A stretch of 64,000 nt of DNA from Armatimonadota bacterium (lineage in GTDB: Bacteria > Armatimonadota > Fimbriimonadia > Fimbriimonadales > Fimbriimonadaceae): assembly GCA_018268255.1 (NCBI GenBank), contig JAFDWX010000001.1, forward strand, positions 372,001 through 436,000, in the 5' to 3' direction. This document shows positions 1 through 64,000 of this stretch, piece by piece (position 1 is the first letter of the stretch; every line of letters starts with the position of its first letter). The translations under genes were made by a program, and so were the position numbers. Under the pieces are notes generated by a model that did not search any database, was not told the DNA's origin, and saw only the letters and a list, made by a program, of their open reading frames with translations.

Positions 1-681
1 ATACATTAATCCGATCGGCAATGTGCGGAGTTGGTCGCTCTTGACGATAACCAATGGCCAGAAGAATGAACCATAGTTTCCCATAAATGTGAATACAGCG
101 AGAGTAATCAATCCAGGGCGCGACAATGGCAATGCTACTTCAGCAAAAATCTGCCAGGGTGTTGCTCCATCAATATATGCGGCTTCATCCAACGCTGGCG
201 GAATCGTCAGCATGAACTGTCGAAGTAGGAATGTTCCAAATGCGCTGAACGATGCCGGAACGATAAGGCCGGTAAAGGAATCCAGAAGGTGCAGCTTCAC
301 CATAATTGTGTAGTTCGGAATCATGGTCACCACTCCCGGAATCATCATCGTGGCAAGATAGAGCTTAAATAGCGAATCTCGACCACTCCATTTCAGGCGT
401 GCGAAGGAAAACGCAGCGAGTGAAGATGTAAGTAAAGTGAGAAGTGTTACCCACGCAGCAATAAACACGCTATTCGCATAGTAGCGGGAGAAATTCACTT
501 GCTGAAAAACTTCTGAATAATTGCCCGGGTTGGCAGCAGACGGAAGAATCGAGGATTGTTCGACTTCCTGGAGTGGCTTCAAACTGGTCAAGATCATCCA
601 GAGAAATGGAGCCAAGGTCGTAATGGATAGAACGACAAGGCACGCAATAACCAGCACGGACATCCACTTAGATTGCTTCAT
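1..681 (-). CDS. Carbohydrate ABC transporter permease, MalG type (3' end cut by window)
   Basis: Inner-membrane permease of a CUT1-type sugar importer. It begins with MKQSKWMSVLVIAC and runs off the left edge of the window after about 227 codons. Several hydrophobic segments are visible. The cytoplasmic EAA loop that docks on the ATPase is present (EAAYIDGATPWQIFAEVALP, about residues 190-209). Its ATG overlaps the TGA of the upstream permease gene (ATGA), so the two are translationally coupled. It is the third gene of a minus-strand operon: binding protein, MalF-type permease, MalG-type permease. No ATPase gene is in view; such systems often use a shared MsmK/UgpC-type ATPase (family knowledge). 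The sugar is not readable from the sequence. Confidence 0.9.
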   Translation of the reverse strand, partial: MKQSKWMSVLVIACLVVLSITTLAPFLWMILTSLKPLQEVEQSSILPSAANPGNYSEVFQQVNFSRYYANSVFIAAWVTLLTLLTSSLAAFSFARLKWSGRDSLFKLYLATMMIPGVVTMIPNYTIMVKLHLLDSFTGLIVPASFSAFGTFLLRQFMLTIPPALDEAAYIDGATPWQIFAEVALPLSRPGLITLAVFTFMGNYGSFFWPLVIVKSDQLRTLPIGLMY

Positions 682-1628
682 AGGTCGGTTGCCTCGCGAC
701 TGCCGAACTTCCAATGAGCTAGTGTGACGGCAAAAACTATAGCGAACAGTATCCATGCGACTGCGGATGCGTAGCCGATTCTGAATTCCTCGAAAGCTTT
801 TGAGTAAATGTGGTAAGCAAGCGTAGTGGTCGAACCTGCAGGGCCGCCTCCAGTCATGACTCGCGCCTGCTCAAAGCCACCCTGAAGCCCGCCGATGAGG
901 CCCATCGTAATAATGAAGAAGGTTGTCGGAGCCAAAGATGGCCAAGTCACTGCCCTAAAGCACTGCCAACGGCTTGCACCATCCAGTTGAGCGGCTTCCG
1001 TAAGATCCTCAGGAACATTAGTGAGGGCAGCGAGGTAAAGCAGCATATTGCTGCCTCCGATCGACATCCAAATACCCATGAGTATCAGAGCGTCGCGTGC
1101 ACCGATGCCGAATTGGGTTCCTGTCATCCCGAGCTTTTCAGGTTCCAGTCCCAGTATGTTCTTTGTGGAAAGCAGCCACTGGGGCACATCCATGGGTAAA
1201 TGCAACACACGGGAAGTTGCGAGTAGAAACTGGTTGATGGGGCCAAAAGTTGGGTTGTACAGTGCTTTCCATAAGATCATGAGCGCAACGCCGCTTGTGA
1301 AACTTGGGAGGTACAGCAACGTCCGATAAGCAACCATCCCCTTGATCTTTTGGTTAAGAAGTACCGCGAGAAAAAGTGATCCCGCTATCGCAAAAGGCAT
1401 GCCGAGCAAGAAATAAACTGTGTTTACAAAGTAGAGCCAGAACTTCTTATCCAGAAGCAATTCTGCAAAATTTGCGAGGCCCACGAAACTGGTTTGCCCC
1501 GGTTCCTGTAGGTTCCAATCCGTCAGGCTTGCTCCTAGTGAAAAGAATACCGGTCCGAAGGTGAAAACCAGGAAGCCTAGAAGGTTTGGTAAGAGGAACA
1601 AGATCGCAGTCTTTCGTGATACCTTCAA
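678..1628 (-). CDS. Carbohydrate ABC transporter permease, MalF type
   Basis: A 316-residue polytopic inner-membrane protein and partner of the MalG-type permease. The first transmembrane segment follows MKVSRKTAILFLLPN. The EAA loop is at about residues 212-231 (EAAQLDGASRWQCFRAVTWP), with the expected E-A-A and G positions. Both ends have 4-base ATGA overlaps with neighbours (binding protein upstream, second permease downstream), so stoichiometric expression is likely. It lacks the long periplasmic P2 loop of E. coli MalF and matches the short form common outside enteric bacteria. The role as one half of the translocation pore is secure by family; the substrate is unknown but is probably a galactoside or a decorated oligosaccharide, judging from the adjacent GH42 and esterases. 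Confidence 0.93.
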   Translation of the reverse strand: MKVSRKTAILFLLPNLLGFLVFTFGPVFFSLGASLTDWNLQEPGQTSFVGLANFAELLLDKKFWLYFVNTVYFLLGMPFAIAGSLFLAVLLNQKIKGMVAYRTLLYLPSFTSGVALMILWKALYNPTFGPINQFLLATSRVLHLPMDVPQWLLSTKNILGLEPEKLGMTGTQFGIGARDALILMGIWMSIGGSNMLLYLAALTNVPEDLTEAAQLDGASRWQCFRAVTWPSLAPTTFFIITMGLIGGLQGGFEQARVMTGGGPAGSTTTLAYHIYSKAFEEFRIGYASAVAWILFAIVFAVTLAHWKFGSREATDL

Positions 1629-2974
1629 CGACCTGCCTCTCGAATTCGACGATCATACTCCTCTCTCAGCTTTGGCTTCTTCCGGATGGATTGTTTGATT
1701 TCGAAGTTGATTTCTGTTGCCGCATCATGCAGTGCAGCTTGAGCACTCTTGGCATCGATCCGTACTAAATCCAGTTGCGTCGATAAGATTTGGTTGGCTA
1801 ATCCACCGTTGATAAAGGGACTGGTCCGTTGATAAGAAGAGCGATCGGCAGCATCTTTCCAAACATCATTATCGAGTTCGTCTGGATGTTTCGGATCAAA
1901 TTGGAAGTCTGCTCCAACGCAGTACTCTTTGAAAGCTGCAATTCCGTCAGCCTGGCTGTTAATAAGAGTGTTATACGGTTTGGAAGCCAGAAATGCCAGA
2001 AACTTCAGGGCTTCTTGGCGATGTGGGCTATTTTTGTTGATCAAGGTAACTCGACCCGCAGCGCTGGATGTTTGCACCGTTCCAAATGGCGATTGAATCA
2101 CCCCTAACTTAAGGCCGGTGAACTTTCTCAGGTTCGCAAGCCACCATCGTCCACCCAAAGCAAGTGCCCCACGCTTGGCTCCGAAGTAATTAATGGTTCC
2201 AGATCCCCATCCTCCCTGGCTCGCCAATCCGGCTTCTTCCACCGGGCTGGGTGCAACTTTGTATTTGTAGATGAGATCGTGCATGAGCTGAACGGCCTCA
2301 ATTGCCTCGGGTGAATCGACAATGCACTTGGTACCGTCTTCGTTGAAGAACTGTGCTCCATAGGTCAGCAGAAAGTGGCTGAAATTCCACCAATCGAAGA
2401 GAAATCCGTATTGAATGGGTTGCCCATTGGAATCTCGAATCGTTAGCTTCTGCGCAAGGCGAATAAGATCGTTCCATTTAAGCGGGGTGCGCGGAATCGT
2501 TACGCCGCAACGCGCCACAAGTTCTTCGTTAACCCACACGGCATTGGGCGCACAGTTCGTGGGAACTCCATAGACTCTGTTTTCGAACACACCCATGGGC
2601 TGCATCACGGGCCACGTGTCCTTTTTGATGTCGATTCCGAGTTTGGGGAGTTCCTCGGTGACATCCCAGGCGATCCCTGCTTTGACAAAAGCCTGGAGTT
2701 GATTGGTATCGCGGCAATCCAACAGATCGGGTCCCACACCTGCGATCGATTGGACGATGACTTTTTCGATCTGGCTGTTTACGGGGTCCAGAACCAACTG
2801 GCAGTCCCGATTTGTTTGGTTAAAGAGCTCAACCTGCTCCTTTCTCAGAGGGTTATCGTCGCTTGTCCACACCAAACGGGTGCGACCGTCCGCGGCTTCG
2901 TTTGGCTGTGATTTCCACATCGCGACCGAGGCGATGCAGAGAACCAGCACGGAAATCAAAAAGGCGCCGCGCAT
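1625..2974 (-). CDS. Extracellular sugar-binding protein of ABC importer (family 1)
   Basis: A 449-residue substrate-binding protein with an N-terminal hydrophobic export segment (residues 4-20) and no cysteine lipobox at the expected place, so it may stay attached by an uncleaved signal anchor. The early segment RLVWTSDDNPLRKEQVELFN is the usual first strand and helix of family-1 solute-binding proteins. GPDLLDCRDTNQLQAFVKAG and GGRWWLANLRKF are also typical. It is the first gene of the importer operon and overlaps the MalF gene by 4 bases. No good ribosome binding site precedes the ATG. A half-palindromic element with central CG (2977-2992) and a perfect TGATTAATCA palindrome lie just upstream, so control by the LacI protein of this locus is plausible. 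Confidence 0.9.
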   Translation of the reverse strand: MRGAFLISVLVLCIASVAMWKSQPNEAADGRTRLVWTSDDNPLRKEQVELFNQTNRDCQLVLDPVNSQIEKVIVQSIAGVGPDLLDCRDTNQLQAFVKAGIAWDVTEELPKLGIDIKKDTWPVMQPMGVFENRVYGVPTNCAPNAVWVNEELVARCGVTIPRTPLKWNDLIRLAQKLTIRDSNGQPIQYGFLFDWWNFSHFLLTYGAQFFNEDGTKCIVDSPEAIEAVQLMHDLIYKYKVAPSPVEEAGLASQGGWGSGTINYFGAKRGALALGGRWWLANLRKFTGLKLGVIQSPFGTVQTSSAAGRVTLINKNSPHRQEALKFLAFLASKPYNTLINSQADGIAAFKEYCVGADFQFDPKHPDELDNDVWKDAADRSSYQRTSPFINGGLANQILSTQLDLVRIDAKSAQAALHDAATEINFEIKQSIRKKPKLREEYDRRIREAGR

Positions 2975-3018
2975 TGCATTAACCGCTTTATCTTACACGC
3001 TTCATCTTCCCGTTCCTT

Positions 3019-3030
3019 CTGATTAATCAG
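3019..3030. promoter_or_regulatory. Candidate LacI-family operator in divergent promoter
   Basis: Perfect 12-bp palindrome CTGATTAATCAG between the divergent importer operon and the cytosolic SGNH esterase gene. The same half-site (TGATT/AATCA) recurs at 6417-6431 and 11922-11957 in this locus. A second near-palindrome of classical LacI type, GTAACCCGTTAC, sits at 3054-3065. The role is inferred from position and recurrence; the spacing between half-sites differs among the copies, which weakens the case. Confidence 0.45.
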
Positions 3031-3100
3031 ATTGACAGGACCTCTGATTGCGCGTAACCCGTTACAGGGGGTCGGCCGTGGGGTCAAACTTACGGAGTAG

Positions 3101-4294
3101 ATGACCAGCCAAGCTCAATCCAATCAACCAGAATGCTCGATCAAAGATGGCGACCGAATTCTGTTTTATGGTGACTCCATCACCGAGCAACTGCTCTACA
3201 CCACTTACGTCGAGGTGCTTGTTCGAACTCGACGTCCGCAGTTGGACGTGGAATTCTTTACCAGCGGTGTTGGTGGCGACTGTACCTGGGGAGGTTGGAT
3301 GGGCGATACGGCCACACGCGTGAAGCGGGACGTTGCTCCTTTCGAGCCAACCCGTATCACGGTGATGCTGGGGATGAACGACGGAGGCTACGTTCCTTTC
3401 GATAGCAAGATATTCCGACTATTCCAAGAATCCTACGACCTCCTGCTCAACTTGCTGACCCAATCTGCGCCGGGAGCCCGACTAACTTTGATGAAGGAAA
3501 GCCCGTTCGATGAAGTGGGACATCCGGACACCCCCTTTAAGGGATATTCTCGGGTGGCAGCGACCTTTGGAGAGTATGTTGCGGAGCTGGCAATCAGCCT
3601 TGGTTTGGAATATCTCGATTTGTGCGAGCCCGTGCAGTCCCTGGTTGAGAAGCTGGCAGCGAGTGATCCAGCGCGCGCCGGAGAGGTGGTGCCCGATGCG
3701 ATTCATCCAGGACCTTCGGGGCATCTGGTAATGGCGATGGCTCTTGCCCAAGCGTGGAATTTGGCGCCGCACGTGAGTTCCCTCACGTTTGATGCTGCAA
3801 CGGGCAAACCTTGTGCGATCTCGAATACCGGCATCTCTGAAGTCGAGGGCCTAAGCTGGACGCAACTTGATAGATCGCTTCCATTTCCCTGGGATGAAAC
3901 CTTCGATTTGGCATGGGAGCATAGTTCGTTCGTCCCTACAATGAACCTGCACCAGTTGGCTGTGCGCAATCTTAAGCCAGGTGCCTATCGGTTGGAGATC
4001 GATCAGGAATCGATCGGCCAATTCAGCGCGGAGCAGCTCAGCGCAGGACTCAACCTTTCGAAATATCCGACACCCATGCGCAAACAAGCCGCGGAGGTCC
4101 TTCGGCTGGCCACGTTACGTAATCGTGCGTTCCACACTTCGCAATTCAACGTTAGGTATTGGTTCGCCGAAAATGAATCGGCGGGCGATGTTCTGGGAGG
4201 CCTGGACAGGCTGGAGCGTGAACTCAATGCGAAGTGTATTTCCGCTTGCCAGCCTGTGCCTCACCGCTTCAAACTCACGCTTCTTACCGGCTAA
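3101..4294 (+). CDS. SGNH/GDSL-type hydrolase, cytosolic paralogue
   Basis: A 397-residue hydrolase of the SGNH superfamily. Block I is RILFYGDSITEQ with the nucleophile Ser26. Block III is VMLGMNDGGY with the oxyanion Asn. Block V is DAIHPGPSGH with the Asp-x-x-His pair. No signal peptide is present, so it should act in the cytoplasm on imported material, probably removing acetyl or other acyl groups from oligosaccharides (inference from the neighbouring importer and galactosidases). About 150 residues follow block V and form an extra C-terminal beta-rich domain. A secreted paralogue with the same layout lies at 6531. The start has no strong ribosome binding site but is preceded by the candidate operator region. 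Its 3' end overlaps the convergent GH42 gene by 11 bases. Confidence 0.88.
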   Translation: MTSQAQSNQPECSIKDGDRILFYGDSITEQLLYTTYVEVLVRTRRPQLDVEFFTSGVGGDCTWGGWMGDTATRVKRDVAPFEPTRITVMLGMNDGGYVPFDSKIFRLFQESYDLLLNLLTQSAPGARLTLMKESPFDEVGHPDTPFKGYSRVAATFGEYVAELAISLGLEYLDLCEPVQSLVEKLAASDPARAGEVVPDAIHPGPSGHLVMAMALAQAWNLAPHVSSLTFDAATGKPCAISNTGISEVEGLSWTQLDRSLPFPWDETFDLAWEHSSFVPTMNLHQLAVRNLKPGAYRLEIDQESIGQFSAEQLSAGLNLSKYPTPMRKQAAEVLRLATLRNRAFHTSQFNVRYWFAENESAGDVLGGLDRLERELNAKCISACQPVPHRFKLTLLTG

Positions 4295-6365
4295 GCGGTT
4301 CGGATGCCTGCCGACACTGTGACTTTGTAAAGATCTTGGTGCCGAAGGGTTCCAACACGATGGTCGCCCCGACCATCCCGCCTCCCTGCTCCGTCAGATC
4401 TTCCGGCTTGTTAAACACTACCGTTTGGGATGAATCACTGAAGTTCTGAAGGAACACATAATCTTGGGTCTCCCCGGCGCGGGCCTGTGCTGTAACCCCG
4501 ACAGGCAACACGGCGTCCAGAGCTGGGACGAGTCCCAATCGCCTGCTGAGATGGCCGTAAAACTGCGTTGCGAACGCTTCGTCGTTTCGCGAAGCAATGA
4601 AGTACGCCTCGCCTTCACCGAAAGAATTTCTTGTCAGCGCGGGTTCTCCAGCATAGAATTCGCTGCCGTAGGTCGCCAAGACCTCTGCTGACTCAGCGTG
4701 GATCATGTCGCAGTACTGGCGGGCCTCAAATCGTCCGCTCAGACCCAACGAGTTTCCATCCTTTGCCTGAATGGCAACTCGAATGGAGTCATGCAGCCCG
4801 TCCGTATCCTCGACCCATAAGCCGAATACCTTTCGTAGCGGCCCCGGATAGCCACCGAGAATGTTCAATGAGGCCTCGTCAACCATCGCCGTCCAATACG
4901 TGGCCACGAATGTTCCGCCCGCCTTCACATAGTTGGATATGCGATCAGCAACACCTGGTTTGAGCATATACAGCATCGGCGCGATGACGAGACGGTAGTT
5001 GGAAAGGTCTTGATCAGAATCAACAATATCGGCTGGGATGCCAGCCTCCCAGAATGGCCGGTATTGGTCGATGGCTGTGGCGTAGTAGTTCTTTCCCTGA
5101 ACTCGCACTGCAACTGCGGCTTCGATGGCCCACGCATTTTCCCAATCGTAGATTAGGGCAACTTGGGCTTTGGTTGTGGCGCCACGAAGGTCCGAAAGTT
5201 CGGAGAGTTCTTTTCCCAGCTCACTAACCTGCTTGAAAACCCGCGTTTCTGTTGATCCGTCGTGAGAAACCACCGCACCGTGATACTGCTCCTGCGATCC
5301 TCGGGATTTTCTCCATTGGAAGTACATCACGCCTTCGCTTCCGTGGGCGAGTGCTTGAATACCTTCCGCAAAGTGCATCCCGGGTCGCTTGAGTCCCATC
5401 ACCGGATACCAGTTACTGGACGAGGGCGTGGATTCGATCAGCAGAAATGGCTGATGTTTCATGGACCGGTTAAGGTCGTGAACAAATGAGACCGCGACCC
5501 AGTCTCGCACCTCCATGGGACGGTCGATGAACCCTGGATAGCTGTCCCATGCGATGAAATCCAGATGGGGCGCGAGTTTCCAAGGGTCGAGCCCGCCGTA
5601 GGTACCCATGAGATTCGTTGTCACAGGTATTTCCGGCGTGTGTTGTCGAAGGGGTGCGCTCTCGTTCTTGAAGAATTCGACAATCTGGTGCGTGGTGAAC
5701 CGCTTCCAGTCCAAAGTCAGACCATTGATGGCAACTTCGCTGTGTGGATGGCCGGGGATTTCGATCTCATCCCAATCGGTGTATGAGTGGCTCCAGAACT
5801 TGGCCCAGTAAGCCTCATTAAGTGCATCCAACGATTGGTATCGATTACGAAGCCAAGCCCGGAAAGCTCCTCGACACAGATCGCAGTGGCACTCCCCGCC
5901 GTACTCGTTGCTGACATGCCAAAACGCGAGTCCCGGATGACCTCCGTATCGCTCGGCAAGAACCGTGGCCATGGTCTGGACTTTTTCCCGATAAATGGGA
6001 GACGTCCAGCAGAAGTTGACGCGATTTCCGTGTTTTCGCCGGTGACCGTCCGGATCAACGCGCAGAATTTCGGGATATTTGCGTGACATCCACGCAGGCT
6101 GAGCGGCGGAAGGCGTTGCGAGGCAGAACATCTTGCCGGATTTGTGCAAGAGATCTGTCAGATCATCCAGCCAACCGAAATCATATCGGCCCTCTTCCGG
6201 CTCCAGGCACACCCACGAAAATACTCCTATGCTCGCAAAGTTAACATGGGCTTGGTCCATGAGTGCCATGTCTTCGTCCCAAACTTCTCGGGGCCATTGC
6301 TCTGGGTAATAGTCGCCACCATGCAGGATGTGATCGACTTTGGGGATGATCCTAGTTCTGTTCAT
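4284..6365 (-). CDS. Beta-galactosidase, glycoside hydrolase family 42
   Basis: A 693-residue intracellular GH42 enzyme that removes terminal beta-galactose from oligosaccharides. The TIM barrel begins with ILHGGDYYPEQWP. The acid/base is Glu154 in HVSNEYGG and the nucleophile is Glu311 in FLLIESTPSSSNW. The structural zinc site typical of many GH42 enzymes is intact: Cys119, Cys159, Cys161 and Cys164 (C-x-C-x2-C). The trimerisation (A4-like) domain follows at about 390-600 and a small beta domain ends the protein. Length is normal for the family. There is no signal peptide, so the substrate must be imported, presumably by the adjacent ABC system. It is transcribed divergently from the secreted SGNH gene across a palindrome-rich promoter region (6366-6530). 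Confidence 0.95.
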   Translation of the reverse strand: MNRTRIIPKVDHILHGGDYYPEQWPREVWDEDMALMDQAHVNFASIGVFSWVCLEPEEGRYDFGWLDDLTDLLHKSGKMFCLATPSAAQPAWMSRKYPEILRVDPDGHRRKHGNRVNFCWTSPIYREKVQTMATVLAERYGGHPGLAFWHVSNEYGGECHCDLCRGAFRAWLRNRYQSLDALNEAYWAKFWSHSYTDWDEIEIPGHPHSEVAINGLTLDWKRFTTHQIVEFFKNESAPLRQHTPEIPVTTNLMGTYGGLDPWKLAPHLDFIAWDSYPGFIDRPMEVRDWVAVSFVHDLNRSMKHQPFLLIESTPSSSNWYPVMGLKRPGMHFAEGIQALAHGSEGVMYFQWRKSRGSQEQYHGAVVSHDGSTETRVFKQVSELGKELSELSDLRGATTKAQVALIYDWENAWAIEAAVAVRVQGKNYYATAIDQYRPFWEAGIPADIVDSDQDLSNYRLVIAPMLYMLKPGVADRISNYVKAGGTFVATYWTAMVDEASLNILGGYPGPLRKVFGLWVEDTDGLHDSIRVAIQAKDGNSLGLSGRFEARQYCDMIHAESAEVLATYGSEFYAGEPALTRNSFGEGEAYFIASRNDEAFATQFYGHLSRRLGLVPALDAVLPVGVTAQARAGETQDYVFLQNFSDSSQTVVFNKPEDLTEQGGGMVGATIVLEPFGTKIFTKSQCRQASEPLSR

Positions 6366-6409
6366 CTGTGCTCAGGTTCAGTGTGCCATCAAAATCGCGC
6401 TGATGTAAC

Positions 6410-6431
6410 GATTAATTGATTATGTTAATCA
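6410..6431. promoter_or_regulatory. Candidate LacI-family operator between GH42 and SGNH genes
   Basis: Perfect inverted repeat TGATTA-tgt-TAATCA (6417-6431), preceded by an overlapping GATTAATTG (6410-6418) that is identical to part of the palindrome upstream of the lacI-type gene. It sits in the divergent region between the GH42 start (6365) and the SGNH start (6531), where it could control both. It is a regulator site by inference only. Confidence 0.45.
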
Positions 6432-6530
6432 TGGGTGCGTTGGAGGCGGCCAAGATTCCGGATTTTATCAATCTCGCGTAGGGTTCCTGCGGCACTGGCT
6501 TTGGTAGGCTCTCGCATAAGTGGGTCACGC

Positions 6531-7772
6531 GTGAATAAGGCTATTTCTCTCTTGCTCCTGTCCGGACTATGCTTGCTTGGGCACACGAAAGCGGCTCCAA
6601 ATTCTGGATTTTTCCTCCATCCCGGCGACCGCGTGTTGTTCTATGGAGACAGCATCACGGACCAAAAAATCTACACAAACTATTTGGAAGCGTTTGTCTT
6701 GACACGCTATCCGGGTCTCAAGGTTGAGTACATCAACCGCGGGTGGTCGGGAGAAAAGGCGACCGGTGGGTGGGGAGGCACGGCCTCGGAAAGAGTGGCG
6801 CGAGATGTCGCTGGGCAGAATGCGACTGTGCTTACAGTGATGCTCGGCATGAACGACGGGGAGTACAAGCCATTTTCAGAAGCCACACAGAAGACCTTCG
6901 AGTCAACCTACAATCGCTTGCTCGATATGCTTCAAACGGCAAGCGCTCCTTCTTGCCGATTTACCTTGATGAGAAGCAGCCCATGGGATGACTACACTCG
7001 AGATGAGGCCACGGGATACAACACCGCCGTACAGAAGTACGGCGAAGTGGTCGCGGAATCAGCCAAGCGACGAAAGTGGCTCTATGTCGACTTCAACCAA
7101 CCCCTGGTTGATGTGATGACCAGTGCCAAAAAAGCGGATCCGAAGTTGGCTCAGCAAATTGTTCCAGACTGGATCCATCCTGGCCCGCCGGGGCACTTGG
7201 TCATGCTGTTTGAACTTCTTAAGGCTTGGAAAGCCAACCCCGTTGTCTCACAAGTGACACTGGACGCTAAGTCCAAGAAGGTGTTGAACGCTCAGCAGGC
7301 GGAGGTCGGGAATTTCAGCGGGCTAGAGTGGACACAAACTGACGATGCCCTCGATTTTGCCCCACCTGAAGGCCAAGCCGAGGATCTCGTCCGAAGCCTT
7401 CTGCACTTTGACCAGGAAATGAATCGCCACACGCTTTCGATTAAGAATCTTCAGCCCGGGACCTACAGATTGACCATTGACGGCGAGTTGGTAGGAGAAT
7501 TCACCGACCGTGCGTTGGAGCAGGGGCTGAACTTGGCAAGCCTGAAGACTCCCATGATGGCCCAGTCGGGCAAGGTGGTCGATCTGGTCTGGCGGAAAAA
7601 TGAATTGGAAGACACGGCTTGGCGCAACATCGAGTATCGATTCCGAGATCGTGCTCTTGGCAAGAAAGCCGCGGCGGCGATTCGCGTCCTCCGCGACGAG
7701 ATCGACCGTGAAGCGCAGTCCTTAGCCAAACCCAAGGCCCGAAGGTACAAGTTGATGAAACTCAGCGGGTGA
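6531..7772 (+). CDS. SGNH/GDSL-type hydrolase, exported paralogue
   Basis: A 413-residue paralogue of the esterase at 3101. GTG at 6531 is chosen because it gives a clean signal peptide (VNKAISLLLLSGLCLLGHTKAAP); an upstream ATG at 6435 would add 32 basic, non-signal residues. Block I RVLFYGDSITDQ, block III VMLGMNDGEY and block V DWIHPGPPGH carry the Ser, Asn and Asp-x-x-His of the superfamily. The C-terminal extra domain is shared with the cytosolic copy. It probably deacylates a glycan outside the cytoplasmic membrane, whereas its relative acts inside; this division of labour is inferred from the signal peptide. It is divergent from GH42, with a candidate operator between, and its end overlaps the convergent hydrolase gene by 11 bases. 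Confidence 0.87.
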   Translation: MNKAISLLLLSGLCLLGHTKAAPNSGFFLHPGDRVLFYGDSITDQKIYTNYLEAFVLTRYPGLKVEYINRGWSGEKATGGWGGTASERVARDVAGQNATVLTVMLGMNDGEYKPFSEATQKTFESTYNRLLDMLQTASAPSCRFTLMRSSPWDDYTRDEATGYNTAVQKYGEVVAESAKRRKWLYVDFNQPLVDVMTSAKKADPKLAQQIVPDWIHPGPPGHLVMLFELLKAWKANPVVSQVTLDAKSKKVLNAQQAEVGNFSGLEWTQTDDALDFAPPEGQAEDLVRSLLHFDQEMNRHTLSIKNLQPGTYRLTIDGELVGEFTDRALEQGLNLASLKTPMMAQSGKVVDLVWRKNELEDTAWRNIEYRFRDRALGKKAAAAIRVLRDEIDREAQSLAKPKARRYKLMKLSG

Positions 7773-9543
7773 CCGGCTTGCCCAGGGTGCGAGAAATCGA
7801 CCAAACAGTGGTGTAAACCCTAGTCTCGCTCAGGAGTTTCACCGAGCAATTCAGTGCTTCCCCGGGAGTCAGCTTGTCTTTTCCGAACTCGCTCGCCGGG
7901 ATGAAAATAGTCCATCGACATCCGGGCTGATACTTTCCGGTGGCCAGCCAACTCGAGTCAGGCAGACCTATAGCTCCTTCCGGTCCAAATCGCAAAGTGG
8001 TTTGGCGTTTTCCTGCCTGAATGGTGACCGACGGCAGGTCGACAGCTTCGAGTTTTCCCGAACGGTAGTAGCTTTCGGCAAACAGCTCTTCTTGCCAGAT
8101 CAATCCGAGGTGGAGCCCCTCTGGAGACCAGGAAGCGTACAAGTCACCTCTTGGCAAATCGGAATCCGGGGGGATCCAGCCAGTTTGCCGATCCCACTGA
8201 GTCAGGTTAGCGTTATCTTTTGGGGCCGGAGGAATAATGGCCGAAGCCGGAATAAGTGGCTTAGGTCGCCCACGAACCTCGTTAATTTTCATTTGCCGGG
8301 AGGCTTCAACCAATCCTTTGTACGGACGGTTTTTAACGTCCACCAGGCCGAAGTTGTAGTTCTCCCCGTCGGAACGACCTTTTTCCGGCTCATCGTAGTA
8401 CTGGAACCAGTGTGCCCCGACCAAACTTGGCTCTTGAGCGAGATTAACCGTCTGTGTCTTGAATCCCAGGGTTCTCTGGGCTTGGGTTTGGACTGTTGGG
8501 AATCCTTTTCCTGGGTTCAAATTGCCGGTCCCATTCTCCATGGCCGCCATGTAGTATTCGGTGACCATCAACGGCTTTTTGGTGATTCGCGAAAGAGTGT
8601 CCAGGAAATAGTGGGAATAGGTACCGTCTGTGAATTCTGCGTTGAAGTTGGTAGATACCACGTCGCAGTATTTTGCCGCAGCCTCTGCTACCTCAGGATA
8701 GTAGTTCGAGATGTATCGGTCTCCCAAATACAATGCACCTGGATCGTACTTCTTGATGATCGTGCTGCAAAGAAAATAGTAGCGCTCGGCGAGCATGCCC
8801 AGTATCCGACGAACCTTCTGCGCTCCTTCAGTACCAGGTCGTAAATAGAGGCTGCCTTTTGATTCAAGGGTTGAAAAACTGGTCGCATTTTCGGGATCGA
8901 ATTCTTCGGTCAGCTTTGACCAGTCGTCCCGGTATTCGTTTCGTAAAAATTCCACCACTCGCTTTCGAGTGTGGGGCGTGTCCTGCTTCCAAACAAACGC
9001 GAACATCGCTGGCCGCCACCATCCAAGTTCGTTATCAGAAAAGTAGCCGATGACCTTGGATTTGTCCCCCAAAGACTCGATTTGATCTTTAGCGACTTTC
9101 TCCATGATGTCTGTCCACGTTGGTGACCACATATCCAACCATGGCAGACTCGATGAGGCTCCCATGTGGAGGATAGGCGTGACATACAGTGAATTGTCCG
9201 GAACACTCTTCAGGGCGTTGTAATCACTCCAAGCGCCGATCGTGTTAAATCCCCAGGTTCTAAGGTTGCTGTTCACAGCGCCAGCCCAAGTTTTCTTGTC
9301 AGGATAGAACTTGAAGCCGGAATAGGCCCGATTTCCCGAGTCGTAATCGCTCCAGGAAATGCCGGAATCAACGCAGCAGACTCCTAGTGAAAAGAACCTC
9401 TGGCCGGCGGGATTTTCCAGCCACCATTTTCCGTCGATCTGGCTCACCTGGAATCGAGTGGCAGGAAGGGCACTTGCCGCCAGGGCGAGCGTGAGGAGAA
9501 AGGCACCCGCCCTGGTTCTGAATGGAGCTTGACAATGGCTCAT
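7762..9543 (-). CDS. Secreted clan GH-A-like glycoside hydrolase (agarase-like)
   Basis: A 593-residue exported protein with a signal peptide at about residues 1-28. The barrel opens with GKWWLENPAGQRFFSLGVCC, a layout seen in beta-agarase-like and related clan GH-A enzymes. Likely acid/base is Glu172 (FSDNELGWW, an N-E pair ending strand 4) and likely nucleophile is Glu329 (MVTEYYMAAMENG, strand 7). The last 130 residues (about 460-593) look like a beta-sandwich carbohydrate-binding domain. It is the last gene of a minus-strand run: lacI-type, DUF1559, lipoprotein, hydrolase. It may make the first cut on a galactose-containing polysaccharide whose fragments feed the importer and GH42; the family assignment is by motif, not by alignment. 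Confidence 0.75.
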   Translation of the reverse strand: MSHCQAPFRTRAGAFLLTLALAASALPATRFQVSQIDGKWWLENPAGQRFFSLGVCCVDSGISWSDYDSGNRAYSGFKFYPDKKTWAGAVNSNLRTWGFNTIGAWSDYNALKSVPDNSLYVTPILHMGASSSLPWLDMWSPTWTDIMEKVAKDQIESLGDKSKVIGYFSDNELGWWRPAMFAFVWKQDTPHTRKRVVEFLRNEYRDDWSKLTEEFDPENATSFSTLESKGSLYLRPGTEGAQKVRRILGMLAERYYFLCSTIIKKYDPGALYLGDRYISNYYPEVAEAAAKYCDVVSTNFNAEFTDGTYSHYFLDTLSRITKKPLMVTEYYMAAMENGTGNLNPGKGFPTVQTQAQRTLGFKTQTVNLAQEPSLVGAHWFQYYDEPEKGRSDGENYNFGLVDVKNRPYKGLVEASRQMKINEVRGRPKPLIPASAIIPPAPKDNANLTQWDRQTGWIPPDSDLPRGDLYASWSPEGLHLGLIWQEELFAESYYRSGKLEAVDLPSVTIQAGKRQTTLRFGPEGAIGLPDSSWLATGKYQPGCRWTIFIPASEFGKDKLTPGEALNCSVKLLSETRVYTTVWSISRTLGKPVTR

Positions 9544-9558
9544 AGCATGGAAACGACG

Positions 9559-9852
9559 CTATTTCGGAGATTGCACGTTGGCTCTTGGGGGGTGGGCCAT
9601 AAGGTAGCAGAGCTTCTTTGCCTGCTCCTCATTTCCGTTCGCCATGTCCAATATGCGCTTCTGATCTTCAGGACTCAACTTCGAATAATCTCCATTGACA
9701 GCAGTCGCCGCCGCGTTGATATCTTTCAGCTGAGCCTTTGTTTCCGGTTCGATTCCGTCCGACGGAGTGCCGCACTCGCATCCTCCCAAGCCGGAAATCA
9801 GCAAAGCGGCAATGAGCATCCCGATCCAGACAATTTTGGATTTAGTAGCCAC
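9559..9852 (-). CDS. Small predicted lipoprotein
   Basis: A 97-residue protein with a lipoprotein signal ([12 protein letters not shown], lipobox LGGC at about residue 25). The mature part is short, charged and helical ([16 protein letters not shown]). It overlaps the end of the DUF1559 gene by 11 bases and precedes the hydrolase by 15 bases, so it belongs to that operon. Its function is unknown; small lipoproteins of this kind often travel with DUF1559 genes (loose family knowledge). Confidence 0.7.
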
Positions 9853-10732
9853 TGGGCACCTTGAGAGTCCAATACTTCGGATTGAGTTTCAGTGGTCCGC
9901 TCAGAAGCGTTCCCGGAGCAAGCGTCTTGGCGTGGGTATCCGTGAAGATGAAATTGCCTTGGTTAGAGGCTTTTCTCCAAACCTTCGCAAGGTTGACATC
10001 TGGGGCACCAAGCCACGTTCCAGTGGCATAGCTCACCGCATCCCAACCCCATTGGATGTCTTCCGTGTAGCAGCCTGGAATGGTCTCATTATTGAGGTAG
10101 AGATGGCCTTTGCCTCCGCAACCGACCCAATCCATCGCATTTTGCACACCACCGGCGAACATGATGAGCGTCGAGGGGCTCTCCGGCGAGGAACTGGTCG
10201 TCGCAGGAGTTTTGGGTGCTCGTGCGGTCGTGTTGTCCCCATCCCAATAGGAACCGGGGGCGATCGCGCCGAGGTGCGAAGTCACATCCGTGTTGAAATA
10301 CGTCGCAATGTCGCTAGTCTCGTACAAAGCGTTGACCATCAGTGAGATCGGCTTCATGGGCCGAGAAGTCGACGCTGGCTTGTTCCAGCCAGCATCATAC
10401 GGCACGTATGAGCTATCCAGAGGGCTGATGTAAAGGTCTGTTGTCTTGAGATAGGGCCCAAGCACCAGAGCCGAACTCCATCGGTACGAATCTGCGTACG
10501 TTGTCGATGCGCTCGGTGGAAACGTCGTCGCGAAGAAATAGGTGTCGTCGTTATCCGTGATATAGAGTTGAGCGGCCGTACCGATCTGCTTCATATTCGA
10601 AAGATCGGCGGTCTTTTTTGCCGCAAGTTTCGCCTGCGCGAACACGGGGAACAAGATCGCAGCAAGGATTGCAATGATCGCAATCACGACTAAGAGCTCG
10701 ATGAGCGTAAATGCTCGGATTTTACGTGCCAT
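9842..10732 (-). CDS. DUF1559 protein with prepilin-type N-terminus
   Basis: A 296-residue protein starting with a class III (type IV) prepilin leader: [20 protein letters not shown], cleaved before F with the conserved Glu at +5. The remainder is the DUF1559 domain common in Planctomycetes and Armatimonadota. A degenerate H-x9-DG-type C-terminal motif is visible ([14 protein letters not shown]). It is probably exported and methylated by the type II secretion or pilin machinery and placed as a pseudopilin. A ribosome binding site AGGAAG lies 5' of the ATG. It sits directly after the lacI-type gene in a sugar-use operon, which ties this pseudopilin to polysaccharide handling rather than to a general pilus cluster. 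Confidence 0.9.
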
Positions 10733-10743
10733 TTTCTAGCTTC

Positions 10744-11826
10744 CTATGGGTTATGAGTACAAGATGCGCTACCGCGCTGACGAGGATCGGGAATTTGTTG
10801 GTGATTCGTTCCACAGCTTTCGCGAATCGAAAGAGAAACCGGTTCGACAACATGTCTTGTGGAAATTTCTGTGCCTTCGATTGCGGCAATCAGCAAACGA
10901 ACGGCTGAAGCCCCCATCTCGGCGATCGGCATGCGAACGGATGTCAGTTGCGGCTGCGTCGTTGTGGCAAACCACGTATCGTCGTAACCCACCACTGCGA
11001 CGTCATGGGGCACTTGGCGGCCGGATTCGCGGATAGCTCGCATTGCACCTTCCGCAGCCAAATCGTTCGATGCGAAGATGGCCGTTGGACGCTTGGACTT
11101 GGGCAGTTCGATAAGGTTGCGCGTTGCACTGTAGCTGGCTCGCCAATCGAATGAAGCTTGTCGCACTAATGTTTCATCGAAGGGAAGCTTCGCTGCTGCC
11201 AGAGCCCGTGTATATCCCGCCAGTCTCTGGGTCGTGGTGTAGGCATCTGGATCACCGAGAAGGTGTGCGATGCGGGTGTGTCCCAGCTCGATGAGGTGTC
11301 GCGTGGCGAGCATGGCCCCATCGACATCGTCCGAATTCACCGTCATTGTCCCCGGAATGGGTTCACGGATAATCGAAACGTAAGGGATCCCTTTGGTCTC
11401 ACAGTGAAGCAAGATCTCGCTGCTCGAAGGCGGCATGACTAACACCACACCGTCCACTTTTGGGAGGTGATCTCCATGCGAATGGTGGAAATTGGTGCCC
11501 TGCATACTCGTGTAGAGCATCAAGTTGTAGTGGAGTTGGATTGTCTCTCGGATAACGCCGCTTGTGACCAGTGCGCAGAAGGGGTTGTCGTCCGAAAAGC
11601 CCTCCACGTAAGGAAGCATCAACCCAATCACTTGGGAGCGTCCAGTGACAAGGCTTCGCGCCACCGGATTGGATCGGTATCCGAGTTGTTGGGCTGCCGC
11701 CTTAATCCGACTTTGTGTGGCGGTGCCGACGCGAATATTGGAGCCTCGCGAACCGTTGAGCGTCGCGGAAACTGCCGCGGTTGATGCTCCAGCCAATCTC
11801 GCTACTTCTCGAATTGTAACCGCCAT
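10744..11826 (-). CDS. LacI-family transcriptional regulator
   Basis: A 360-residue repressor-type regulator. The start at 11826 (MAVTIREVARLAG) is preferred because it opens at the helix-turn-helix (residues 3-23, recognition helix STAAVSATLNG) and has AGGG upstream; a longer reading to 11916 only adds non-family residues. Residues 60-335 form the periplasmic-binding-like sensor (RSQVIGLMLPY, HTRIAHLLGDPD, PTAIFASNDLAAEGAMRA, VAVVGYDDTWFATTTQPQLTSV). It is the first gene of the run with DUF1559, lipoprotein and hydrolase. Palindromes related to those at the importer and GH42 promoters lie 95-130 bp upstream, and a CG-centred near-palindrome lies at 11859-11874, so self-regulation and control of the 1-12 kb locus are likely. 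The inducer is unknown. Confidence 0.93.
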   Translation of the reverse strand: MAVTIREVARLAGASTAAVSATLNGSRGSNIRVGTATQSRIKAAAQQLGYRSNPVARSLVTGRSQVIGLMLPYVEGFSDDNPFCALVTSGVIRETIQLHYNLMLYTSMQGTNFHHSHGDHLPKVDGVVLVMPPSSSEILLHCETKGIPYVSIIREPIPGTMTVNSDDVDGAMLATRHLIELGHTRIAHLLGDPDAYTTTQRLAGYTRALAAAKLPFDETLVRQASFDWRASYSATRNLIELPKSKRPTAIFASNDLAAEGAMRAIRESGRQVPHDVAVVGYDDTWFATTTQPQLTSVRMPIAEMGASAVRLLIAAIEGTEISTRHVVEPVSLSIRESCGTNHQQIPDPRQRGSASCTHNP

Positions 11827-11921
11827 ATCGACCCTGATAGACGCGCTCTGCGTAATTTGATGAAACGCTTTATCGCTACCTTCAGTATAGTCAGCACCCC
11901 CAAGAAGGGAAAGCACAATTT

Positions 11922-11957
11922 GTGATTAATTGTTAATCACGCATGATTAACAAATCA
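11922..11957. promoter_or_regulatory. Candidate operators upstream of the lacI-type gene
   Basis: Perfect 19-bp palindrome GTGATTAA-TTG-TTAATCAC at 11922-11940, followed at once by a looser copy TGATT-aaca-AATCA at 11944-11957. Two adjacent sites upstream of the regulator gene suggest autoregulation. The second site abuts the terminator hairpin of the next gene. Confidence 0.5.
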
Positions 11958-11978
11958 GCCCCGGCCGGAGTCGGGGCT
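11957..11978 (-). terminator. Terminator of the PEP-CTERM gene
   Basis: Stem AGCCCCG/CGGGGCT with an 8-base loop. Read on the minus strand it is followed by a T-rich run (GATTTGTT). It lies 26 bases after the stop of the PEP-CTERM gene at 12004. Confidence 0.7.
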
Positions 11979-12003
11979 GAGTGAACGGTTGTGTAGACGA
12001 CGT

Positions 12004-12801
12004 TTATGCTTTCCGTCGACGTGCGATAAGGCCAAAGCCTGCCGCGCCAAGAGTGATCAGCGTTGCGGGTTCTGGAACCGACTCCACCTTGAGATTATTG
12101 AAGTACAGATACTCGTCCTCGCTGGCGACGCCTCCATAGGAGCGAATATCCATGCTGGCGATGTCGCCGGCGTTGCCGTTGGCGAAACTGCCGGTGAAGT
12201 AGTAGTGGCCGCCGCCGTTCATGTCAATCGTCATCGCGAACGTTGTGGCCGAGGTCGGAGCGACTGCCCAGTGCCAGCCGGTGGTAGTTCGAGCAATCCC
12301 CGAATCGCCAACGCCGCCAATCTGGAGGTTCGGATCAGTGCTGTAAATGACACCGTAGTCAGCTGCCCATCCCCAGACGGAGACCAGTTCATCACCAGCC
12401 GCGTTCTTTAGCGAGAATGAATAGCCAGACCCGAAGTAATCTCCCGCGCCAACGGTCATTTTGCCTGGATCCATGTCCACGCTGAACACGCTGCCAACTC
12501 CGACGGGACTCGTGATGGTACGCGTGGCAAACAAGCCGTTAAACGAGTTGGTGTCAAGTTGGCTTGCCGTGCTTCCACCAGCAAAGCCATACCCTACGTT
12601 AGACGACGGACCATTCTGCACGCCAGAGAACGTATGCGAATCATTGATGTTCCAGGCTCCAAAACCTGTGCCACCATTGGTTCCAGTAACCCATCCGCTG
12701 GTGTAGGCAGCATCGGAGCCGCTGTCAAACGCGCCTGCGAAGGCCGAAATGGACAAGGTTGCAAGACCTGCCATAAGTGCATATCGAGCGATGTTTCTCA
12801 T
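12004..12801 (-). CDS. PEP-CTERM exported protein
   Basis: A 265-residue exported protein with an N-terminal signal peptide (LMAGLATLSISAFAGAF) and a textbook PEP-CTERM tail: VPEPATLITLGAAGFGLIARRRKA, i.e. the PEP motif, a transmembrane helix and an Arg/Lys cluster. Such tails are recognised by exosortase (EpsH-type), which is not in this window. The body is beta-rich with many Gly/Ser/Thr and resembles a lectin or jelly-roll domain (VGVGSVFSVDMDPGKMTVGA; FAMTIDMNGGGHYYFTG). It is probably a cell-surface or matrix protein. It has its own terminator at 11957-11978. It stands next to a dockerin-module protein, so two different C-terminal sorting signals coexist here. Confidence 0.85.
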   Translation of the reverse strand: MRNIARYALMAGLATLSISAFAGAFDSGSDAAYTSGWVTGTNGGTGFGAWNINDSHTFSGVQNGPSSNVGYGFAGGSTASQLDTNSFNGLFATRTITSPVGVGSVFSVDMDPGKMTVGAGDYFGSGYSFSLKNAAGDELVSVWGWAADYGVIYSTDPNLQIGGVGDSGIARTTTGWHWAVAPTSATTFAMTIDMNGGGHYYFTGSFANGNAGDIASMDIRSYGGVASEDEYLYFNNLKVESVPEPATLITLGAAGFGLIARRRKA

Positions 12802-12857
12802 TTTCTCTTTCCTTTCTGTGTCGCCGCAGTGCGGCCAAAATGTGTAAAGCCTTGGGA

Positions 12858-14348
12858 TCAGTCTCCAAACATGTCGAAGTTATCGCTGAGGATAACGTAG
12901 TCAAAGATCGTGATGGCTCCATCTCCATCGAGGTCCGCATCCTTGGGTGCAGATCCGTTGGCGCCGATGGCATTCCAATCAGCATCGTCCGAAGTTCGGT
13001 CGAAGTATTCGCTGAGGACGACATAGTCGAAGACCGTGACCATGTTGTCGTTGTCGATGTCCCCATTGATCAGGTCAAACGTTAGCCCTGAGACACCTCC
13101 GGGGCCAATGTTGACTGGGGCAGAGGCTCTGCGCAGCCAGTGTGATCCTTTCACAAAAACTTGGTAGTTCCCGACAAAGCCACCACTAGGAATAGTGAAA
13201 TTTCCAGCCGCGTCGAGGGTTGCAGTCCCTACAGACTCGGTGCCAACTTCAACGCTCACAACCTGCCCGGCGACATCACCCAAATACTCATTGAGGTTGA
13301 CGGTCCCCGATATCTGAGGAGTGGCACGGAACGACTGGAGAGGAGTGCCTCCATTGACATATCCAAAGCCTGAGATCACGCCGGTGTCGTTGATCCCGCC
13401 CATCCGGAAAATCACCCAGTTCTTTGCAGCAAGGTCAGCAGTCAGGTTAGAAAGTGGCTTGCCGAATGGTTTGAGGAATGCTTGGCTGGTGCCCGATGCA
13501 TTGGTGCTGATCCCAACGACATCCCCCTTGCTGTTGGCCCAGTAGATTTCTGAGTACTGGCCTCCGAGGGTTCCCAGATCAGACACTTGACCCGAAGCCG
13601 ACCAGGCAACAGCTCTAGGCGTGGTTTCTGTGGTGGTCCAGCACTTGCCAAACACTGTGCCATCGTTTAGGACCCGAGTTGCTTTGCCCTGCGAATATCC
13701 CGCTAGCAGCGGAAGCGAGATCCAGGTCCCACCGGAGTGCTTGTACGGGAGGATGGCTGCGCCCACGGTTGCGTGGCCCACAATCAGCAAGCCCGATTCT
13801 GAAATATCATTTGCGACCGAATTCGTGGCTCCGACGGGATTGCCGAGGAGCGTCAATGCAGCATCTCCGATTCGCCACTTGAAGGCCTCTGTTAACGTAC
13901 CTCCCACGATATCATTGAGGTCGTTGATGCCCCAAGCATGAGCGGCACCACCAGGAAGCGTGTGGCCAATGTTCGCGGTATCCCACCACAGTGGGAATTG
14001 GTGATCGTCTGTCCAACCGACTCCATCAAATGTGTAGCCGCACTCGATCCCAGCCGAATTGATTCCGGTTGCGTAGTTAAATGCGTTGCCGCGAGCTTCA
14101 TACGGTGCTGGGAGTGTTTGGTAGCTCGGAGTATCGGAAATCCAGCGAACCGCCGTGTCCCTCCAGTTCCCTCCGGAACTAGAGAATCCGCCTACGACGC
14201 CCGCATTGTTGATTCCGCCTTCACATTTGGAGGAGTTGTCTTGCCAAGTGCCGGGCTTTAGAAGCTCAAACTTAAATTCAGCCAAGGAGCCAGCCGCAAC
14301 GCCGACCACGATGAATGCCGCACAAATCTTCAGGCTGGTTCGATTCAC
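12858..14348 (-). CDS. Secreted HAF-repeat protein with C-terminal HWL/dockerin-like module
   Basis: A 496-residue exported protein starting at a GTG (14348) with AGGAG seven bases upstream. Residues 1-25 are a signal peptide. Residues 30-340 carry HAF-type repeats (GINNAGVVGGF, GINDLNDIVGG, GINDTGVISGF), a beta-propeller-like secreted repeat. Residues 347-496 are a module shared with the proteins at 15600 and 24148: a beta domain with VFVKGSHWLRR, then LINGDIDNDNMVTVFDYVVL and ADLDGDGAITIFDYVIL, two calcium-loop dockerin-like repeats ending the protein at FGD. The role of the module is unknown but its place at three unrelated C-termini suggests sorting or attachment. It is downstream on the same strand of the other surface genes. 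Confidence 0.82.
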   Translation of the reverse strand: MNRTSLKICAAFIVVGVAAGSLAEFKFELLKPGTWQDNSSKCEGGINNAGVVGGFSSSGGNWRDTAVRWISDTPSYQTLPAPYEARGNAFNYATGINSAGIECGYTFDGVGWTDDHQFPLWWDTANIGHTLPGGAAHAWGINDLNDIVGGTLTEAFKWRIGDAALTLLGNPVGATNSVANDISESGLLIVGHATVGAAILPYKHSGGTWISLPLLAGYSQGKATRVLNDGTVFGKCWTTTETTPRAVAWSASGQVSDLGTLGGQYSEIYWANSKGDVVGISTNASGTSQAFLKPFGKPLSNLTADLAAKNWVIFRMGGINDTGVISGFGYVNGGTPLQSFRATPQISGTVNLNEYLGDVAGQVVSVEVGTESVGTATLDAAGNFTIPSGGFVGNYQVFVKGSHWLRRASAPVNIGPGGVSGLTFDLINGDIDNDNMVTVFDYVVLSEYFDRTSDDADWNAIGANGSAPKDADLDGDGAITIFDYVILSDNFDMFGD

Positions 14349-14761
14349 TTCAGGTCTCCTGTGATCATTCAGTGGAGCAACGGGAGGCGCAAGGCTCCGT
14401 CGCCTTTCTATATTCGATGGTAGCGGACAGGTACCTCTGGCGACGACGATTAAATAAGATGCTACGTTTAATCACTCTTGAAACCCGCCCAATTGCGGGT
14501 GGCATCATCAACCTACCTGCACATGGGGCCAGCCACAGGATTCTCGCAGGAGGACTGAAGTACAGCGCTGATACCTCGGACAGCCTAACATGGGGGGCCG
14601 CTCACCGACTTCGCTTCAGTGTTGCGCCGTACGATCTGCAGATTTAGTTGGCTCACTGCCAAGGTGCCAATCTCAGAGATGAGAATCTCACGAGTGACAC
14701 CGGACAGTTGCCCTCAAGAGTGTTTTCAACTCACATCCAGATTGAGTAGTGCAAGGTTGGG
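14349..14761. other. Intergenic region, 413 bp
   Basis: No convincing gene. It holds the upstream region of the HAF-repeat gene and the 3' region of the next PEP-CTERM gene. Visible structures: an inverted pair GATTAAA (14448-14454) / TTTAATC (14467-14473), a small hairpin ACCCGC/GCGGGT (14483-14500), and TCTCA-gaga-TGAGA (14671-14684). None has a clear T-run. Confidence 0.5.
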
Positions 14762-15535
14762 TTAGACCTTACTTGGCTTTGATTTCCGTCGAATTATGGT
14801 CGCCAAGCCGCCGAATAAGGTGAGTATCGTGAGCGGCTCGGGAACAGTTCGAACGGTGTAGACGACGGAGTTGTCGGCCCCGGGCGTCAAGAAAGTGCTC
14901 TTGCTTGTCGCGCCTTGGATATCCACAATGGACAAATTTGCGTATTGTTGATTTGGGATCATTAAGCTCTCAAGGGAAAAGGATGCGATATGAACTACCG
15001 CATTCGCAGAAAGAGCGAGCTTATTAGACGTTCCAAAGTTAAAGGGTGCCCATATTCCAGCAGACACAATTCCAGCGGCGGTTCCAAATGCTGTTGCATA
15101 TCTAGGAGATGCCAGCGGAGATACATCCACAGATATGGGATTACCAAAAGCATCTACTCCGGAGAGCCCGTTTTGAAAGGTCATGTTGGATGTGGCTGAC
15201 ATATCTAGCATCCGATCCTGTGCAGCAGCAACAAAAGCTGCATGGTTCGCAAAATTTGCTGATTGCGAATTTGCACGGTCGAAGCCGAGCATCGCCGCGC
15301 CGCTCTGGAAAGTTTGGGAAGTGCCTGTGGTTTCCTTGACCATCAACCGGACCGTGAACGCTCCCGGTGTCATGCCCAACATACTTGGAACGACAAACGA
15401 ATTAGGTAGAGCTGCCCCAACTGCGATGTTATTGATCGCTGCAAGGTTGGCATCTCCAGCCGCAAGAAAGTAGCTCGGAGCAGCGAAGCCGCACGTAGAA
15501 ATACCCAAAATACAAATTGTCAGATTTGTCTTCAT
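14762..15535 (-). CDS. PEP-CTERM exported protein
   Basis: A 257-residue exported protein. The start at 15535 (MKTNLTICILGISTCGFAAP) gives a proper signal peptide and has GGAG eight bases before it; a longer frame to 15622 lacks one. The C-terminus VPEPLTILTLFGGLATIIRR is a PEP-CTERM signal followed by basic residues. The body is beta-rich without a recognised catalytic motif (FTVRLMVKETTGTSQTFQSG). It lies 64 bases downstream of the large module-bearing protein gene on the same strand and could be co-transcribed. Its function is unknown; surface structure or matrix is the best guess. Confidence 0.82.
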   Translation of the reverse strand: MKTNLTICILGISTCGFAAPSYFLAAGDANLAAINNIAVGAALPNSFVVPSMLGMTPGAFTVRLMVKETTGTSQTFQSGAAMLGFDRANSQSANFANHAAFVAAAQDRMLDMSATSNMTFQNGLSGVDAFGNPISVDVSPLASPRYATAFGTAAGIVSAGIWAPFNFGTSNKLALSANAVVHIASFSLESLMIPNQQYANLSIVDIQGATSKSTFLTPGADNSVVYTVRTVPEPLTILTLFGGLATIIRRKSKPSKV

Positions 15536-15599
15536 TGTTAAATCTCCAATTGGAGTGGCAATCCGGAAACTGATGTCTTCGGATTGCCAGCTCCTTAAT

Positions 15600-18500
15600 C
15601 TATTCGTCTCCGCGAAGGTCAAAGTGATCGCTGAGGATCAAATAATCAAATACCGTCACAGTGCCATCCCCATCCAAATCGGCATCTGGGTCAAACCCAG
15701 TGTCGCCTACACTGCGATCAAAGGAGTTGGACAGCCGGAGGTAGTCGAAGACAGAAACTTCGTTGTCTCCATCAACGTCGCCATTGATTAAGTTCACTGT
15801 AAGGCCTTCAACACTCGATTCGGTTACGGCCATAAGGACCTTTTTCTTGAGCCAATGGGGAGCCTTAACCAGGCATTCCACTGTTCCAAAGAGACCACAA
15901 ACAGCCTTGAAAGATCCGTCCGCGTTAAGAGTCGCATACTCCGTGTCCAGAATCTCGTCCGTGCCTGGTACGCGATATTCAATAGTGATGGGCGTTCCTG
16001 CAACTTTGCTGGCGAGATAGTCTCCCAAATGGACGAGACCATTAAACTGCCGGAATGTTTGAGGAGTCTTCAGGAAGACCTCATCTACTTTTCCACCAGA
16101 AACTTCGAGTCGGCTGTATCCCGTGACGGTTAGCGAGGAAGATGGTTCTGCCAGAATTGCAACCGCATCCCCCGAATACGTCGAGGTCCCGACTTTGATC
16201 GCGGTTGCTGTACTCCAATTAAACCAAAAACATGGCTTGACAGGGGGATCCAGCACGGGTCCTCCTTTCTCGCAACTATCTGGGATTTCCAGGGCGCTTA
16301 CCGCAGATGGGGTCTGCCCAGGTAGATCAGCAACCACTATTCCCTGCCGGAGGACTTTTACTCTCACTGTTGTTGAGCCAACCGATGTGTAGTCGGCCAG
16401 AAAAGCATGGGTGCCGTTGACCTTTCTTAGAATGATGGAGCCCACATTGGAATCGGCAACTCCGTTTTTCGTAGCAAAGGCTCGGAACTGGAGCTCTGCT
16501 CCTTCTGCTAAGCCATTGGGAACATCAAAATCCGCACGAAAGCCCTCTTCAGAGGGGAGGTTGACAGCTACTCCATCGTCTCCGCTCGTCACGAGATTGT
16601 TAACGTACAGTCCATCGGCAGTTCTTGAAATCACCGCTCCGCCTAATACGGAGAGGCTTTGCCCTGCCTCGATATTAGCTCGAACGTCCGAAATGGTTAG
16701 AGTTGCAACCCCTGCCGTGTCCACTTCTACAGAGGAAACATTCTCCCTAGTCGCACTCGGACTATCGGCTGTAATGAGAATCTGAGCCACGTTGTTTACG
16801 GGCGTCCCACCCACCGCAACTGTGGTCGGAGTGATCGTTAGTAATCGATCTTCTCTCAGAGAATGACATTCCTCGCCGTACTTCTGCAGAATCAGCGACG
16901 TGGGACTGGGCACTTTCACGAGATCTGTCGGAGGTCGGACTTGGTCGAACAAAAGCGTCCCACTAGAGTTATAGAGCTTTACTCGAACACTTGCAGGGTT
17001 GATATTCGAGAAATCAGCTGTTATTGCGGCTGATGACTCGCCCCCAGACAGCATGACTTTGCCAATCGCGACTCCTTCACTTCCGTTCACTCGGCCCACT
17101 GAGGAGAAAGTCACCCAGATGTCAGGATCACTGAAATCTGGCGAGTTCGCAAAGGTGAAAACGCCACCGGTCGAATACCCAAAATCACAAGCAACCTTTC
17201 CATATCCGGTGATGGTAGCGGTCAGATAGCCATTGGAATCAAAATCGATGTCGGTTGTATCGTTGGCGTCCCAAGTAAATCCCTTCCACCAAGGGCAACA
17301 ATTCCACAACATCAATCGTGCATAGTCGACACTCGTGAAATTCCTAGTTGCCATGTCCAAGCGGCCAGTCGCATCGATTTCGCTCAGAATGGCGGAATTC
17401 AAACTAACTGACACCGTTCGAGGACCAGCGGTGCTCCATGTCGTCGAAGTAAGGGCTCCGAGTCCAGCACTATAGGCAAACGAGTTGTTGCTTTTAAGTG
17501 CCAAGAACAACTGGTCCGGGTTCGAAGACGCCCCCACGGAGGGATTTGCTCGCATCACACTAAGGAACTGACCATTGAAGTTCTTGCATGGACCTTTCGG
17601 AAGGTTTTGGAAAGAGGCCGCGAAATATTTATCCACGGGAAATGCGTCGAAGAGAACTCTGTTTGCAGCTGGAATTAGGGTTGCCAGCTGCGGACTGATC
17701 GGAGTTCCATCGGGACCAAAAAGCCAATGATCTCGTTTCCCAATCTGATAAGTTCTTGGGCAATCCCTAAGTACCGCAAGGTCGTCCACCCAGCTCGAAC
17801 CGCCCAAATCCCCTCCATACACATTGACCGCATGAATATTGAGGAGGCTAGAGCCTAAGATCGGCCGATACCGCACATTGGCGAGCATCTGCCCATTGTA
17901 AAAAACCTGCATGCGGTCCTTGCTCAAGTCGATGAACGCGCATAGGTTGACCCATTGGTTTGTAACTGTGGGTATCCCCGCCGAGATAAAGTCTCCAGTA
18001 CTGGTGCCTTGGGCACCGACGGGGAAGAACTTAACATTGGTTGTATTCGCTCCGACTTGCATGCTGAAAGCACCAGGTCCAGCAGTGTGAGGTTTGTTAA
18101 GGAGCATCAAATACGAGCGCTGAAGTGGGTCTGAATTGGCTGGTACACACCACCAAGAGCTAAAAACGAACTTTCCGTTGCTGTAGCACTTGAAATCCCG
18201 CATCAGGTCCGTTGTGGGATACATAAAGAGCCCCCGGGAGGGTGAGCAGAACTTGTCCTGAATGAGGCCAGCTTCATTAGCCAGACCTTCTGCCAAATAC
18301 CATCCTCGAGTTCCGTGAGGACTGGAGTTGAATGGGTATGCCCAGTCTGGAAATGATTCGCACCAGCCGCGTACGGGAGGGCACCCGAACGTGTGGTCAT
18401 CAAAGTTAACGGCGGCCTGCCCACTAAGGTCTTGGAATTCAACCTTGGTGATGCACCGGGGGTCCTGGTAGCCCAAGAATTTGGAGGTGGTGCCCACTGC

Positions 18501-18632
18501 AAATGAGAATGGAAAGGTTGTTGTCGTCGAGTCGGCAAACGTCACCTTGACGTTCAAATTGCCTCCCGAACCCGGAAAGACGTAAAAGTCCATCCCAAAC
18601 GCCCTCACTGGCGTGGGGTAGGTGATGGCCAT
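15600..18632 (-). CDS. Very large secreted lectin-like protein with HWL/dockerin-like C-terminus (5' end out of frame)
   Basis: A 1010-residue open frame that starts inside a domain (TYPTPVRAFGMDFYVFPG), so its true N-terminus is the out-of-frame piece at 18605-18886. Residues 60-290 resemble a LamG/concanavalin-type fold (PTVTNQWVNLCAFIDLSKDR, GGSSWVDDLAVLRDC). Residues 400-860 are Ig-like beta repeats (VSSVEVDTAGVATLTISDVR). Residues 863-1010 are the shared module: LVKAPHWLKKK, then LINGDVDGDNEVSVFDYLRL and ADLDGDGTVTVFDYLIL, ending in GDE. It has no membrane anchor, so attachment or release would depend on the C-terminal module. A single added base near 18630 would restore a continuous protein of about 1,095 residues with a signal peptide. 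Confidence 0.8.
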   Translation of the reverse strand: MAITYPTPVRAFGMDFYVFPGSGGNLNVKVTFADSTTTTFPFSFAVGTTSKFLGYQDPRCITKVEFQDLSGQAAVNFDDHTFGCPPVRGWCESFPDWAYPFNSSPHGTRGWYLAEGLANEAGLIQDKFCSPSRGLFMYPTTDLMRDFKCYSNGKFVFSSWWCVPANSDPLQRSYLMLLNKPHTAGPGAFSMQVGANTTNVKFFPVGAQGTSTGDFISAGIPTVTNQWVNLCAFIDLSKDRMQVFYNGQMLANVRYRPILGSSLLNIHAVNVYGGDLGGSSWVDDLAVLRDCPRTYQIGKRDHWLFGPDGTPISPQLATLIPAANRVLFDAFPVDKYFAASFQNLPKGPCKNFNGQFLSVMRANPSVGASSNPDQLFLALKSNNSFAYSAGLGALTSTTWSTAGPRTVSVSLNSAILSEIDATGRLDMATRNFTSVDYARLMLWNCCPWWKGFTWDANDTTDIDFDSNGYLTATITGYGKVACDFGYSTGGVFTFANSPDFSDPDIWVTFSSVGRVNGSEGVAIGKVMLSGGESSAAITADFSNINPASVRVKLYNSSGTLLFDQVRPPTDLVKVPSPTSLILQKYGEECHSLREDRLLTITPTTVAVGGTPVNNVAQILITADSPSATRENVSSVEVDTAGVATLTISDVRANIEAGQSLSVLGGAVISRTADGLYVNNLVTSGDDGVAVNLPSEEGFRADFDVPNGLAEGAELQFRAFATKNGVADSNVGSIILRKVNGTHAFLADYTSVGSTTVRVKVLRQGIVVADLPGQTPSAVSALEIPDSCEKGGPVLDPPVKPCFWFNWSTATAIKVGTSTYSGDAVAILAEPSSSLTVTGYSRLEVSGGKVDEVFLKTPQTFRQFNGLVHLGDYLASKVAGTPITIEYRVPGTDEILDTEYATLNADGSFKAVCGLFGTVECLVKAPHWLKKKVLMAVTESSVEGLTVNLINGDVDGDNEVSVFDYLRLSNSFDRSVGDTGFDPDADLDGDGTVTVFDYLILSDHFDLRGDE

Positions 18633-18886
18633 ACCTTGACTGCTTGCAGCCCAAATTCGGGTGGTCGGTCCACCACGGTTCCGGCCTGAGTGGTGTTACC
18701 GCTGAAGAGAATCGAGTTAAAATCGTCAGATCGTCCGTTGCTCAGCAAGATCGAGTTTAGTTGCGCTCGGCTCGCCAGCTGGCCCGCATGGACGAAGCAA
18801 GCAATTCCAGCCACAAAAGTTGTGGCCACTGTTCTAATGGCATGTCGAATTCGAATAGGCAACACTGCCCTCTCGTTCTGTTTCAT
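18605..18886 (-). pseudogene. Signal-peptide fragment of the 15600-18632 gene, separated by a frameshift
   Basis: Starts at an ATG (18886) with GGGGG upstream and encodes a basic signal sequence (IRTVATTFVAGIACFVHAGQ) and the first part of a mature domain (NSILFSGNTTQAGTVVDRPP) before stopping at 18605. It overlaps the start of the large frame by 28 bases. Neither half makes sense alone: this one has a signal but no body, the other a body but no signal. Either a real mutation or a one-base sequencing error. Confidence 0.7.
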
Positions 18887-19223
18887 TTGATCCCCCAACA
18901 ATTCCACCAGTCTCTGCCATGGAATTGAAGGCCAGTGTAGCAAACTATTTGCCAAAATCTGTAAAAATTGATCAGAATGGTCTCAAATTGTTCTCTAGGG
19001 AACAAGAATGTACAGCGTGCATAGTGTGTATTGTATGCGTATTCTTGACGGCATGCGACTGAGAATGCGTGGTCAGGATATGTGATACAAATCTTGAGAA
19101 CGACGGAGATTCGTGCGCCGTTTGATTGCTTGTCGCTTCCGTTCCCATAGCGCAAAATGCGCGCATGGCAGCTACCCGCGCCAATCACCTCAATTCTGTG
19201 CATCCACTGCCCGAAGGGGCCCC
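18887..19223. other. Intergenic region, 337 bp, with an 18-bp palindrome
   Basis: No convincing gene. It holds the upstream region of the large surface-protein gene. A near-perfect inverted repeat TTGTTC-tctagg-GAACAA lies at 18988-19005, about 100 bp before the start at 18886, and could be an operator. Confidence 0.4.
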
Positions 19224-19625
19224 TTAGCCAAGCTGGTCCAGAAGGTCGTGGACCTTCTTACAAATTGCGTCGCGAATTTCCCGCACCTTCTCGATTGGCT
19301 GACCAGCAGGATCGTCCAGCCCCCAGTCTTCTGTCACCAGAAACTTTGCTGGGCAGGCGTCAGCATCGACTCCGCAACCCATGGAAATAATCCGATCGGT
19401 TCGGTTCGCCATATCCTGCGTAAGCTGCTTGGGTGTCTGAGCGGACATGTCGATGCCGATCTCTTCCATTGCTAACACCGCCACAGGATTGAGGGTGCCT
19501 CTTCCGAGCGTGCCAGCAGATTCTGCGCGATCCTCCATCCCGCGCTCTCGCGCAAGATGATTGAAACACGCTTCGGCCATCTGAGATCGTCCTGCGTTGT
19601 GGACGCAAACGAAGAGGACGCTTAT
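19224..19625 (-). CDS. arsC: Arsenate reductase, low-molecular-weight phosphatase type
   Basis: About 133 residues. Reduces arsenate to arsenite, normally coupled to thioredoxin. The P-loop is CVHNAGRS (C-x5-R) right after SVLFV, and the redox pair is in MGCGVDADACP (C-x6-C), matching the Cys82/Cys89 pair of the thioredoxin-linked family. The frame has no ATG, GTG or TTG near the domain start: the codons are GCC ATC ATA AGC GTC, overlapping the stop of arsM. The ATA at 19625 is taken as the start by position; ATC at 19628 is an alternative. The reading frame is open far upstream but that part is only the shadow of arsM. It is the last gene of arsR-arsM-arsC. Confidence 0.85.
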   Translation of the reverse strand: MSVLFVCVHNAGRSQMAEACFNHLARERGMEDRAESAGTLGRGTLNPVAVLAMEEIGIDMSAQTPKQLTQDMANRTDRIISMGCGVDADACPAKFLVTEDWGLDDPAGQPIEKVREIRDAICKKVHDLLDQLG

Positions 19626-20506
19626 GATGGCTTCACCGCGCGAATGAAGGCTCCCATGATCTTTCCATCGATCTCTTTCTTGGCTTCTTCGGACATGTGT
19701 TGAACGCCTTTTGGAGCCCAAGTTCCCTCGATCGCCGAGAACTGGTAGCGCCTGATTGGCTCGATACTTGCTTCGGTGAATCCGGCAGCGATTAGCTTTT
19801 CCAAGTACTCGTTTCGCTCCAGAGCTCCGGCGACGCATCCGACGTAAAGCTCCATATCTTTGCGCACGGGTTCTGGCAGGTCGCCTTCAACCACCACATC
19901 AGACACGGCGAACCTTCCACCTGGCTTGAGCACCCGCAACGCTTCTCGCAACACCTGGTCTTTGTCGGCACTAAGGTTGATCACGCAATTGCTGATGACC
20001 ACGTCGACGGTGTTATCGGGCAGAGGAATGTTCTCGATGTGCCCTTTCAAAAACTCCACATTCTGGGCGCTTGCTTCGGCCTTGTTCTTTTCGGCCAGTT
20101 CCAGCATTTCGTCAGTCATGTCCAGCCCGTATGCAAAGCCGGTGGGTCCAACCCGGCGCGCAGAAAGGAGAACGTCGATGCCGCCCCCACTTCCGAGATC
20201 CAAAACGATTTCGCCTGTGTTGAGCTGGGCAAGTGCCGTGGGATTGCCACAACCCAGCGACGCGAGGATCGCTGCTTCAGGAATCTCAGCCGCTTCTACC
20301 TCCGAATAGAGGTTGCTCGTGATCGGATCAGGTGCGTTGGAGCAGCAATCTTCTGCCTTGGATTTCGTCCCGCAGCAGACCTCGTCCGCACCTGGAGAAC
20401 AGCATGCTCCCCCTTGTCCGTTGAGCACCCTAAGGGCCGCTTCACCATATTTTCGCTTCACCAATTCGCGAACATCTTCGCGTTCAACCAATTTATCGTT
20501 TGCCAT
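19622..20506 (-). CDS. arsM: Arsenite S-adenosylmethionine methyltransferase
   Basis: A 294-residue class I methyltransferase that methylates arsenite to volatile or less bound species. The SAM-binding motif is VLDLGSGGGIDVLLSARRVG (motif I), followed by YGLDMTDEML, and the post-motif ISNCVINLSADK contains the conserved catalytic cysteine; a further conserved cysteine is in ELYVGCVAGA. The N-terminus has three Cys-Cys pairs (GGACCSPG, EVCCGT, EDCCSN) that may bind As(III). The start at 20506 (MANDKLVERED) has AGGA upstream and lies 5 bases after arsR. It overlaps the start of arsC. The set has a regulator, methylation and reduction, but no ArsB or Acr3 efflux pump nearby. Confidence 0.93.
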   Translation of the reverse strand: MANDKLVEREDVRELVKRKYGEAALRVLNGQGGACCSPGADEVCCGTKSKAEDCCSNAPDPITSNLYSEVEAAEIPEAAILASLGCGNPTALAQLNTGEIVLDLGSGGGIDVLLSARRVGPTGFAYGLDMTDEMLELAEKNKAEASAQNVEFLKGHIENIPLPDNTVDVVISNCVINLSADKDQVLREALRVLKPGGRFAVSDVVVEGDLPEPVRKDMELYVGCVAGALERNEYLEKLIAAGFTEASIEPIRRYQFSAIEGTWAPKGVQHMSEEAKKEIDGKIMGAFIRAVKPS

Positions 20507-20511
20507 TGGGT

Positions 20512-20877
20512 TTATCCTTCGCAGCAATCGCTGCCGTCTCTCCGCTTACCGTCGAGGTAGTCCGCGAGCCTGCGGACGGCATCGCCGTCGATACTGCAGA
20601 TCATGTTCTTTCCCCGCTTCTCCATTGAGATCAGCCCCGCATTGCGGAGCTCTTTGAGATGGAAACTGACCGTGGAGGTGATCTTGTCTGCGCCGGTGAC
20701 CTGGCAACAGACTTCCCCGACCGTTGGACCTTCGACCGGTCGGACTTCGCCTTCCTCGCCTACCGCCACGGGGCCAGCACAGGTGCGGAGAAATTCGAAG
20801 ATTCGAAGCCGAGTTGGATCACCCAAGGCTTTGAACATGTCCGCGTGTTCTTTGAGGCCCACGACCCCACTATACAC
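20512..20877 (-). CDS. arsR: ArsR/SmtB-family arsenic-responsive repressor
   Basis: A 121-residue winged-helix repressor: FKALGDPTRLRIFEFLRTC, then the recognition region STVSFHLKELRNAGLI and wing KRGKNMICSI. A Cys-Cys pair in EVCCQV near the metal-sensing helix and a DCCEG tail are candidate As(III) ligands. The furthest start is GTG at 20877; GTG at 20862 (VGLKEHADMFKAL) is equally possible and fits the family length better. It is the first gene of the ars operon. A palindrome ATTTC-ga-GAAAT lies directly upstream. Derepression by arsenite is the expected mode (family knowledge). Confidence 0.92.
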   Translation of the reverse strand: MYSGVVGLKEHADMFKALGDPTRLRIFEFLRTCAGPVAVGEEGEVRPVEGPTVGEVCCQVTGADKITSTVSFHLKELRNAGLISMEKRGKNMICSIDGDAVRRLADYLDGKRRDGSDCCEG

Positions 20878-20880
20878 TAT

Positions 20881-20892
20881 ATTTCGAGAAAT
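20881..20892. promoter_or_regulatory. Candidate ArsR operator
   Basis: Inverted repeat ATTTC-ga-GAAAT immediately upstream of arsR, in the AT-rich promoter zone. ArsR proteins usually bind short imperfect inverted repeats overlapping their own promoter. Assigned by position only. Confidence 0.4.
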
Positions 20893-21063
20893 GTAGAAAT
20901 AAATGCCGATCTTCGCTTGGTTATGAAGAAGAGGGGGGCAATGCGCTGTACTGGGCGAGAAACGGCTCGTTCATCTGAAGTTATTCGGAACTCTCGATCG
21001 TTGGGAACTTCAAACGGGTGGCGTAATTGTAGGGGTGGCACGATTCCGGAGGTGTAACATCAG

Positions 21064-21423
21064 GTGATGAGCAACTTGAGACTTCCCGACCTCATCGATC
21101 GATTCTTCGCGGCGAAGGCAGGCTCGTCAACAGAGGACATGCTCGCTTTGTTTGCATCGACTGCCACCGTTTGGGACAAAGGCGAGGACTTGGAGCTCGG
21201 GGGAATCGACGCGATCCGAAAATGGATGACGGACACGGTTTCAAGCTATAACCTGACCACTGAACCGGAATCTATCGAAGAAGGAGATGGACGGCAGGTC
21301 GTGCGAGCCATCGTCTCCGGCGACTTTCCAGGCAGTCCCTACGCCTTCGAATATGGATTCCTTCTCGACGGCGGCAAGATCACCGAATTGGTGATCGACC
21401 CTATCGGACCCGTAAACGCGTAG
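21064..21423 (+). CDS. SnoaL/NTF2-like small protein
   Basis: A 119-residue protein with the layout of a cone-shaped NTF2/SnoaL fold: LIDRFFAAKAG, ALFASTATVWDKGED, GIDAIRKWMTD, and the strands VVRAIVSGDF and FEYGFLLDGGKITELVI. GGAGGTG at 21047-21053 supports GTG at 21064 as start; ATG at 21067 is the alternative. Such proteins bind small ligands or act as isomerases or hydrolases. No partner gene indicates the substrate. It is divergent from arsR with 186 bp between. Confidence 0.7.
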   Translation: MMSNLRLPDLIDRFFAAKAGSSTEDMLALFASTATVWDKGEDLELGGIDAIRKWMTDTVSSYNLTTEPESIEEGDGRQVVRAIVSGDFPGSPYAFEYGFLLDGGKITELVIDPIGPVNA

Positions 21424-21449
21424 CGGATCCAGTATTCAAGAATTCGGCA

Positions 21450-21476
21450 ATAAAAACGGACTGCCTCACGCAGTCC
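21450..21476 (-). terminator. Terminator of tRNA-Val (may work in both directions)
   Basis: Perfect 7-bp stem GGACTGC/GCAGTCC with a 5-base loop (21458-21476). On the minus strand it is followed by GTTTTTATT, a classical intrinsic terminator 19 bases after the tRNA. On the plus strand it follows the SnoaL-like gene by about 34 bases. Confidence 0.85.
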
Positions 21477-21494
21477 ATTTCAGCCCCAAATAGA

Positions 21495-21569
21495 TGGTGG
21501 GCGGTACAGGACTTGAACCTGTGACCCCTACAGTGTCATTGTAGTGCTCTACCACTGAGCTAACCGCCC
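21495..21569 (-). tRNA. tRNA-Val (GAC)
   Basis: A 75-base cloverleaf with encoded CCA. The acceptor stem GGGCGGT pairs with ACCGCCC, then discriminator A and CCA. The anticodon arm is CTACA-atGACac-TGTAG giving anticodon GAC. The T arm contains GGTTCAAGTCC. A terminator follows. Confidence 0.96.
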
Positions 21570-21598
21570 GAGAAGGGATTCATTTTACCCCGACGATT

Positions 21599-21691
21599 CA
21601 GGAAAGAGGGAGCCGGGGAAATTGGGATCAGGCGAATAGGGGAAGGAGGGGAAAGGGGAAAGAGGGAACAGGGGAAACTGGGAAGTGGGGA
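21599..21691. repeat. Polypurine low-complexity tract
   Basis: About 90 bases on the plus strand that are almost all A and G, made of loose GGGGAAA-type repeats, with many runs of three or four G. It lies between tRNA-Val and the secreted protein gene at 21796. Confidence 0.8.
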
Positions 21692-21795
21692 CCCATACCT
21701 CCTCCAAGCACCACAAACCCGAGAACAACACGGGGAACATAACGCAACGTTGCCGGGGAATCTGCGGACTTCAAGGTGGAACCTAGCCATTCGGG

Positions 21796-22491
21796 ATGGG
21801 GACAACGAAACACATTTTGATGGGCGTGCTGGTGCTCGCCAGCTATAATTCCGGCGCCACGGGTGCAAGAGAGGGCACCCTCCTGCGGGTAAACGCCCAA
21901 AAGGGAGACCAATTCCGCTACGACTGCACGATCGCTATGAAGATCGGTGGTCCTACCGTGCGAACGCTGAATATGAGTTTCCAAATCATCGAAACGGTGA
22001 GTTCGACGACGAACGGAAAGTTCGCCTACGAAACATCCTTTGACGCTGCCAAGGTAAGCGGCGGCGGATTGCCCAGGAGTTCGGCACAGCAGGTCGAACA
22101 TCAACTCGGGCAGACCAAAGGGACTGTCGTACGCAATAGCGTCGGCAAAATTCTGTCGAACACACTGGGAGAAGGGGTCGGCAACGGCGCGTCGGAGATC
22201 GAGTTCCCGGCCAAGCCGTTGGCCCCTGGCGACAAGTGGGCAACATCCTGCGCCATTCAAGGATTTTCAGTCAGCTGGAACCACCGGTTTCTCGGATATG
22301 AAACGATCGGTGGAAAGCAAACGGCCCACCTTCAGTCGGTTGTAACCCAAGGCAAGAATCTCAAAACGCCACAGCCATGCGATAGCTGGATCGAGATCAA
22401 ATCGGGAAGGCCCATCAAGCAAAAGGGCACCATTATCGCATCCGAGGGTGGCGTACAGTCCACCGTAAGCTACTCAGTTAATCGAAAATAG
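21796..22491 (+). CDS. Exported protein of unknown function
   Basis: A 231-residue protein with a short N-terminal hydrophobic export segment (HILMGVLVLASYNSGATGA). The mature part is beta-rich: a GDQFRYDCTIAMKIGG opening, KPLAPGDKWATS and WIEIKSGRPIKQKG near the end. This is the layout of DUF6263-like secreted proteins, which I mention only as a resemblance. The next gene encodes a protein of similar size and design (PVRVGATWDERGN), so the two look like distant paralogues in tandem, 12 bases apart. No catalytic motif is seen. Confidence 0.65.
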   Translation: MGTTKHILMGVLVLASYNSGATGAREGTLLRVNAQKGDQFRYDCTIAMKIGGPTVRTLNMSFQIIETVSSTTNGKFAYETSFDAAKVSGGGLPRSSAQQVEHQLGQTKGTVVRNSVGKILSNTLGEGVGNGASEIEFPAKPLAPGDKWATSCAIQGFSVSWNHRFLGYETIGGKQTAHLQSVVTQGKNLKTPQPCDSWIEIKSGRPIKQKGTIIASEGGVQSTVSYSVNRK

Positions 22492-22503
22492 TGTCGTGAA
22501 TAT

Positions 22504-23232
22504 GTGCCCATTGTGGAATATGCCGAGTATATGTTCCTGCTCGGCGTAGTCCACATGGGGTTATTGGCGATTCCGGTACTTGTCAGGGCTCCCGGACCGA
22601 CTGCACCGGTTACGTTGAAGCTTAGGCCGAAGTTAGCCCATTCTTACCGGTACAAGGCAAGAAGGCAGTTCACGCCGATGGGATCGCATGCCGATCCGCC
22701 ATTTGAACCTCGAGAAAGGGTCACGGTGAATTACCTCAAGCGGGGTAAGGCCCTAGCGATGGACTTCTACAAGGATGACTGGCATATCTGGTCCCCAAAT
22801 TACAATGAGCGGGCACAACAACAGCTAGTGGAATTGTCAGAAGTCGATGGAACCGCTCTGGTTACCCGCAATAACGTCGTCCTCGAACTGGATGAACGTG
22901 AGGACCGCTTTCCGAACACAGTCGAAGTTAGTCTGATCCCGTTTCCTGTTAAGCCAGTTCGAGTGGGAGCGACTTGGGACGAGCGTGGCAACCTTACAAA
23001 GAAGTCCAAATCTATCCTCTACAAATTGACTGGATACTCCGCCATTGGACCGAACGCGACCGCAGTCGTGGAGTCGAGTTATATGGAGAGCCTGGACTTG
23101 GATATCCGATCCAAACCCAGAACATGGGTTAGGCTTGCCGATGGAATCGTGATGAGGCACCGATCTCGATATCAGATCACCATCAGCCACCGGCGTATCG
23201 ATATCAAAATGGAAATGGACCTGGTGCCTTAG
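22504..23232 (+). CDS. Exported protein of unknown function, tandem relative of the preceding gene
   Basis: Up to 242 residues from a GTG at 22504; ATG at 22531 would begin exactly at a hydrophobic export segment (MFLLGVVHMGLLAIPVLV) and is a good alternative. The body has a lipoprotein- or barrel-associated look: HSYRYKARRQFTPMG, FPVKPVRVGATWDERGN, PRTWVRLADGIVMRHRSRY. The pattern of a strand-rich N-terminus, a VGxxW element and a final W-x-R/E strand parallels the preceding gene. The last 4 bases overlap the convergent folE2 gene. Function unknown. Confidence 0.62.
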   Translation: MPIVEYAEYMFLLGVVHMGLLAIPVLVRAPGPTAPVTLKLRPKLAHSYRYKARRQFTPMGSHADPPFEPRERVTVNYLKRGKALAMDFYKDDWHIWSPNYNERAQQQLVELSEVDGTALVTRNNVVLELDEREDRFPNTVEVSLIPFPVKPVRVGATWDERGNLTKKSKSILYKLTGYSAIGPNATAVVESSYMESLDLDIRSKPRTWVRLADGIVMRHRSRYQITISHRRIDIKMEMDLVP

Positions 23233-24056
23233 CTCTTCGTTCGGCTCAAGCAGGCGTAAGCGTTGTGGGCATGGATCGATTCTTGATTCTCCACCTCGAT
23301 CGTGTAGCTTCGGATGCGGCTGTCCGAGTCGAAGGCCATTGCCACTTCCCGCACCATGTCTTCCACAAACCGTGGATTCTCGTAGGCGTGCTCGGTCACC
23401 CATTTCTCATCGGGCCTCTTAAGAACTGGAAAGAGTGGCGCAGAAGCGACTGACTCGATCATCTCGATCACTTCTTCCAGCCACACCATGCCCTCGGTAT
23501 TCAGGGTAACGGTGACAATCCCGCGCTGATTGTGGGCTCCGTACTGGCTGATTTCCTTGCTGCAGGGACAAAGGGTCGCAACGGGAACTTCCAAGAACAT
23601 CTCGATTCCCACACCAGATGTGTCGCTGGTTGCTCTGAACCCGCAGGTGTACTCCATCATGCCCTCTTTCTTGGTGACCGGAGCCGGTTTGACCATAAAG
23701 AACGGGAACGTCACATCTAGATGGGCCGAGGCAGAGTGGAGTCGCTCCTTCAATTGCTCCAGGATTTTGGGAATTCCATCCACGCTCACACAGTGGCTGG
23801 TCTCGTTCAGGACTTCCATAAACCGGGACATGTGGGTGCCCTTAAACTCAGATGGCAGGTCCACGGTGAGGGTGAAATTACCGATGGTCTGCTGCTCCCC
23901 ATTATCCCGCTCCAAAACGCGGATCGGGAATTTGACCTGTCGCACTCCAACACGATCGATGGGAATGTTACGTTGGTCCGGAGTTTTTTGAATATCGGGG
24001 AGAGTCACGATGGCAACATCATTGTGGCTGACGGAGGTCGGGGGATCAAACATCAA
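23229..24056 (-). CDS. folE2: GTP cyclohydrolase FolE2 (type IB)
   Basis: A 275-residue enzyme making dihydroneopterin triphosphate from GTP, the first step of folate or queuosine-type pterin pathways. Family motifs: GNFTLTVDLPSEFKGTHMSR, the metal and nucleophile region VATLCPCSKEISQYGAHNQR, and the C-terminal ENPRFVEDMVREVA. FolE2 is the metal-promiscuous form that replaces zinc-dependent FolE in many bacteria (family knowledge). No other folate gene is adjacent. Its end overlaps the convergent exported-protein gene by 4 bases. Confidence 0.95.
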   Translation of the reverse strand: MMFDPPTSVSHNDVAIVTLPDIQKTPDQRNIPIDRVGVRQVKFPIRVLERDNGEQQTIGNFTLTVDLPSEFKGTHMSRFMEVLNETSHCVSVDGIPKILEQLKERLHSASAHLDVTFPFFMVKPAPVTKKEGMMEYTCGFRATSDTSGVGIEMFLEVPVATLCPCSKEISQYGAHNQRGIVTVTLNTEGMVWLEEVIEMIESVASAPLFPVLKRPDEKWVTEHAYENPRFVEDMVREVAMAFDSDSRIRSYTIEVENQESIHAHNAYACLSRTKS

Positions 24057-24147
24057 AAAAACCTCGCGCGCAATTTTGAATTCAGTCCAAAGTCGCGCAC
24101 AAGGTTTCTTACGTTACGAGATTCCCTATCGTTTGAGCGGGGATCGT

Positions 24148-26643
24148 TCAGGAATCTCCAACTCGGTCGAAGTTGTTGGCAAGAATCAAGTAGTCGAACA
24201 CGGTTACCTGTTCGTCACGATCCAGATCTGCCCGCTCGTTCCAGCTGTCGCCGCCCCACACGGTATCAAAGGCATCGCTCAGCTCCAGGTAGTCGAATAC
24301 CGTTACCGCATCGTCCTCATCCACATCTCCGTTAATGAGCGAGAAGTTGGCCGTGGTGACTGCACTCGTGGTCACGTTGTATTGTCCCTTCTGCAGCCAA
24401 TGGCTCACCTTGGCAAAAATGTCTGCGTTTCCGGACAAATTGGTGGTGACGGTATAGGTGCCGTCCGGCTGAAGGATTGTGGGGTGAACCTCCGTCCTTG
24501 CCGCGTTTCCGGTGGGCCGCAGAGTAATCATCGCCGCGTGTCCGTAGGAGGATCCGCCAAGGTCGTTCAAAGTGATATGACCGATCACGGTCTTCATCGT
24601 CGCGCCACCCACAAACGGCATATCGATGGTTCGAACCAGACCGGCACCGTTGGTATAGGTGCCCCGGACCCAGTAGGTGGTTCCTGCCGTGAGCGTGATC
24701 CCGCTCAGCGTGGCGATGTCGCCATCGATTGCGATCTCTTTGGCAGCCATAACATTTGTGCCGCCTACCGCGGTCCCGATTTGGAATACGGCCTTATCCA
24801 AGCCGGTTTCCGTGTCGTAAGCCCAGTGGCGAACCTTGACCTGGCTAGCCGTTGGTGTTTCCGCCAGTTGGAATCGGCCCACCGTCGGCGGAGTGATATC
24901 CGAGGGATAGCCGCCGATGAAAAAGTCCACACCTGGCGCGTTGCACCCTTCGCGAATCACAACCGTGCGTTTCTTCTCGTTGAACCCAGTCTTCGCTGTG
25001 ATGTCATAAGTCCCTGGCGTAAGCGCTTGGAATCGATACCAACCCACTGAGTTGGAGTTCGTGGAGATCCCGTTCCCGGATGCGCCGACTTTCTTGGCGG
25101 TGACGACGGCGTTCGCCACGGGCGTTCCGAAATAGATGAGACCTTCGACAGACCCCGCGACGGCAACCCGCGCGTTCTGGTCCAGAACGGTCGCGGCCAT
25201 ATCCAAATCGCCGAAGCCTTTCACGGTATTCCACGGAACGGTATTCGAGGGAGCCTCCTGGTAAGCGCCCCTCTCCAGAGCCTGCATCGTCCGTACATTG
25301 CTCCAACCGCCGGCTCTGGCTAGGTTGTTCTTGCCCATATACAGGCCGGCCGCACCAGCCACGTGGGGCGATGCCATGGATGTTCCATAAAGGTAGGTGT
25401 AGTCCTGAGTGATCGGTGGGTAGTAGGCAAGGTAGTCGTTCAGCCAAACATGATAAGTCGGCATGGTCGACCAGGAGAACATCAGCAGATAGTTGCCCCA
25501 AATGTCGTTGACGATGTCGCCGCCCGGAGCCGCGATATCGAGGTAATTGGCTGTTGCTGCGTAGTTCGCCGCGGGTAGGAATGCACCGGTCGAGGCTGTG
25601 ACGCCCACAACACCGCTGCACGCGGCGGGATAGAACGGTGGAAGATTGTTCGGGCTGTCACTTTCGCCGCTCGCAGCGATGAGGACGCATCCTTTCTGAA
25701 AGGCGTACCGACACGCGTCTTGCATCGCCAGCGAAAAATCGGTGCTGCCAAAGCTCATATTGATGACGTCCGCGCCGTGGTCGGCGGCATAGATCATCGC
25801 TTGGGCTGCATCACTGTCCAATCCGCTGCCGTCGGCTTCGATAATCCGAAGTTCCATGCCCTGGCTGTTGTAACCTGTACCGATGACTCCGTGGCCCGTG
25901 TAGCTGCCGTTGTTGGCTGCTGCGAAGGCGATACCCGAGACGTGGGTACCGTGGCCGTTTTCATCCCATGGAAGTTCGCCCACGAGCACCTGATTCAAAG
26001 AAATGTGGCGAGAGCGTGAGTAATCGAACTGCCCTCCGAGCGACTTGTCTCCACCCGATCCGCCGGAGTTTACGAAGTCGGGGTGGTTTAAGTCACAGCC
26101 CGAATCAATAACGGCTATTGTCGGAGCATCCGAGGGTTTCGTGGCGTTGGTGTAGTACTTGTTGGGAAAGATCGACCATGCCGGAAAGGCATTGGATTGA
26201 TCAAGACCCCACAGCGTGTTGAATCGCTCGAGATTTTCCTCATCCAGCTGCAGGTACACCTCCTCGTTCATTTCCAAGACTCCGTAATCGGCGTCGTTAG
26301 GGTTAGCCAGCAGAGCTCGAATTTTGTAGACGGGCTCGGCATATGCAACTCCCGGCTGCGCCATCAACGTTCTTGCCGCCGCGCGCGGATCGACAGATTT
26401 GCTGATACTCCACGTTGTCCAGCCTGTTCGTCCTAGAGTGCCCGTTTGCGTTGCGCCGCCCAAAACCTGAGACACACGAGCGGCGGTTCGACTGGGTTTT
26501 CCGGGCACTCCAGGAAGCATCTTGACCTTGAGCATGCCTGGCACAACCTCCGATTTCACATCAGGAACGTGTACTTTGGGAGGAGCCGCATGAACGGCGG
26601 CAAAAAGCGCAAGGGCAGCGGCAAGAGCAAGCGATCTGGACAT
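24148..26643 (-). CDS. Secreted subtilisin-like protease (S8) with HWL/dockerin-like C-terminus
   Basis: An 831-residue exported protease from ATG 26643 (MSRSLALAAALALFAAVHAA signal; GGGGAG upstream). Longer readings to 26817 are not needed. Residues 30-110 are an inhibitor-like propeptide. The S8 triad is Asp180 (IAVIDSGCD), His231 (NGHGTHVSG) and Ser422 (GTSMASPHVAG). After about residue 510 come carboxypeptidase-regulatory-like beta repeats (YRFQALTPGTYDITAKTG). Residues 687-831 are the module shared with two surface proteins: IFAKVSHWLQKG, then LINGDVDEDDAVTVFDYLEL and ADLDRDEQVTVFDYLIL. It may be held at the cell surface by this module. It is divergent from pyrD. Confidence 0.93.
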   Translation of the reverse strand: MSRSLALAAALALFAAVHAAPPKVHVPDVKSEVVPGMLKVKMLPGVPGKPSRTAARVSQVLGGATQTGTLGRTGWTTWSISKSVDPRAAARTLMAQPGVAYAEPVYKIRALLANPNDADYGVLEMNEEVYLQLDEENLERFNTLWGLDQSNAFPAWSIFPNKYYTNATKPSDAPTIAVIDSGCDLNHPDFVNSGGSGGDKSLGGQFDYSRSRHISLNQVLVGELPWDENGHGTHVSGIAFAAANNGSYTGHGVIGTGYNSQGMELRIIEADGSGLDSDAAQAMIYAADHGADVINMSFGSTDFSLAMQDACRYAFQKGCVLIAASGESDSPNNLPPFYPAACSGVVGVTASTGAFLPAANYAATANYLDIAAPGGDIVNDIWGNYLLMFSWSTMPTYHVWLNDYLAYYPPITQDYTYLYGTSMASPHVAGAAGLYMGKNNLARAGGWSNVRTMQALERGAYQEAPSNTVPWNTVKGFGDLDMAATVLDQNARVAVAGSVEGLIYFGTPVANAVVTAKKVGASGNGISTNSNSVGWYRFQALTPGTYDITAKTGFNEKKRTVVIREGCNAPGVDFFIGGYPSDITPPTVGRFQLAETPTASQVKVRHWAYDTETGLDKAVFQIGTAVGGTNVMAAKEIAIDGDIATLSGITLTAGTTYWVRGTYTNGAGLVRTIDMPFVGGATMKTVIGHITLNDLGGSSYGHAAMITLRPTGNAARTEVHPTILQPDGTYTVTTNLSGNADIFAKVSHWLQKGQYNVTTSAVTTANFSLINGDVDEDDAVTVFDYLELSDAFDTVWGGDSWNERADLDRDEQVTVFDYLILANNFDRVGDS

Positions 26644-26756
26644 AATTCGAATTCTCCCCAGAAGGATTAATCTCTCCATTGTAAGGCAGATTCCGCCGGA
26701 TTGAACCCTCAAACCCCGAAAAACCAGGATCACTATCGGCGGCATAATCCTTCTAG

Positions 26757-27761
26757 ATGACCTTTTATGAGGCGTTGATTCGCAAGATTCTGTTCCAGCT
26801 TGATCCGGAAACAGCACACAATTGCGGGCTCTGGGCCATCAAGTCCGGTATTGCAACGGGTGGAACCCATGTTCTCCGTTACGATCCGGTGCGGTTGTTT
26901 GGAGTCGAATTCCCAAATCGAATTGGGTTAGCCGCCGGCTTTGACAAAGACGCGGTGGCGGTAGATCGATGGCATCGATTCGGCTTTGGTTTTGCTGAAG
27001 TCGGCACCCTCACGCCCCGTCCTCAGCCCGGAAATCCCAAGCCTCGGCTCTTCCGCTATCCAGTCGACAAAGCAATCATCAACCGGATGGGCTTCAACAA
27101 TCATGGTGCTGTTGCCGCTGCTCAACGGTTGAGGAGTGCGAAGCCGCCAGTCCCCATAGGAATCAACTTGGGCAAGAACAAGGATACGCCTCTTGAATCG
27201 GCTGCCGAAGACTACGTGGAGAGCTTCCGAATACTTCGAGGGTTGGGAGCCTATTACGTCATCAACGTCTCATCACCGAACACTCCGGGGTTGCGTCAAC
27301 TCCAGGATTCAGACTCGCTCGCCCAAATCTTGCGTGCCATGAGGACAGAAGATGGACTTGCCCCGATTCTCATCAAGGTCGCCCCGGATTTGGAATTCGA
27401 GGCACTGGATCAGGTCCTTCAAGTTGCTCTCGACGGAGGTGCTGCTGGGCTGATCGCCACCAACACGACCCTATCCCGCACGGGACTCGCTCAGGACCCC
27501 AACCAAGCCGGAGGATTGTCAGGTGCGCCACTTCGCAACCGATCCGATGCGGTCCTAGAGCACCTCGCGAAAGCCGCTCAAGGAAAGCTTGCGTTAATAG
27601 GAGTTGGGGGAATATTTTGTGCCGACGACGTGCGGCGAAAGCTCGACCTGGGTGCAGATCTGGTTCAACTCTACACGGGTTGGATCTACGGAGGACCCTC
27701 CCTGGTCCCCCGTATACTTCGTGAATTGAAGGAGGATGCTAGCCTGCTGCCTCCGGCGTGA
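26757..27761 (+). CDS. pyrD: Dihydroorotate dehydrogenase (quinone), class 2
   Basis: A 334-residue membrane-associated FMN enzyme of pyrimidine synthesis. The N-terminal amphipathic helix (YEALIRKILFQLDPETAH) that docks on the membrane and quinone is present, as in class 2. Core motifs: NRIGLAAGFDKD, GTLTPRPQPGNPKPRLFRYP, NRMGFNNHG, the catalytic-serine region NVSSPNTPGLRQLQ, and FMN-phosphate contacts GVGGIFCADD and YTGWIYGGPSLV. Length is typical. The last 23 bases overlap the convergent peptidase gene. No other pyr gene is close. Confidence 0.96.
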   Translation: MTFYEALIRKILFQLDPETAHNCGLWAIKSGIATGGTHVLRYDPVRLFGVEFPNRIGLAAGFDKDAVAVDRWHRFGFGFAEVGTLTPRPQPGNPKPRLFRYPVDKAIINRMGFNNHGAVAAAQRLRSAKPPVPIGINLGKNKDTPLESAAEDYVESFRILRGLGAYYVINVSSPNTPGLRQLQDSDSLAQILRAMRTEDGLAPILIKVAPDLEFEALDQVLQVALDGGAAGLIATNTTLSRTGLAQDPNQAGGLSGAPLRNRSDAVLEHLAKAAQGKLALIGVGGIFCADDVRRKLDLGADLVQLYTGWIYGGPSLVPRILRELKEDASLLPPA

Positions 27762-29490
27762 TCTGCAACTCAACACGCTTGCCATCGCGGATGACGACAA
27801 TGGTGGTCGGCTTGCCAGGCTCGGCCTTCTGAAGTGCTTCCTGAAGGTCGTCGATGCCTTTGATCACGATTTCTCCAAACTTGACGAGCTTGTCGCCCGC
27901 CTTGACTCCGGCCTTTTCCGCTGGGCTGTTGCCGACCACCCCTTGGATGAGCATGCCGTCCGAGGTCGCTGCACTCATGTCGGGAATAAAGCCCGTTCGA
28001 ACTCGACGCGTGCGGCCCTCATTAGTCGGTCGATTGTCTGCGTCTCCGCTGGTCATCTTGGACTTGCGGAAGTAGAACTGGTAATCGTAAGCATCGGCTG
28101 CTCGCACGATCTGGGCAACCGCTTGTGCGGTCAACGCCATTCCGTCGAAGTTGATCGTATCGATCGTATCTCCTTCGTTGTGGTACTGAGTGTGGAGTCC
28201 GGTGAATCCAAAAAGCGATGGCACACCAGCTCGAACAAAGGAAGCATGGTCGCTATTCCCGGGCACATCAGGGTTCGAAAGAACGTTGAGCCCAGGAATC
28301 TTCACTCCACCGAGAATCCCGGTTAGTTCGGCTGCTGAGTTGCTTCCGAAAACGGTGAGCTTTCCTTCCCGAAGCCTGCCAACCATATCCAAATTGACCA
28401 TCAAATGGATCTTTGCAACTGCGGCCGGGTGGTCGCGGACCCACGCTGCACTTCCGACCAACCCGATCTCCTCACCGGAGTACAGCTGGATGAGAATCGA
28501 ACGTCGGTTGGATCGGGTTTTGGCAAAGTACTCCCCAAGAGCGAGAACCGTACTCGCCCCACTTGCGTTGTCATCTGCACCGTTGTGAATTTCTTCTGTT
28601 CCGCTGGTGGATCCCACTTCACCGTATCCCAAATGATCCAAGTGCCCACCCAGAACGATGTACTGATTCTTCAGGGCAGGGTCGTTGCCTGGGATCACGC
28701 CCACAATGTTTATGCCTTTGCCGGTATTGGGCTCAAGATCGAGAGCCATTTCGGCTTTGGCTCCTGTCGGGCCGTTGAACGATAGATCCCCGGACATGGC
28801 CTTATCCACGTCAAAGCCGGTGAGATCATTGAGAAATTTCCCAGCAACGCTTGCCCCCGGAATCCCCGAATTGCGCACCAACCCTTGGCGAGAACTGGTC
28901 CGGGCAATGTCCAAGGGACTCTTGCCATAGGGGCCGACGAACAATACGCCAACGGCGCCCGCCTTTCGAGCATTTTCCGCTTTGATCGCGTTTGCGACAG
29001 GATTCGCTCCTGGTGGCGTTTCTCGGAGCATGACCGCAATCTTTCCTGTGAGATCCTGGCCGCTAAAGTCGTTTCTAGCATCAGACTGGTACCCAAAGCC
29101 CACATACACCAGCTCTCCTTTGGCAGGATTCTCGGAGGTGTTGGCGAGGGGCATGTAGTCTTTGCCCGCCGTTAGACCCAACTGTTTGCCGGATTTCGTG
29201 GTGATGATGAGCTTGTTGTTTGGACCAAGTCGACGATTCACCGTGATCTCGTACGTGTGAAGATAGCTCTTATCGAACGGCTTGATGCCGCTCTTTCGCA
29301 TCTCGCTTTCCACATATTCCGCGCTCCTTAGAAACCCGTCGCTCAGAGTGAGTCGGCCTTCTTGGGCTGGGGAAGCAAAAAATCGAAGGTGGCGACCGAC
29401 TTCGATCGGAGTTAGGAATTGCTGAGGAGTTGGGCTCGGCGCGGAGTTCAACCCCATCGCCAAGCCCAAAATCGCTGGAAGAAGGACCAT
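27739..29490 (-). CDS. M28 zinc aminopeptidase with PA and PDZ domains
   Basis: A 583-residue exported peptidase (signal about residues 1-17). Residues 90-270 hold a protease-associated insert (KAGAVGVLFVGPYGKSPLD). The M28 di-zinc site: His in VLGGHLDHLGYG, Asp in NGADDNASGAS, Glu-Glu in YSGEEIGLVGS, Asp in NLDMVGRL and His in HASFVRAG. Residues 490-583 are a PDZ domain (GMLIQGVVGNSPAEKAGVKA, GDKLVKFGEIVIKGIDDLQE). The PA-M28-PDZ order is common in environmental bacteria. It probably trims peptides outside the cytoplasm. Its 3' end overlaps pyrD on the other strand. Confidence 0.93.
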   Translation of the reverse strand: MVLLPAILGLAMGLNSAPSPTPQQFLTPIEVGRHLRFFASPAQEGRLTLSDGFLRSAEYVESEMRKSGIKPFDKSYLHTYEITVNRRLGPNNKLIITTKSGKQLGLTAGKDYMPLANTSENPAKGELVYVGFGYQSDARNDFSGQDLTGKIAVMLRETPPGANPVANAIKAENARKAGAVGVLFVGPYGKSPLDIARTSSRQGLVRNSGIPGASVAGKFLNDLTGFDVDKAMSGDLSFNGPTGAKAEMALDLEPNTGKGINIVGVIPGNDPALKNQYIVLGGHLDHLGYGEVGSTSGTEEIHNGADDNASGASTVLALGEYFAKTRSNRRSILIQLYSGEEIGLVGSAAWVRDHPAAVAKIHLMVNLDMVGRLREGKLTVFGSNSAAELTGILGGVKIPGLNVLSNPDVPGNSDHASFVRAGVPSLFGFTGLHTQYHNEGDTIDTINFDGMALTAQAVAQIVRAADAYDYQFYFRKSKMTSGDADNRPTNEGRTRRVRTGFIPDMSAATSDGMLIQGVVGNSPAEKAGVKAGDKLVKFGEIVIKGIDDLQEALQKAEPGKPTTIVVIRDGKRVELQITPEAAG

Positions 29491-29539
29491 GTTGCTGATT
29501 TACCCGTTCGGAGACAAATCAGACCCTATTTGCTGGAAA

Positions 29540-30022
29540 TTAAGACAGCTTGAAAATAAAACGAGCATTTCCGAGAGCAACTTCGGTTCCGTCGAAGAGT
29601 TCTGCCTTATCGATCCGCTCAAAGTCTGATCTGAGGATAAAGGTTCCGTTGCTGGATCCAAGGTCCTCCAGGTACCAAACACCCTCTTCAAGCGTGATGC
29701 GAGCGTGCTTTCGGGAGACGTACGACCCTTCGGGCATCGATGCAAGATCAACATCGATGGGTCCGACACTGGGGTCGAAGCGGCCAATCGTTGCAGGGGC
29801 GGAAAAGACGAATACATCCTCCGTTTCGGCGCCGCCTCGCTTCACAACCAGTTTGGCTTGACCCTCGGCCGGCATTGCAGCCTCTGCCATCTCGGGCTCA
29901 TCTGGCGCGGGTGGAGCATCGGAGACATCGAACTGCGGTCCCTCTTCTGCGGTTTCGGTGGCGATGGGCTCAGATGAGCCTTCAGCGGCGATTACTTCTT
30001 CGTCGGTTGGGAACTGACTCAT
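29540..30022 (-). CDS. FHA-domain protein
   Basis: A 160-residue cytosolic protein. Residues 1-60 are an acidic, Pro/Ala/Glu-rich linker (ATETAEEGPQFDVSDAPPAP). Residues 65-160 form a forkhead-associated domain with all contact motifs: TIGRFD, SYVSRKHARI and DLGSSNGTFI. FHA domains bind phosphothreonine, so a Ser/Thr kinase partner is implied but none is in view. It stands 49 bases upstream of the M28 peptidase gene, with no evident functional link. Confidence 0.92.
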   Translation of the reverse strand: MSQFPTDEEVIAAEGSSEPIATETAEEGPQFDVSDAPPAPDEPEMAEAAMPAEGQAKLVVKRGGAETEDVFVFSAPATIGRFDPSVGPIDVDLASMPEGSYVSRKHARITLEEGVWYLEDLGSSNGTFILRSDFERIDKAELFDGTEVALGNARFIFKLS

Positions 30023-30095
30023 GGTTGCACTGAATTATCGGCAATTTTGCCGATGTCACGTATCAAGACGCCAAAATCGGAGTCGGGGGTTCAGC

Positions 30096-30743
30096 TCAAT
30101 TCGTCCAGAAGGGCAGATGGTCGGGAGGAAGTTCTGCGAAAAGCCATGCCACACCCGATCGAAGCTGAACGGAGATTTGGCGCTCCACCGCTCGATTGGA
30201 GATGCTGACCATCGTGTCCATGGCGAGGGGTGAATCGGCAAGGGGCCATTCCACGCCAGAGAAGAGCTCGACCTGGGAGGGTACGACGGGTAAAAGGGAC
30301 ACTCGTCTGCCAGTCTCTGGCAGGCTCACCTCCAGTCGGTCGTTTTGGCGCACGATCCACGCCACGCCACGCCGGTACACCATTCGAATCTGGAGAGGAC
30401 TCCGAGCCGCACTCGAAAGGACGGCAAGCACGTGGTCGGGAAGGTCGCCTTCGACCCCTGCCAGGGTGATGGATCGGTGGCCTTGGGCGTGTGCGAGAGC
30501 CAAGAGCTTGTCGGCATCGGTGGTGTCCTGATCAGGATCGTGGATCACCTCCAGCCGCGACCGAGAGGACTCGGACAGAGAATCCAGATCTCCGATGGTG
30601 ATGTGTGCGGAAACTCCGTGGCCCAACAGCAAGTCGGCTGCACCGTCTGCCGCGATAATAAAATCGGCCGAGTCTGCCCATGCGCGGAGGATCCGGCTGT
30701 CCAGATCTCCGCCTGCCAAAACTCCAAGCACACGGTGCTTCAC
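30096..30743 (-). CDS. Thiamine pyrophosphokinase
   Basis: A 215-residue enzyme transferring pyrophosphate from ATP to thiamine. The GTG start at 30743 (VKHRVLGVLAGGDLDS) opens at the first strand of the fold; a longer reading to 30812 is possible. Family motifs: IIAADGAADLLL, TIGDLDSLSES, the metal and substrate loop DQDTTDADKLLALA, and GVEGDLPDHVLAVLSSAA. The C-terminal beta sandwich (about 135-215) that binds thiamine is present with weak conservation. It is divergent from dnaA. No TPP riboswitch is seen upstream. Confidence 0.85.
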   Translation of the reverse strand: MKHRVLGVLAGGDLDSRILRAWADSADFIIAADGAADLLLGHGVSAHITIGDLDSLSESSRSRLEVIHDPDQDTTDADKLLALAHAQGHRSITLAGVEGDLPDHVLAVLSSAARSPLQIRMVYRRGVAWIVRQNDRLEVSLPETGRRVSLLPVVPSQVELFSGVEWPLADSPLAMDTMVSISNRAVERQISVQLRSGVAWLFAELPPDHLPFWTN

Positions 30744-30895
30744 GAAAGGGTTGTACCAGTATTTGAGGTCACGGCCGATTTTGAGGTTATTTGAACCTGC
30801 AAGAACCCGCAAGAGGATTGTCGGAAGAGAGAATTTTTTGACTTTTTTCCTGGCTTGAATCGAGTCTAAAGGAGTCTGTGGGAGGACTAGAAATA

Positions 30896-30957
30896 CCCAG
30901 CGAAATCACGGGAGGCCCCGTGTATAATCCGGGAGCCCTATGAGTCCGCTCGCTGGG
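30896..30957 (+). promoter_or_regulatory. dnaA promoter region
   Basis: A consensus -10 hexamer TATAAT lies at 30923-30928, 47 bases before dnaA; no good -35 is seen. It is bracketed by an 8-bp inverted repeat CCCAGCGA (30896-30903) / TCGCTGGG (30950-30957). No DnaA boxes (TTATCCACA type) occur in the 160 bases upstream. Confidence 0.45.
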
Positions 30958-30974
30958 TTTTCTTTGTCATCGCC

Positions 30975-32357
30975 ATGTCCGACCAGTTCACTTTCGACGA
31001 CAACGAAGCCGTCATTCGTCTTCGCTGCGCATGGGATCAAGTGCTTAAGTCGCTTTCCCAGGATGTTCCGAAATCCACCTACAATAAGTTCCTCAAACCG
31101 CTCACTCCGGTGAACTACGACGACGGGTGGGTGGAAATGGAAGCCCCGGGAGCATTCGTCGCGGAGTGGGTGAAAAATAAGTATTTGGGTCGCTTGGAGC
31201 AGCTTCTTCACGAGGAACTTGGCGAACCGATCCACATTGAGTTGGAAGTGGTGGGTCGAGAACGTGCGCCGGTGGACACGGTGATGTCATCGCCCATCAT
31301 GGAAGCTCCGATCCTAACGGATCACACGGTTTTCAAGCCCGTGGCGAAATACCGATTCGACCAGTTTGTAGTCGGGCAAAGCAACCGAATGGCTTTTGCA
31401 GGCGCCAAGGCAGTCGCTGGAGCGCCGGGCCAAAAATACAATCCCCTCTTCATCTACGGTTCGAGTGGGCTGGGCAAAACGCACTTACTCCACTCTATCG
31501 CCCATGAAGTGCTGGCTCGAGATCCCCGCACGAACATTGCTTATATCACGGCTCAGCAGTTTGCCGAGCAGTTCGTCCAAGCTCTCCAGAACAACCGGAT
31601 CGATCAATTCCGCAGAGCTCAGCGAGGGGTCGGGATTTGGCTTGTTGACGACATCCAGCTGATCGCAAACAAAGACAAGACGCAGGAAGAGATTTTTCAC
31701 ACCTTTAACAGCCTGCACCAGACTGGCAAACAGATCGTTATTTGTGCAGATCGGGCTCCCCGCGAGCTGTACCTAATGGACGAGCGGCTCCGATCCAGAT
31801 TCGAATCTGGATTGGTGGTCGATATTCTGGCTCCCGATACGGAAACTCGAGCGGCGATCCTCCTGAGTAAAGCTGCTGCCGAAAACGTGCCTCTCGACAC
31901 AGAAGTTGCTCTCCATCTGGCCGAAAACGTGCCAGGCAACGTCCGAATTCTGGAAGGTGCTCTCGCAAAGTTGGTCGTTCTCAATAGCATCGAGAATCAG
32001 CCCATTTCCGTCGAGATGGCCGAGTCCATTATTGAAAAGTACTACCGAAATCTGGCTTACGCAAAGCCCGGTGTCGACCAAATCGTGAGTGCCGTGGGGA
32101 AGTACTTCAAGATTCCCGTCGACGACATCCGAGGTGCCTCTCGTAAGGCTCCGATCATCGTTGCACGTCACGTGGCGGTTTACATCACGCGCGAAATCAC
32201 CGGCGACAGCTGGAAACACATCGGCAACCAGTTCGGGGATCGCGACCACACGTCGATGATGCACGCTTACCAGAAGATCAGCCAGGAGATGGCGCGGGAC
32301 AAGGATTTCTCTTCCACAGTGAAGTCACTGATCCGAAATCTGTATCCTAACGGCTAG
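30975..32357 (+). CDS. dnaA: Chromosomal replication initiator DnaA
   Basis: A 460-residue AAA+ initiator that binds and opens the origin. Domain I (residues 15-85) is the helicase and self-interaction region; domain II is a short linker. Domain III has Walker A in YGSSGLGKTHLL (about 161-171), Walker B IWLVDDIQLI (about 218-227) and the box VII arginine region MDERLRSRFESGLVV. Domain IV ends with the DNA-binding helix GDRDHTSMMHAYQKI, the near-invariant DnaA signature. All motifs are intact. It is unusual that rpmH-rnpA-yidC are about 10 kb away rather than adjacent, and no dnaN follows. A convergent regulator gene starts 2 bases after its stop. Confidence 0.98.
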   Translation: MSDQFTFDDNEAVIRLRCAWDQVLKSLSQDVPKSTYNKFLKPLTPVNYDDGWVEMEAPGAFVAEWVKNKYLGRLEQLLHEELGEPIHIELEVVGRERAPVDTVMSSPIMEAPILTDHTVFKPVAKYRFDQFVVGQSNRMAFAGAKAVAGAPGQKYNPLFIYGSSGLGKTHLLHSIAHEVLARDPRTNIAYITAQQFAEQFVQALQNNRIDQFRRAQRGVGIWLVDDIQLIANKDKTQEEIFHTFNSLHQTGKQIVICADRAPRELYLMDERLRSRFESGLVVDILAPDTETRAAILLSKAAAENVPLDTEVALHLAENVPGNVRILEGALAKLVVLNSIENQPISVEMAESIIEKYYRNLAYAKPGVDQIVSAVGKYFKIPVDDIRGASRKAPIIVARHVAVYITREITGDSWKHIGNQFGDRDHTSMMHAYQKISQEMARDKDFSSTVKSLIRNLYPNG

Positions 32358-32359
32358 AG

Positions 32360-34990
32360 TCAGTCCGTATCCACACCGGAGAGTCTCAGAGCAGCCTCGA
32401 GAGTCAGGTGTCTTCCGGCTTCAAATTCGTGCTCGTAAGTCTCCGATCCGAGTGCTTCTTGAGCTTTCGCCAGGTCGCGGTTGATGTCGAAGCGCGTGTT
32501 CGGTGCGATGCCGATTCCAAATCGTTCGCGGTAGCGGGAAACAAATCCAAAGAGCTTCGCCGACTCGACAGGGTGGAGTTCCCGTGCTCGAACTCCCGCG
32601 ATCATCTCGATCGCACCGATGATGCCCACCTTGTACCCAATGTCCACCATCATCGAAAGAGCTCGTTGAAGCTGACTCTGAGCGGCCTCCAAATTCTCTT
32701 TCGCCTTCTCAAACTCTCCCTCCGCGTAGTAACAGATCGCCATGCTTCGGGTGTCGCCCAACCTTCTTGCAATCTGGTGAGCCTCCAAAATCATCTCGTG
32801 CACGCCATCCAACTTGCCCGCATTCACCCGCACAGTGGCCAGGTTCGTCAGTGAGCTGCAGAGGTCGATATCATAGGCATTCTCGCGGCTGATCTGGACG
32901 CTTTGGACATAGTAGTCTTCGGATTCGTTGTATTCCGTGAGCCGCTGCGAGACGATTCCCAAGTTGTTGAGGAGAATCGCGATGCCCCTCTGAAAACCGA
33001 GTTTGCGTGCCAATGCGAGGCTGTCCAGATAGCGACTGCGTGCCCCCTCATAGTCTCCTTGGCTCAGACGGATATTCCCGGCCTGGTTGAGCGCTCGCAT
33101 GATGAGATCCTCCATCGTCTCAGGCGCAGCTTGGATTGCGCGATCCAGGAAAGCAGCTCCTTCGGAAAAGAAGCCGCGAATCTCCCAGAAGCGCCCCAGA
33201 CTCTTGGCGAAGAGGAGGGTCTGATCACTCTTTTCGGGATCGCCGAAGGACCACTCCAAGGCGGATCGAAAGTTGTCCGCCTCCTCGTGGAGAAGGTCCA
33301 ACCATCGTGTCTGGTCGCTTCCGCCGATTTTGCTCTCACCCTCGGCAGCCAGCTCCTTGTAGTAATCGCAATGCTTGTTGCGTAGCTCGGGTCCTTCATC
33401 GCCGTCGAATAGCTTCTCGTTGGCGTACTGTCGAACCGTCTCCAGGAATTCGTAGCGTCCTTCGGCCCTGTTCTGAAAAATCACGAGCGACTTGTCGACC
33501 AACTGGGCCAGAAGATCGACGATCTCCCACTCTTCAAGAGGTTCGAGCGCACAGACCTTTTCGCAGGCAGCGAGCGACCACCCACCGCTAAACACCGCCA
33601 AACGGCTGAGAAGTTGTTTCTCGGGTTGAGAAAGCAAGTTGTAACTCCAGTCGATGAGCGCCCGAAGGGTCTGCTGCCGAGGGAGCGCGGTTCTGCTTCC
33701 ACCGGTGAGGAGTCGAAACCGATCGTCGAGTCGAGCGGCAATTTGGTCGACCGGAAGAGATTTCACCCGAGCGGCAGCGAGTTCGATGGCCAGGGGAATG
33801 CCGTCCAGTCGCCGACAGATGGCTGCGACCGACCGAACGTTATCGTTATTGAGATCGAAATCGGGGTTGCTGGCTCGACCACGCTCCAGAAATAGACGTA
33901 ATGCCTCGGATGAATCCAACAAATCGGCCAAATCCTCATCGCCATCCGACGGAAGTGAGAGATTCGGGACACGCCAAGTCGCCTCGCCCGGAATTCCCAG
34001 CGCCTCTCGGCTCGTGGCGAGAATTTTTACTTCGGGTGCTACTTGGAGAACTTGGTTCACCATCTGGGCACACGCCTCCACCAGATGCTCGCAGTTATCC
34101 AGGATTAGGAGCAAGTTCTTGCCGCGGAGGTGCTTTTTGAGCGCGTCCATGGGCGAGACACCCACTTCTTCGGCGATCCCCAATGCTGAGCCCGCAATTG
34201 CTGGAACCAGAGTCGAGTCAGAAACGGGAGCAAGGTCCACAAACCACACTCCGTTCCGAAACTTCTGAAGAAGATCTCCCGCGACTTGAACGGCCAGCCG
34301 CGTCTTTCCGCACCCTCCCGAACCGATCAAGGTGATCAAACTCTTTTCTCGCAGCAGACGGGAGACATCTAGAACTTCGCTATCACGGCCAACAAACGAG
34401 GTGATTTGCCGAGGCAAGTTGTTAGGGATCGCGTCCAACGTACGCAGAACCGGGAAACTCACGTCCAGGCTCGGATGGACCAACTGATAGATCGTCTCGG
34501 GATGTTCGACGTCGCGCAACTGATGCGGACCCAAATCGATCAGCGAAATAGGATCAGGCAATCCTTGGCGCACGATGTCCGCAGTGGCGCTTGAGACCAA
34601 GACCTGGCCACCGTGGCCTGCAGAGAGGAGCCGGGACACTCGATTCAACGCCGTTCCAAAATAGTCATCGTCGCGGAAGCGAGCGACACCGGTGTAAACG
34701 GCCATGCGAACTTTGAGCGCGCCTATTCCATCGTATTCGTGGCTGTGAAAATGGACCTGCGCTTCTGTGACCGCCTCGATGGCATCACCGGGATCCGTGA
34801 ACGCCACGCAGAACATGTCGCCGACAGTCTTGAAAATGTGTCCGGAGTACTTTCGGAATGTCGAATCCAAGTAACGGTCGTGACTTTCCAAAGCGTGGTC
34901 CATCGCTTCGGAGCTCTTCTCCCACAGCCTTGTGCTTCCTTCAATATCAGTGAAGACAAACGTGTAGGTTTGGCTGGAGTTCGGTGTCAT
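32360..34990 (-). CDS. Class III nucleotide cyclase fused to NB-ARC-like ATPase and TPR domains
   Basis: An 876-residue cytosolic signalling protein. Residues 8-175 are a class III cyclase domain: metal-binding Asp in FTDIEGSTRLWE, the base-recognising Lys and second metal Asp in HIFKTVGDMF, and the transition-state Asn/Arg region GTALNRVSRLLSAGHGGQVL. These residues look complete, so activity is possible. Residues 200-520 are a STAND/NB-ARC-like ATPase (Walker A LIGSGGCGKTRLAVQ, Walker B NLLLILDNCEHLV). Residues 540-860 are TPR-like helices (LNQAGNIRLSQGDYEGARSR; LNNLGIVSQRLTEYNESEDY). The family is common in actinobacteria and Chloroflexi; usual roles are ligand-gated signalling. It converges on dnaA. 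Confidence 0.9.
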   Translation of the reverse strand: MTPNSSQTYTFVFTDIEGSTRLWEKSSEAMDHALESHDRYLDSTFRKYSGHIFKTVGDMFCVAFTDPGDAIEAVTEAQVHFHSHEYDGIGALKVRMAVYTGVARFRDDDYFGTALNRVSRLLSAGHGGQVLVSSATADIVRQGLPDPISLIDLGPHQLRDVEHPETIYQLVHPSLDVSFPVLRTLDAIPNNLPRQITSFVGRDSEVLDVSRLLREKSLITLIGSGGCGKTRLAVQVAGDLLQKFRNGVWFVDLAPVSDSTLVPAIAGSALGIAEEVGVSPMDALKKHLRGKNLLLILDNCEHLVEACAQMVNQVLQVAPEVKILATSREALGIPGEATWRVPNLSLPSDGDEDLADLLDSSEALRLFLERGRASNPDFDLNNDNVRSVAAICRRLDGIPLAIELAAARVKSLPVDQIAARLDDRFRLLTGGSRTALPRQQTLRALIDWSYNLLSQPEKQLLSRLAVFSGGWSLAACEKVCALEPLEEWEIVDLLAQLVDKSLVIFQNRAEGRYEFLETVRQYANEKLFDGDEGPELRNKHCDYYKELAAEGESKIGGSDQTRWLDLLHEEADNFRSALEWSFGDPEKSDQTLLFAKSLGRFWEIRGFFSEGAAFLDRAIQAAPETMEDLIMRALNQAGNIRLSQGDYEGARSRYLDSLALARKLGFQRGIAILLNNLGIVSQRLTEYNESEDYYVQSVQISRENAYDIDLCSSLTNLATVRVNAGKLDGVHEMILEAHQIARRLGDTRSMAICYYAEGEFEKAKENLEAAQSQLQRALSMMVDIGYKVGIIGAIEMIAGVRARELHPVESAKLFGFVSRYRERFGIGIAPNTRFDINRDLAKAQEALGSETYEHEFEAGRHLTLEAALRLSGVDTD

Positions 34991-35020
34991 CCAAACCGAA
35001 TTTTAGCAGGGGTTGTAAGG

Positions 35021-35458
35021 TCACCTGGGTAGAAAGGGATAGACCTCTCTACTGATCGCCTTAACATCCACCTTCCACACGCCTTCGTCCTTCACCATCG
35101 CCAGTCCGTAATGCTCAGAATACGCGCTTTGTTTGAGCGCGTCACGGATGACATCGATCTTCACGTTGGCGTTTTTCTCGTCGACCGTTTGCGATGAAAC
35201 GACTCGCCATCCAAAAAGGTAGTGGGGAGAGGCGACCTGGGTTGTGTAGGTCCAAGCTTTCTCGATTTCCTCCGGGCTCTTTCCGCTGATGTAGGAGAGC
35301 TTGGTCAGCTCCTTGACATCACCTTTGGCGAGGGCGGACATGAATCGCGTGGCGGCTGCCGAAGGAGTGTCGCCGCTGAAGAACACCAAATATGAGATCA
35401 GCCCCACCGCCGCGACGAGAGGCAAGATCCACCATTTGGTTTTTCCAGAACGAATCAT
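35021..35458 (-). CDS. Membrane-anchored NTF2-like/DUF4878-type protein
   Basis: A 145-residue protein with one N-terminal transmembrane segment (WWILPLVAAVGLISYLVFF) and an outside domain reading SAAATRFMSALAKGDVKELT, followed by strands ending in KDEGVWKVDVKAI. This helix-then-sheet layout with the final G-x-WKVD strand is typical of NTF2-like DUF4878 lipoprotein-type domains. It lies 8 bases downstream of a gene with a similar final element (GAWKVDST), so the two are likely a tandem pair in one transcript. Function unknown. Confidence 0.7.
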   Translation of the reverse strand: MIRSGKTKWWILPLVAAVGLISYLVFFSGDTPSAAATRFMSALAKGDVKELTKLSYISGKSPEEIEKAWTYTTQVASPHYLFGWRVVSSQTVDEKNANVKIDVIRDALKQSAYSEHYGLAMVKDEGVWKVDVKAISREVYPFLPR

Positions 35459-35466
35459 AGGTGAAT

Positions 35467-35880
35467 TTAACCCGACCTGCCTGCCACGGCGTTCGCATTG
35501 AGCGTTTGTGTCGAGTCAACTTTCCATGCGCCTCGGGTGTATTGCATTACGTAAACGATCGAACTGAGGCTTTGGCCGATGCGATATTGCACGGTGACGG
35601 TGGCTGTTCGTTGGTGAATGTCCTTTCCGAAAAACTCGATTTGGCCATTGCTTCGCTTGACCAACTGGTAAGCAACTTGCACGAGATATTCCCGCGATTG
35701 GTTGTCTCGAAAGGAAATCGGCTCCACCATAAGGTTGGCCACTTTGGGGTTCCCTTGCATCAACAACTGATGAAACTGCTTGAGGGTCGCTTCTGGGCCC
35801 GTGCGAGCCTGGATGGAGAAAACCCCAAGCGTCAACGCCGCAAGGGCTCCAGCCGAAACGAACGACAGGGGACTAGGCAC
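35467..35880 (-). CDS. Exported NTF2-like small protein
   Basis: A 137-residue exported protein: signal segment MPSPLSFVSAGALAALTLGV, then TGPEATLKQFHQLLMQGNPK and a strand-rich half ending YVMQYTRGAWKVDSTQTLNA. It shares fold-level features with the gene that follows it at 35021. It is divergent from the DUF1501 gene at 35970. No enzymatic motif is visible. Confidence 0.68.
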   Translation of the reverse strand: MPSPLSFVSAGALAALTLGVFSIQARTGPEATLKQFHQLLMQGNPKVANLMVEPISFRDNQSREYLVQVAYQLVKRSNGQIEFFGKDIHQRTATVTVQYRIGQSLSSIVYVMQYTRGAWKVDSTQTLNANAVAGRSG

Positions 35881-35969
35881 GATGCGAGTTTACACGAGGT
35901 GAACAAATGCCCTGTGCTCAGCGTTTCAACTTGCTACAGTAAGATCGGAAAGAGGAATGGTGCAACGCG

Positions 35970-37196
35970 GTGGCTGAAGGATTATCACGAAGAGAAGTTT
36001 TACGTGTCGGCGGAATGATCGCGGTGGGGCTAGTTGCTCCTCCCTGGCTGAGTACGATCGCCCGAGCCGACATGATCAAGCAGGAAAAGGGTGGCAAAGT
36101 CGACCCCGATTGCATTTTGGTCGTGTGCCAACTCTCCGGAGGAAATGATGGTCTGAATACCGTGGTGCCGTGGGCCAATGCGCGATATCGCGAACTCCGG
36201 CCAACGCTCGCAATTTCCGAATCAGATGTTCTTAAGCTTAATGAAACGATGGGCTTGCACCCTTCCATGGCGGGCTTGGCTAGTTTGTATAAAGCCGGAA
36301 AGGTCGCCATTATCCAAAATGTCGGTTACCCGAATCCGAACCGGTCGCACTTCAAAAGCATGGATATCTGGCAGTCTGCCTCACCATCCACTAGCCTGAA
36401 AGGGGGATGGGTTGGCAGGTACATGGATTCCAAATTGGACAAGGGTCCACAAAATCCGGTTGTCGCGATGGGTCTTTCCACCGAAAAGCCGCTGGCGCTC
36501 CAGGCATCCCACGCTTCCATCCCGTGCTTCGCGTCCCTCGCGGACATTCGAACGATGGTCGGCGACCCAGAAGTGGAGAAAATGCTTCGAGATATCCAGG
36601 GCTCTGCCAATGCCAATGACAAGGTTGTTCAAGATGCGAACAAAGCCGCTTTGGATGCCATGTCTTACCTGCGTGATCGACTGGCTAAATTCACGCCGAA
36701 GCAGCAGTACGGGACGGACCGTTTCGGTGAGGGCTTCAAACAGGTTGCGCAAATCCTGGCATGCTCACCAATGACCCGAGTGGTTTACTTCCAAGCAGGT
36801 GGATTCGATACCCACGCGAACCAGCCAACCACGCAGGCGAATCTCCTCAAGGGCTTCAGCGATGGGGTCACTGCATTTCAGGCCGAAATGGAAACCTTGG
36901 GGCTGGACAAAAAAGTCGTCGTGATGGTTTTCAGCGAGTTCGGCAGACGGTGCTACGAAAACGCGAGTTCAGGCACGGATCATGGTGCGGCTGCGCCGAT
37001 GTTCCTGATCGGCAGTCGGGTGAAGGGCGGGTTCTACGGAGAAGATCCCGACCTGGACAATCTTCAAAACGGAGATCTGGCTTTTAAGACTGACTTTCGG
37101 CAAATCTATGCCACCGCCTTGGACCATTGGATGGGCGGCGACTCGGAACTGATCCTTGCCGAAAAATTCCCGTCTGTCGATCTCTTCCGCGCCTAG
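35970..37196 (+). CDS. DUF1501 exported protein with Tat-like signal
   Basis: A 408-residue protein of the DUF1501 family (sulfatase-like fold, abundant in Planctomycetes and relatives). The GTG start at 35970 gives MAEGLSRREVLRVGGMIAVG, a twin-arginine-like signal, so it is exported folded. Core motifs: ILVVCQLSGGNDGLNTVVPW, GLHPSMAGLASLYKAGKVAI, NPNRSHFKSMDIWQSA, FQAGGFDTHANQPTTQANLL and FSEFGRRCYENASSGTDHGA. The family often pairs with a DUF1800 gene, which is absent next door. Its molecular function is not established. The last 4 bases overlap the convergent aminotransferase gene. Confidence 0.93.
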   Translation: MAEGLSRREVLRVGGMIAVGLVAPPWLSTIARADMIKQEKGGKVDPDCILVVCQLSGGNDGLNTVVPWANARYRELRPTLAISESDVLKLNETMGLHPSMAGLASLYKAGKVAIIQNVGYPNPNRSHFKSMDIWQSASPSTSLKGGWVGRYMDSKLDKGPQNPVVAMGLSTEKPLALQASHASIPCFASLADIRTMVGDPEVEKMLRDIQGSANANDKVVQDANKAALDAMSYLRDRLAKFTPKQQYGTDRFGEGFKQVAQILACSPMTRVVYFQAGGFDTHANQPTTQANLLKGFSDGVTAFQAEMETLGLDKKVVVMVFSEFGRRCYENASSGTDHGAAAPMFLIGSRVKGGFYGEDPDLDNLQNGDLAFKTDFRQIYATALDHWMGGDSELILAEKFPSVDLFRA

Positions 37197-38323
37197 CGAC
37201 CGTAGAAGGCTCTAATTTTGCCGATAACGTAGCTCACCTCTGCATCGGAGAGTGTGATATTCATCGGCAACATAATGCACCGATCGAAGAACTTCTCAGT
37301 TCTTGGGAGCGAAACATTGAAGTTAAGATGTGGAAATTGATGCACGGCCTTTCCACCCCACTGGATCAAAGTGCCGATGCCGTTAGCTCTTAGGAACGTT
37401 TTAAGCTCATCGCGCTTGTCCGCCTGAATCTCATAATTCTGATACGTATCGTAGTGATCTGGATGCGCATCAGGTGCTGGCGGGAGCGTTACTTCAGCCA
37501 AATCGCCTAAACCTTTTTGGTATTGTGCCGCCACTGATCGCCTCTTATCGATAATCGACTGGTAATCCTTGAACTGCACATCCAAGAGAGCTGCTTGAAG
37601 ATTATCAAGACGGGAGTTCAGCCCCCAAAGCTCGACATCTCCATCATGATTTCGTCCGTGGTCTCTGTAGAGCTTTATAATTCGCGCAATCTCATCATCG
37701 TTAGTGATGACCGCGCCTCCGTCTCCCATGCAACCGAGGATCTTAGCCGGATAGAAGCTGAAGACTCCCGCCTTTCCAAACGTGCCCGCAAACTGGCCCT
37801 TGTACTTTGAACCGAGACCTTGCGCTGAGTCCTCGATGATGGTCAGATTGTGCTTCTCAGCCATATCGACGATCCGATCCATGTTAGCCGTTCTACCGTT
37901 TAGCTGAACGGGCATGATTCCCCAAGTCTTATCGGTTATCGCGGCGGCGACGCAATCAGCATCGATCAAGCCATCGTCACCCATATCGACGGGAACAGGA
38001 ACTCCGCCAGCAGTGACGACGGAGGCTGGAGACGCAACCATTGTGTGGCTCGGGAAGATCACCTCTGCTCCTTGCGGCAAACCTGCAGCGCGCCAAGCTA
38101 GGATCAACGCATCGGTTGCATTGGCGACTCCAATTGCATGTTTGACGCCCAAGTAATTGGCCAAGCGTTCTTCAAACTCGACCAAATCTTTCTGCATGAT
38201 GAAAGCTCCGCGATTGAGAACATCGCGGAAGATCTCCACAAACGCCTCTTCTTGATCGGCAAATGCCTTCTGGTAATTGAAGAACGGAACGCTGGTTACG
38301 GTTTCTTGACTAATGGTGGCCAT
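37193..38323 (-). CDS. DegT/DnrJ/EryC1/StrS-family sugar aminotransferase
   Basis: A 376-residue PLP-dependent aminotransferase acting on nucleotide-linked keto sugars. The PLP lysine is in GVFSFYPAKILGCMGDGG. Other family features: GVANATDALILAWRAAG, the cofactor region EDSAQGLGSKYKGQFAGTFG and GLNSRLDNLQAALLDVQ. It is the last gene of a minus-strand trio (glycosyltransferase, initiating sugar transferase, aminotransferase) separated by 19-23 bases. This suggests synthesis and first-step attachment of an amino sugar to a lipid carrier, as in bacillosamine-type pathways. The matching dehydratase and acetyltransferase are not in the window. Confidence 0.94.
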   Translation of the reverse strand: MATISQETVTSVPFFNYQKAFADQEEAFVEIFRDVLNRGAFIMQKDLVEFEERLANYLGVKHAIGVANATDALILAWRAAGLPQGAEVIFPSHTMVASPASVVTAGGVPVPVDMGDDGLIDADCVAAAITDKTWGIMPVQLNGRTANMDRIVDMAEKHNLTIIEDSAQGLGSKYKGQFAGTFGKAGVFSFYPAKILGCMGDGGAVITNDDEIARIIKLYRDHGRNHDGDVELWGLNSRLDNLQAALLDVQFKDYQSIIDKRRSVAAQYQKGLGDLAEVTLPPAPDAHPDHYDTYQNYEIQADKRDELKTFLRANGIGTLIQWGGKAVHQFPHLNFNVSLPRTEKFFDRCIMLPMNITLSDAEVSYVIGKIRAFYGR

Positions 38324-38342
38324 AGGGATTCTTAGTTTTGGT

Positions 38343-39035
38343 TCATGGCAGATTTGCGGTTTGTGATTCTTCTGCCATCTGGACTACCGCATTGCTTGCA
38401 GGAAGTAGCCGCGGCATATCGTTGAGCTCCGTTGGATAGAAATCACGATTGATAATTCGATAAGCAGTGTAGAAAAGTATCTTTAGGTCAATCCAGGGAT
38501 TGTTCCGGTACCGATAGCGAAGCTGAAGTTGGAGCTTGCCCGGTCGGATCACTTCTTCGTAAGCTTTATCCGGGTCGGGATACTTTGCAAGGACGGCACC
38601 TTCATCGCTATTCCAGATACTCGCCCAATCGGTAATTCCAGGGCGCAAATCCAGGATCGGCTTTTCCTCAGCGGTGTACATGTCGACATACTTCTGAACT
38701 TCAGGACGTGGTCCGACAAAGCTCATATCTCCCACCAATACATTAATGAATTGGGGGAGCTCGTCTAACTTGAACTTGCGTACAAACGCTCCGCTCTTGG
38801 TAATTCTGGGGTCGCGATCGCTCGTACTGGGACCACCGATCTTGTCAGCGTTGGTGACCATGCTTCTGAATTTGAAGATTCTGAAAGGTTTGCCGTTCTT
38901 TCCGGCTCGTTGACCACGGTAGAAGACAGGTCCCGGGGAATCGAGTTTGATCCAAATCGCGACGGCAAGAAGAATCGGTGAAAAGATGATCAGCCCGACA
39001 AGCGCCGCCACAAAATCCAAAATACGTTTAATCAT
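38343..39035 (-). CDS. Initiating sugar-phosphate transferase (PglC/WcaJ C-terminal type)
   Basis: A 230-residue monotopic membrane enzyme moving a sugar phosphate from a nucleotide sugar to undecaprenyl phosphate. One N-terminal membrane segment (ILDFVAALVGLIIFSPILLA) precedes the catalytic core: KLDSPGPVFYRGQRAGKNGK, FRIFKFRSM, KLDELPQFINVLVGDMSFVG and GPRPE. The small size matches PglC rather than the long WbaP type. It lies between the glycosyltransferase and the aminotransferase in one operon and probably starts assembly of a surface glycan or a glycoprotein oligosaccharide. Confidence 0.95.
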   Translation of the reverse strand: MIKRILDFVAALVGLIIFSPILLAVAIWIKLDSPGPVFYRGQRAGKNGKPFRIFKFRSMVTNADKIGGPSTSDRDPRITKSGAFVRKFKLDELPQFINVLVGDMSFVGPRPEVQKYVDMYTAEEKPILDLRPGITDWASIWNSDEGAVLAKYPDPDKAYEEVIRPGKLQLQLRYRYRNNPWIDLKILFYTAYRIINRDFYPTELNDMPRLLPASNAVVQMAEESQTANLP

Positions 39036-39058
39036 TCAGTCCAGCCTGTAGCGAATTC

Positions 39059-40318
39059 CTAAAGAATACCTGTCTTGCCCATTGCCTCCAAGTACTCGGC
39101 AAACTCACCGTACACAGTTTCTGCCCGAAACTTACGCTCAAAAAGAGCCTGCGAATGGGTCCGCATTCGTGCTGTGAGTTCAGGATTGGCTTCCCACTGA
39201 AGTAACGTCTCGACCAATGCCATCGGTTCATCCACCTGATAGGACTCGCCGACTCCTTCATTCGCCAAGATGGTCGGAACTTCGCCCTCACGAAGCGAAG
39301 TAAGGATCGGCAACCCAGCAGACAAGTATTCGATGACCTTATTGGGCAGGTTCTCCCTAAAATTGCGGGTATTGATGTAAGGTGCAAGGCCAGCGTGGCT
39401 CCGTCGTTGGAGCACCCAAATCCGCGCGGCATCCACCCATCCTGGAAACACGACATTGGTCAAGCCCTTGAGCTGCTCTCTCAGCATCGGCTCCATTTCG
39501 CCTTGCCCACAGAGCACGAACTGGAGCGAATTACCTCGAGAAGAGCGGATCGACTTTGCCAACGCTTCGAATTCAAACTGCCGACTGAGCACGCCTACAA
39601 AACACGCTCGAAAGTGACTGTCATTCGCGTGGACTCCGTGCTCATCCCAAAACCGCTCCGCTTCTATTCGATCCGTTTCGTTCGGCACACGGCTGACATA
39701 GCCGAATGGAAAAGACTTATCCCACGGACCTTTGGGGCGCTGAGCATAGGCTAATCCCCAGCGCATGAACGCATCGGTATGGCCGGTAATTCCCGTCGCC
39801 ATGCGAAATGCATGCTGAGCTTCTCGAAACAACGGGAAGATGGCCAGTCGTGCCAAAGGCTGGAGGCTATCCGGGAAGGGCTCGACAAAAAGGTCTGGCC
39901 ACATATCGCGACAGTCGAGGGTTACGGGCACCTTGTGGCGGGCTCCATATTGAACGGCTGCCATGCCTAATTCGACTGTTGGAACGCTTGCCTGAATGAC
40001 GTCTGGCTGCGGCATCTCAAGAGCGAGCCTCGAGAACTCTCTGGCGACCATCTTGTGGTCCCGAATCCTGCCTACCGATACGTTTCTGCCATAGCCGCAC
40101 CCTTTGAGAGCAACGATCTCGAGGCCATCGACCGAGTAGATCTGCTCGCTTGTTTGCGTTCGAAATGTTTTGCGAATATGGTCGAAAGCGGAAGTCCACC
40201 AAACAACCTCATGGCCGCGATCCACAAGCGTCTGGGCTAGAATCCCAGTGCGCAAGAACCGCTCATTCGGTCCGTCCGACGGCAGTGGCTCGCCCACAGT
40301 AATCAGCCAAATGCGCAT
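39059..40318 (-). CDS. Glycosyltransferase family 4 (WbuB-like)
   Basis: A 419-residue GT-B enzyme. The N-terminal half starts MRIWLITVGEPLPSDGPNER with RGHEVVWWTSAFDH, as in WbuB-type transferases, and has TLDCRDMWPDLFVEP. The C-terminal half has the nucleotide-sugar site FRACFVGVLSRQFEFEAL, NVVFPGWVDAARIWVLQRRS and the E-x7-E-like region FRENLPNKVIEYLSAGLPIL. It likely adds the second sugar to the lipid-linked product of the next gene. It is the first gene of the glycan operon, and its start is 40 bases from the divergent lipoprotein gene. Confidence 0.92.
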   Translation of the reverse strand: MRIWLITVGEPLPSDGPNERFLRTGILAQTLVDRGHEVVWWTSAFDHIRKTFRTQTSEQIYSVDGLEIVALKGCGYGRNVSVGRIRDHKMVAREFSRLALEMPQPDVIQASVPTVELGMAAVQYGARHKVPVTLDCRDMWPDLFVEPFPDSLQPLARLAIFPLFREAQHAFRMATGITGHTDAFMRWGLAYAQRPKGPWDKSFPFGYVSRVPNETDRIEAERFWDEHGVHANDSHFRACFVGVLSRQFEFEALAKSIRSSRGNSLQFVLCGQGEMEPMLREQLKGLTNVVFPGWVDAARIWVLQRRSHAGLAPYINTRNFRENLPNKVIEYLSAGLPILTSLREGEVPTILANEGVGESYQVDEPMALVETLLQWEANPELTARMRTHSQALFERKFRAETVYGEFAEYLEAMGKTGIL

Positions 40319-40358
40319 TCTTGCCTATAGTTTGGCCTATCTCGGCTAACATTCGAAA

Positions 40359-41681
40359 ATGCGCAAATGGTGGTGGCTCGGAGCCTTGATCGTGGCTGGA
40401 GGATGCGGCGGCGGATCGGTTCAGCAGTCGATTCAGGAGCAACTGGAAGATCCCATCGCCGAAGCCACTACGACATGGCGATCGACGATGGGTCAGTACA
40501 CCCTTGACCCGCTCTGGGTCAAACGCGACGCTGCCGACGCGAGTGAGTATTTGATGGTGCCTCTCCATGCGGCTTATGTGCTGGACGCTGCGGAGTGGAA
40601 AGCCGACCTCAGAGATCTCCTAGCGCGTTTCGCCGCAGAACCCGACCCATTTTCCGGTGTGCCTGAGCTGAATCAACTCGAATTTCTGCAGGTGTGCAGC
40701 CGTTTCATGGTTCTCTCTGCCCAATCGGGTGAGGACCCATCGCTGGCACGGAGCTTGGAGCCTCGGCTGAGCTCAGCGGTTCGGTTCATCTGGCAAGAGG
40801 AACCCGCCTGGCTCTGGGATCATCCTAGTTTCTCAGGGGGAATGCGCGAAAAGATCCTTTGGAAACTCGGGCAGTCGGCAACATCCGTGAGTTACTATCG
40901 CGCCATTAGCGACGATGAGCTCTTCCTCATGTCCATCGCGGCGGATCTGAGGGCGTACGCGCGGATCACGGGCAGGCTGCCGAATGAAGCAGCCCTCCTG
41001 GAAGATGTCGCCGACCTCACCCATCAGGTGATGACTCAACGTGGCGAGGAGACTCCCGACGGCGGCTGGCTCTTTGATACGGGAGCCTGGGACGACCACC
41101 GTGATTACGCCTATTCGGGACATCTAGCAAAGGACGCAAATCTTGCGCCGCTGAAGCATTCGAACTCTGCTTGGGACTCTTCGCACTTTCATCGGATGCC
41201 GATTTGGCTCTACAGCTTCGAGCTTGGTGCTCCGCCCGCATCCGCTGAGCGAACAGAGTACCGAAGGATGCGCACGTTGCTGGCAAACCAGTTTCTTGCC
41301 AAGGTCGTGACGGCGCCTACTGCCGACTTTCGCGGGATCAGATTCACCAACTACGTCGATGGCTACAATGGTCTATACCGGTGGGGGTACGAAACGCAAA
41401 AAAACGGCGGAGGGTTTGGACCCTTCGAACTCTCGGGCACTCCGTTTTTGGGCTGGTACAGCTTCCTCGGGCCATCGGTCGCCGCTGTCTACACCCAGAT
41501 GTACCACTCGTTCCCAATGAACGACGATATGCTGGCGCTGTACGTGGATCGTACAAGTCGGGTTCGAAATCCGCTTGTCACGGAACCGGGAGCATGGTCC
41601 AACGGCATGCGATTGCTCACAACTCAATTGGCAGTCCAGGTTGCCAAGCGGATCGAAATCCAAGGGGCAGCATCGCGTTGA
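40359..41681 (+). CDS. Predicted lipoprotein of unknown function
   Basis: A 440-residue protein with a lipoprotein signal (MRKWWWLGALIVAGGCGGGS, lipobox AGGC). The body is helix-rich with many Trp and aromatic residues (LMVPLHAAYVLDAAEWKADL; FDTGAWDDHRDYAYSGHLAK; YNGLYRWGYETQKNGGGFGP), reminiscent of alpha/alpha-barrel proteins, but no catalytic motif is recognised. Its TGA overlaps the TTG start of the next lipoprotein gene, so the two are co-translated. It is divergent from the glycan operon. Confidence 0.75.
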   Translation: MRKWWWLGALIVAGGCGGGSVQQSIQEQLEDPIAEATTTWRSTMGQYTLDPLWVKRDAADASEYLMVPLHAAYVLDAAEWKADLRDLLARFAAEPDPFSGVPELNQLEFLQVCSRFMVLSAQSGEDPSLARSLEPRLSSAVRFIWQEEPAWLWDHPSFSGGMREKILWKLGQSATSVSYYRAISDDELFLMSIAADLRAYARITGRLPNEAALLEDVADLTHQVMTQRGEETPDGGWLFDTGAWDDHRDYAYSGHLAKDANLAPLKHSNSAWDSSHFHRMPIWLYSFELGAPPASAERTEYRRMRTLLANQFLAKVVTAPTADFRGIRFTNYVDGYNGLYRWGYETQKNGGGFGPFELSGTPFLGWYSFLGPSVAAVYTQMYHSFPMNDDMLALYVDRTSRVRNPLVTEPGAWSNGMRLLTTQLAVQVAKRIEIQGAASR

Positions 41682-42670
41682 GGGTTGGGATCGCTCTCTG
41701 TATTGCTCTTTTGCTTGCCGGATGCAAAACCCAGCGGCCGACAGCCATTGGTGCTTCAAACAACTCCCTCCGAGTGGTCACGTACAACATGGAGTGGCTG
41801 AGCACGAGAATCAACCCTGCTCGGGCGTCCAGCCTGCGTGCGGTCCTCAACGACTTGCGTCCGGATGTGCTTGCAGCGCAGGAAGTGGAGGACGAAGCCG
41901 CTCTCCAACGCCTGGTCGGTGACGAATATCGAGTGGCAGTCTTGGCGCCCGAGCCAGATAAGCAGAATTTGGCGATTGCCGTTCGCACGCCCTTCAGGCT
42001 CAAAGAAGCCCACCTGCTCTTTCCGGGTCCCGAAGACGAATCCTCATTCCCCAACAATCGCGACGTTCTGCTTGCTGTCGTCGAGACTCCGGGCCAGGAG
42101 GTCTTGAACTTTTTCGTGGTCCACTTCAAGAGCAGGCGAGGCGGACGACTGGATACGGAAGCTCAGCGGCTGGGCGCCGCTCGGAAGCTCTCAGACTATC
42201 TCCGCCGAAATCCGACTCCCAACGCAATCATCTTGGGCGATTTTAACGACACTCCCGATGACAAATCGGCAAACATCCTGGAGTCCGGAAACCCCAACAC
42301 TGGGTATGGATCTGCACCTCAAACCCGGTTCAAGAATCTTACTCAGCCCGTGTTTGAGCGCGATGGGGTGTCGCTTGATTTCTATGAGTATGCAGGTCGA
42401 GCAGACTCCGTGGCCCGGGTAGCAGGAGCAAGGCGGGAAAACAACCGGTTCTTCGGTAAGCGCTATAATTTCCCCGATGACGTCCGGGTGAGAGCGACAC
42501 TGTTCGACCAGATCTTGGTTTCACCAGATTTAGCATCAAGAGTCAGTGGAGAGGCAAGGATATACTGCAAGCCGATGGCTGTTCGGGGGGATCGCGGCGA
42601 CGAATCCACCCAGACACTTCCTTCCGACCATCTTCCCGTTTACATCGACTTGGACCTCTCCAAACGTTGA
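41678..42670 (+). CDS. Lipoprotein endonuclease/exonuclease/phosphatase-family enzyme
   Basis: A 330-residue lipoprotein. The TTG start at 41678 overlaps the previous stop (TTGA) and gives LRVGIALCIALLLAGC, an ideal lipobox; longer open frame upstream to 41381 is shadow of the previous gene. The EEP fold motifs are intact: VVTYNMEWLS, DVLAAQEVED (catalytic Glu), FVVHFKSRRGG, IILGDFNDTPDD and SDHLPVYIDL (final Asp-His). It could be a surface nuclease or phosphodiesterase; which is not decidable. The rpmH promoter begins within its stop codon. Confidence 0.88.
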   Translation: MRVGIALCIALLLAGCKTQRPTAIGASNNSLRVVTYNMEWLSTRINPARASSLRAVLNDLRPDVLAAQEVEDEAALQRLVGDEYRVAVLAPEPDKQNLAIAVRTPFRLKEAHLLFPGPEDESSFPNNRDVLLAVVETPGQEVLNFFVVHFKSRRGGRLDTEAQRLGAARKLSDYLRRNPTPNAIILGDFNDTPDDKSANILESGNPNTGYGSAPQTRFKNLTQPVFERDGVSLDFYEYAGRADSVARVAGARRENNRFFGKRYNFPDDVRVRATLFDQILVSPDLASRVSGEARIYCKPMAVRGDRGDESTQTLPSDHLPVYIDLDLSKR

Positions 42671-42696
42671 ACCCCGGGGTCAGGCTCGGGTATAGT
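42667..42696 (+). promoter_or_regulatory. Promoter of the rpmH-rnpA-yidD-yidC-jag operon
   Basis: TTGAAC (42667-42672), an 18-base spacer and TATAGT (42691-42696), 27 bases before rpmH. The -35 overlaps the TGA stop of the preceding gene. Confidence 0.6.
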
Positions 42697-42723
42697 CATC
42701 GGGATATATAGACCAGTACGACC

Positions 42724-42861
42724 ATGAAGCGAACCTACCAACCCAACAATCGGCACAAATTCAAAACCCATGGCTTTCGGGTTCGAATGCGGACGACCGA
42801 TGGGATCAACGTGATCAAACGACGACGGCTCAAAGGCCGCAAGCGAATCGCCGCCCAGTAA
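42724..42861 (+). CDS. rpmH: Ribosomal protein L34
   Basis: A 45-residue basic protein: [20 protein letters not shown], then an Arg/Lys-rich tail ending KGRKRIAAQ. This is the standard bL34 layout (KRTYQPxxxxxxxTHGFRxRM). Slightly divergent in the middle ([12 protein letters not shown]). It heads the conserved rpmH-rnpA-yidD-yidC-jag gene string. No clear Shine-Dalgarno sequence precedes the ATG. Confidence 0.96.
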
Positions 42862-42873
42862 AGAGAGACGTTC

Positions 42874-43200
42874 CTGAATTGCGGACCCACCAAAAAGCAG
42901 TTTGAAAAAATCTACCGAGAAGGGTCTCGAGCAGCAGGCCGTATTTGCCGCCTCTTGAGTCTTCCCGGCACAGGAAAAATCGGTGTCAGCACTCTGAGGG
43001 CTTTTGGTTCCAAACCGCGTCGGAATGTTGTCAAGCGCCGAATGAAAGCTGCCATTGGCAATCCACGGACTCAGGAATGGCTCGGGTTCGACTGGGTTGT
43101 CCAGGCAACCCGAGATGCCGAAAAAGCATCTGTGGCCGAGTTGCGAGATGATATCTTCGAGTTGAGAGAACAACTGTTAAGGCGATGGCAAAACAACTAG
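42874..43200 (+). CDS. rnpA: Ribonuclease P protein component (start uncertain)
   Basis: About 108 residues. Protein subunit that helps RNase P RNA mature tRNA 5' ends. The family pattern is clear: [20 protein letters not shown] at the start, [11 protein letters not shown], and the RNR-type motif [14 protein letters not shown]. It is between rpmH and yidD, the canonical place. The frame has no ATG, GTG or TTG before the conserved part; CTG at 42874, six bases after AGAGAG, is taken as start. A TTG at 42879 in another frame reads LRTHQK and would join the family pattern if one base were removed near 42897, so a frameshift is the alternative. The first usable standard start (TTG 42955) would delete the conserved N-terminus. 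It overlaps yidD by 16 bases. Confidence 0.85.
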
Positions 43201-43394
43201 CCCTCTACTTAATTCACCTATACCAAAAGCGTCCGCGCCTTGGGCCATCCTGCTGTCGATACTCTCCTACCTGTTCGGAGTACGCAGCGCTGGCCATCGA
43301 AAAATACGGCCTTCTCAAGGGGGTCTGGCTCGGTCTCAAGAGGATCGCCCGATGTCATCCGCTCGGCGCATCCGGTTACGACCCTGTGCCGTAA
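43185..43394 (+). CDS. yidD: Membrane protein insertion efficiency factor YidD
   Basis: A 69-residue protein with the family's three-cysteine pattern: [20 protein letters not shown] and [14 protein letters not shown]. It assists insertion of inner-membrane proteins with YidC. It overlaps the end of rnpA and precedes yidC by 12 bases. Confidence 0.96.
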
Positions 43395-43406
43395 AACCAG
43401 TTTCAA

Positions 43407-44759
43407 ATGAATCAAGCTCCCGGCTCCAAACAGAACTTCATCAGCACCATGTTGCTGTTTATGGCCATCTTTTTGGCCGTCAATCTCTTCTGCAATTCCC
43501 AGCGGCCATCAACTGTTGTGACCGACACTCCCGAAAAGCTATTGACCAAGCTCAGGGAATACGCAGCGGAGAACAAGGGAGCCAAGGCAAATGAATATCT
43601 TGGCCCGTATAACCAGGCCGTCGACAACGATGTAAACGACAAGAAACTCGCTGCTGCGGAGGCGGAGAAGCTCAAACTTCAAGCCGGACTGACCGTCGCC
43701 AGAGCCAACTTCTATCAAGGTGTTCAAGAGAAGAACATTAAGATGATGGAAGCGGGTTTCTACACCATCGACGCCGATAAGCGGAAATACCAGTTCAAAC
43801 CCATCTGGAACGACAAACTTTTGTTCCCGGAGAAGGCTGCAACCACGCTCGTACAACTCAGTCCCAATGATGTCTGGACAGACATCACGACCAAGTTAGG
43901 GGATGCATACAAAACGGACAAGGTGTGGGGCCTTGTTCCTGGATACTATCTCATCGACTCGCTCGTGGCCTTTACTGGTCGGAATCCTGAGTACAGCTAC
44001 GCATTGGCTGCTCTGCTTCTAGCTATCGTCGTTCGAGCAATCGTGTGGCCTTTGTCTCAGAAGCAGCTGATGTGGGGCCGAAAAATGACCCAGCTTCAGC
44101 CGCGCATTAAGGAGTTGGAAGAGGCTTTCAAAAAGAAAGACCCGAGCGGAGCGTACAAATCCACCCCCGAATATCAGCAGAAGATTATGGGGATGTACAA
44201 GGAGTACGGCATGAATCCGGCAGCAGGATGTGCTCCGGCGTTACTGCAAATGCCTTTGTTCTTCTTCGTGTATGCCTGCATGGTTCACTACCGATTCGAA
44301 TTCCAGCAAGGCCACTTCCTTTGGATCAATCCAGCGACCCACAAATCGGTGCCCTGGATCGCGGGAAGCCTGGGCGGGATCGACTACATTTTGTTGGTGA
44401 TCTACGGCATCTCGATGATCACATCGACCCTGTTGATGCCGGTCAATGATCCTTCCCAGATCAAGACTCAGCGAATGATGGGTGTCGGCATGGCGATCTT
44501 CATGACGATCGGTATGGCGCTGTTCTTTCCGGTGCCTTCGGCGTTCGTCCTGTACTGGATTTTCACTAACATCTTTTCCAGCCTTCAATCCCTGCGCGCC
44601 TATCGGCTTCCTGCACCTGAGTTGGTGAAGGTGGTCAATCCGGGTGGCGGGGTCTCGCCAACGAATTTGGCAGAAGGCGCTGTTCCCAACCCGTTCGACG
44701 GGCTATTCAAAAAGGGTATCAAACCCCAAACACCCAAACCCAAAGAGAACGAACAGTAA
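43407..44759 (+). CDS. yidC: Membrane protein insertase YidC/Oxa1
   Basis: A 450-residue inner-membrane insertase. One N-terminal membrane segment (FISTMLLFMAIFLAVNLFC) is followed by a helical, Lys-rich outside region (about 50-150), which differs from the beta-sandwich P1 domain of E. coli YidC. The conserved core starts at about residue 185: YALAALLLAIVVRAIVWPLS, the cytosolic coiled hairpin MTQLQPRIKELEEAFKKKDP, MYKEYGMNPAAGCAPALLQM, and the later membrane helices to about 400. The C-tail is basic. It is in the standard operon between yidD and jag. Confidence 0.96.
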   Translation: MNQAPGSKQNFISTMLLFMAIFLAVNLFCNSQRPSTVVTDTPEKLLTKLREYAAENKGAKANEYLGPYNQAVDNDVNDKKLAAAEAEKLKLQAGLTVARANFYQGVQEKNIKMMEAGFYTIDADKRKYQFKPIWNDKLLFPEKAATTLVQLSPNDVWTDITTKLGDAYKTDKVWGLVPGYYLIDSLVAFTGRNPEYSYALAALLLAIVVRAIVWPLSQKQLMWGRKMTQLQPRIKELEEAFKKKDPSGAYKSTPEYQQKIMGMYKEYGMNPAAGCAPALLQMPLFFFVYACMVHYRFEFQQGHFLWINPATHKSVPWIAGSLGGIDYILLVIYGISMITSTLLMPVNDPSQIKTQRMMGVGMAIFMTIGMALFFPVPSAFVLYWIFTNIFSSLQSLRAYRLPAPELVKVVNPGGGVSPTNLAEGAVPNPFDGLFKKGIKPQTPKPKENEQ

Positions 44760-44783
44760 ATTAACGATTTCGAGAGAGATAAT

Positions 44784-45629
44784 ATGCAATCGATTGAACT
44801 TCAAGCAAAGAGCCTTGATGAGGCCAAGGCCGCCGCTGCTGAAAAGCTTGGTGTGGACCCGTCCCAAGTGTCGCTGAGTGTGTTGGAGGAGACCAAAGGG
44901 CTATTCGGTAAGACGAACCTTCGAGTTCGAGCCGAAGTCGTTGGTGCCGCTCCAGCCGCTGCTCCCGCCGAGGAGAAGCCCAAGGGCGGTCGCGCCAAAA
45001 AGGCCGAACCCAAGGCTGAGCCGAAGGCAGAGGAAAAGCCCAAAGCGGCAGCGAAGCCTGCAGCCAGGGGCCGCGGAAAGGCTGCCGTTGCGGAACCCGT
45101 TGTGGAAGAGGCCGTGACAGAAGCTCCCGAACAGGAAGGCGACGAGGAAGAAACCGAAAAGGTGGACATAGTTGCGACCGAGGCCGATGCCAAGGAACTG
45201 AAAGGGATCGTTGACGAGATTCTGGACCTCGCCGGGCTGAGTGCTTCGGTGACCCAGCAATCACTCACAGGCCGATACGTCAACTTGGAACTGGATGGGA
45301 AGGATGTCGCATTCTTGGTGGGCAAGCACGGCGAGGTTCTCAACAACTTCCAATACTTGGTTAACGTCATCGCAAACCGCAAACTCAACAATGGAGTCCG
45401 GGTCACCCTTGATGGTAACCACTACCGCACGCGCCGCGAAGAAGCGCTGAAGAACTTGGCATTCAGTATTGCGGAGCAAGTTCGGCAGCGTGGAGAAGAG
45501 GCCGTCTTGGATGCTCTTCCGGCATTTGAGCGTCGCATTGTCCACAAGGTTCTGGCAGAGTTCGATGGTGTATCCACGTATAGCGAAGGCGAAGAGCCCA
45601 ATCGACACGTGGTAATCGCTCCAGCCTAG
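44784..45629 (+). CDS. jag: RNA-binding protein Jag/KhpB
   Basis: A 281-residue protein. Residues 1-52 are the Jag_N domain (IELQAKSLDEAKAAAAEKLG, ETKGLFGKTNLRVRAEVV). Residues 53-125 are a low-complexity Ala/Lys/Pro/Glu linker. A KH domain follows (DGKDVAFLVGKHGEVLNNFQ with the G-x-x-G loop), then an R3H domain (RREEALKNLAFSIAEQVRQR; LPAFERRIVHKVLAEF). It binds RNA and affects cell-wall growth and division in other bacteria. It ends the rpmH operon, 24 bases after yidC. Confidence 0.95.
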   Translation: MQSIELQAKSLDEAKAAAAEKLGVDPSQVSLSVLEETKGLFGKTNLRVRAEVVGAAPAAAPAEEKPKGGRAKKAEPKAEPKAEEKPKAAAKPAARGRGKAAVAEPVVEEAVTEAPEQEGDEEETEKVDIVATEADAKELKGIVDEILDLAGLSASVTQQSLTGRYVNLELDGKDVAFLVGKHGEVLNNFQYLVNVIANRKLNNGVRVTLDGNHYRTRREEALKNLAFSIAEQVRQRGEEAVLDALPAFERRIVHKVLAEFDGVSTYSEGEEPNRHVVIAPA

Positions 45630-45667
45630 CTCTCAGCCGCTTTATTGCCAGGTAAAATCTGGACAGA

Positions 45668-46597
45668 TTGGTACGGATCAAACCGCGCTCCCTCCGCCCG
45701 GGAGATACGATTGCAGTCGTTTCTCCCGCCTCGGCGATCGATGATGATCGCCTGGGGCGCGGTCTTGCCGTCATGGAAAAGGGCGGCTACATCTTCAAGC
45801 TATTTCCCCATACTCGTGACGCCGACGACTACTTGGCGGGCAGCGATGCTGATCGTGCCGCAGACCTGATGGCTGCGTTCGATGATCCCGAATGCGCCGC
45901 GGTGATGTGCTCCAGAGGCGGCTACGGATGTTCGCGCTTGTTTCCGTTTATCGATCTCGACCGAATGGCCGCCAGCGGCAAGATGCTGTGTGGATTTTCG
46001 GACATCACCGTGCTCCACTTGGCGCTCAACCGCAGAGGGCTGGTGACCATGCATACACCCATGCCCATCACCCTCAGCTACGAGCGCGAACCGTGGGTCC
46101 ACGATTCCTTCTTCCGTCTGCTCCAGGGCGACCCCACCATTGCCCCAGAAGTTCCCCGGGCCGAAACCATGGTGGATGGAACAGGCGAGGGTGAACTGAC
46201 GGGCGGATGCCTTTGCCTGCTTTGCGATTCCATCGGCACGCCGGATGCGCTCGATTGTCGAGGCAAAATCCTGGTTATCGAGGACGTCGACGAGAAACCC
46301 CACCGCGTGGACGCCATGCTCACGCATCTCATCAACACGGGGATTATCCAGGAGGCGGCCGGGATTGTGGTTGGGGAAATGACTCGCACCGACGACCTGA
46401 GCGACCCAACTATGGGTGGCAAATCCTGGCGATGGATCTTTGAGGATCGGTTGGGCAAACTCGGAATTCCGACGGTCGTCAATTTTCCATTTGGCCACAT
46501 GAAAACGATGCTGAGCATTCCTTTGGGGGTTCAGGCCCGTCTTAATGCCGGGGAAGGTACGCTAACGTACCTCGAATCACCATGCGCAGAAGCCTAG
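45668..46597 (+). CDS. LD-carboxypeptidase (peptidase S66)
   Basis: A 309-residue enzyme that cleaves the L,D bond of the tetrapeptide in murein recycling. It starts at TTG (45668), with LRPGDTIAVVSPASAID as first strand. The catalytic serine lies in CGFSDITVLHLAL after AAVMCSRGGYGCSRLFPFID; the Glu is in ILVIEDVDEKPHRVDAMLTH and the His in NFPFGHMKTMLSIPLG. No signal peptide, so it is cytosolic. Its end overlaps the next gene by 16 bases. Confidence 0.92.
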   Translation: MVRIKPRSLRPGDTIAVVSPASAIDDDRLGRGLAVMEKGGYIFKLFPHTRDADDYLAGSDADRAADLMAAFDDPECAAVMCSRGGYGCSRLFPFIDLDRMAASGKMLCGFSDITVLHLALNRRGLVTMHTPMPITLSYEREPWVHDSFFRLLQGDPTIAPEVPRAETMVDGTGEGELTGGCLCLLCDSIGTPDALDCRGKILVIEDVDEKPHRVDAMLTHLINTGIIQEAAGIVVGEMTRTDDLSDPTMGGKSWRWIFEDRLGKLGIPTVVNFPFGHMKTMLSIPLGVQARLNAGEGTLTYLESPCAEA

Positions 46598-48000
46598 AAT
46601 TTCTATTTGCGACCGCAGCTTTCGGATTGGTCCCGATTGCCGCGCAAGGCCAGGTTTGGGAGAAGTTCCTGATGCCGGGTCTCACCTATCGAATGGAGAT
46701 CGACCCCACCGGTCCCCGACTCATCCATATCCTTCGATATAGCCCCGGTGCACCGGGTTTGAGCATGGTTCCTGAGGTGAGCGGACACAAGATCTTTGGC
46801 TTGCCAGAAAACCAGGGTCGCGAAGAGCTCTCGGCGATTGTCAAACGTGCTGGTGCGATCGGAGGCGTAAACGCCGACTTCTTTCCGTTTACCGCAGACC
46901 CCTTGGGTGCCATGGTGCGCGATGGCGAGTTGATCAGCCGACCCGACCCGAGACGTGCGGTTGTGGGCTGGGGAACCGGCGGCTCGACTGTCGGCAAGCT
47001 CAACTGGAAAGCCTCTATCACCATGGGCGATGGCCCAGAAATGCCGCTTTCCGGTCTCAACGAGGAATGCCCGGATAACGGCGTCGTTGTGTTTACGGAT
47101 GCGGCTGCCCAAGCCATTTCCAAGCCTCCGTGCACCTACGCGGTGCTTCAGCTGCTTGATGGAAAGTGGACCCCCACCACAGTTCGAGATGGCAACATCA
47201 CCTCTATTTCCGAAGACGTCGCCAGTGTGGAAGTTCCGGCAACGGGAGCCGTGATAGTTGCCCGAGGTACCGCCGCCACAAAATTGAAGGCAGCTCAGCT
47301 TGGCGGAAAGATCCACATCTCGATGACAACCGGGGGCTTGGATTTTGGCAAGTTTCAGCAGGTGATTGGCGGTGGTCCGTTCCTGTTGAACAAAGGGAAG
47401 CAAATTATCGATTCCGAAGCTCAGGGGTTCGGGAGTAAGTTTGCGCAGAATCGGCATCCTCGCACGGCGGTCGGCATCACCGAGCACGGTGAGGTGCTGT
47501 TGGCGGTGGTCGATGGCCGATCTCCGATTTCGGTGGGATGCTCGCTCCTTGAGCTCAGCGATTTGATGATCCGCATGGGCTGCACCGACGCCATCAACCT
47601 GGATGGAGGCGGGAGTTCGACGTTTGATCTGTTTGGGCTCACCCTGAACCGACCCAGCGACGGCGCGGAGAGGAAAATTAGCAACGCGCTCCTGCTGATG
47701 GGGCCAGCGCTGCAGGCAAGCACGGGTGAATTCTCGATTCAGGGGGCAAAAACCGTCGATGCGGCGAGTCCCGCGGTTCTCAAAGTCGTAGATTCAAAGG
47801 GAACCGTGATCAAGAACTCAGAAGTGCTGTGGGCCGCCCAAGGCCAAGCTTGGATCGACCAAGGAGGCACCTTGCGTGGCATCAATGCTGGCGAGGTGAC
47901 CGTTTCTGCCTTGGTGAAGGGGCAGGTCATCCGAGTGAAGATCGCTGTCACAGGGCCGCCGTTGCCGGATTCCACCGGTGCGGGCGAAGACAAAGGCTAG
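46582..48000 (+). CDS. Exported phosphodiester glycosidase-family (NAGPA/DUF2233) protein
   Basis: A 472-residue exported protein (signal MRRSLEFLFATAAFGLVPIA). Residues 40-375 form a NAGPA/DUF2233-type domain: IGGVNADFFPFTADPLGAMV, NRHPRTAVGITEHGEVLLAV, VDGRSPISVGCSLLEL and the hallmark GCTDAINLDGGGSSTF. The family removes GlcNAc from phosphodiesters or acts on peptidoglycan and teichoic-type polymers. Residues 380-472 are an Ig-like tail. Its last 30 codons are duplicated 0.9 kb downstream at 48799-48899, with four of five differences being synonymous. It follows an LD-carboxypeptidase, so wall turnover is a plausible context. Confidence 0.9.
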   Translation: MRRSLEFLFATAAFGLVPIAAQGQVWEKFLMPGLTYRMEIDPTGPRLIHILRYSPGAPGLSMVPEVSGHKIFGLPENQGREELSAIVKRAGAIGGVNADFFPFTADPLGAMVRDGELISRPDPRRAVVGWGTGGSTVGKLNWKASITMGDGPEMPLSGLNEECPDNGVVVFTDAAAQAISKPPCTYAVLQLLDGKWTPTTVRDGNITSISEDVASVEVPATGAVIVARGTAATKLKAAQLGGKIHISMTTGGLDFGKFQQVIGGGPFLLNKGKQIIDSEAQGFGSKFAQNRHPRTAVGITEHGEVLLAVVDGRSPISVGCSLLELSDLMIRMGCTDAINLDGGGSSTFDLFGLTLNRPSDGAERKISNALLLMGPALQASTGEFSIQGAKTVDAASPAVLKVVDSKGTVIKNSEVLWAAQGQAWIDQGGTLRGINAGEVTVSALVKGQVIRVKIAVTGPPLPDSTGAGEDKG

Positions 48001-48013
48001 CTTGTCAGCTTTC
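47913..48013 (+). repeat. 101-bp direct repeat, copy 1 (3' end of the DUF2233 gene)
   Basis: Covers the last codons and stop of the DUF2233 gene plus 13 bases beyond. It is 96 of 101 identical to 48799-48899. The two copies bracket the membrane-protein gene at 47978-48739. Confidence 0.95.
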
Positions 48014-48739
48014 AAGCGTCAACGGACCCTGGAATCTCTGCGATTGGTGTTCGCTTGTGCTCTCGTATCTGCCACAGCGGTCGCGATTGCTACTTACGTT
48101 TCTTCGCCGGATCCCGGAACATGGTTTGATCCTCAGCTGTTAAGGGAAGGTTGGCTTCTTTGGCATACCTCGGTTTCTGTGGGATTCGAAGCTATCGTAG
48201 GTGCGTGTGCTTTATCTGCAGCCACGCTCATCGAAGTGGTGATGCAGCGGAGGACTCCAATAAAGGTGTGGCAGATCATACCGGCCGCTCTGCTCGGAGG
48301 TGGCCTGTCTCTTGTGAGTCAAATAGTGGTGGATTTAGTCTTTGGCCTATTCAACCACTTTCTTGGGGCGGCGGCAGGTAGCTATTCAAGCCTTATCGTC
48401 TGGCCGATAACCAGGAGCCTTGGCGCACTGAGTATCGTAGGTGTTCTCTGTCGAAAAGAGTGGCCGACGCTAAACGAAGTTACGTATCTTGTACCCAAAA
48501 TCGTTGGGCTTGACGTTCTATTGGGAATGACCTGGTGGATACCACTCGTAGTTTATTCGCTGTTCCTAATGCCTCAAACTCCGAACCTTCCTGAGGAAGT
48601 AATGAGGTGGGCAAGGTGGAGCAACATTCTTGAAAACTTCATATCGACAACCGCTTTGCTCCTCCTGCTAGCTAACCTCTCAGCTATGAGGTACGAGAAC
48701 TCAAAATTGCACCGAGAATCGGGCTTTGGTGGAAGGTGA
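47978..48739 (+). CDS. Polytopic membrane protein of unknown function
   Basis: Up to 253 residues from GTG 47978; TTG at 48002, just after the previous stop, is an alternative. Five or six membrane segments are evident (LVFACALVSATAVAIATYV, VGFEAIVGACALSAATLIEV, IIPAALLGGGLSLVSQIVVD, LDVLLGMTWWIPLVVYSLFL, ISTTALLLLLANLSA). No family is recognised. It sits between two copies of a 101-bp repeat and its first codons are the duplicated sequence itself, so it appears to be an inserted gene fused to the end of the DUF2233 gene. Its base composition is more AT-rich than its neighbours, consistent with transfer. Confidence 0.65.
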   Translation: MRAKTKASLSAFKRQRTLESLRLVFACALVSATAVAIATYVSSPDPGTWFDPQLLREGWLLWHTSVSVGFEAIVGACALSAATLIEVVMQRRTPIKVWQIIPAALLGGGLSLVSQIVVDLVFGLFNHFLGAAAGSYSSLIVWPITRSLGALSIVGVLCRKEWPTLNEVTYLVPKIVGLDVLLGMTWWIPLVVYSLFLMPQTPNLPEEVMRWARWSNILENFISTTALLLLLANLSAMRYENSKLHRESGFGGR

Positions 48740-48798
48740 GGCCGGAATAGGCGCCGGGGACGCTCAACGGGGCTGAGGGTTCGTCGTCAAGTCAAGAG

Positions 48799-48899
48799 GG
48801 TGAAAGGGCAGGTCAACCGAGTGAAGATCGCTGTCACTGGTCCGCCGTTGCCGGATTCCACAGGTGCGGGCGAAGACAAAGGCTAGCTTGTCAGCTTTC
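48799..48899 (+). repeat. 101-bp direct repeat, copy 2 (orphan 3' end of a DUF2233 gene)
   Basis: Non-coding copy of the end of the gene at 46582, including the stop codon. Five mismatches, four of them at synonymous third positions, which implies both copies once diverged as protein-coding sequence. The surrounding 48740-49007 has no other gene. Confidence 0.95.
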
Positions 48900-49007
48900 T
48901 GCCGCACAAGCAACCTCTTGTGTGAGCATTGAGCCATTCCCGTTGTATGATGGGTAAGGCAGTCACGTGGAGAGGAGTATCGAAACTCTTGTGTGCGGAG
49001 GGATTTG

Positions 49008-49304
49008 ATGATGAGGCTAGCATTGTTCAGTGTTGCGCCGCTTAGTCATGACGATCTGGTCGGAATAGCCGTACGAACCATGTTTGTTGTGCTAGTCATC
49101 GCTTGGTCCTTGAAGCGAAGGAAGCTAGTTGTTGCGAAAGTAGTGACCTTTGTGTTTCTTATCATGGTTGCCCTGGCTATTTTTGTTTGGACCCCTTTTT
49201 CATCCGGAATTATGGTAGCCGCAGTGTACGGAGTAGCACAGATGTTAAGGAACAATAGTCAAGATACACCTACTCCGGGCCACCAGTCCGAGGCAAAAAA
49301 GTAG
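49008..49304 (+). CDS. Small membrane protein of unknown function
   Basis: A 98-residue protein starting at ATG 49008 (GGAGG six bases upstream; a GTG at 48993 is the longer reading). Two or three membrane segments (LVGIAVRTMFVVLVIAW; VVTFVFLIMVALAIFVWTPF; GIMVAAVYGVAQML) and a polar tail NNSQDTPTPGHQSEAKK. Its size and topology resemble small immunity or accessory proteins, but nothing proves it. It follows the orphan 101-bp repeat. Confidence 0.6.
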   Translation: MMRLALFSVAPLSHDDLVGIAVRTMFVVLVIAWSLKRRKLVVAKVVTFVFLIMVALAIFVWTPFSSGIMVAAVYGVAQMLRNNSQDTPTPGHQSEAKK

Positions 49305-49647
49305 CAGAAACTCCTGGTCGAAAAATCCTGAACTCTGGTACCCAAACCCCGAATTGAGATGCATGTTCGAGTTCGGAGTCAGTATGTGGTTCGTGAGAGG
49401 CGGCATCTCTTCGTGCCAACGGTTATGGCGATAGCGTGATGACAACGACATCCGGTGGATCAAGTTTCCCGGCGGGCGCATCCCCGAATACGATTTTTGG
49501 GGTGGAATTCGCAATGGCAGCCTTCAAGCCCGACTCGGTACTGCGCCAACTTGGGCCACAAGTGAATTGACGATTCTGGAAGCATCTGCACGCGCGCTAT
49601 GCTATATTCGACTTCAGTGACATGCTCTACATTTTCAGCACTGACGG
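49305..49647. other. Gene-poor stretch, 343 bp, with a coding remnant
   Basis: No intact gene. From about 49437 a short open stretch reads TIFGVEFAMAAFKPDSVLRQ in one frame before a stop; it contains the first copy of a 68-bp repeat (49496-49563) found again at 50513-50580. It looks like the decayed end of a lost gene. Confidence 0.5.
49496..49563 (+). repeat. 68-bp diverged direct repeat, copy 1
   Basis: Aligns without gaps to 50513-50580 with about 84 percent identity. The core GTGGAATTCGCAATGGCAG is identical in both. One copy lies before each of two orphan genes (49648 and 50624). Confidence 0.85.
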
Positions 49648-50349
49648 ATGGCAAGTGTGAGTAGCGACGTCGTTCTAGTTCCGTCCAGTAAGCAAAGCCT
49701 CGCCATCACACCTGAGATGGTGCCACAAGCATATTCTTGGCTAGATGCAATCTATCCGAACATTCCGGAAATCGAATATTACTACACGTATTTTTCAACC
49801 ATTGAGGCGCAAGAACTTGCAGTCGATTCGTTCTTCGTGGATCGACTCCCGGTTACGATAAAAAGATTTTGGGATACTGTTAGCCCTTTTGTAAATCTGT
49901 TGCCATATGGCTCCAGTGAACTTGATTCGGAATATTGGACGGATATTATCAACACACGGGACCCAGAAGATTTCATTGAATCATTTACCTTCACCGAAGC
50001 AGACCTTTTTTGCATGCTTTCAGGAGGGTTCTTACCAACTTGGAACATGCTTGCTGCTTGCTTAGTAGGGAGCTGTGGCTTGACCAATATCTTAACGGAA
50101 CAAGACTTGCCGCCTAATTTGCTTGAAACTTTGTGCCACACCTCAGGAGAATTGACATCCAGCTTGGGCCCGACTGCACATGCCAAAGGTGTTCCCGATG
50201 ATTACTTGATATTTGGAGGAGTGGAAGATTTCCTAACTGCACCCGTCGAAAGGTCCGCTCATTTTCGGTGGTTCGGCAGTTGGCCACATAATAGTGAAAT
50301 TCGGACTTCAAATCTCAGGTTTCGATGTGCCTATCGTTTTGCAGACTAG
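49648..50349 (+). CDS. Orphan protein of unknown function
   Basis: A 233-residue cytosolic-looking, acidic protein without signal or membrane segment. Features: SWLDAIYPNIPEIEYYYTYF, RFWDTVSPFVNLLPYGSSEL, FTEADLFCMLSGGFLPTWNM. The composition (many Trp, Phe, Tyr, Asp, Glu) resembles immunity or antitoxin-type proteins, but no family is recognised. It stands alone between the two 68-bp repeats in an AT-richer patch. Function unknown. Confidence 0.65.
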   Translation: MASVSSDVVLVPSSKQSLAITPEMVPQAYSWLDAIYPNIPEIEYYYTYFSTIEAQELAVDSFFVDRLPVTIKRFWDTVSPFVNLLPYGSSELDSEYWTDIINTRDPEDFIESFTFTEADLFCMLSGGFLPTWNMLAACLVGSCGLTNILTEQDLPPNLLETLCHTSGELTSSLGPTAHAKGVPDDYLIFGGVEDFLTAPVERSAHFRWFGSWPHNSEIRTSNLRFRCAYRFAD

Positions 50350-50512
50350 CCAACCCCCCAGCCCGTCGGGCGTTGGCTGATGTGTTCCGCGAAAAAACGT
50401 TGAGCAGAAATCGGGGTTTCGTCCCTGGTGTATGATTAGAGTGGCGGTAACGAGTTGACGCTGACCGATAGTAGTTTCACTTTCTCGACGAGCGTTCTGC
50501 TCAAGTACTGTG

Positions 50513-50580
50513 TTTGGAGTGGAATTCGCAATGGCAGGCTCCAAGGTCGAACCGGTGCTGCGCCGACCTCGGCCACAAGT
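50513..50580 (+). repeat. 68-bp diverged direct repeat, copy 2
   Basis: Second copy of the element at 49496-49563. It lies within the 274-bp gap 50350-50623, which holds no other gene; one frame reads TVFGVEFAMAGSKVEPVLRR through the repeat to a TAG at 50600-50602, shortly before the next gene. Confidence 0.85.
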
Positions 50581-50623
50581 AGAACGAGTCCGGAGCGCTT
50601 AGTGGATAGTTAGGGAGGCCTTG

Positions 50624-50926
50624 GTGATTCGCTTTCTTCAGGACAATCGAGCGACTTTGTTGTACTGCATACTATTGGCGATTATTCCCATTATTCCGAT
50701 CTCTGTTTCGTTAGTTGTCATTGGGCTTGTGGCAATATGGTGGCGTTTTCAAGCGTTCTTCACTACCTATCTAGGTGCTCTACTTGGAATACTACTTATT
50801 ATCGTATTCGCAATTAGTGGCTGGCTTCTTTGGAGAATGCCTTTAGTTTATTGGTCGGGCATTGTGTTTTTGGGCATGTTAGACAAACTTGGCTCCATAA
50901 AGCGGGGGTCGGAAGCCGATTCCTAA
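50624..50926 (+). CDS. Small membrane protein of unknown function
   Basis: A 100-residue protein from GTG 50624 (AGGGAGG five bases upstream; TTG at 50621 is too close to it). Three membrane segments: ATLLYCILLAIIPIIPISVS, LVVIGLVAIWWRFQAFFTTY and LGALLGILLIIVFAISGWLL, then LVYWSGIVFLGMLDKL. No family recognised. It is the second orphan preceded by the 68-bp repeat. A GC hairpin follows its stop. Confidence 0.62.
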   Translation: MIRFLQDNRATLLYCILLAIIPIIPISVSLVVIGLVAIWWRFQAFFTTYLGALLGILLIIVFAISGWLLWRMPLVYWSGIVFLGMLDKLGSIKRGSEADS

Positions 50927-50961
50927 CCTCATCGGCGACCCCTCCCGAGGGGGGGATGAGG
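50927..50961. terminator. GC-rich hairpin after the small membrane protein
   Basis: Arms CCTCATC (50927-50933) and GATGAGG (50955-50961) with an inner CCCCTCCcgaGGGGG pairing. Immediately after the stop, but without a T-run. Related CCCCTCC/GGAGGGG hairpins occur at 51361-51376 and 51428-51444. The rest of 50927-51158 has no convincing gene. Confidence 0.45.
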
Positions 50962-51158
50962 CTTGGACATGATTGCAAGCGCCTCTATCGGAATCCGTGG
51001 TCGTCAGAGAAAACTGGGTGGCAGGATGATCGGAGTGGCGGAGATCCCACTCAAAAAGAGTCAATCAGCGCAGCATTCCCGCCTAGCGTTCCGTCGGATT
51101 TGGGGGAGCTGATCCGGGTAGGTGGTGTTCGCACCGGGTTGATGGAGTAAGGTTAGGT

Positions 51159-51314
51159 ATGGACCGTCCATCGAAGAAAGAAATCAAAGAAGCTATCGAG
51201 AAGCTCAAAGCCAAACCGAACGCGCCCCATTCCGGCCCACCGGTCGGAGGCAACGAGGCAGGCTCGCTCTCGGCCAAGAAGTCCAGCAAGCGCATCCGCA
51301 AGCAGGGCATTTAG
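51159..51314 (+). CDS. Small basic protein, unknown
   Basis: A 51-residue open frame with TAAGG upstream: starts MDRPSKKEIKEAIEKLKAKP and ends AKKSSKRIRKQGI. The first half is a charged amphipathic helix, and the second half is Gly/Pro then Lys/Arg-rich, a pattern compatible with nucleic-acid binding. Codon use is regular and the frame is plausible, but it could be chance. It lies in the repeat-rich patch. Confidence 0.4.
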   Translation: MDRPSKKEIKEAIEKLKAKPNAPHSGPPVGGNEAGSLSAKKSSKRIRKQGI

Positions 51315-51369
51315 AGCGGTTGCTTTGCCTCGTGATTGGGATCCGAGGCCATGACAATTCCCCCGCTTC

Positions 51370-51487
51370 GGAGGGGAATTCCGTAAGCCGCGTTTGCAGA
51401 TAGCGGACCACCCCGGCCTATCGGCCACCCCTCCGTGGGAGGGGAATGTCGTAACCTTCGTTTGTTGAAAATGGACCGCCCCAGCCT
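51370..51487 (+). repeat. Two copies of a 50-bp repeat, period 68 bp, with GC hairpins
   Basis: 51370-51419 and 51438-51487 share the frame GGAGGGGAAT..CGTAA..CGTTTG..GGACC.CCCC.GCCT at roughly three-quarters identity. Each copy is preceded by a CCCC-loop-GGAGGGG hairpin. The stretch 51315-51567 has no gene apart from these. Confidence 0.75.
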
Positions 51488-51567
51488 CTGCAAAATTCCT
51501 ATCTCTGAAAGGAGTTACGACATACTCCGGTGCTGGCTATCTGGCATCTGGACGGTAATCTAAATGG

Positions 51568-52170
51568 ATGGTCCTTGCTGCAGCATTGTGGGTGTTACTC
51601 GGAACAGATCACGAGTTGAACTTGCCATTTTTGCAGCGCCTCGTCAGTTCGAAAATCATCTATTCAAAGGAAAAATCAGGCGATGGACATTGGGGCGAAT
51701 TCTGGCTCCGCAAGAATGGGACCTGGGTCGGTCGTAGCAATGGTTATGAGCTGGAATATGTAGGAGGAGGTTCCCATCCAAAGGCCAGAAAGCGCGGAAC
51801 TGCCAAGTGGAACAAACTCCTACAGCAACCCTGCAAGCGCGGTACGGAACTCGGCAGAGTTCTCGATTGGTACAAGGAACCGGCGAGCATTAGTCGAGAT
51901 GGTGAAGGAATGCCCGACGACAATGGATTCATTACTTGGGGTGGGCGCCGTGTGCGGACGATTTGCGCGTGGGGAATTCACGGTGAACCTATGCAAGGTG
52001 CAACGACCATCATTCTTGAAAAAGGCTCGGGTCGGCCCTACGTCTTTATCAGTGAAGACTTTGGTATCTTCACCGATGATCCGACTGAGAGCCACCCGAC
52101 AAAAGAAGTCACCTACTTCTCACAGATCCAAATTAATGCAAAGTGGCCAAAGTGGGCGGCTAACTTCTGA
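51568..52170 (+). CDS. Exported or anchored protein of unknown function
   Basis: A 200-residue protein starting with a short hydrophobic segment (MVLAAALWVLLGTDHEL). The rest is beta-rich: GHWGEFWLRKNGTWVGRSNG, GFITWGGRRVRTICAWGIHG, RPYVFISEDFGIFTDDP. It looks like a small secreted domain with strands containing W-G pairs. No family recognised. It is alone in the patch, with 253 bp before it and 534 bp after it. Confidence 0.6.
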   Translation: MVLAAALWVLLGTDHELNLPFLQRLVSSKIIYSKEKSGDGHWGEFWLRKNGTWVGRSNGYELEYVGGGSHPKARKRGTAKWNKLLQQPCKRGTELGRVLDWYKEPASISRDGEGMPDDNGFITWGGRRVRTICAWGIHGEPMQGATTIILEKGSGRPYVFISEDFGIFTDDPTESHPTKEVTYFSQIQINAKWPKWAANF

Positions 52171-52364
52171 TAGTCGCGCGAGCGGTGCTCGAAGCACGCC
52201 GTTGGCGGTTCACACTCTTGGGATTCGGTTTCAGGGTTGCAAGCGAATGGATTGACCCGCTAGATTCCAAAATTTCGTTCGGAATCACTTCCAGTGGTAG
52301 AATAAAAAGTAAAGGTTTAGTCGGGTAACTATTCTATTTGATGCCGGGAGTTGAGGGATGAGTG

Positions 52365-52532
52365 ACGGATCCCTCAAGATCTGCCGCCCGTCCCTCGATT
52401 TCGATCGCCCGTCCATCGAGACCCGACGCCTATCCCTTGAAACCCAACGCTTATCCCCCAAAACCCGCAACCTATCCCCATAGATCCGCCGTAAATCCCG
52501 CGAAAGCCATCGCTCATCTCAACAATTCCAAG
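52365..52532. repeat. 21-bp tandem array, eight units of exact period
   Basis: The anchor pentamer (ATCCC or a near variant) occurs at 52369, 52390, 52411, 52432, 52453, 52474, 52495 and 52516, always 21 bases apart, while the rest of each unit has diverged. Read on the plus strand the frame gives seven-residue units (ARPSRPD, AYPLKPN, AYPPKPA). The surrounding gap 52171-52704 holds no convincing gene. Confidence 0.92.
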
Positions 52533-52704
52533 ACAAAATTCTAGAATTCCAAAACAAAACCCTTGGGGTCCGGCAAGAGGTCCAAAGCACGCGGTCCGGA
52601 TGCCGAGCACCTTCTCGTACCTTTGAAAAATGCAAATCGAATCGGTTGGGCATCTTCGCGCGGGCCAAGTAAATACCCCGATGCGGCGGGCTAAGTAAAC
52701 TGGC

Positions 52705-54609
52705 GTGGCAATGATCGGGGTGGTGGCGGCGCTGGCGAATATCTTCGGGCTGAGCCTTTTCACGCACCGATTTTTGAACCGGGAGGACCTCGATCCGGCG
52801 GAGAGGTTCGGCCTCTCCATCCTCATCGCCATGGGAGTTTTCGGGTGGCTCCTGTTCCTTCTGCAGCTCATCATGCCGATCGGAGTTTGGGTCTATGCTC
52901 CCGGGCTGGCACTGCTGGGTTTCGAGCTCTTCCAGAACCGCGCGCAGCTTCCCAAGTTCAAAAGCACCCCTCTTTCGCTGGTTTTCGCGCCGGGAATGCT
53001 GATCGGCACCGTTGCGGCACTGGCACCCGCCGACGTGATGGAGTGGGACTCGCTGGCCTACCATCTCGCCGTGCCGAAGCTCTGGCTGGAAGCAGGCAAG
53101 GCGATTTACATCCCCTATATCCACCACAGCAATTTTCCATTCGCATTCGAAATGCTCTACTCGCCTGCGCTCAGCATCGGGAGCGAGCCAGGGGCAAAAA
53201 TCCACACGGTTTTGGCGCTTTTTGCAGGAATCCTCACCCTTTTTGGGCTCGGACGGCGGATTTTCGGTGGGATGGCAGGGTGGCTGACAGCCGCTGCATT
53301 TGCCTGTTGCCCGCTCATTTTGTGGCAAGCCGGCACCGGATACATCGACCTGCCGCATGGGCTCTATGCAGGGCTCGGCATTGTTTACGCGGGGCATTTT
53401 TTGGCGCGAAAGCTTCCCGGCTACTTGCAGCTATCCGGGCTCATGCTCGGGCTCGCGTGCTCCACAAAATACACGGGGCTCCAATTTGTGTTTGTGGCTG
53501 CCCTGGTTTTGGCCGTCGCAGGCGTGTTGCGAGATCGGAATGGCAAGCTCATCGGCAAGTCGATTGCCGTGGTCGTGGCAAGTCTGGTGATGATGTCGCC
53601 GTGGCTGATTCGCAACGTGATCAACACCGGTAACCCGCTGTATCCGTTCTTTTATGAGCGGCTGGGCGGGCGAAATTGGACTCAGTGGCATGCCGATATC
53701 TATCGGAACGAGCAGCAAACCTTTGGGGTCGGGCGAACTGAAAATGGCCGCGATAAGCTGGCCTTGGGGCATGCGGTGCTGGGATTGGGCTATCAACCCG
53801 GTCGGTTTATCAACCCGAATCAAGAGCAGGGCGGGGGTTTTCCGATGGGGGCGCTCGGGGGCGCAATCTTGGGAGTTGGCATTTTGGGTGCGCTGTTCGG
53901 CAAACCAGAGCGGACCGTCCGGTTCGGGCTCATGTGCCTCCTGCTAATCTTTCTGGCGTGGTTTGTGCTGAGCCAGCAAGTGCGATACATGTCTGCCGCG
54001 ATTCCGATTTTGGCTCTTTGCGCGGGATCTATGGCAGATCGTCGCAAGCTTGCCATCGGGGCGGCGGTTCTGGTTGGCGCGCAGTCGCTGTATTCTTGGG
54101 TGCTCTTGTATCAAACCCAAACTCAGCGGCAGCTTCCGGTTGCGCTGGGGGCCCAATCTCGCGATGCATTTTTGGCTCAGACCACGCCTTTTGCCGCGAT
54201 TGCCCACGATATCGATACCGAAGCCAAAGGGGGCAAGATCGCACTCTACGAAGAAGTTTTTGGCTATTACCTAAACGTTCCTTACATCTGGGCGAACCCT
54301 GGCCACTCCACCCTCATCGATACGACGCAGATGAAGACGGGTGCCGAACTGGTTGCGCGCCTGAAGGAGCTTGGCATCACCCACGTGTACTTGAACATGC
54401 GCCTTTTGGCCCCCGTGGAACGTGTATCGTACGCCTCCGGATCCCTCGCATTCACTCCGGATCAGGTGGACCACATGATGCAAGACCGAAACCGGCAGTG
54501 GCTCGCGCTATTGGGAGATGCAAGCCGACAGGGTTTGTTTACCGCGGTAAAGGACTGGGGCGGGACATCCCAGCGACCTCCCGGTTCGGTGCTCTGGAAG
54601 ATCAACTAG
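52705..54609 (+). CDS. Polytopic membrane glycosyltransferase-like protein (GT-C type)
   Basis: A 634-residue membrane protein with about ten to twelve segments in the first 480 residues and a polar C-terminal domain. The first outer loop contains DVMEWDSLAYHLAVPKLWLE, placed as the acidic catalytic loop of GT-C / PMT-like (GT39/GT83-type) enzymes. SCSTKYTGLQFVF and SLVMMSPWLIRNVINTGNPL follow the same family style. It probably transfers a sugar from a polyprenyl carrier to an exported acceptor; the acceptor is unknown. Start at GTG 52705 or ATG 52711. Its TAG stop shares CTAG with the stop of the convergent gene. Confidence 0.8.
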   Translation: MAMIGVVAALANIFGLSLFTHRFLNREDLDPAERFGLSILIAMGVFGWLLFLLQLIMPIGVWVYAPGLALLGFELFQNRAQLPKFKSTPLSLVFAPGMLIGTVAALAPADVMEWDSLAYHLAVPKLWLEAGKAIYIPYIHHSNFPFAFEMLYSPALSIGSEPGAKIHTVLALFAGILTLFGLGRRIFGGMAGWLTAAAFACCPLILWQAGTGYIDLPHGLYAGLGIVYAGHFLARKLPGYLQLSGLMLGLACSTKYTGLQFVFVAALVLAVAGVLRDRNGKLIGKSIAVVVASLVMMSPWLIRNVINTGNPLYPFFYERLGGRNWTQWHADIYRNEQQTFGVGRTENGRDKLALGHAVLGLGYQPGRFINPNQEQGGGFPMGALGGAILGVGILGALFGKPERTVRFGLMCLLLIFLAWFVLSQQVRYMSAAIPILALCAGSMADRRKLAIGAAVLVGAQSLYSWVLLYQTQTQRQLPVALGAQSRDAFLAQTTPFAAIAHDIDTEAKGGKIALYEEVFGYYLNVPYIWANPGHSTLIDTTQMKTGAELVARLKELGITHVYLNMRLLAPVERVSYASGSLAFTPDQVDHMMQDRNRQWLALLGDASRQGLFTAVKDWGGTSQRPPGSVLWKIN

Positions 54610-55463
54610 GGTCGGACAGCGACATTGGCAACCCACACCAAACCCTTGAGAATCACTTTTGCAGGAGGGTGAGAAATATATCCGACCGAGAGGGTGCTGG
54701 TCCACACTTCCAGCTTGCCCAGAGAGGAAGTCTCTCGCGGCGATGTAGCCGCCACGATATCGCGCCCGGGCCAATAGTCGAAGGAGTTAACGCATTCCAA
54801 AATGATCTTGGGCTTGGCCTTGCCATCCCACACCCATACCGTTTGGATAGAGCCCGATGTGCTGTTGTGGTCCCAATCGTAGAAAGTGACTTCGTTCGCG
54901 CTCGGGCGTGCACGCATGCGATTGCCTTCCAGGGTCCAGCCTTCCCCTTGGATACTGGTCGCGCCGTAGTCCCCGTCATCGTTGAACGCGTAGGTGGCTC
55001 CTTTGAATTCGTGTGTGCCGGATTCCTCCAAGGGGAATGAGGATTCCCGGCGACCCATGAGCCAATCCTGGGTTTTTCCAGATTGCGGGTCAACGATTAC
55101 TATTCGATCATCGATGCGAAATGCAGCGACTCCTGGAGGCGCTGTTCTCTCATAGGAATCCTCTGTCCCGATCGAATTGCCCTTGGCAATCTGCACCGGC
55201 TTCCAAGGGCTGAGCCTACTGGTCCATAGCGTCGACCCCTTATCCCCGTACTTGATCCAAGCCAAGCGGTCTTTTCCAACCCACCGCACCGAGCCTACGT
55301 CTCCTGTCGTCGGGAGCACTCTCAATCCGCTTCCATCCGATTTGATGAGACAGATCTCAAATTTGCTTTTGGCCTTTCCCGCTTTGTAGAACCTGGCGGC
55401 AATCGCAAGGTCTGTCGGCGCCGGAGCGCACAAGATTGTGGAGAGTATGGCGGCGGTCAGCAT
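54606..55463 (-). CDS. Exported PD40/WD-like beta-propeller protein
   Basis: A 285-residue exported protein (signal MLTAAILSTILCAPA). The body has repeated PD40/TolB-like elements: KFEICLIKSDGSGLRVLPTT followed by VRWVGKDRLAWIKYGDKGST, and FRIDDRIVIVDPQSGKTQDW. Shorter than a full seven-blade propeller. Function unknown; such domains often bind peptides or report on the envelope. It converges with the GT-C gene. Confidence 0.7.
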   Translation of the reverse strand: MLTAAILSTILCAPAPTDLAIAARFYKAGKAKSKFEICLIKSDGSGLRVLPTTGDVGSVRWVGKDRLAWIKYGDKGSTLWTSRLSPWKPVQIAKGNSIGTEDSYERTAPPGVAAFRIDDRIVIVDPQSGKTQDWLMGRRESSFPLEESGTHEFKGATYAFNDDGDYGATSIQGEGWTLEGNRMRARPSANEVTFYDWDHNSTSGSIQTVWVWDGKAKPKIILECVNSFDYWPGRDIVAATSPRETSSLGKLEVWTSTLSVGYISHPPAKVILKGLVWVANVAVRP

Positions 55464-55642
55464 GGTGTTTGCAGCAAGGATACCGGTTGGGTAATCCGCT
55501 TAAACGAGGCTTCTTCTGCGAAGCGGTGGCACCCAGGAATTTGCAGTTCGACCAACTTCGATCAGGGATATCGTCCGCCTCCCGCTCCATGAGGCGGGGG
55601 ACTATTGGTCCTTGGCATCGTTCATCCAAGCCGGTTTGCCGG

Positions 55643-55671
55643 TTGGAAAATGGACCAAGTTGAGGTATAAC
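55643..55671 (+). promoter_or_regulatory. Promoter of the tRNA-Tyr/tRNA-Thr pair
   Basis: TTGGAA (55643-55648), a 17-base spacer and TATAAC (55666-55671), 12 bases before tRNA-Tyr. The remainder of the gap 55464-55642 shows nothing else. Confidence 0.7.
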
Positions 55672-55683
55672 CCTTAGCGTTCC

Positions 55684-55769
55684 GGGGAGATGCCCGAGTG
55701 GCCAATGGGAACAGACTGTAAATCTGTCGGCGAGAGCCTTCGCAGGTTCGAATCCTGCTCTCCCCACCA
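55684..55769 (+). tRNA. tRNA-Tyr (GTA)
   Basis: An 86-base class II tRNA with encoded CCA. Acceptor GGGGAGA/TCTCCCC, anticodon arm ACAGA-ctGTAaa-TCTGT giving GTA, a long variable arm (CGGCGAGAGCCTTCG) and T arm GGTTCGAATCC. Confidence 0.96.
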
Positions 55770-55774
55770 GAATC

Positions 55775-55849
55775 GCCTCCGTAGCTCAGGGGTAGAGCGT
55801 TCCCTTGGTAAGGGAGAGGTCACGAGTTCGAATCTCGTCGGAGGCTCCA
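55775..55849 (+). tRNA. tRNA-Thr (GGT)
   Basis: A 75-base tRNA with encoded CCA, 5 bases after tRNA-Tyr. Acceptor GCCTCCG/CGGAGGC with discriminator T, anticodon loop ttGGTaa giving GGT, T arm GAGTTCGAATCTC. The close spacing indicates one transcript with tRNA-Tyr. Confidence 0.96.
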
Positions 55850-55853
55850 GCGA

Positions 55854-58208
55854 CTATGGGGTATCGCTCCAGAACCCCGCCGCCTTGATCCCATCCAGCT
55901 GTTTGGTGTAAAAGTCCGCGCCCAAGAGGGTGTAATCGGGATATCCCACCCCCGCGGAAAACAGCGGAAGGCGATCCGTCAGCCGAGCTGATTCGATGGT
56001 CTTTCCACCGACGAAACCGTTCGCTCCCGTGGTTGTGGGAACCATCGCGAGAATGCCTCCTGAATCGGAGTTTGCGATAGAGGGAAACTGGGGTTGCGCA
56101 ACAAGCCAAGCCTTGTTAACGGCCGAACTCCCATAAAACACGGCATTGCAGCCTTGATAGCGCTTGGCATTGGCCAGGTAATCCACGTCGGCAACTACTC
56201 GGAATCGTCCGTTGCCCCGGTACCAGAACTGCTCGGCGTCGTATCGTGCTTTTGCCAAGCTCCATCGGGCTAATGCAGGGTCACCTTGGGTCCCGTACAC
56301 CAAAACGCAGTTGCGGTCCATCGCAGCTTTGAAGCCCGACGGGCGAATCGGTACAGCCGCGATCTGCTTCCAGGAACCGTCGCCTTGGCGTTGGATGGTG
56401 CCTCCAGTTGAAGGGAGTTCGACTTTCTTTCCGCCAATGGTGAGCCTGACGGTGTTTGCTCCGATCCCAAGTTGTTTGCCATCAACCCGTAGGATCTTCG
56501 CGTTCGAAACCTCCAAGTTGAGGTTGCCGAGCAACTTCTCGACCGACCACTGGATCGCTGAAATCTTGCGCACAGCCTCTTGCTGAACGACCTGGATTCC
56601 ACCGGGGCCAGCCCAGATGCTGGGATCGACCACAACGAAGTTGCCGCTTGTTCGGGAACCCGTCGGAGGCAGGGATCTTGAGGCGAACATGTCGAAGATC
56701 GCCGGATAATCCTCGCACTCGGCTCCTGGTTCGGGCGAGGTCTCGTACCAATGCCCAGCGCCAGGTTCTTCGTGATAGCCCAAGAGAGCGACCGTGTCTT
56801 TGATTTGCTCGCGCATCCGGCGAGCCTCTTCCACGGGGACGTTGTCGTCCTTTTCGCCGTGCATGATGAAAACGGCTTGACCTCGCAAGTTCTCCAGCAA
56901 CGCCTTGGTTTCGCTCGGCAAATCGGTCCGATTGAGCAGTGCGCCCATGGGATGGCTCTCCGGCCACTTGTCCTTTCCTGCGTAGGTGTAGAAGCTCTCC
57001 CACCCGGAACACGGCGCGATTCCAGCCCAGCGATCTGGGAACTGGACCCCCAGCTGCCATGTTCCGTGGCCACCCATGGAATGCCCAGTAAGGTAGGTGC
57101 GCAGCGGATCTGAGTTCAGTCGGGCTGAGGCAACTCGGAGAACCTCCATGGCATCCAGCCGACCCCAATCTTCCCAATCGAAACCAAAAGGCCTTCGATT
57201 GGTGGGACAAACGATATCAGCCCAGGTTTTTGGTCCGTAGGCTCGTGCTTGCGAGATCGCTTCGACGCTGGCACCATGCAAGCTCAGCACAAGCGCAGGA
57301 TGTTCCACTGACGCATCACGGCAAGGCTGCACCGCGTAATACTGCGCACTCCCGTCGATATCGCTGACAAAAGTCTCCTTTCGGGCATCGAACGGTCCAA
57401 CAAGCCCTATGTCGTAGCAGGTCCGAGTTGTTTTTCCACCCAGCGTGACATCGACCAGAACTTTGGCCGATTTGGCTTTCTCGATCGGCTTCCAATTCAG
57501 CCATAGAGGCCACTTCGCAATGGAACATGGCGCGATATTCTCATCCAGCCTCATCTTCCACGCGGGCAGCCTCGTTACAGTCCCGTTTTCGAGAGTGACC
57601 TCGATTTCGGTGGCGACCGAAGGTTTTTGAGCGCTTTCGGTCGCGTTGATCAGGATGATGCCAGCAGCGAGCTTGCCGGGTTTGTCTCTGCGGAGGTCTG
57701 GAAGCGTTGGGTCCTGCGGAAGAGCGTAAAGCTGGGCTCGCGGCTCCACCAACCTTGCCGTCAGATTGCCCCTGCCCGGCGTGAACAATAACCAGTTGTC
57801 ACCGGTTTTGAGTTCAACTGGCACGCTGACCATGCCGTAGGCGTATGGATCGCCCACATGCGGTTCCCCGTTCACCAGCACCGATCCATGGGCATTGGCT
57901 TCCAATACGGCAATTCGTTTTGCTGACGAGGTCACCTTCCAGGCCGCATATCCCCCGGCGAACTGTCCCGGCTCCAGCCCGTTCGCAGGCTCCCCCAACT
58001 TGAACGGCACCCACGTTTTGCCTGCGATTTCCCGATTTGTGATGGGATCGACCGACCCTATTGCGGCAACCAGTTCCGCAATGGGATCGATAGGGCACTG
58101 GTGACGCCCTCCACGCGTAATCCCGCTGATTTTGTAGCCTTCGGAAAGGGTGAACAAAGCTGCAGGAGCCGAAGGTTGGACGAGTGCGAGGGCGACCCAG
58201 GCGATCAT
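55854..58208 (-). CDS. Large exported alpha/beta hydrolase (esterase/prolyl-oligopeptidase-like)
   Basis: A 784-residue protein; ATG 58208 (MIAWVALALVQPSAP) starts a signal peptide, while a reading to 58259 adds non-signal residues. The hydrolase domain lies at about residues 290-520: nucleophile elbow LTGHSMGGHGTWQLGVQFPD (Ser at about 379), acid in MHGEKDDNVPVEEA and His in PGAGHWYET. The N-terminal part (20-290) and the last 250 residues are beta-rich or mixed and of unknown role. Many predicted xylan or peptide esterases of this type occur in polysaccharide-degrading bacteria. It lies next to a GH2 enzyme, divergently, so a role in glycan use is possible. Confidence 0.85.
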   Translation of the reverse strand: MIAWVALALVQPSAPAALFTLSEGYKISGITRGGRHQCPIDPIAELVAAIGSVDPITNREIAGKTWVPFKLGEPANGLEPGQFAGGYAAWKVTSSAKRIAVLEANAHGSVLVNGEPHVGDPYAYGMVSVPVELKTGDNWLLFTPGRGNLTARLVEPRAQLYALPQDPTLPDLRRDKPGKLAAGIILINATESAQKPSVATEIEVTLENGTVTRLPAWKMRLDENIAPCSIAKWPLWLNWKPIEKAKSAKVLVDVTLGGKTTRTCYDIGLVGPFDARKETFVSDIDGSAQYYAVQPCRDASVEHPALVLSLHGASVEAISQARAYGPKTWADIVCPTNRRPFGFDWEDWGRLDAMEVLRVASARLNSDPLRTYLTGHSMGGHGTWQLGVQFPDRWAGIAPCSGWESFYTYAGKDKWPESHPMGALLNRTDLPSETKALLENLRGQAVFIMHGEKDDNVPVEEARRMREQIKDTVALLGYHEEPGAGHWYETSPEPGAECEDYPAIFDMFASRSLPPTGSRTSGNFVVVDPSIWAGPGGIQVVQQEAVRKISAIQWSVEKLLGNLNLEVSNAKILRVDGKQLGIGANTVRLTIGGKKVELPSTGGTIQRQGDGSWKQIAAVPIRPSGFKAAMDRNCVLVYGTQGDPALARWSLAKARYDAEQFWYRGNGRFRVVADVDYLANAKRYQGCNAVFYGSSAVNKAWLVAQPQFPSIANSDSGGILAMVPTTTGANGFVGGKTIESARLTDRLPLFSAGVGYPDYTLLGADFYTKQLDGIKAAGFWSDTP

Positions 58209-58306
58209 GCCTTCACTATATCCAGTGACTCTCACCGCTTGCCGAAACAGGGGAGCCAATAAAGAGAATCAAAAACACCACCCATAACCGGCAAAACCTA
58301 TTCGGT

Positions 58307-61300
58307 ATGGTGCCCATAGACATGTCCATCCTTGCAATTGGAGTCGCACTACTAATGTCCCAATCGACAACGCCCACGCCACCTGCCTGGCAAGACCAGA
58401 ACGTGGTCGGAATCAACAAACTGCCACCGCGCACGACGCCTGTTCTAAACCTCAATCCTTCACTCAAAGGTGCTCCCGGACCGGTGGTAACAAGCCTGGA
58501 CGGCATTTGGAAATTCAACTGGGTTGGCTCTCCCAATGATCGTCCGCTGGATTTCTGGAAGGCGGATTTCGATGACTCCGATTGGTTTGACATCAAAGTG
58601 CCAGGTTGTATGGAAACCCAGGGCTTTGGCATTCCCATTTACACGAACGTCCGATACCCCCATCCCGCAACGCCACCGACAATCGATGACAAGTACAACC
58701 CTGTGGGAAGCTATCGCACCAGTTTTGATGCTCCCGAAGGCTCTGCGGATAAGCGCACCATTCTTCGATTTGACGGTGTGTATTCCGGATTCAACGTTTG
58801 GCTCAACGGGACATTTGTCGGATACAGCGAGGACAGCACCGGCCCGGCCGAGTTCGACGTGACCAAGCTCCTTAAGGCGGGGAAAAACCAACTTTCGGTC
58901 GAGGTGTTTCGATGGACTGATGGCAGTTATCTGGAAGACCAGGATATGTTCCGGTTCAGTGGCATATTCCGACCTGTAAAGCTCCTGCAAACTGCAAAGC
59001 AGAACTTGTGGAATGTACTGGTAGAGCCAGGGCTAGCGCCCGACCTCAAGAGTGCGGCTGTTGCGGTGAAGGCAGAGCTGGATCTGGGCGGAGCGAAGCC
59101 CGAAGGCTATCAGCTTAGGGTGGATCTCAAGAGTCCATCGCTCTATGGCCGGGAACTCTTTGGTGATCGAGTGATCGCGAGCATTACCGCGCCGGTGACA
59201 GGAACCTCCCAGACTCTCAAGCTATCCGTTCCCGCTCCGGATCTCTGGAGTGCCGAGCGACCGGTGCTTTATCGGACTGTGGTGACCCTACTGGATCAGG
59301 ACAAAAATCCGGTCGATGCACGAGAGACCAACACGGGATTCCGCCGGATGGAATGGGGGCCAGATGGCTTCAAGCTCAACGGCAAGTACATCAAGCTCAA
59401 AGGGGTCAACCGACACGAAGCCGACCCCGACACCGGCAAAACTCTCACCTACGATCGGATGGAGCAAGACATCCGAATCATGAAGTCTTTCAACATCAAT
59501 ACCGTTCGATGCTCCCACTACATGAACGATGCTCACTGGTACGAGCTTTGCGATATGTACGGGGTCTATGTTGTTGACGAAGCCAATATCGAGTCTCACG
59601 GGATGGGATATTCGTACGAGAAATCTCTCGGCAACAACCCGACTTGGCAGACAGCCCACTTGGACCGGACCAAGCGCTTGGTCGAGTGCCACCGCAACTA
59701 TCCGAGCATCATCATGTGGTCGATGGGGAATGAAGCGGGTCCAGGCGTGAACTTCGCGGCCTGTAGCAAACAAACCCATGAACTCGACCCAACTCGACCC
59801 GTGCATTACGAGCGGGACAACGGGATCGCCGATGTGGACTCTGTGATGTACCCAGGCGTCGATTGGCTCATGCAAGTCGCCAAAAGTCCGGCGAAGAAGC
59901 CCTTCTTTGTGTGCGAATACGCTCACTCAATGGGCAACGCGCTTGGCAATTTCGCCGAGTACTGGGAAGCGTTTGAGGCGAGCGACCATATGATGGGCGG
60001 ATGCATTTGGGACTTCGTTGACCAAGGTCTGCACAAGTACACCGACGCGGAGTCTGGGTTGAATGGGAAGCGCGATTGGTACTACGGGTATGGAGGCGAC
60101 TACGATGACCACCCGAATGATGGTCCGTTCTGCAACAACGGGATCATTCTCCCGGACCGCCAAATAACTCCCAAGATCTGGGAGGTCAAGAAGATCTACC
60201 AGAACGCTGAGATCAGCATGCCTGATCCGGCAAGCAGCTTGGTTCGAGTTCGCAACAAGTTCTACTTTACTGACCTAAGCGAGTTCGAGATGGTGTGGCA
60301 GCTCTCGGTGGATGGGGCAAAGATGGCGGAAGGATCACTCGGGAACGTACCGATCGCTCCGGGCGAAACCAAAGACCTGACCCTGCCGCTCCCGATGGTG
60401 AAACTCGTCCCGGGTACGGAAGCATGGGTTCGGGTCGCATTGGTTAGCCACAAGGACCTTCCCTGGGCTAAATCGGGCTGGGAGGCAGCATGGCAGCAAT
60501 TGGAGTGGCGAAAATCCGATGTTCAACCAACGCCCCTGCCACCCTTGTCTGGTGTGGAGCTCACCAACGGCACCTCCGAGGTCAAAATTGCTGGCCCGGA
60601 TTTCACCTATGTTCTCTCCAAGACCACCGGCACGTTTTCGGCGATCGAGGTTAAGGGAAAGGCGGTAGTGCAGGATCGGGAAGGCGTCGCCAGTGGACCG
60701 CTCCTCAACGTTTTTCGAGCGTTCACCGACAACGATATCTGGTTCCAACGCGAGTTCTGGGATAGCGGATTGGGCAGCATGACTCACCGCGTCCGATCCG
60801 TAAACGTCGAGAAAATCGGCAACAACCAGGGTCACCGAGTCACCGTCTCCATGGATTGCATTGGGTTCAAAGGCAATGGATTCAGAGCGCTAGTGGGCCA
60901 TACCTTCGCTGGAGATGGATCGTGCACGGTGGATTATCGCCTGTCTCCGGTCGGAGAACTTCCTCCCCTGCCCCGCGTTGGAGTGCTCATGCGATTGACG
61001 CCGAGCTTTGACAATCTTCAGTGGTTGGGCAGAGGCCCATTGGAATCGTATCCCGATCGCAAGCATGCGATGGATATGGGACTGTATTCCGGCAAGGTCA
61101 GCGACCAATTCACTGAATATGTGAGGCCGCAGGAGAACGGAAACAAGGAAGACACGCGCTGGTTGGAGTTGACGGATGAAAAAGGGATTGGCCTTCTGGT
61201 CACCGCCAGTGGGCCACTGTCATTCACCGCGTCCCACTTCACGCCAACTGACCTGGACGATTCACGCCATGAGTCAGGCGAGCCGCGCAAACGGGTTCCT

Positions 61301-62104
61301 TTGGTTCCGCGCAAAGAAGTCATTCTCTGCTTGGATCACGACCAGATGGGATTGGGCGGTGCGAGTTGTGGCCCAAGCCCACTGGAGCAATACGTCTGCC
61401 ACCCTGGCGAAATCAGCTTTAGATTTGTGCTCCGGCCCGCAGGAGCCCCGCTCAAAAGAGCGGTGCCAGCTGTCCCGCTCCCGCCGACCATCACACGAGG
61501 GTCCGATGGAATTGTGCGGGTCTCATCCACCGACACGGTTGCGCTCACCGCTAATGGAAAGGCGGTCACAGGGAATAGCGTGAACCTTGCTTCTGGCGGC
61601 ACGGTGGAAGCTGTCGCCGTTCGCGATGGGGTCGCCAGTGTCCGCGCTGTTGCCAAGTTTGAGGCAATCGACCCGATGGTCGAGTTGGATCGGTCCAAGA
61701 TGACGGTCGAAGCCTCCAGCTTTGAACCGGGTGAAGGGGAGCCTCAGAACGTGCTGGACGGAAATCCTGGGACATTTTGGCACTCGCGCTGGTCCGAAAA
61801 CCCACCTTCACTGCCCCAGTCGGTCACGGTGGATTTGGGTGCCGCAGTCATGCTCAAAGCCATTGCCTATTCGGGTCGAAACGGAAATCCCAACGGTCGA
61901 GCCGAAAAGTTTGAACTGGAAACGAGCTCCGACGGGAAAACGTGGTCTCAAGCGACTGTCGGCAGCCTGAAGAACAGCAGTGCGAGTCAGTTGATCAAGT
62001 TGGATCCTCGCAAAGCTCGGTATGTCCGCTTCACGACTCTGACGGAAACTCAGGGCCGTGACTATGCTAGCATCGCGGAACTGCAGTTCTTCAGTTCGCC
62101 CTAG
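58307..62104 (+). CDS. Beta-galactosidase, GH2 LacZ type, with C-terminal discoidin domain
   Basis: A 1265-residue exported enzyme. Start at ATG 58307 or, better for export, ATG 58322 (MSILAIGVALLMSQSTTPTP). Jelly-roll domain 1 (GIWKFNWVGSPNDRP; VPGCMETQGFGIPIYTN), Ig domain, then the TIM barrel: KLKGVNRHEADPDTG, acid/base Glu476 in MWSMGNEAGPG, and nucleophile Glu537 in FFVCEYAHSMGNALGNF. Beta-gal small-chain domain at about 760-1040 (WLGRGPLESYPDRKHAMDMG). Residues 1125-1265 are an F5/8 type C (CBM32-like) domain (PQNVLDGNPGTFWHSRWSEN, ARYVRFTTLTE). Length exceeds E. coli LacZ by the extra domain. It should act outside the cell on galactosides. Confidence 0.96.
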   Translation: MVPIDMSILAIGVALLMSQSTTPTPPAWQDQNVVGINKLPPRTTPVLNLNPSLKGAPGPVVTSLDGIWKFNWVGSPNDRPLDFWKADFDDSDWFDIKVPGCMETQGFGIPIYTNVRYPHPATPPTIDDKYNPVGSYRTSFDAPEGSADKRTILRFDGVYSGFNVWLNGTFVGYSEDSTGPAEFDVTKLLKAGKNQLSVEVFRWTDGSYLEDQDMFRFSGIFRPVKLLQTAKQNLWNVLVEPGLAPDLKSAAVAVKAELDLGGAKPEGYQLRVDLKSPSLYGRELFGDRVIASITAPVTGTSQTLKLSVPAPDLWSAERPVLYRTVVTLLDQDKNPVDARETNTGFRRMEWGPDGFKLNGKYIKLKGVNRHEADPDTGKTLTYDRMEQDIRIMKSFNINTVRCSHYMNDAHWYELCDMYGVYVVDEANIESHGMGYSYEKSLGNNPTWQTAHLDRTKRLVECHRNYPSIIMWSMGNEAGPGVNFAACSKQTHELDPTRPVHYERDNGIADVDSVMYPGVDWLMQVAKSPAKKPFFVCEYAHSMGNALGNFAEYWEAFEASDHMMGGCIWDFVDQGLHKYTDAESGLNGKRDWYYGYGGDYDDHPNDGPFCNNGIILPDRQITPKIWEVKKIYQNAEISMPDPASSLVRVRNKFYFTDLSEFEMVWQLSVDGAKMAEGSLGNVPIAPGETKDLTLPLPMVKLVPGTEAWVRVALVSHKDLPWAKSGWEAAWQQLEWRKSDVQPTPLPPLSGVELTNGTSEVKIAGPDFTYVLSKTTGTFSAIEVKGKAVVQDREGVASGPLLNVFRAFTDNDIWFQREFWDSGLGSMTHRVRSVNVEKIGNNQGHRVTVSMDCIGFKGNGFRALVGHTFAGDGSCTVDYRLSPVGELPPLPRVGVLMRLTPSFDNLQWLGRGPLESYPDRKHAMDMGLYSGKVSDQFTEYVRPQENGNKEDTRWLELTDEKGIGLLVTASGPLSFTASHFTPTDLDDSRHESGEPRKRVPLVPRKEVILCLDHDQMGLGGASCGPSPLEQYVCHPGEISFRFVLRPAGAPLKRAVPAVPLPPTITRGSDGIVRVSSTDTVALTANGKAVTGNSVNLASGGTVEAVAVRDGVASVRAVAKFEAIDPMVELDRSKMTVEASSFEPGEGEPQNVLDGNPGTFWHSRWSENPPSLPQSVTVDLGAAVMLKAIAYSGRNGNPNGRAEKFELETSSDGKTWSQATVGSLKNSSASQLIKLDPRKARYVRFTTLTETQGRDYASIAELQFFSSP

Positions 62105-62128
62105 TCCGAGTCACTCGGATGGGATTGG

Positions 62129-62170
62129 CGCATCCGCTTCATTTCAAGCAGAAAACTTGAGGCGGATGCG
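62129..62170. terminator. Nested inverted repeat between convergent genes
   Basis: Outer arms CGCATCCGC (62129-62137) and GCGGATGCG (62162-62170), inner arms TCAAG (62144-62148) and CTTGA (62156-62160). A smaller hairpin TCCGAG-tca-CTCGGA (62105-62119) precedes it at the GH2 stop. Probably the transcription end for both genes, although no T-run is seen. Confidence 0.5.
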
Positions 62171-62223
62171 TCCGGCGTGGAACTGATCAGGAGTTCGAAT
62201 AACGTTGATACCCGACCGTGGCA

Positions 62224-63612
62224 TTAGCGACCTTTGCCTCGTTTCTCTGCTCCACCTCGTGACGCAGGGACCGAGATATCGCGAGGCTGGGTCAATGAGA
62301 TGTCGCTGAGATAGTCTTTTCGATAGATCATTCGCCGGATAACCTCTTGCTCATACGCAGCGAGCTCTGCAGGTGCGGCAAAGCCATACTGAGTCATCAT
62401 TTCGGCCACAACCGTGCCCAAGGGTTGAATAGACCCAGTGTTGACTTTTCGGTCCATCAAGGTCGCCATTCCTGCTTCTGAGCGCACGACTTCGTACACT
62501 TTGAAGCTCAGGCTCTTCCCGTTGACCTGGATCTTAACGTCGTCAGTGCCAGGGTAGAAATCCTCGCGAGCTGACTGGATTTGAGCGATCTTGAAGTCCT
62601 CGCTAAGGGTGCCTGCACGCTGAAAAATGGCGATCATTCTCTTATCCGAAATGATCAGAGAGTTAGCCTCGGGTCCCACGGCCTGCTCCCCAGTCGTCAG
62701 ATTCACTGCAACCAATTCGCTCTTCTGGTTGACATCGATTCCGTACTTCCGAAAATCACGCTCGAATGCGGGAGGATTGGATCGGCGATAACGGAGCATC
62801 AATCTTCCCAAGGAGCCCGCACCTTCGCTCAACGATGCAAACTGGATAAGACCGACGCTGACGTAACCTGTGTCGTAGGTGTTCACGGATTCAAAACCGC
62901 CTTCGAGCATTGAAACGGACTTCATGACTCGCATCACGGACTGGTTGACGTTGGCCTTTTCAAACAAATCCGTCAGCTGTTCTTCAGGCAGTCCTTTCAC
63001 TTCTTTGCCGAACGATTGAACTCCTTCAGCAAATCGGTAGTACGCGTACTTGGGACGCATTTTGGTGTTGTCTTGATACTTGACCTCGAAGCCATCATCA
63101 AATCGAACTCGATGCTGCCTCGGGGCAACCACGGAAGCAAACTCGGGAGGTGCGCCGGCGAGTGCGATCAGGGAATCTGGTGCTGGACCGGGATCGTTGG
63201 CAGACGGAAAATCCTTGGCGGATAGGCCTGGTTTGCCTAATTCTTGACGGTTCAAGGCGGTGGCTTTGAGCCAAGCCTGATATCGATCAAAAGCGACCTT
63301 TTGATCGATCCAATCGTTCCATTCCTTCGCTCGCGGATCACCAGCATTGAGATCAACATTGGGATTCACCTTTTTGAATCCCCGAGCCCTGTAGTAGGCC
63401 CAAATCCACTTTGATCCTTCGGGCGTCAGCCGGACTTGATATTTGCCGACTTCCTTCATATTATCGGGATCGCACATCTCGTACTGGCATCTGCCGCTCC
63501 AAAGGTGGCGGATTTTCCCAACCTCTTCAGCCGTAAATGTTTGCGCTCGAGCCATACCCAATAAGGCGGTGCCGCAAAGAAATGTCCAATTCAATCGAAC
63601 CAAAAAATGCAT
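62224..63612 (-). CDS. Exported protein with lysozyme-like motif, unknown family
   Basis: A 462-residue exported protein (signal MHFLVRLNWTFLCGTALLGM). The central part reads SMLEGGFESVNTYDTGYVSV and GLIQFASLSEGAGSLGRLML, with a catalytic-looking Glu followed by a Y-D-x-G-x-x-S-x-G-x-x-Q pattern similar to lysozyme-like and chitosanase-like folds acting on peptidoglycan. The rest is not recognised; the C-tail is basic (GGAEKRGKGR). The ATG and the AGGG-type ribosome binding site are both inside a perfect 14-bp stem, so translation may be regulated. Confidence in function is low, in the gene high. Confidence 0.75.
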   Translation of the reverse strand: MHFLVRLNWTFLCGTALLGMARAQTFTAEEVGKIRHLWSGRCQYEMCDPDNMKEVGKYQVRLTPEGSKWIWAYYRARGFKKVNPNVDLNAGDPRAKEWNDWIDQKVAFDRYQAWLKATALNRQELGKPGLSAKDFPSANDPGPAPDSLIALAGAPPEFASVVAPRQHRVRFDDGFEVKYQDNTKMRPKYAYYRFAEGVQSFGKEVKGLPEEQLTDLFEKANVNQSVMRVMKSVSMLEGGFESVNTYDTGYVSVGLIQFASLSEGAGSLGRLMLRYRRSNPPAFERDFRKYGIDVNQKSELVAVNLTTGEQAVGPEANSLIISDKRMIAIFQRAGTLSEDFKIAQIQSAREDFYPGTDDVKIQVNGKSLSFKVYEVVRSEAGMATLMDRKVNTGSIQPLGTVVAEMMTQYGFAAPAELAAYEQEVIRRMIYRKDYLSDISLTQPRDISVPASRGGAEKRGKGR

Positions 63613-63646
63613 GATCGTCCCTACTGACTATTGTAGGGACGATCAT
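63611..63646 (-). promoter_or_regulatory. Perfect 14-bp hairpin covering RBS and start codon
   Basis: Arms ATGATCGTCCCTAC (63611-63624) and GTAGGGACGATCAT (63633-63646) with an 8-base loop. On the minus strand the 3' arm contains AGGGACG and runs into the ATG at 63612, followed by a T-rich stretch (CATTTTTTGG). It could end the upstream transcript, block translation, or switch between the two. Confidence 0.7.
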
Positions 63647-63677
63647 AGCAAAAACGCTTAGTGTTTAGGCACAAATC

Positions 63678-64000
63678 CTAAGCATTTGCGTAGTAAATTC
63701 CGTCCAGAGCGGCCCACATTGCGCTGCAAACCACAGTGCAGGCACTCTTTGCTCGCTCAAACTCCTCATCGGTGAAGGTCTGCACTGTTTTACGCAAATC
63801 CTCGACCTCATTGAAATCGCTGGCGTGCACAACAAAATACTCCTTGCCTTTCTCGCTGAAGTTGTAGTGTTCATTCAGACCATCAAGCTTGCTCTGGCTG
63901 GTATTGGGCTGCTGGGCCTCAAAGGAGTAAAGCGCACCCAATGCCTCGGCCTTGGTGCTGAACATGGTGCTCGCAGAATGGGCAAGGACAGCAGTTTGTG
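63678..64000 (-). CDS. Heme-oxygenase-fold (TenA/PqqC/CADD-like) protein, 5' end outside window
   Basis: The last about 107 residues of a gene whose frame is open to the right edge, so the ATG at 63965 is probably internal. Family features: EALGALYSFEAQQPNTSQSK, then LDGLNEHYNFSEKGKEYFVV, HASDFNEVEDLR, ending ALDGIYYANA. This is the C-terminal half of the CADD/PqqC-like all-helical fold, often with a di-iron site or cofactor-binding pocket. A usual length of about 230 residues means roughly half is missing. Reaction unknown; it lies 65 bases upstream of the lysozyme-like gene. Confidence 0.75.
   Translation of the reverse strand, partial: QTAVLAHSASTMFSTKAEALGALYSFEAQQPNTSQSKLDGLNEHYNFSEKGKEYFVVHASDFNEVEDLRKTVQTFTDEEFERAKSACTVVCSAMWAALDGIYYANA

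Follow-up and report, generated by a model that had tools for sequence, protein, structure and literature searches.

In the lacZ gene of Escherichia coli, end-joined DNA that enters by a single crossover has been observed to leave duplications of the gene end of 109–950 bp (Amarir-Bouhram et al. 2011, PMC3240628). A similar layout is known for the element e14, which enters icd in an integrase-driven reaction, provides a new end for the gene and leaves 163 bp of its 3' part duplicated (PMC6379469). For CDI and RHS loci it has been proposed that new modules displace the old gene ends downstream (PMC4927057).

The window analyzed here, a stretch of 64 000 nt from an Armatimonadota genome, contains a locus that resembles each of these cases in part. 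The 3' end of a NAGPA gene occurs a second time behind a small gene for a putative membrane protein, and this pair of direct repeats is called R1 in the following. As in the lacZ duplications, a short direct repeat of a gene end (101 bp) flanks cargo and no site-specific recombinase is needed; unlike them, where an engineered plasmid was used and the copies are identical, the copies of R1 differ at five sites and the event is known from its sequence only. As in icd, the host gene would have obtained a replacement 3' end while the displaced end persists as a fragment beyond the insert, but the insert is shorter than 1 kb and contains neither an integrase nor phage genes. With displaced (‘orphan’) CdiA-CT/RHS-CT and immunity modules the locus shares the integration at a 3' end, the downstream displacement of the old end in the same orientation and the presence of RHS module relics within the same islet. 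It differs from them in that the NAGPA tail does not encode a toxin domain, the two copies are nearly identical and no toxin was found to accompany the membrane ORF. We regard R1 as a genome scar of an already known type, located in an ordinary accretion islet, and not as a new system.

A gene end repeated on both sides of a membrane ORF

The NAGPA gene (46582–48000, plus strand, 472 aa; PF09992, Pfam E-value 2e-36) encodes a DUF2233-type phosphodiester glycosidase and is preceded, as in relatives, by an LD-carboxypeptidase gene (45668–46597). We observed that its 3' end at 47913–48013 is repeated on the plus strand at 48799–48899 with a spacing of 886 bp. The two stretches of 101 nt align without gaps and are identical at 96 of 101 positions (95%, chance expectation E = 2e-40), so that the ungapped match with five mismatches described in the initial annotation was recovered at exactly the same coordinates. 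In the 3.19-Mb genome (9 contigs) these are the only two copies, neither having any other match. R1 comprises the final 29 codons of the gene including the TAG stop codon and 13 nt beyond it. These 13 non-coding bases are identical between the copies and complete an AAAGG-N5-TTG pattern, whose ribosome-site-like AAAGG begins within the last codons. When we sampled 444 kb around the window and set short-period tandem arrays aside, three pairs of direct repeats less than 5 kb apart were all that we found, namely R1, a second pair described below (R2) and one 503-bp tandem paralog pair. The latter is located at 266209–267480 of contig C1, and its members are 87% identical and 769 bp apart.

The distal copy has a stop-free frame, and no start codon between the stop of the membrane ORF and its own stop would restore a gene; it is therefore a fragment. 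The homology is abrupt at both ends. The distal copy is separated from the membrane ORF by a junction of 59 bp (48740–48798, 66% GC), which is unlike the upstream part of the NAGPA gene, is not matched elsewhere in the family genomes and is a candidate illegitimate join. Both the abrupt ends and the unrelated junction speak for an insertion. So does the layout itself, in which a direct repeat of a gene end flanks cargo and the gene is intact, as a single crossover would leave it.

From this layout we infer, with about even confidence, that R1 arose as the scar of a single insertion, anchored in the NAGPA 3' end. A small DNA, about 0.9 kb long as a circle, would have carried a homologous gene tail and the membrane ORF joined end to end, and one crossover of the RecA type within the gene tail would have brought it in. 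The NAGPA gene would have retained a complete tail, be it incoming, resident or mosaic, and thereby an intact reading frame. The membrane ORF would have landed directly behind the gene, starting at the TTG within the repeat, and the old tail would have been pushed downstream as a fragment that started to decay. After such a crossover the proximal tail would be partly or wholly incoming and the distal one wholly or partly resident, each of them possibly a mosaic. We favour a RecA-type crossover because no integrase was found nearby; the absence of a tyrosine recombinase from the contig is consistent with this model and lends it no positive support.

A possible explanation, which we consider less probable, is a tandem duplication within the genome that included the membrane ORF and either the gene end or the whole gene, followed by a deletion and decay of the fragment. 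Most of the second unit would have been deleted, except for the 29 last codons of the gene and four codons at the start of the membrane ORF. Tandem duplication is common in bacteria, and tandem paralogs occur elsewhere on this contig (the 503-bp pair, 769 bp apart). The repeat also holds the likely Shine–Dalgarno sequence and start codon of the membrane ORF, as expected if tail and ORF were copied together, and the identical 13 non-coding bases fit a within-genome duplication of gene end and ORF start as well as they fit an insertion. However, two events are needed, and nothing recognisable of the membrane ORF or of the remaining gene is left around the distal copy: the sequence before it has no similarity to the upstream part of the gene (its score is equalled in 332 of 500 shuffles), nor has the sequence after it to the membrane ORF (equalled in 494 of 500).

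Differences between the two gene tails

Read in the frame of the gene, the five differences between the proximal and the distal copy are AAG/AAA, ATC/AAC, ACA/ACT, GGG/GGT and ACC/ACA, which are four synonymous third-position changes and one change from Ile to Asn. All codons are as reported in the initial annotation, which took the pattern to mean that both copies diverged while coding. We calculated that a random change in the coding stretch of R1 is synonymous 26–29% of the time. The probability of at least four synonymous changes among five is 0.02–0.03 if one copy simply decayed, and 0.07–0.12 if one copy decayed and the other stayed constrained. The likelihood ratio of divergence of two coding copies over duplication and decay with one copy constrained is 3.4–5.7 for dN/dS values from 0.05 to 0.2. 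The synonymous divergence thus weakly favours two coding copies over duplication with decay: the direction of the earlier claim stands, while its firmness does not, and to state that the pattern means coding divergence was too strong. The four synonymous changes count for the insertion and are less expected after a tandem duplication, against which the likelihood ratio is directed, but five differences are few and the probability of 0.07–0.12 under that alternative weighs against the insertion.

To polarise the amino acid change we aligned the NAGPA tails of 29 relatives. The site is occupied mostly by Ile, Val, Leu or Phe, and by Ile in the closest relative, so that the Asn of the distal copy is derived. 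This is the single change in R1 that can be polarised, the four synonymous ones being not polarisable at this distance. In the same alignment the codons past the Ile/Asn site include a poorly conserved linker, and unchanged amino acids there therefore say less about constraint than it seems. The derived Asn is a point for the insertion and also one for a fragment decaying after tandem duplication. It bears on the proposal that the distal copy is the allele of a related strain, which is not established; the change from Ile to Asn fits decay after displacement.

Divergence at the level of strains, mostly synonymous, is what two coexisting strains would show, and an assembly chimera that fused two strain variants of the gene end would produce it. 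Among named relatives the closest, labelled Chthonomonas sp. UBA2391, was assembled from a metagenome, and the same may hold for the genome of the window. We nevertheless regard a chimera as very improbable, since on its own it would account neither for the 785 bp that separate the copies nor for the unrelated 59-bp junction; in addition, the source contig is 742 kb long and the assembly consists of only 9 contigs.

Repeats at a gene 3' end, here with a possible Ig-like region, are also seen in diversity-generating retroelements. In a decayed element of this kind the proximal copy would be the variable repeat and the distal copy the template repeat, and three of the five changes do fall on template adenines (Fisher P = 0.07). 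The other two lie off adenines, 19 of 22 template adenines are unchanged and the genome contains no reverse transcriptase. The missing reverse transcriptase and the non-adenine changes led us to rule out this class.

The membrane ORF between the copies

The ORF between the repeats (48002–48739, plus strand) has about six hydrophobic segments and encodes 245 aa from the TTG at 48002 or 253 aa from a GTG at 47978. The TTG, five bases behind the AAAGG, is the likely start. We found no match above the cut-off in Pfam, NCBIfam, PADLOC, PHROG or the PDB, and searches of 291 phylum genomes, of plasmids and of viral contigs gave no clear relative either. The only match in the phylum covers 72 residues (E-value 5e-4) and is to a large membrane protein, which by eye looks like a cytochrome-c-maturation (CcmF-type) protein; it probably reflects transmembrane similarity. 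A structure model from the single sequence was of low confidence (mean pLDDT 46).

The insert is atypical in its codon usage, with a codon score of −0.01 bits per codon compared to 0.23–0.34 in the four conserved genes before it. Its GC content is 51%, compared to 59% in the NAGPA gene and 54% in the window upstream, so that the contrast in composition is modest. Codon usage and the missing relatives in the phylum count for the insertion, and the membrane-protein gene is probably foreign. The earlier idea of a foreign cassette that recombined into the 3' end of the gene is in keeping with such a foreign-looking insert, without clear homologues, and it explains the layout; which of the two tails is foreign had been left unclear. 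In view of the displaced RHS module relics in the segment behind it, one may guess, plausibly and no further, that the ORF encodes an immunity-like protein acquired together with material of the displaced-RHS type.

The same layout as in e14/icd, with repeats of a target-gene 3' end at both borders, could also represent attL and attR of a degenerate integrative element (a prophage or e14-like element), whose integrase targets the NAGPA 3' end and whose attP would bring the replacement tail. We consider this unlikely. The repeats enclose only about 0.8 kb, phage genes were not indicated by any PHROG match of weight, and there is no integrase among the ORFs of the islet. None of the four tyrosine recombinases of the genome, the type covered by the genome-wide search, is encoded on the contig. 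An occupied site at the NAGPA 3' end was found in none of the relatives tested.

PADLOC gave no match to defence genes, and a search for structured RNA at 47.5–53 kb gave nothing above the gathering cut-off. Integron cassettes were rejected: no attC core pair (R''/R') is present in 47900–52700 and the repeats fold no better than shuffled sequences.

The NAGPA locus in related genomes

NAGPA genes were found in 60 of the 61 genomes searched, in some of them by weak matches only. Even the nearest genome in this set shares only 53% protein identity in NAGPA, and the genes behind it differ. The pair of S66 (LD-carboxypeptidase) and NAGPA genes is kept in all nine relatives examined, and the genes downstream of it are not conserved. 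A second tail downstream of NAGPA was absent in 29 relatives, for which mostly 1.4–1.5 kb were examined, and likewise in ten loci with 5–10 kb examined; downstream matches to the tail were 15–24 bases long and chance-like. The initial annotation had named relatives that all carry both copies as the observation that would contradict it, and no relative examined carries a second tail. The single tail in relatives and the non-conserved downstream gene are further points for an insertion behind a conserved gene pair.

Decayed RHS fragments beyond the distal tail

Next to the distal tail lies an ORF of 103 aa (48993–49304, plus strand) with two hydrophobic segments and no convincing family. The second direct repeat, R2, is found 0.6 kb beyond R1 (49489–49563 and 50506–50580, 81% identity; 69% in a longer version). 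Its mismatches are distributed 5/5/4 over the three codon positions and show no codon periodicity. R2 consists of two decayed copies, in the same orientation, of a conserved core near the RHS C-terminus. The proximal fragment (49426–49613, plus strand) reads YDFWGGIRNGS and then, frameshifted, RYCANLGHK-stop-IDDSG, compared to YDVWGGVRSGS...RYCANLGHKLDDESG in a family member (tblastn E-value 6e-7). The distal fragment (50442–50600, plus strand; SNRCCADLGHK-stop-NESG) is the partner in the longer, 69% repeat. Between them an ORF of 233 aa (49648–50349, plus strand) matches, with an E-value of 4e-7, a protein with an FGE-sulfatase domain (PF03781), of which it is a diverged relative and whose gene stands directly behind an RHS gene in another family member. 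Such a gene for an FGE-sulfatase-domain protein (L067:1351-2247) overlaps the end of the RHS gene ahead of it by 16 bases; its product may be an unusual partner of RHS or an immunity protein.

Several family members (regions L104–L107, from genomes G014, G091, G033 and G067) contain truncated RHS ORFs in tandem arrays, mostly about 1.0–1.5 kb apart, which have the RYCANLGH core in common and differ in their tails. The same pattern is seen in R2, where core fragments in the same orientation are repeated and each is followed by a small gene. Judged by these resemblances, R2 and the 233-aa ORF look like relics of displaced RHS toxin/immunity modules. No full RHS gene was found upstream of R2 and no further convincing match to the RHS core in the window; the one RHS relative that the genome yielded lies on contig C7. 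No similarity to RHS sequences is seen in R1.

Because the RHS core fragments and the FGE-sulfatase-like ORF lie there, we regard the segment from 48014 to about 52690 as an accretion islet. That the locus is an accretion site, with displaced RHS fragments no more than 2 kb away, is in line with the insertion of the membrane ORF by a single crossover, but as the whole islet is atypical, the atypical insert does not single out the event that produced R1. A more far-reaching reading is that the NAGPA 3' end has served as a landing site more than once, with small gene modules such as membrane ORFs or RHS/immunity-type modules being added there by tail replacement; an ordinary non-toxin gene would then act as the anchor of a displaced-module array. 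We hold this to be highly doubtful. If the insertion took place as proposed, R1 would be a natural case of gene gain without an integrase and without breaking the target gene, in which the old gene end persists as a displaced relic. Together with the decayed RHS fragments and the FGE-like ORF, the neighbourhood would illustrate that accretion can build a lineage-specific islet beside a conserved gene pair; general views are left unchanged by R1.

Two further families of repeats were seen in the window. At about 51405–51453, within the islet, we observed a dispersed repeat of about 46 nt (a ACCCCTCCGTGGGAGGGG hairpin), which is REP-like and recurs at least ten more times in the genome, on several contigs. 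Imperfect repeats of 81 nt are located at 12861–12941, 12987–13067, 15606–15686 and 24154–24234; on the minus strand and by the look of their sequence alone, they read like dockerin-type calcium-binding repeats (DADLDGDGAITIFDYVILSDNF).
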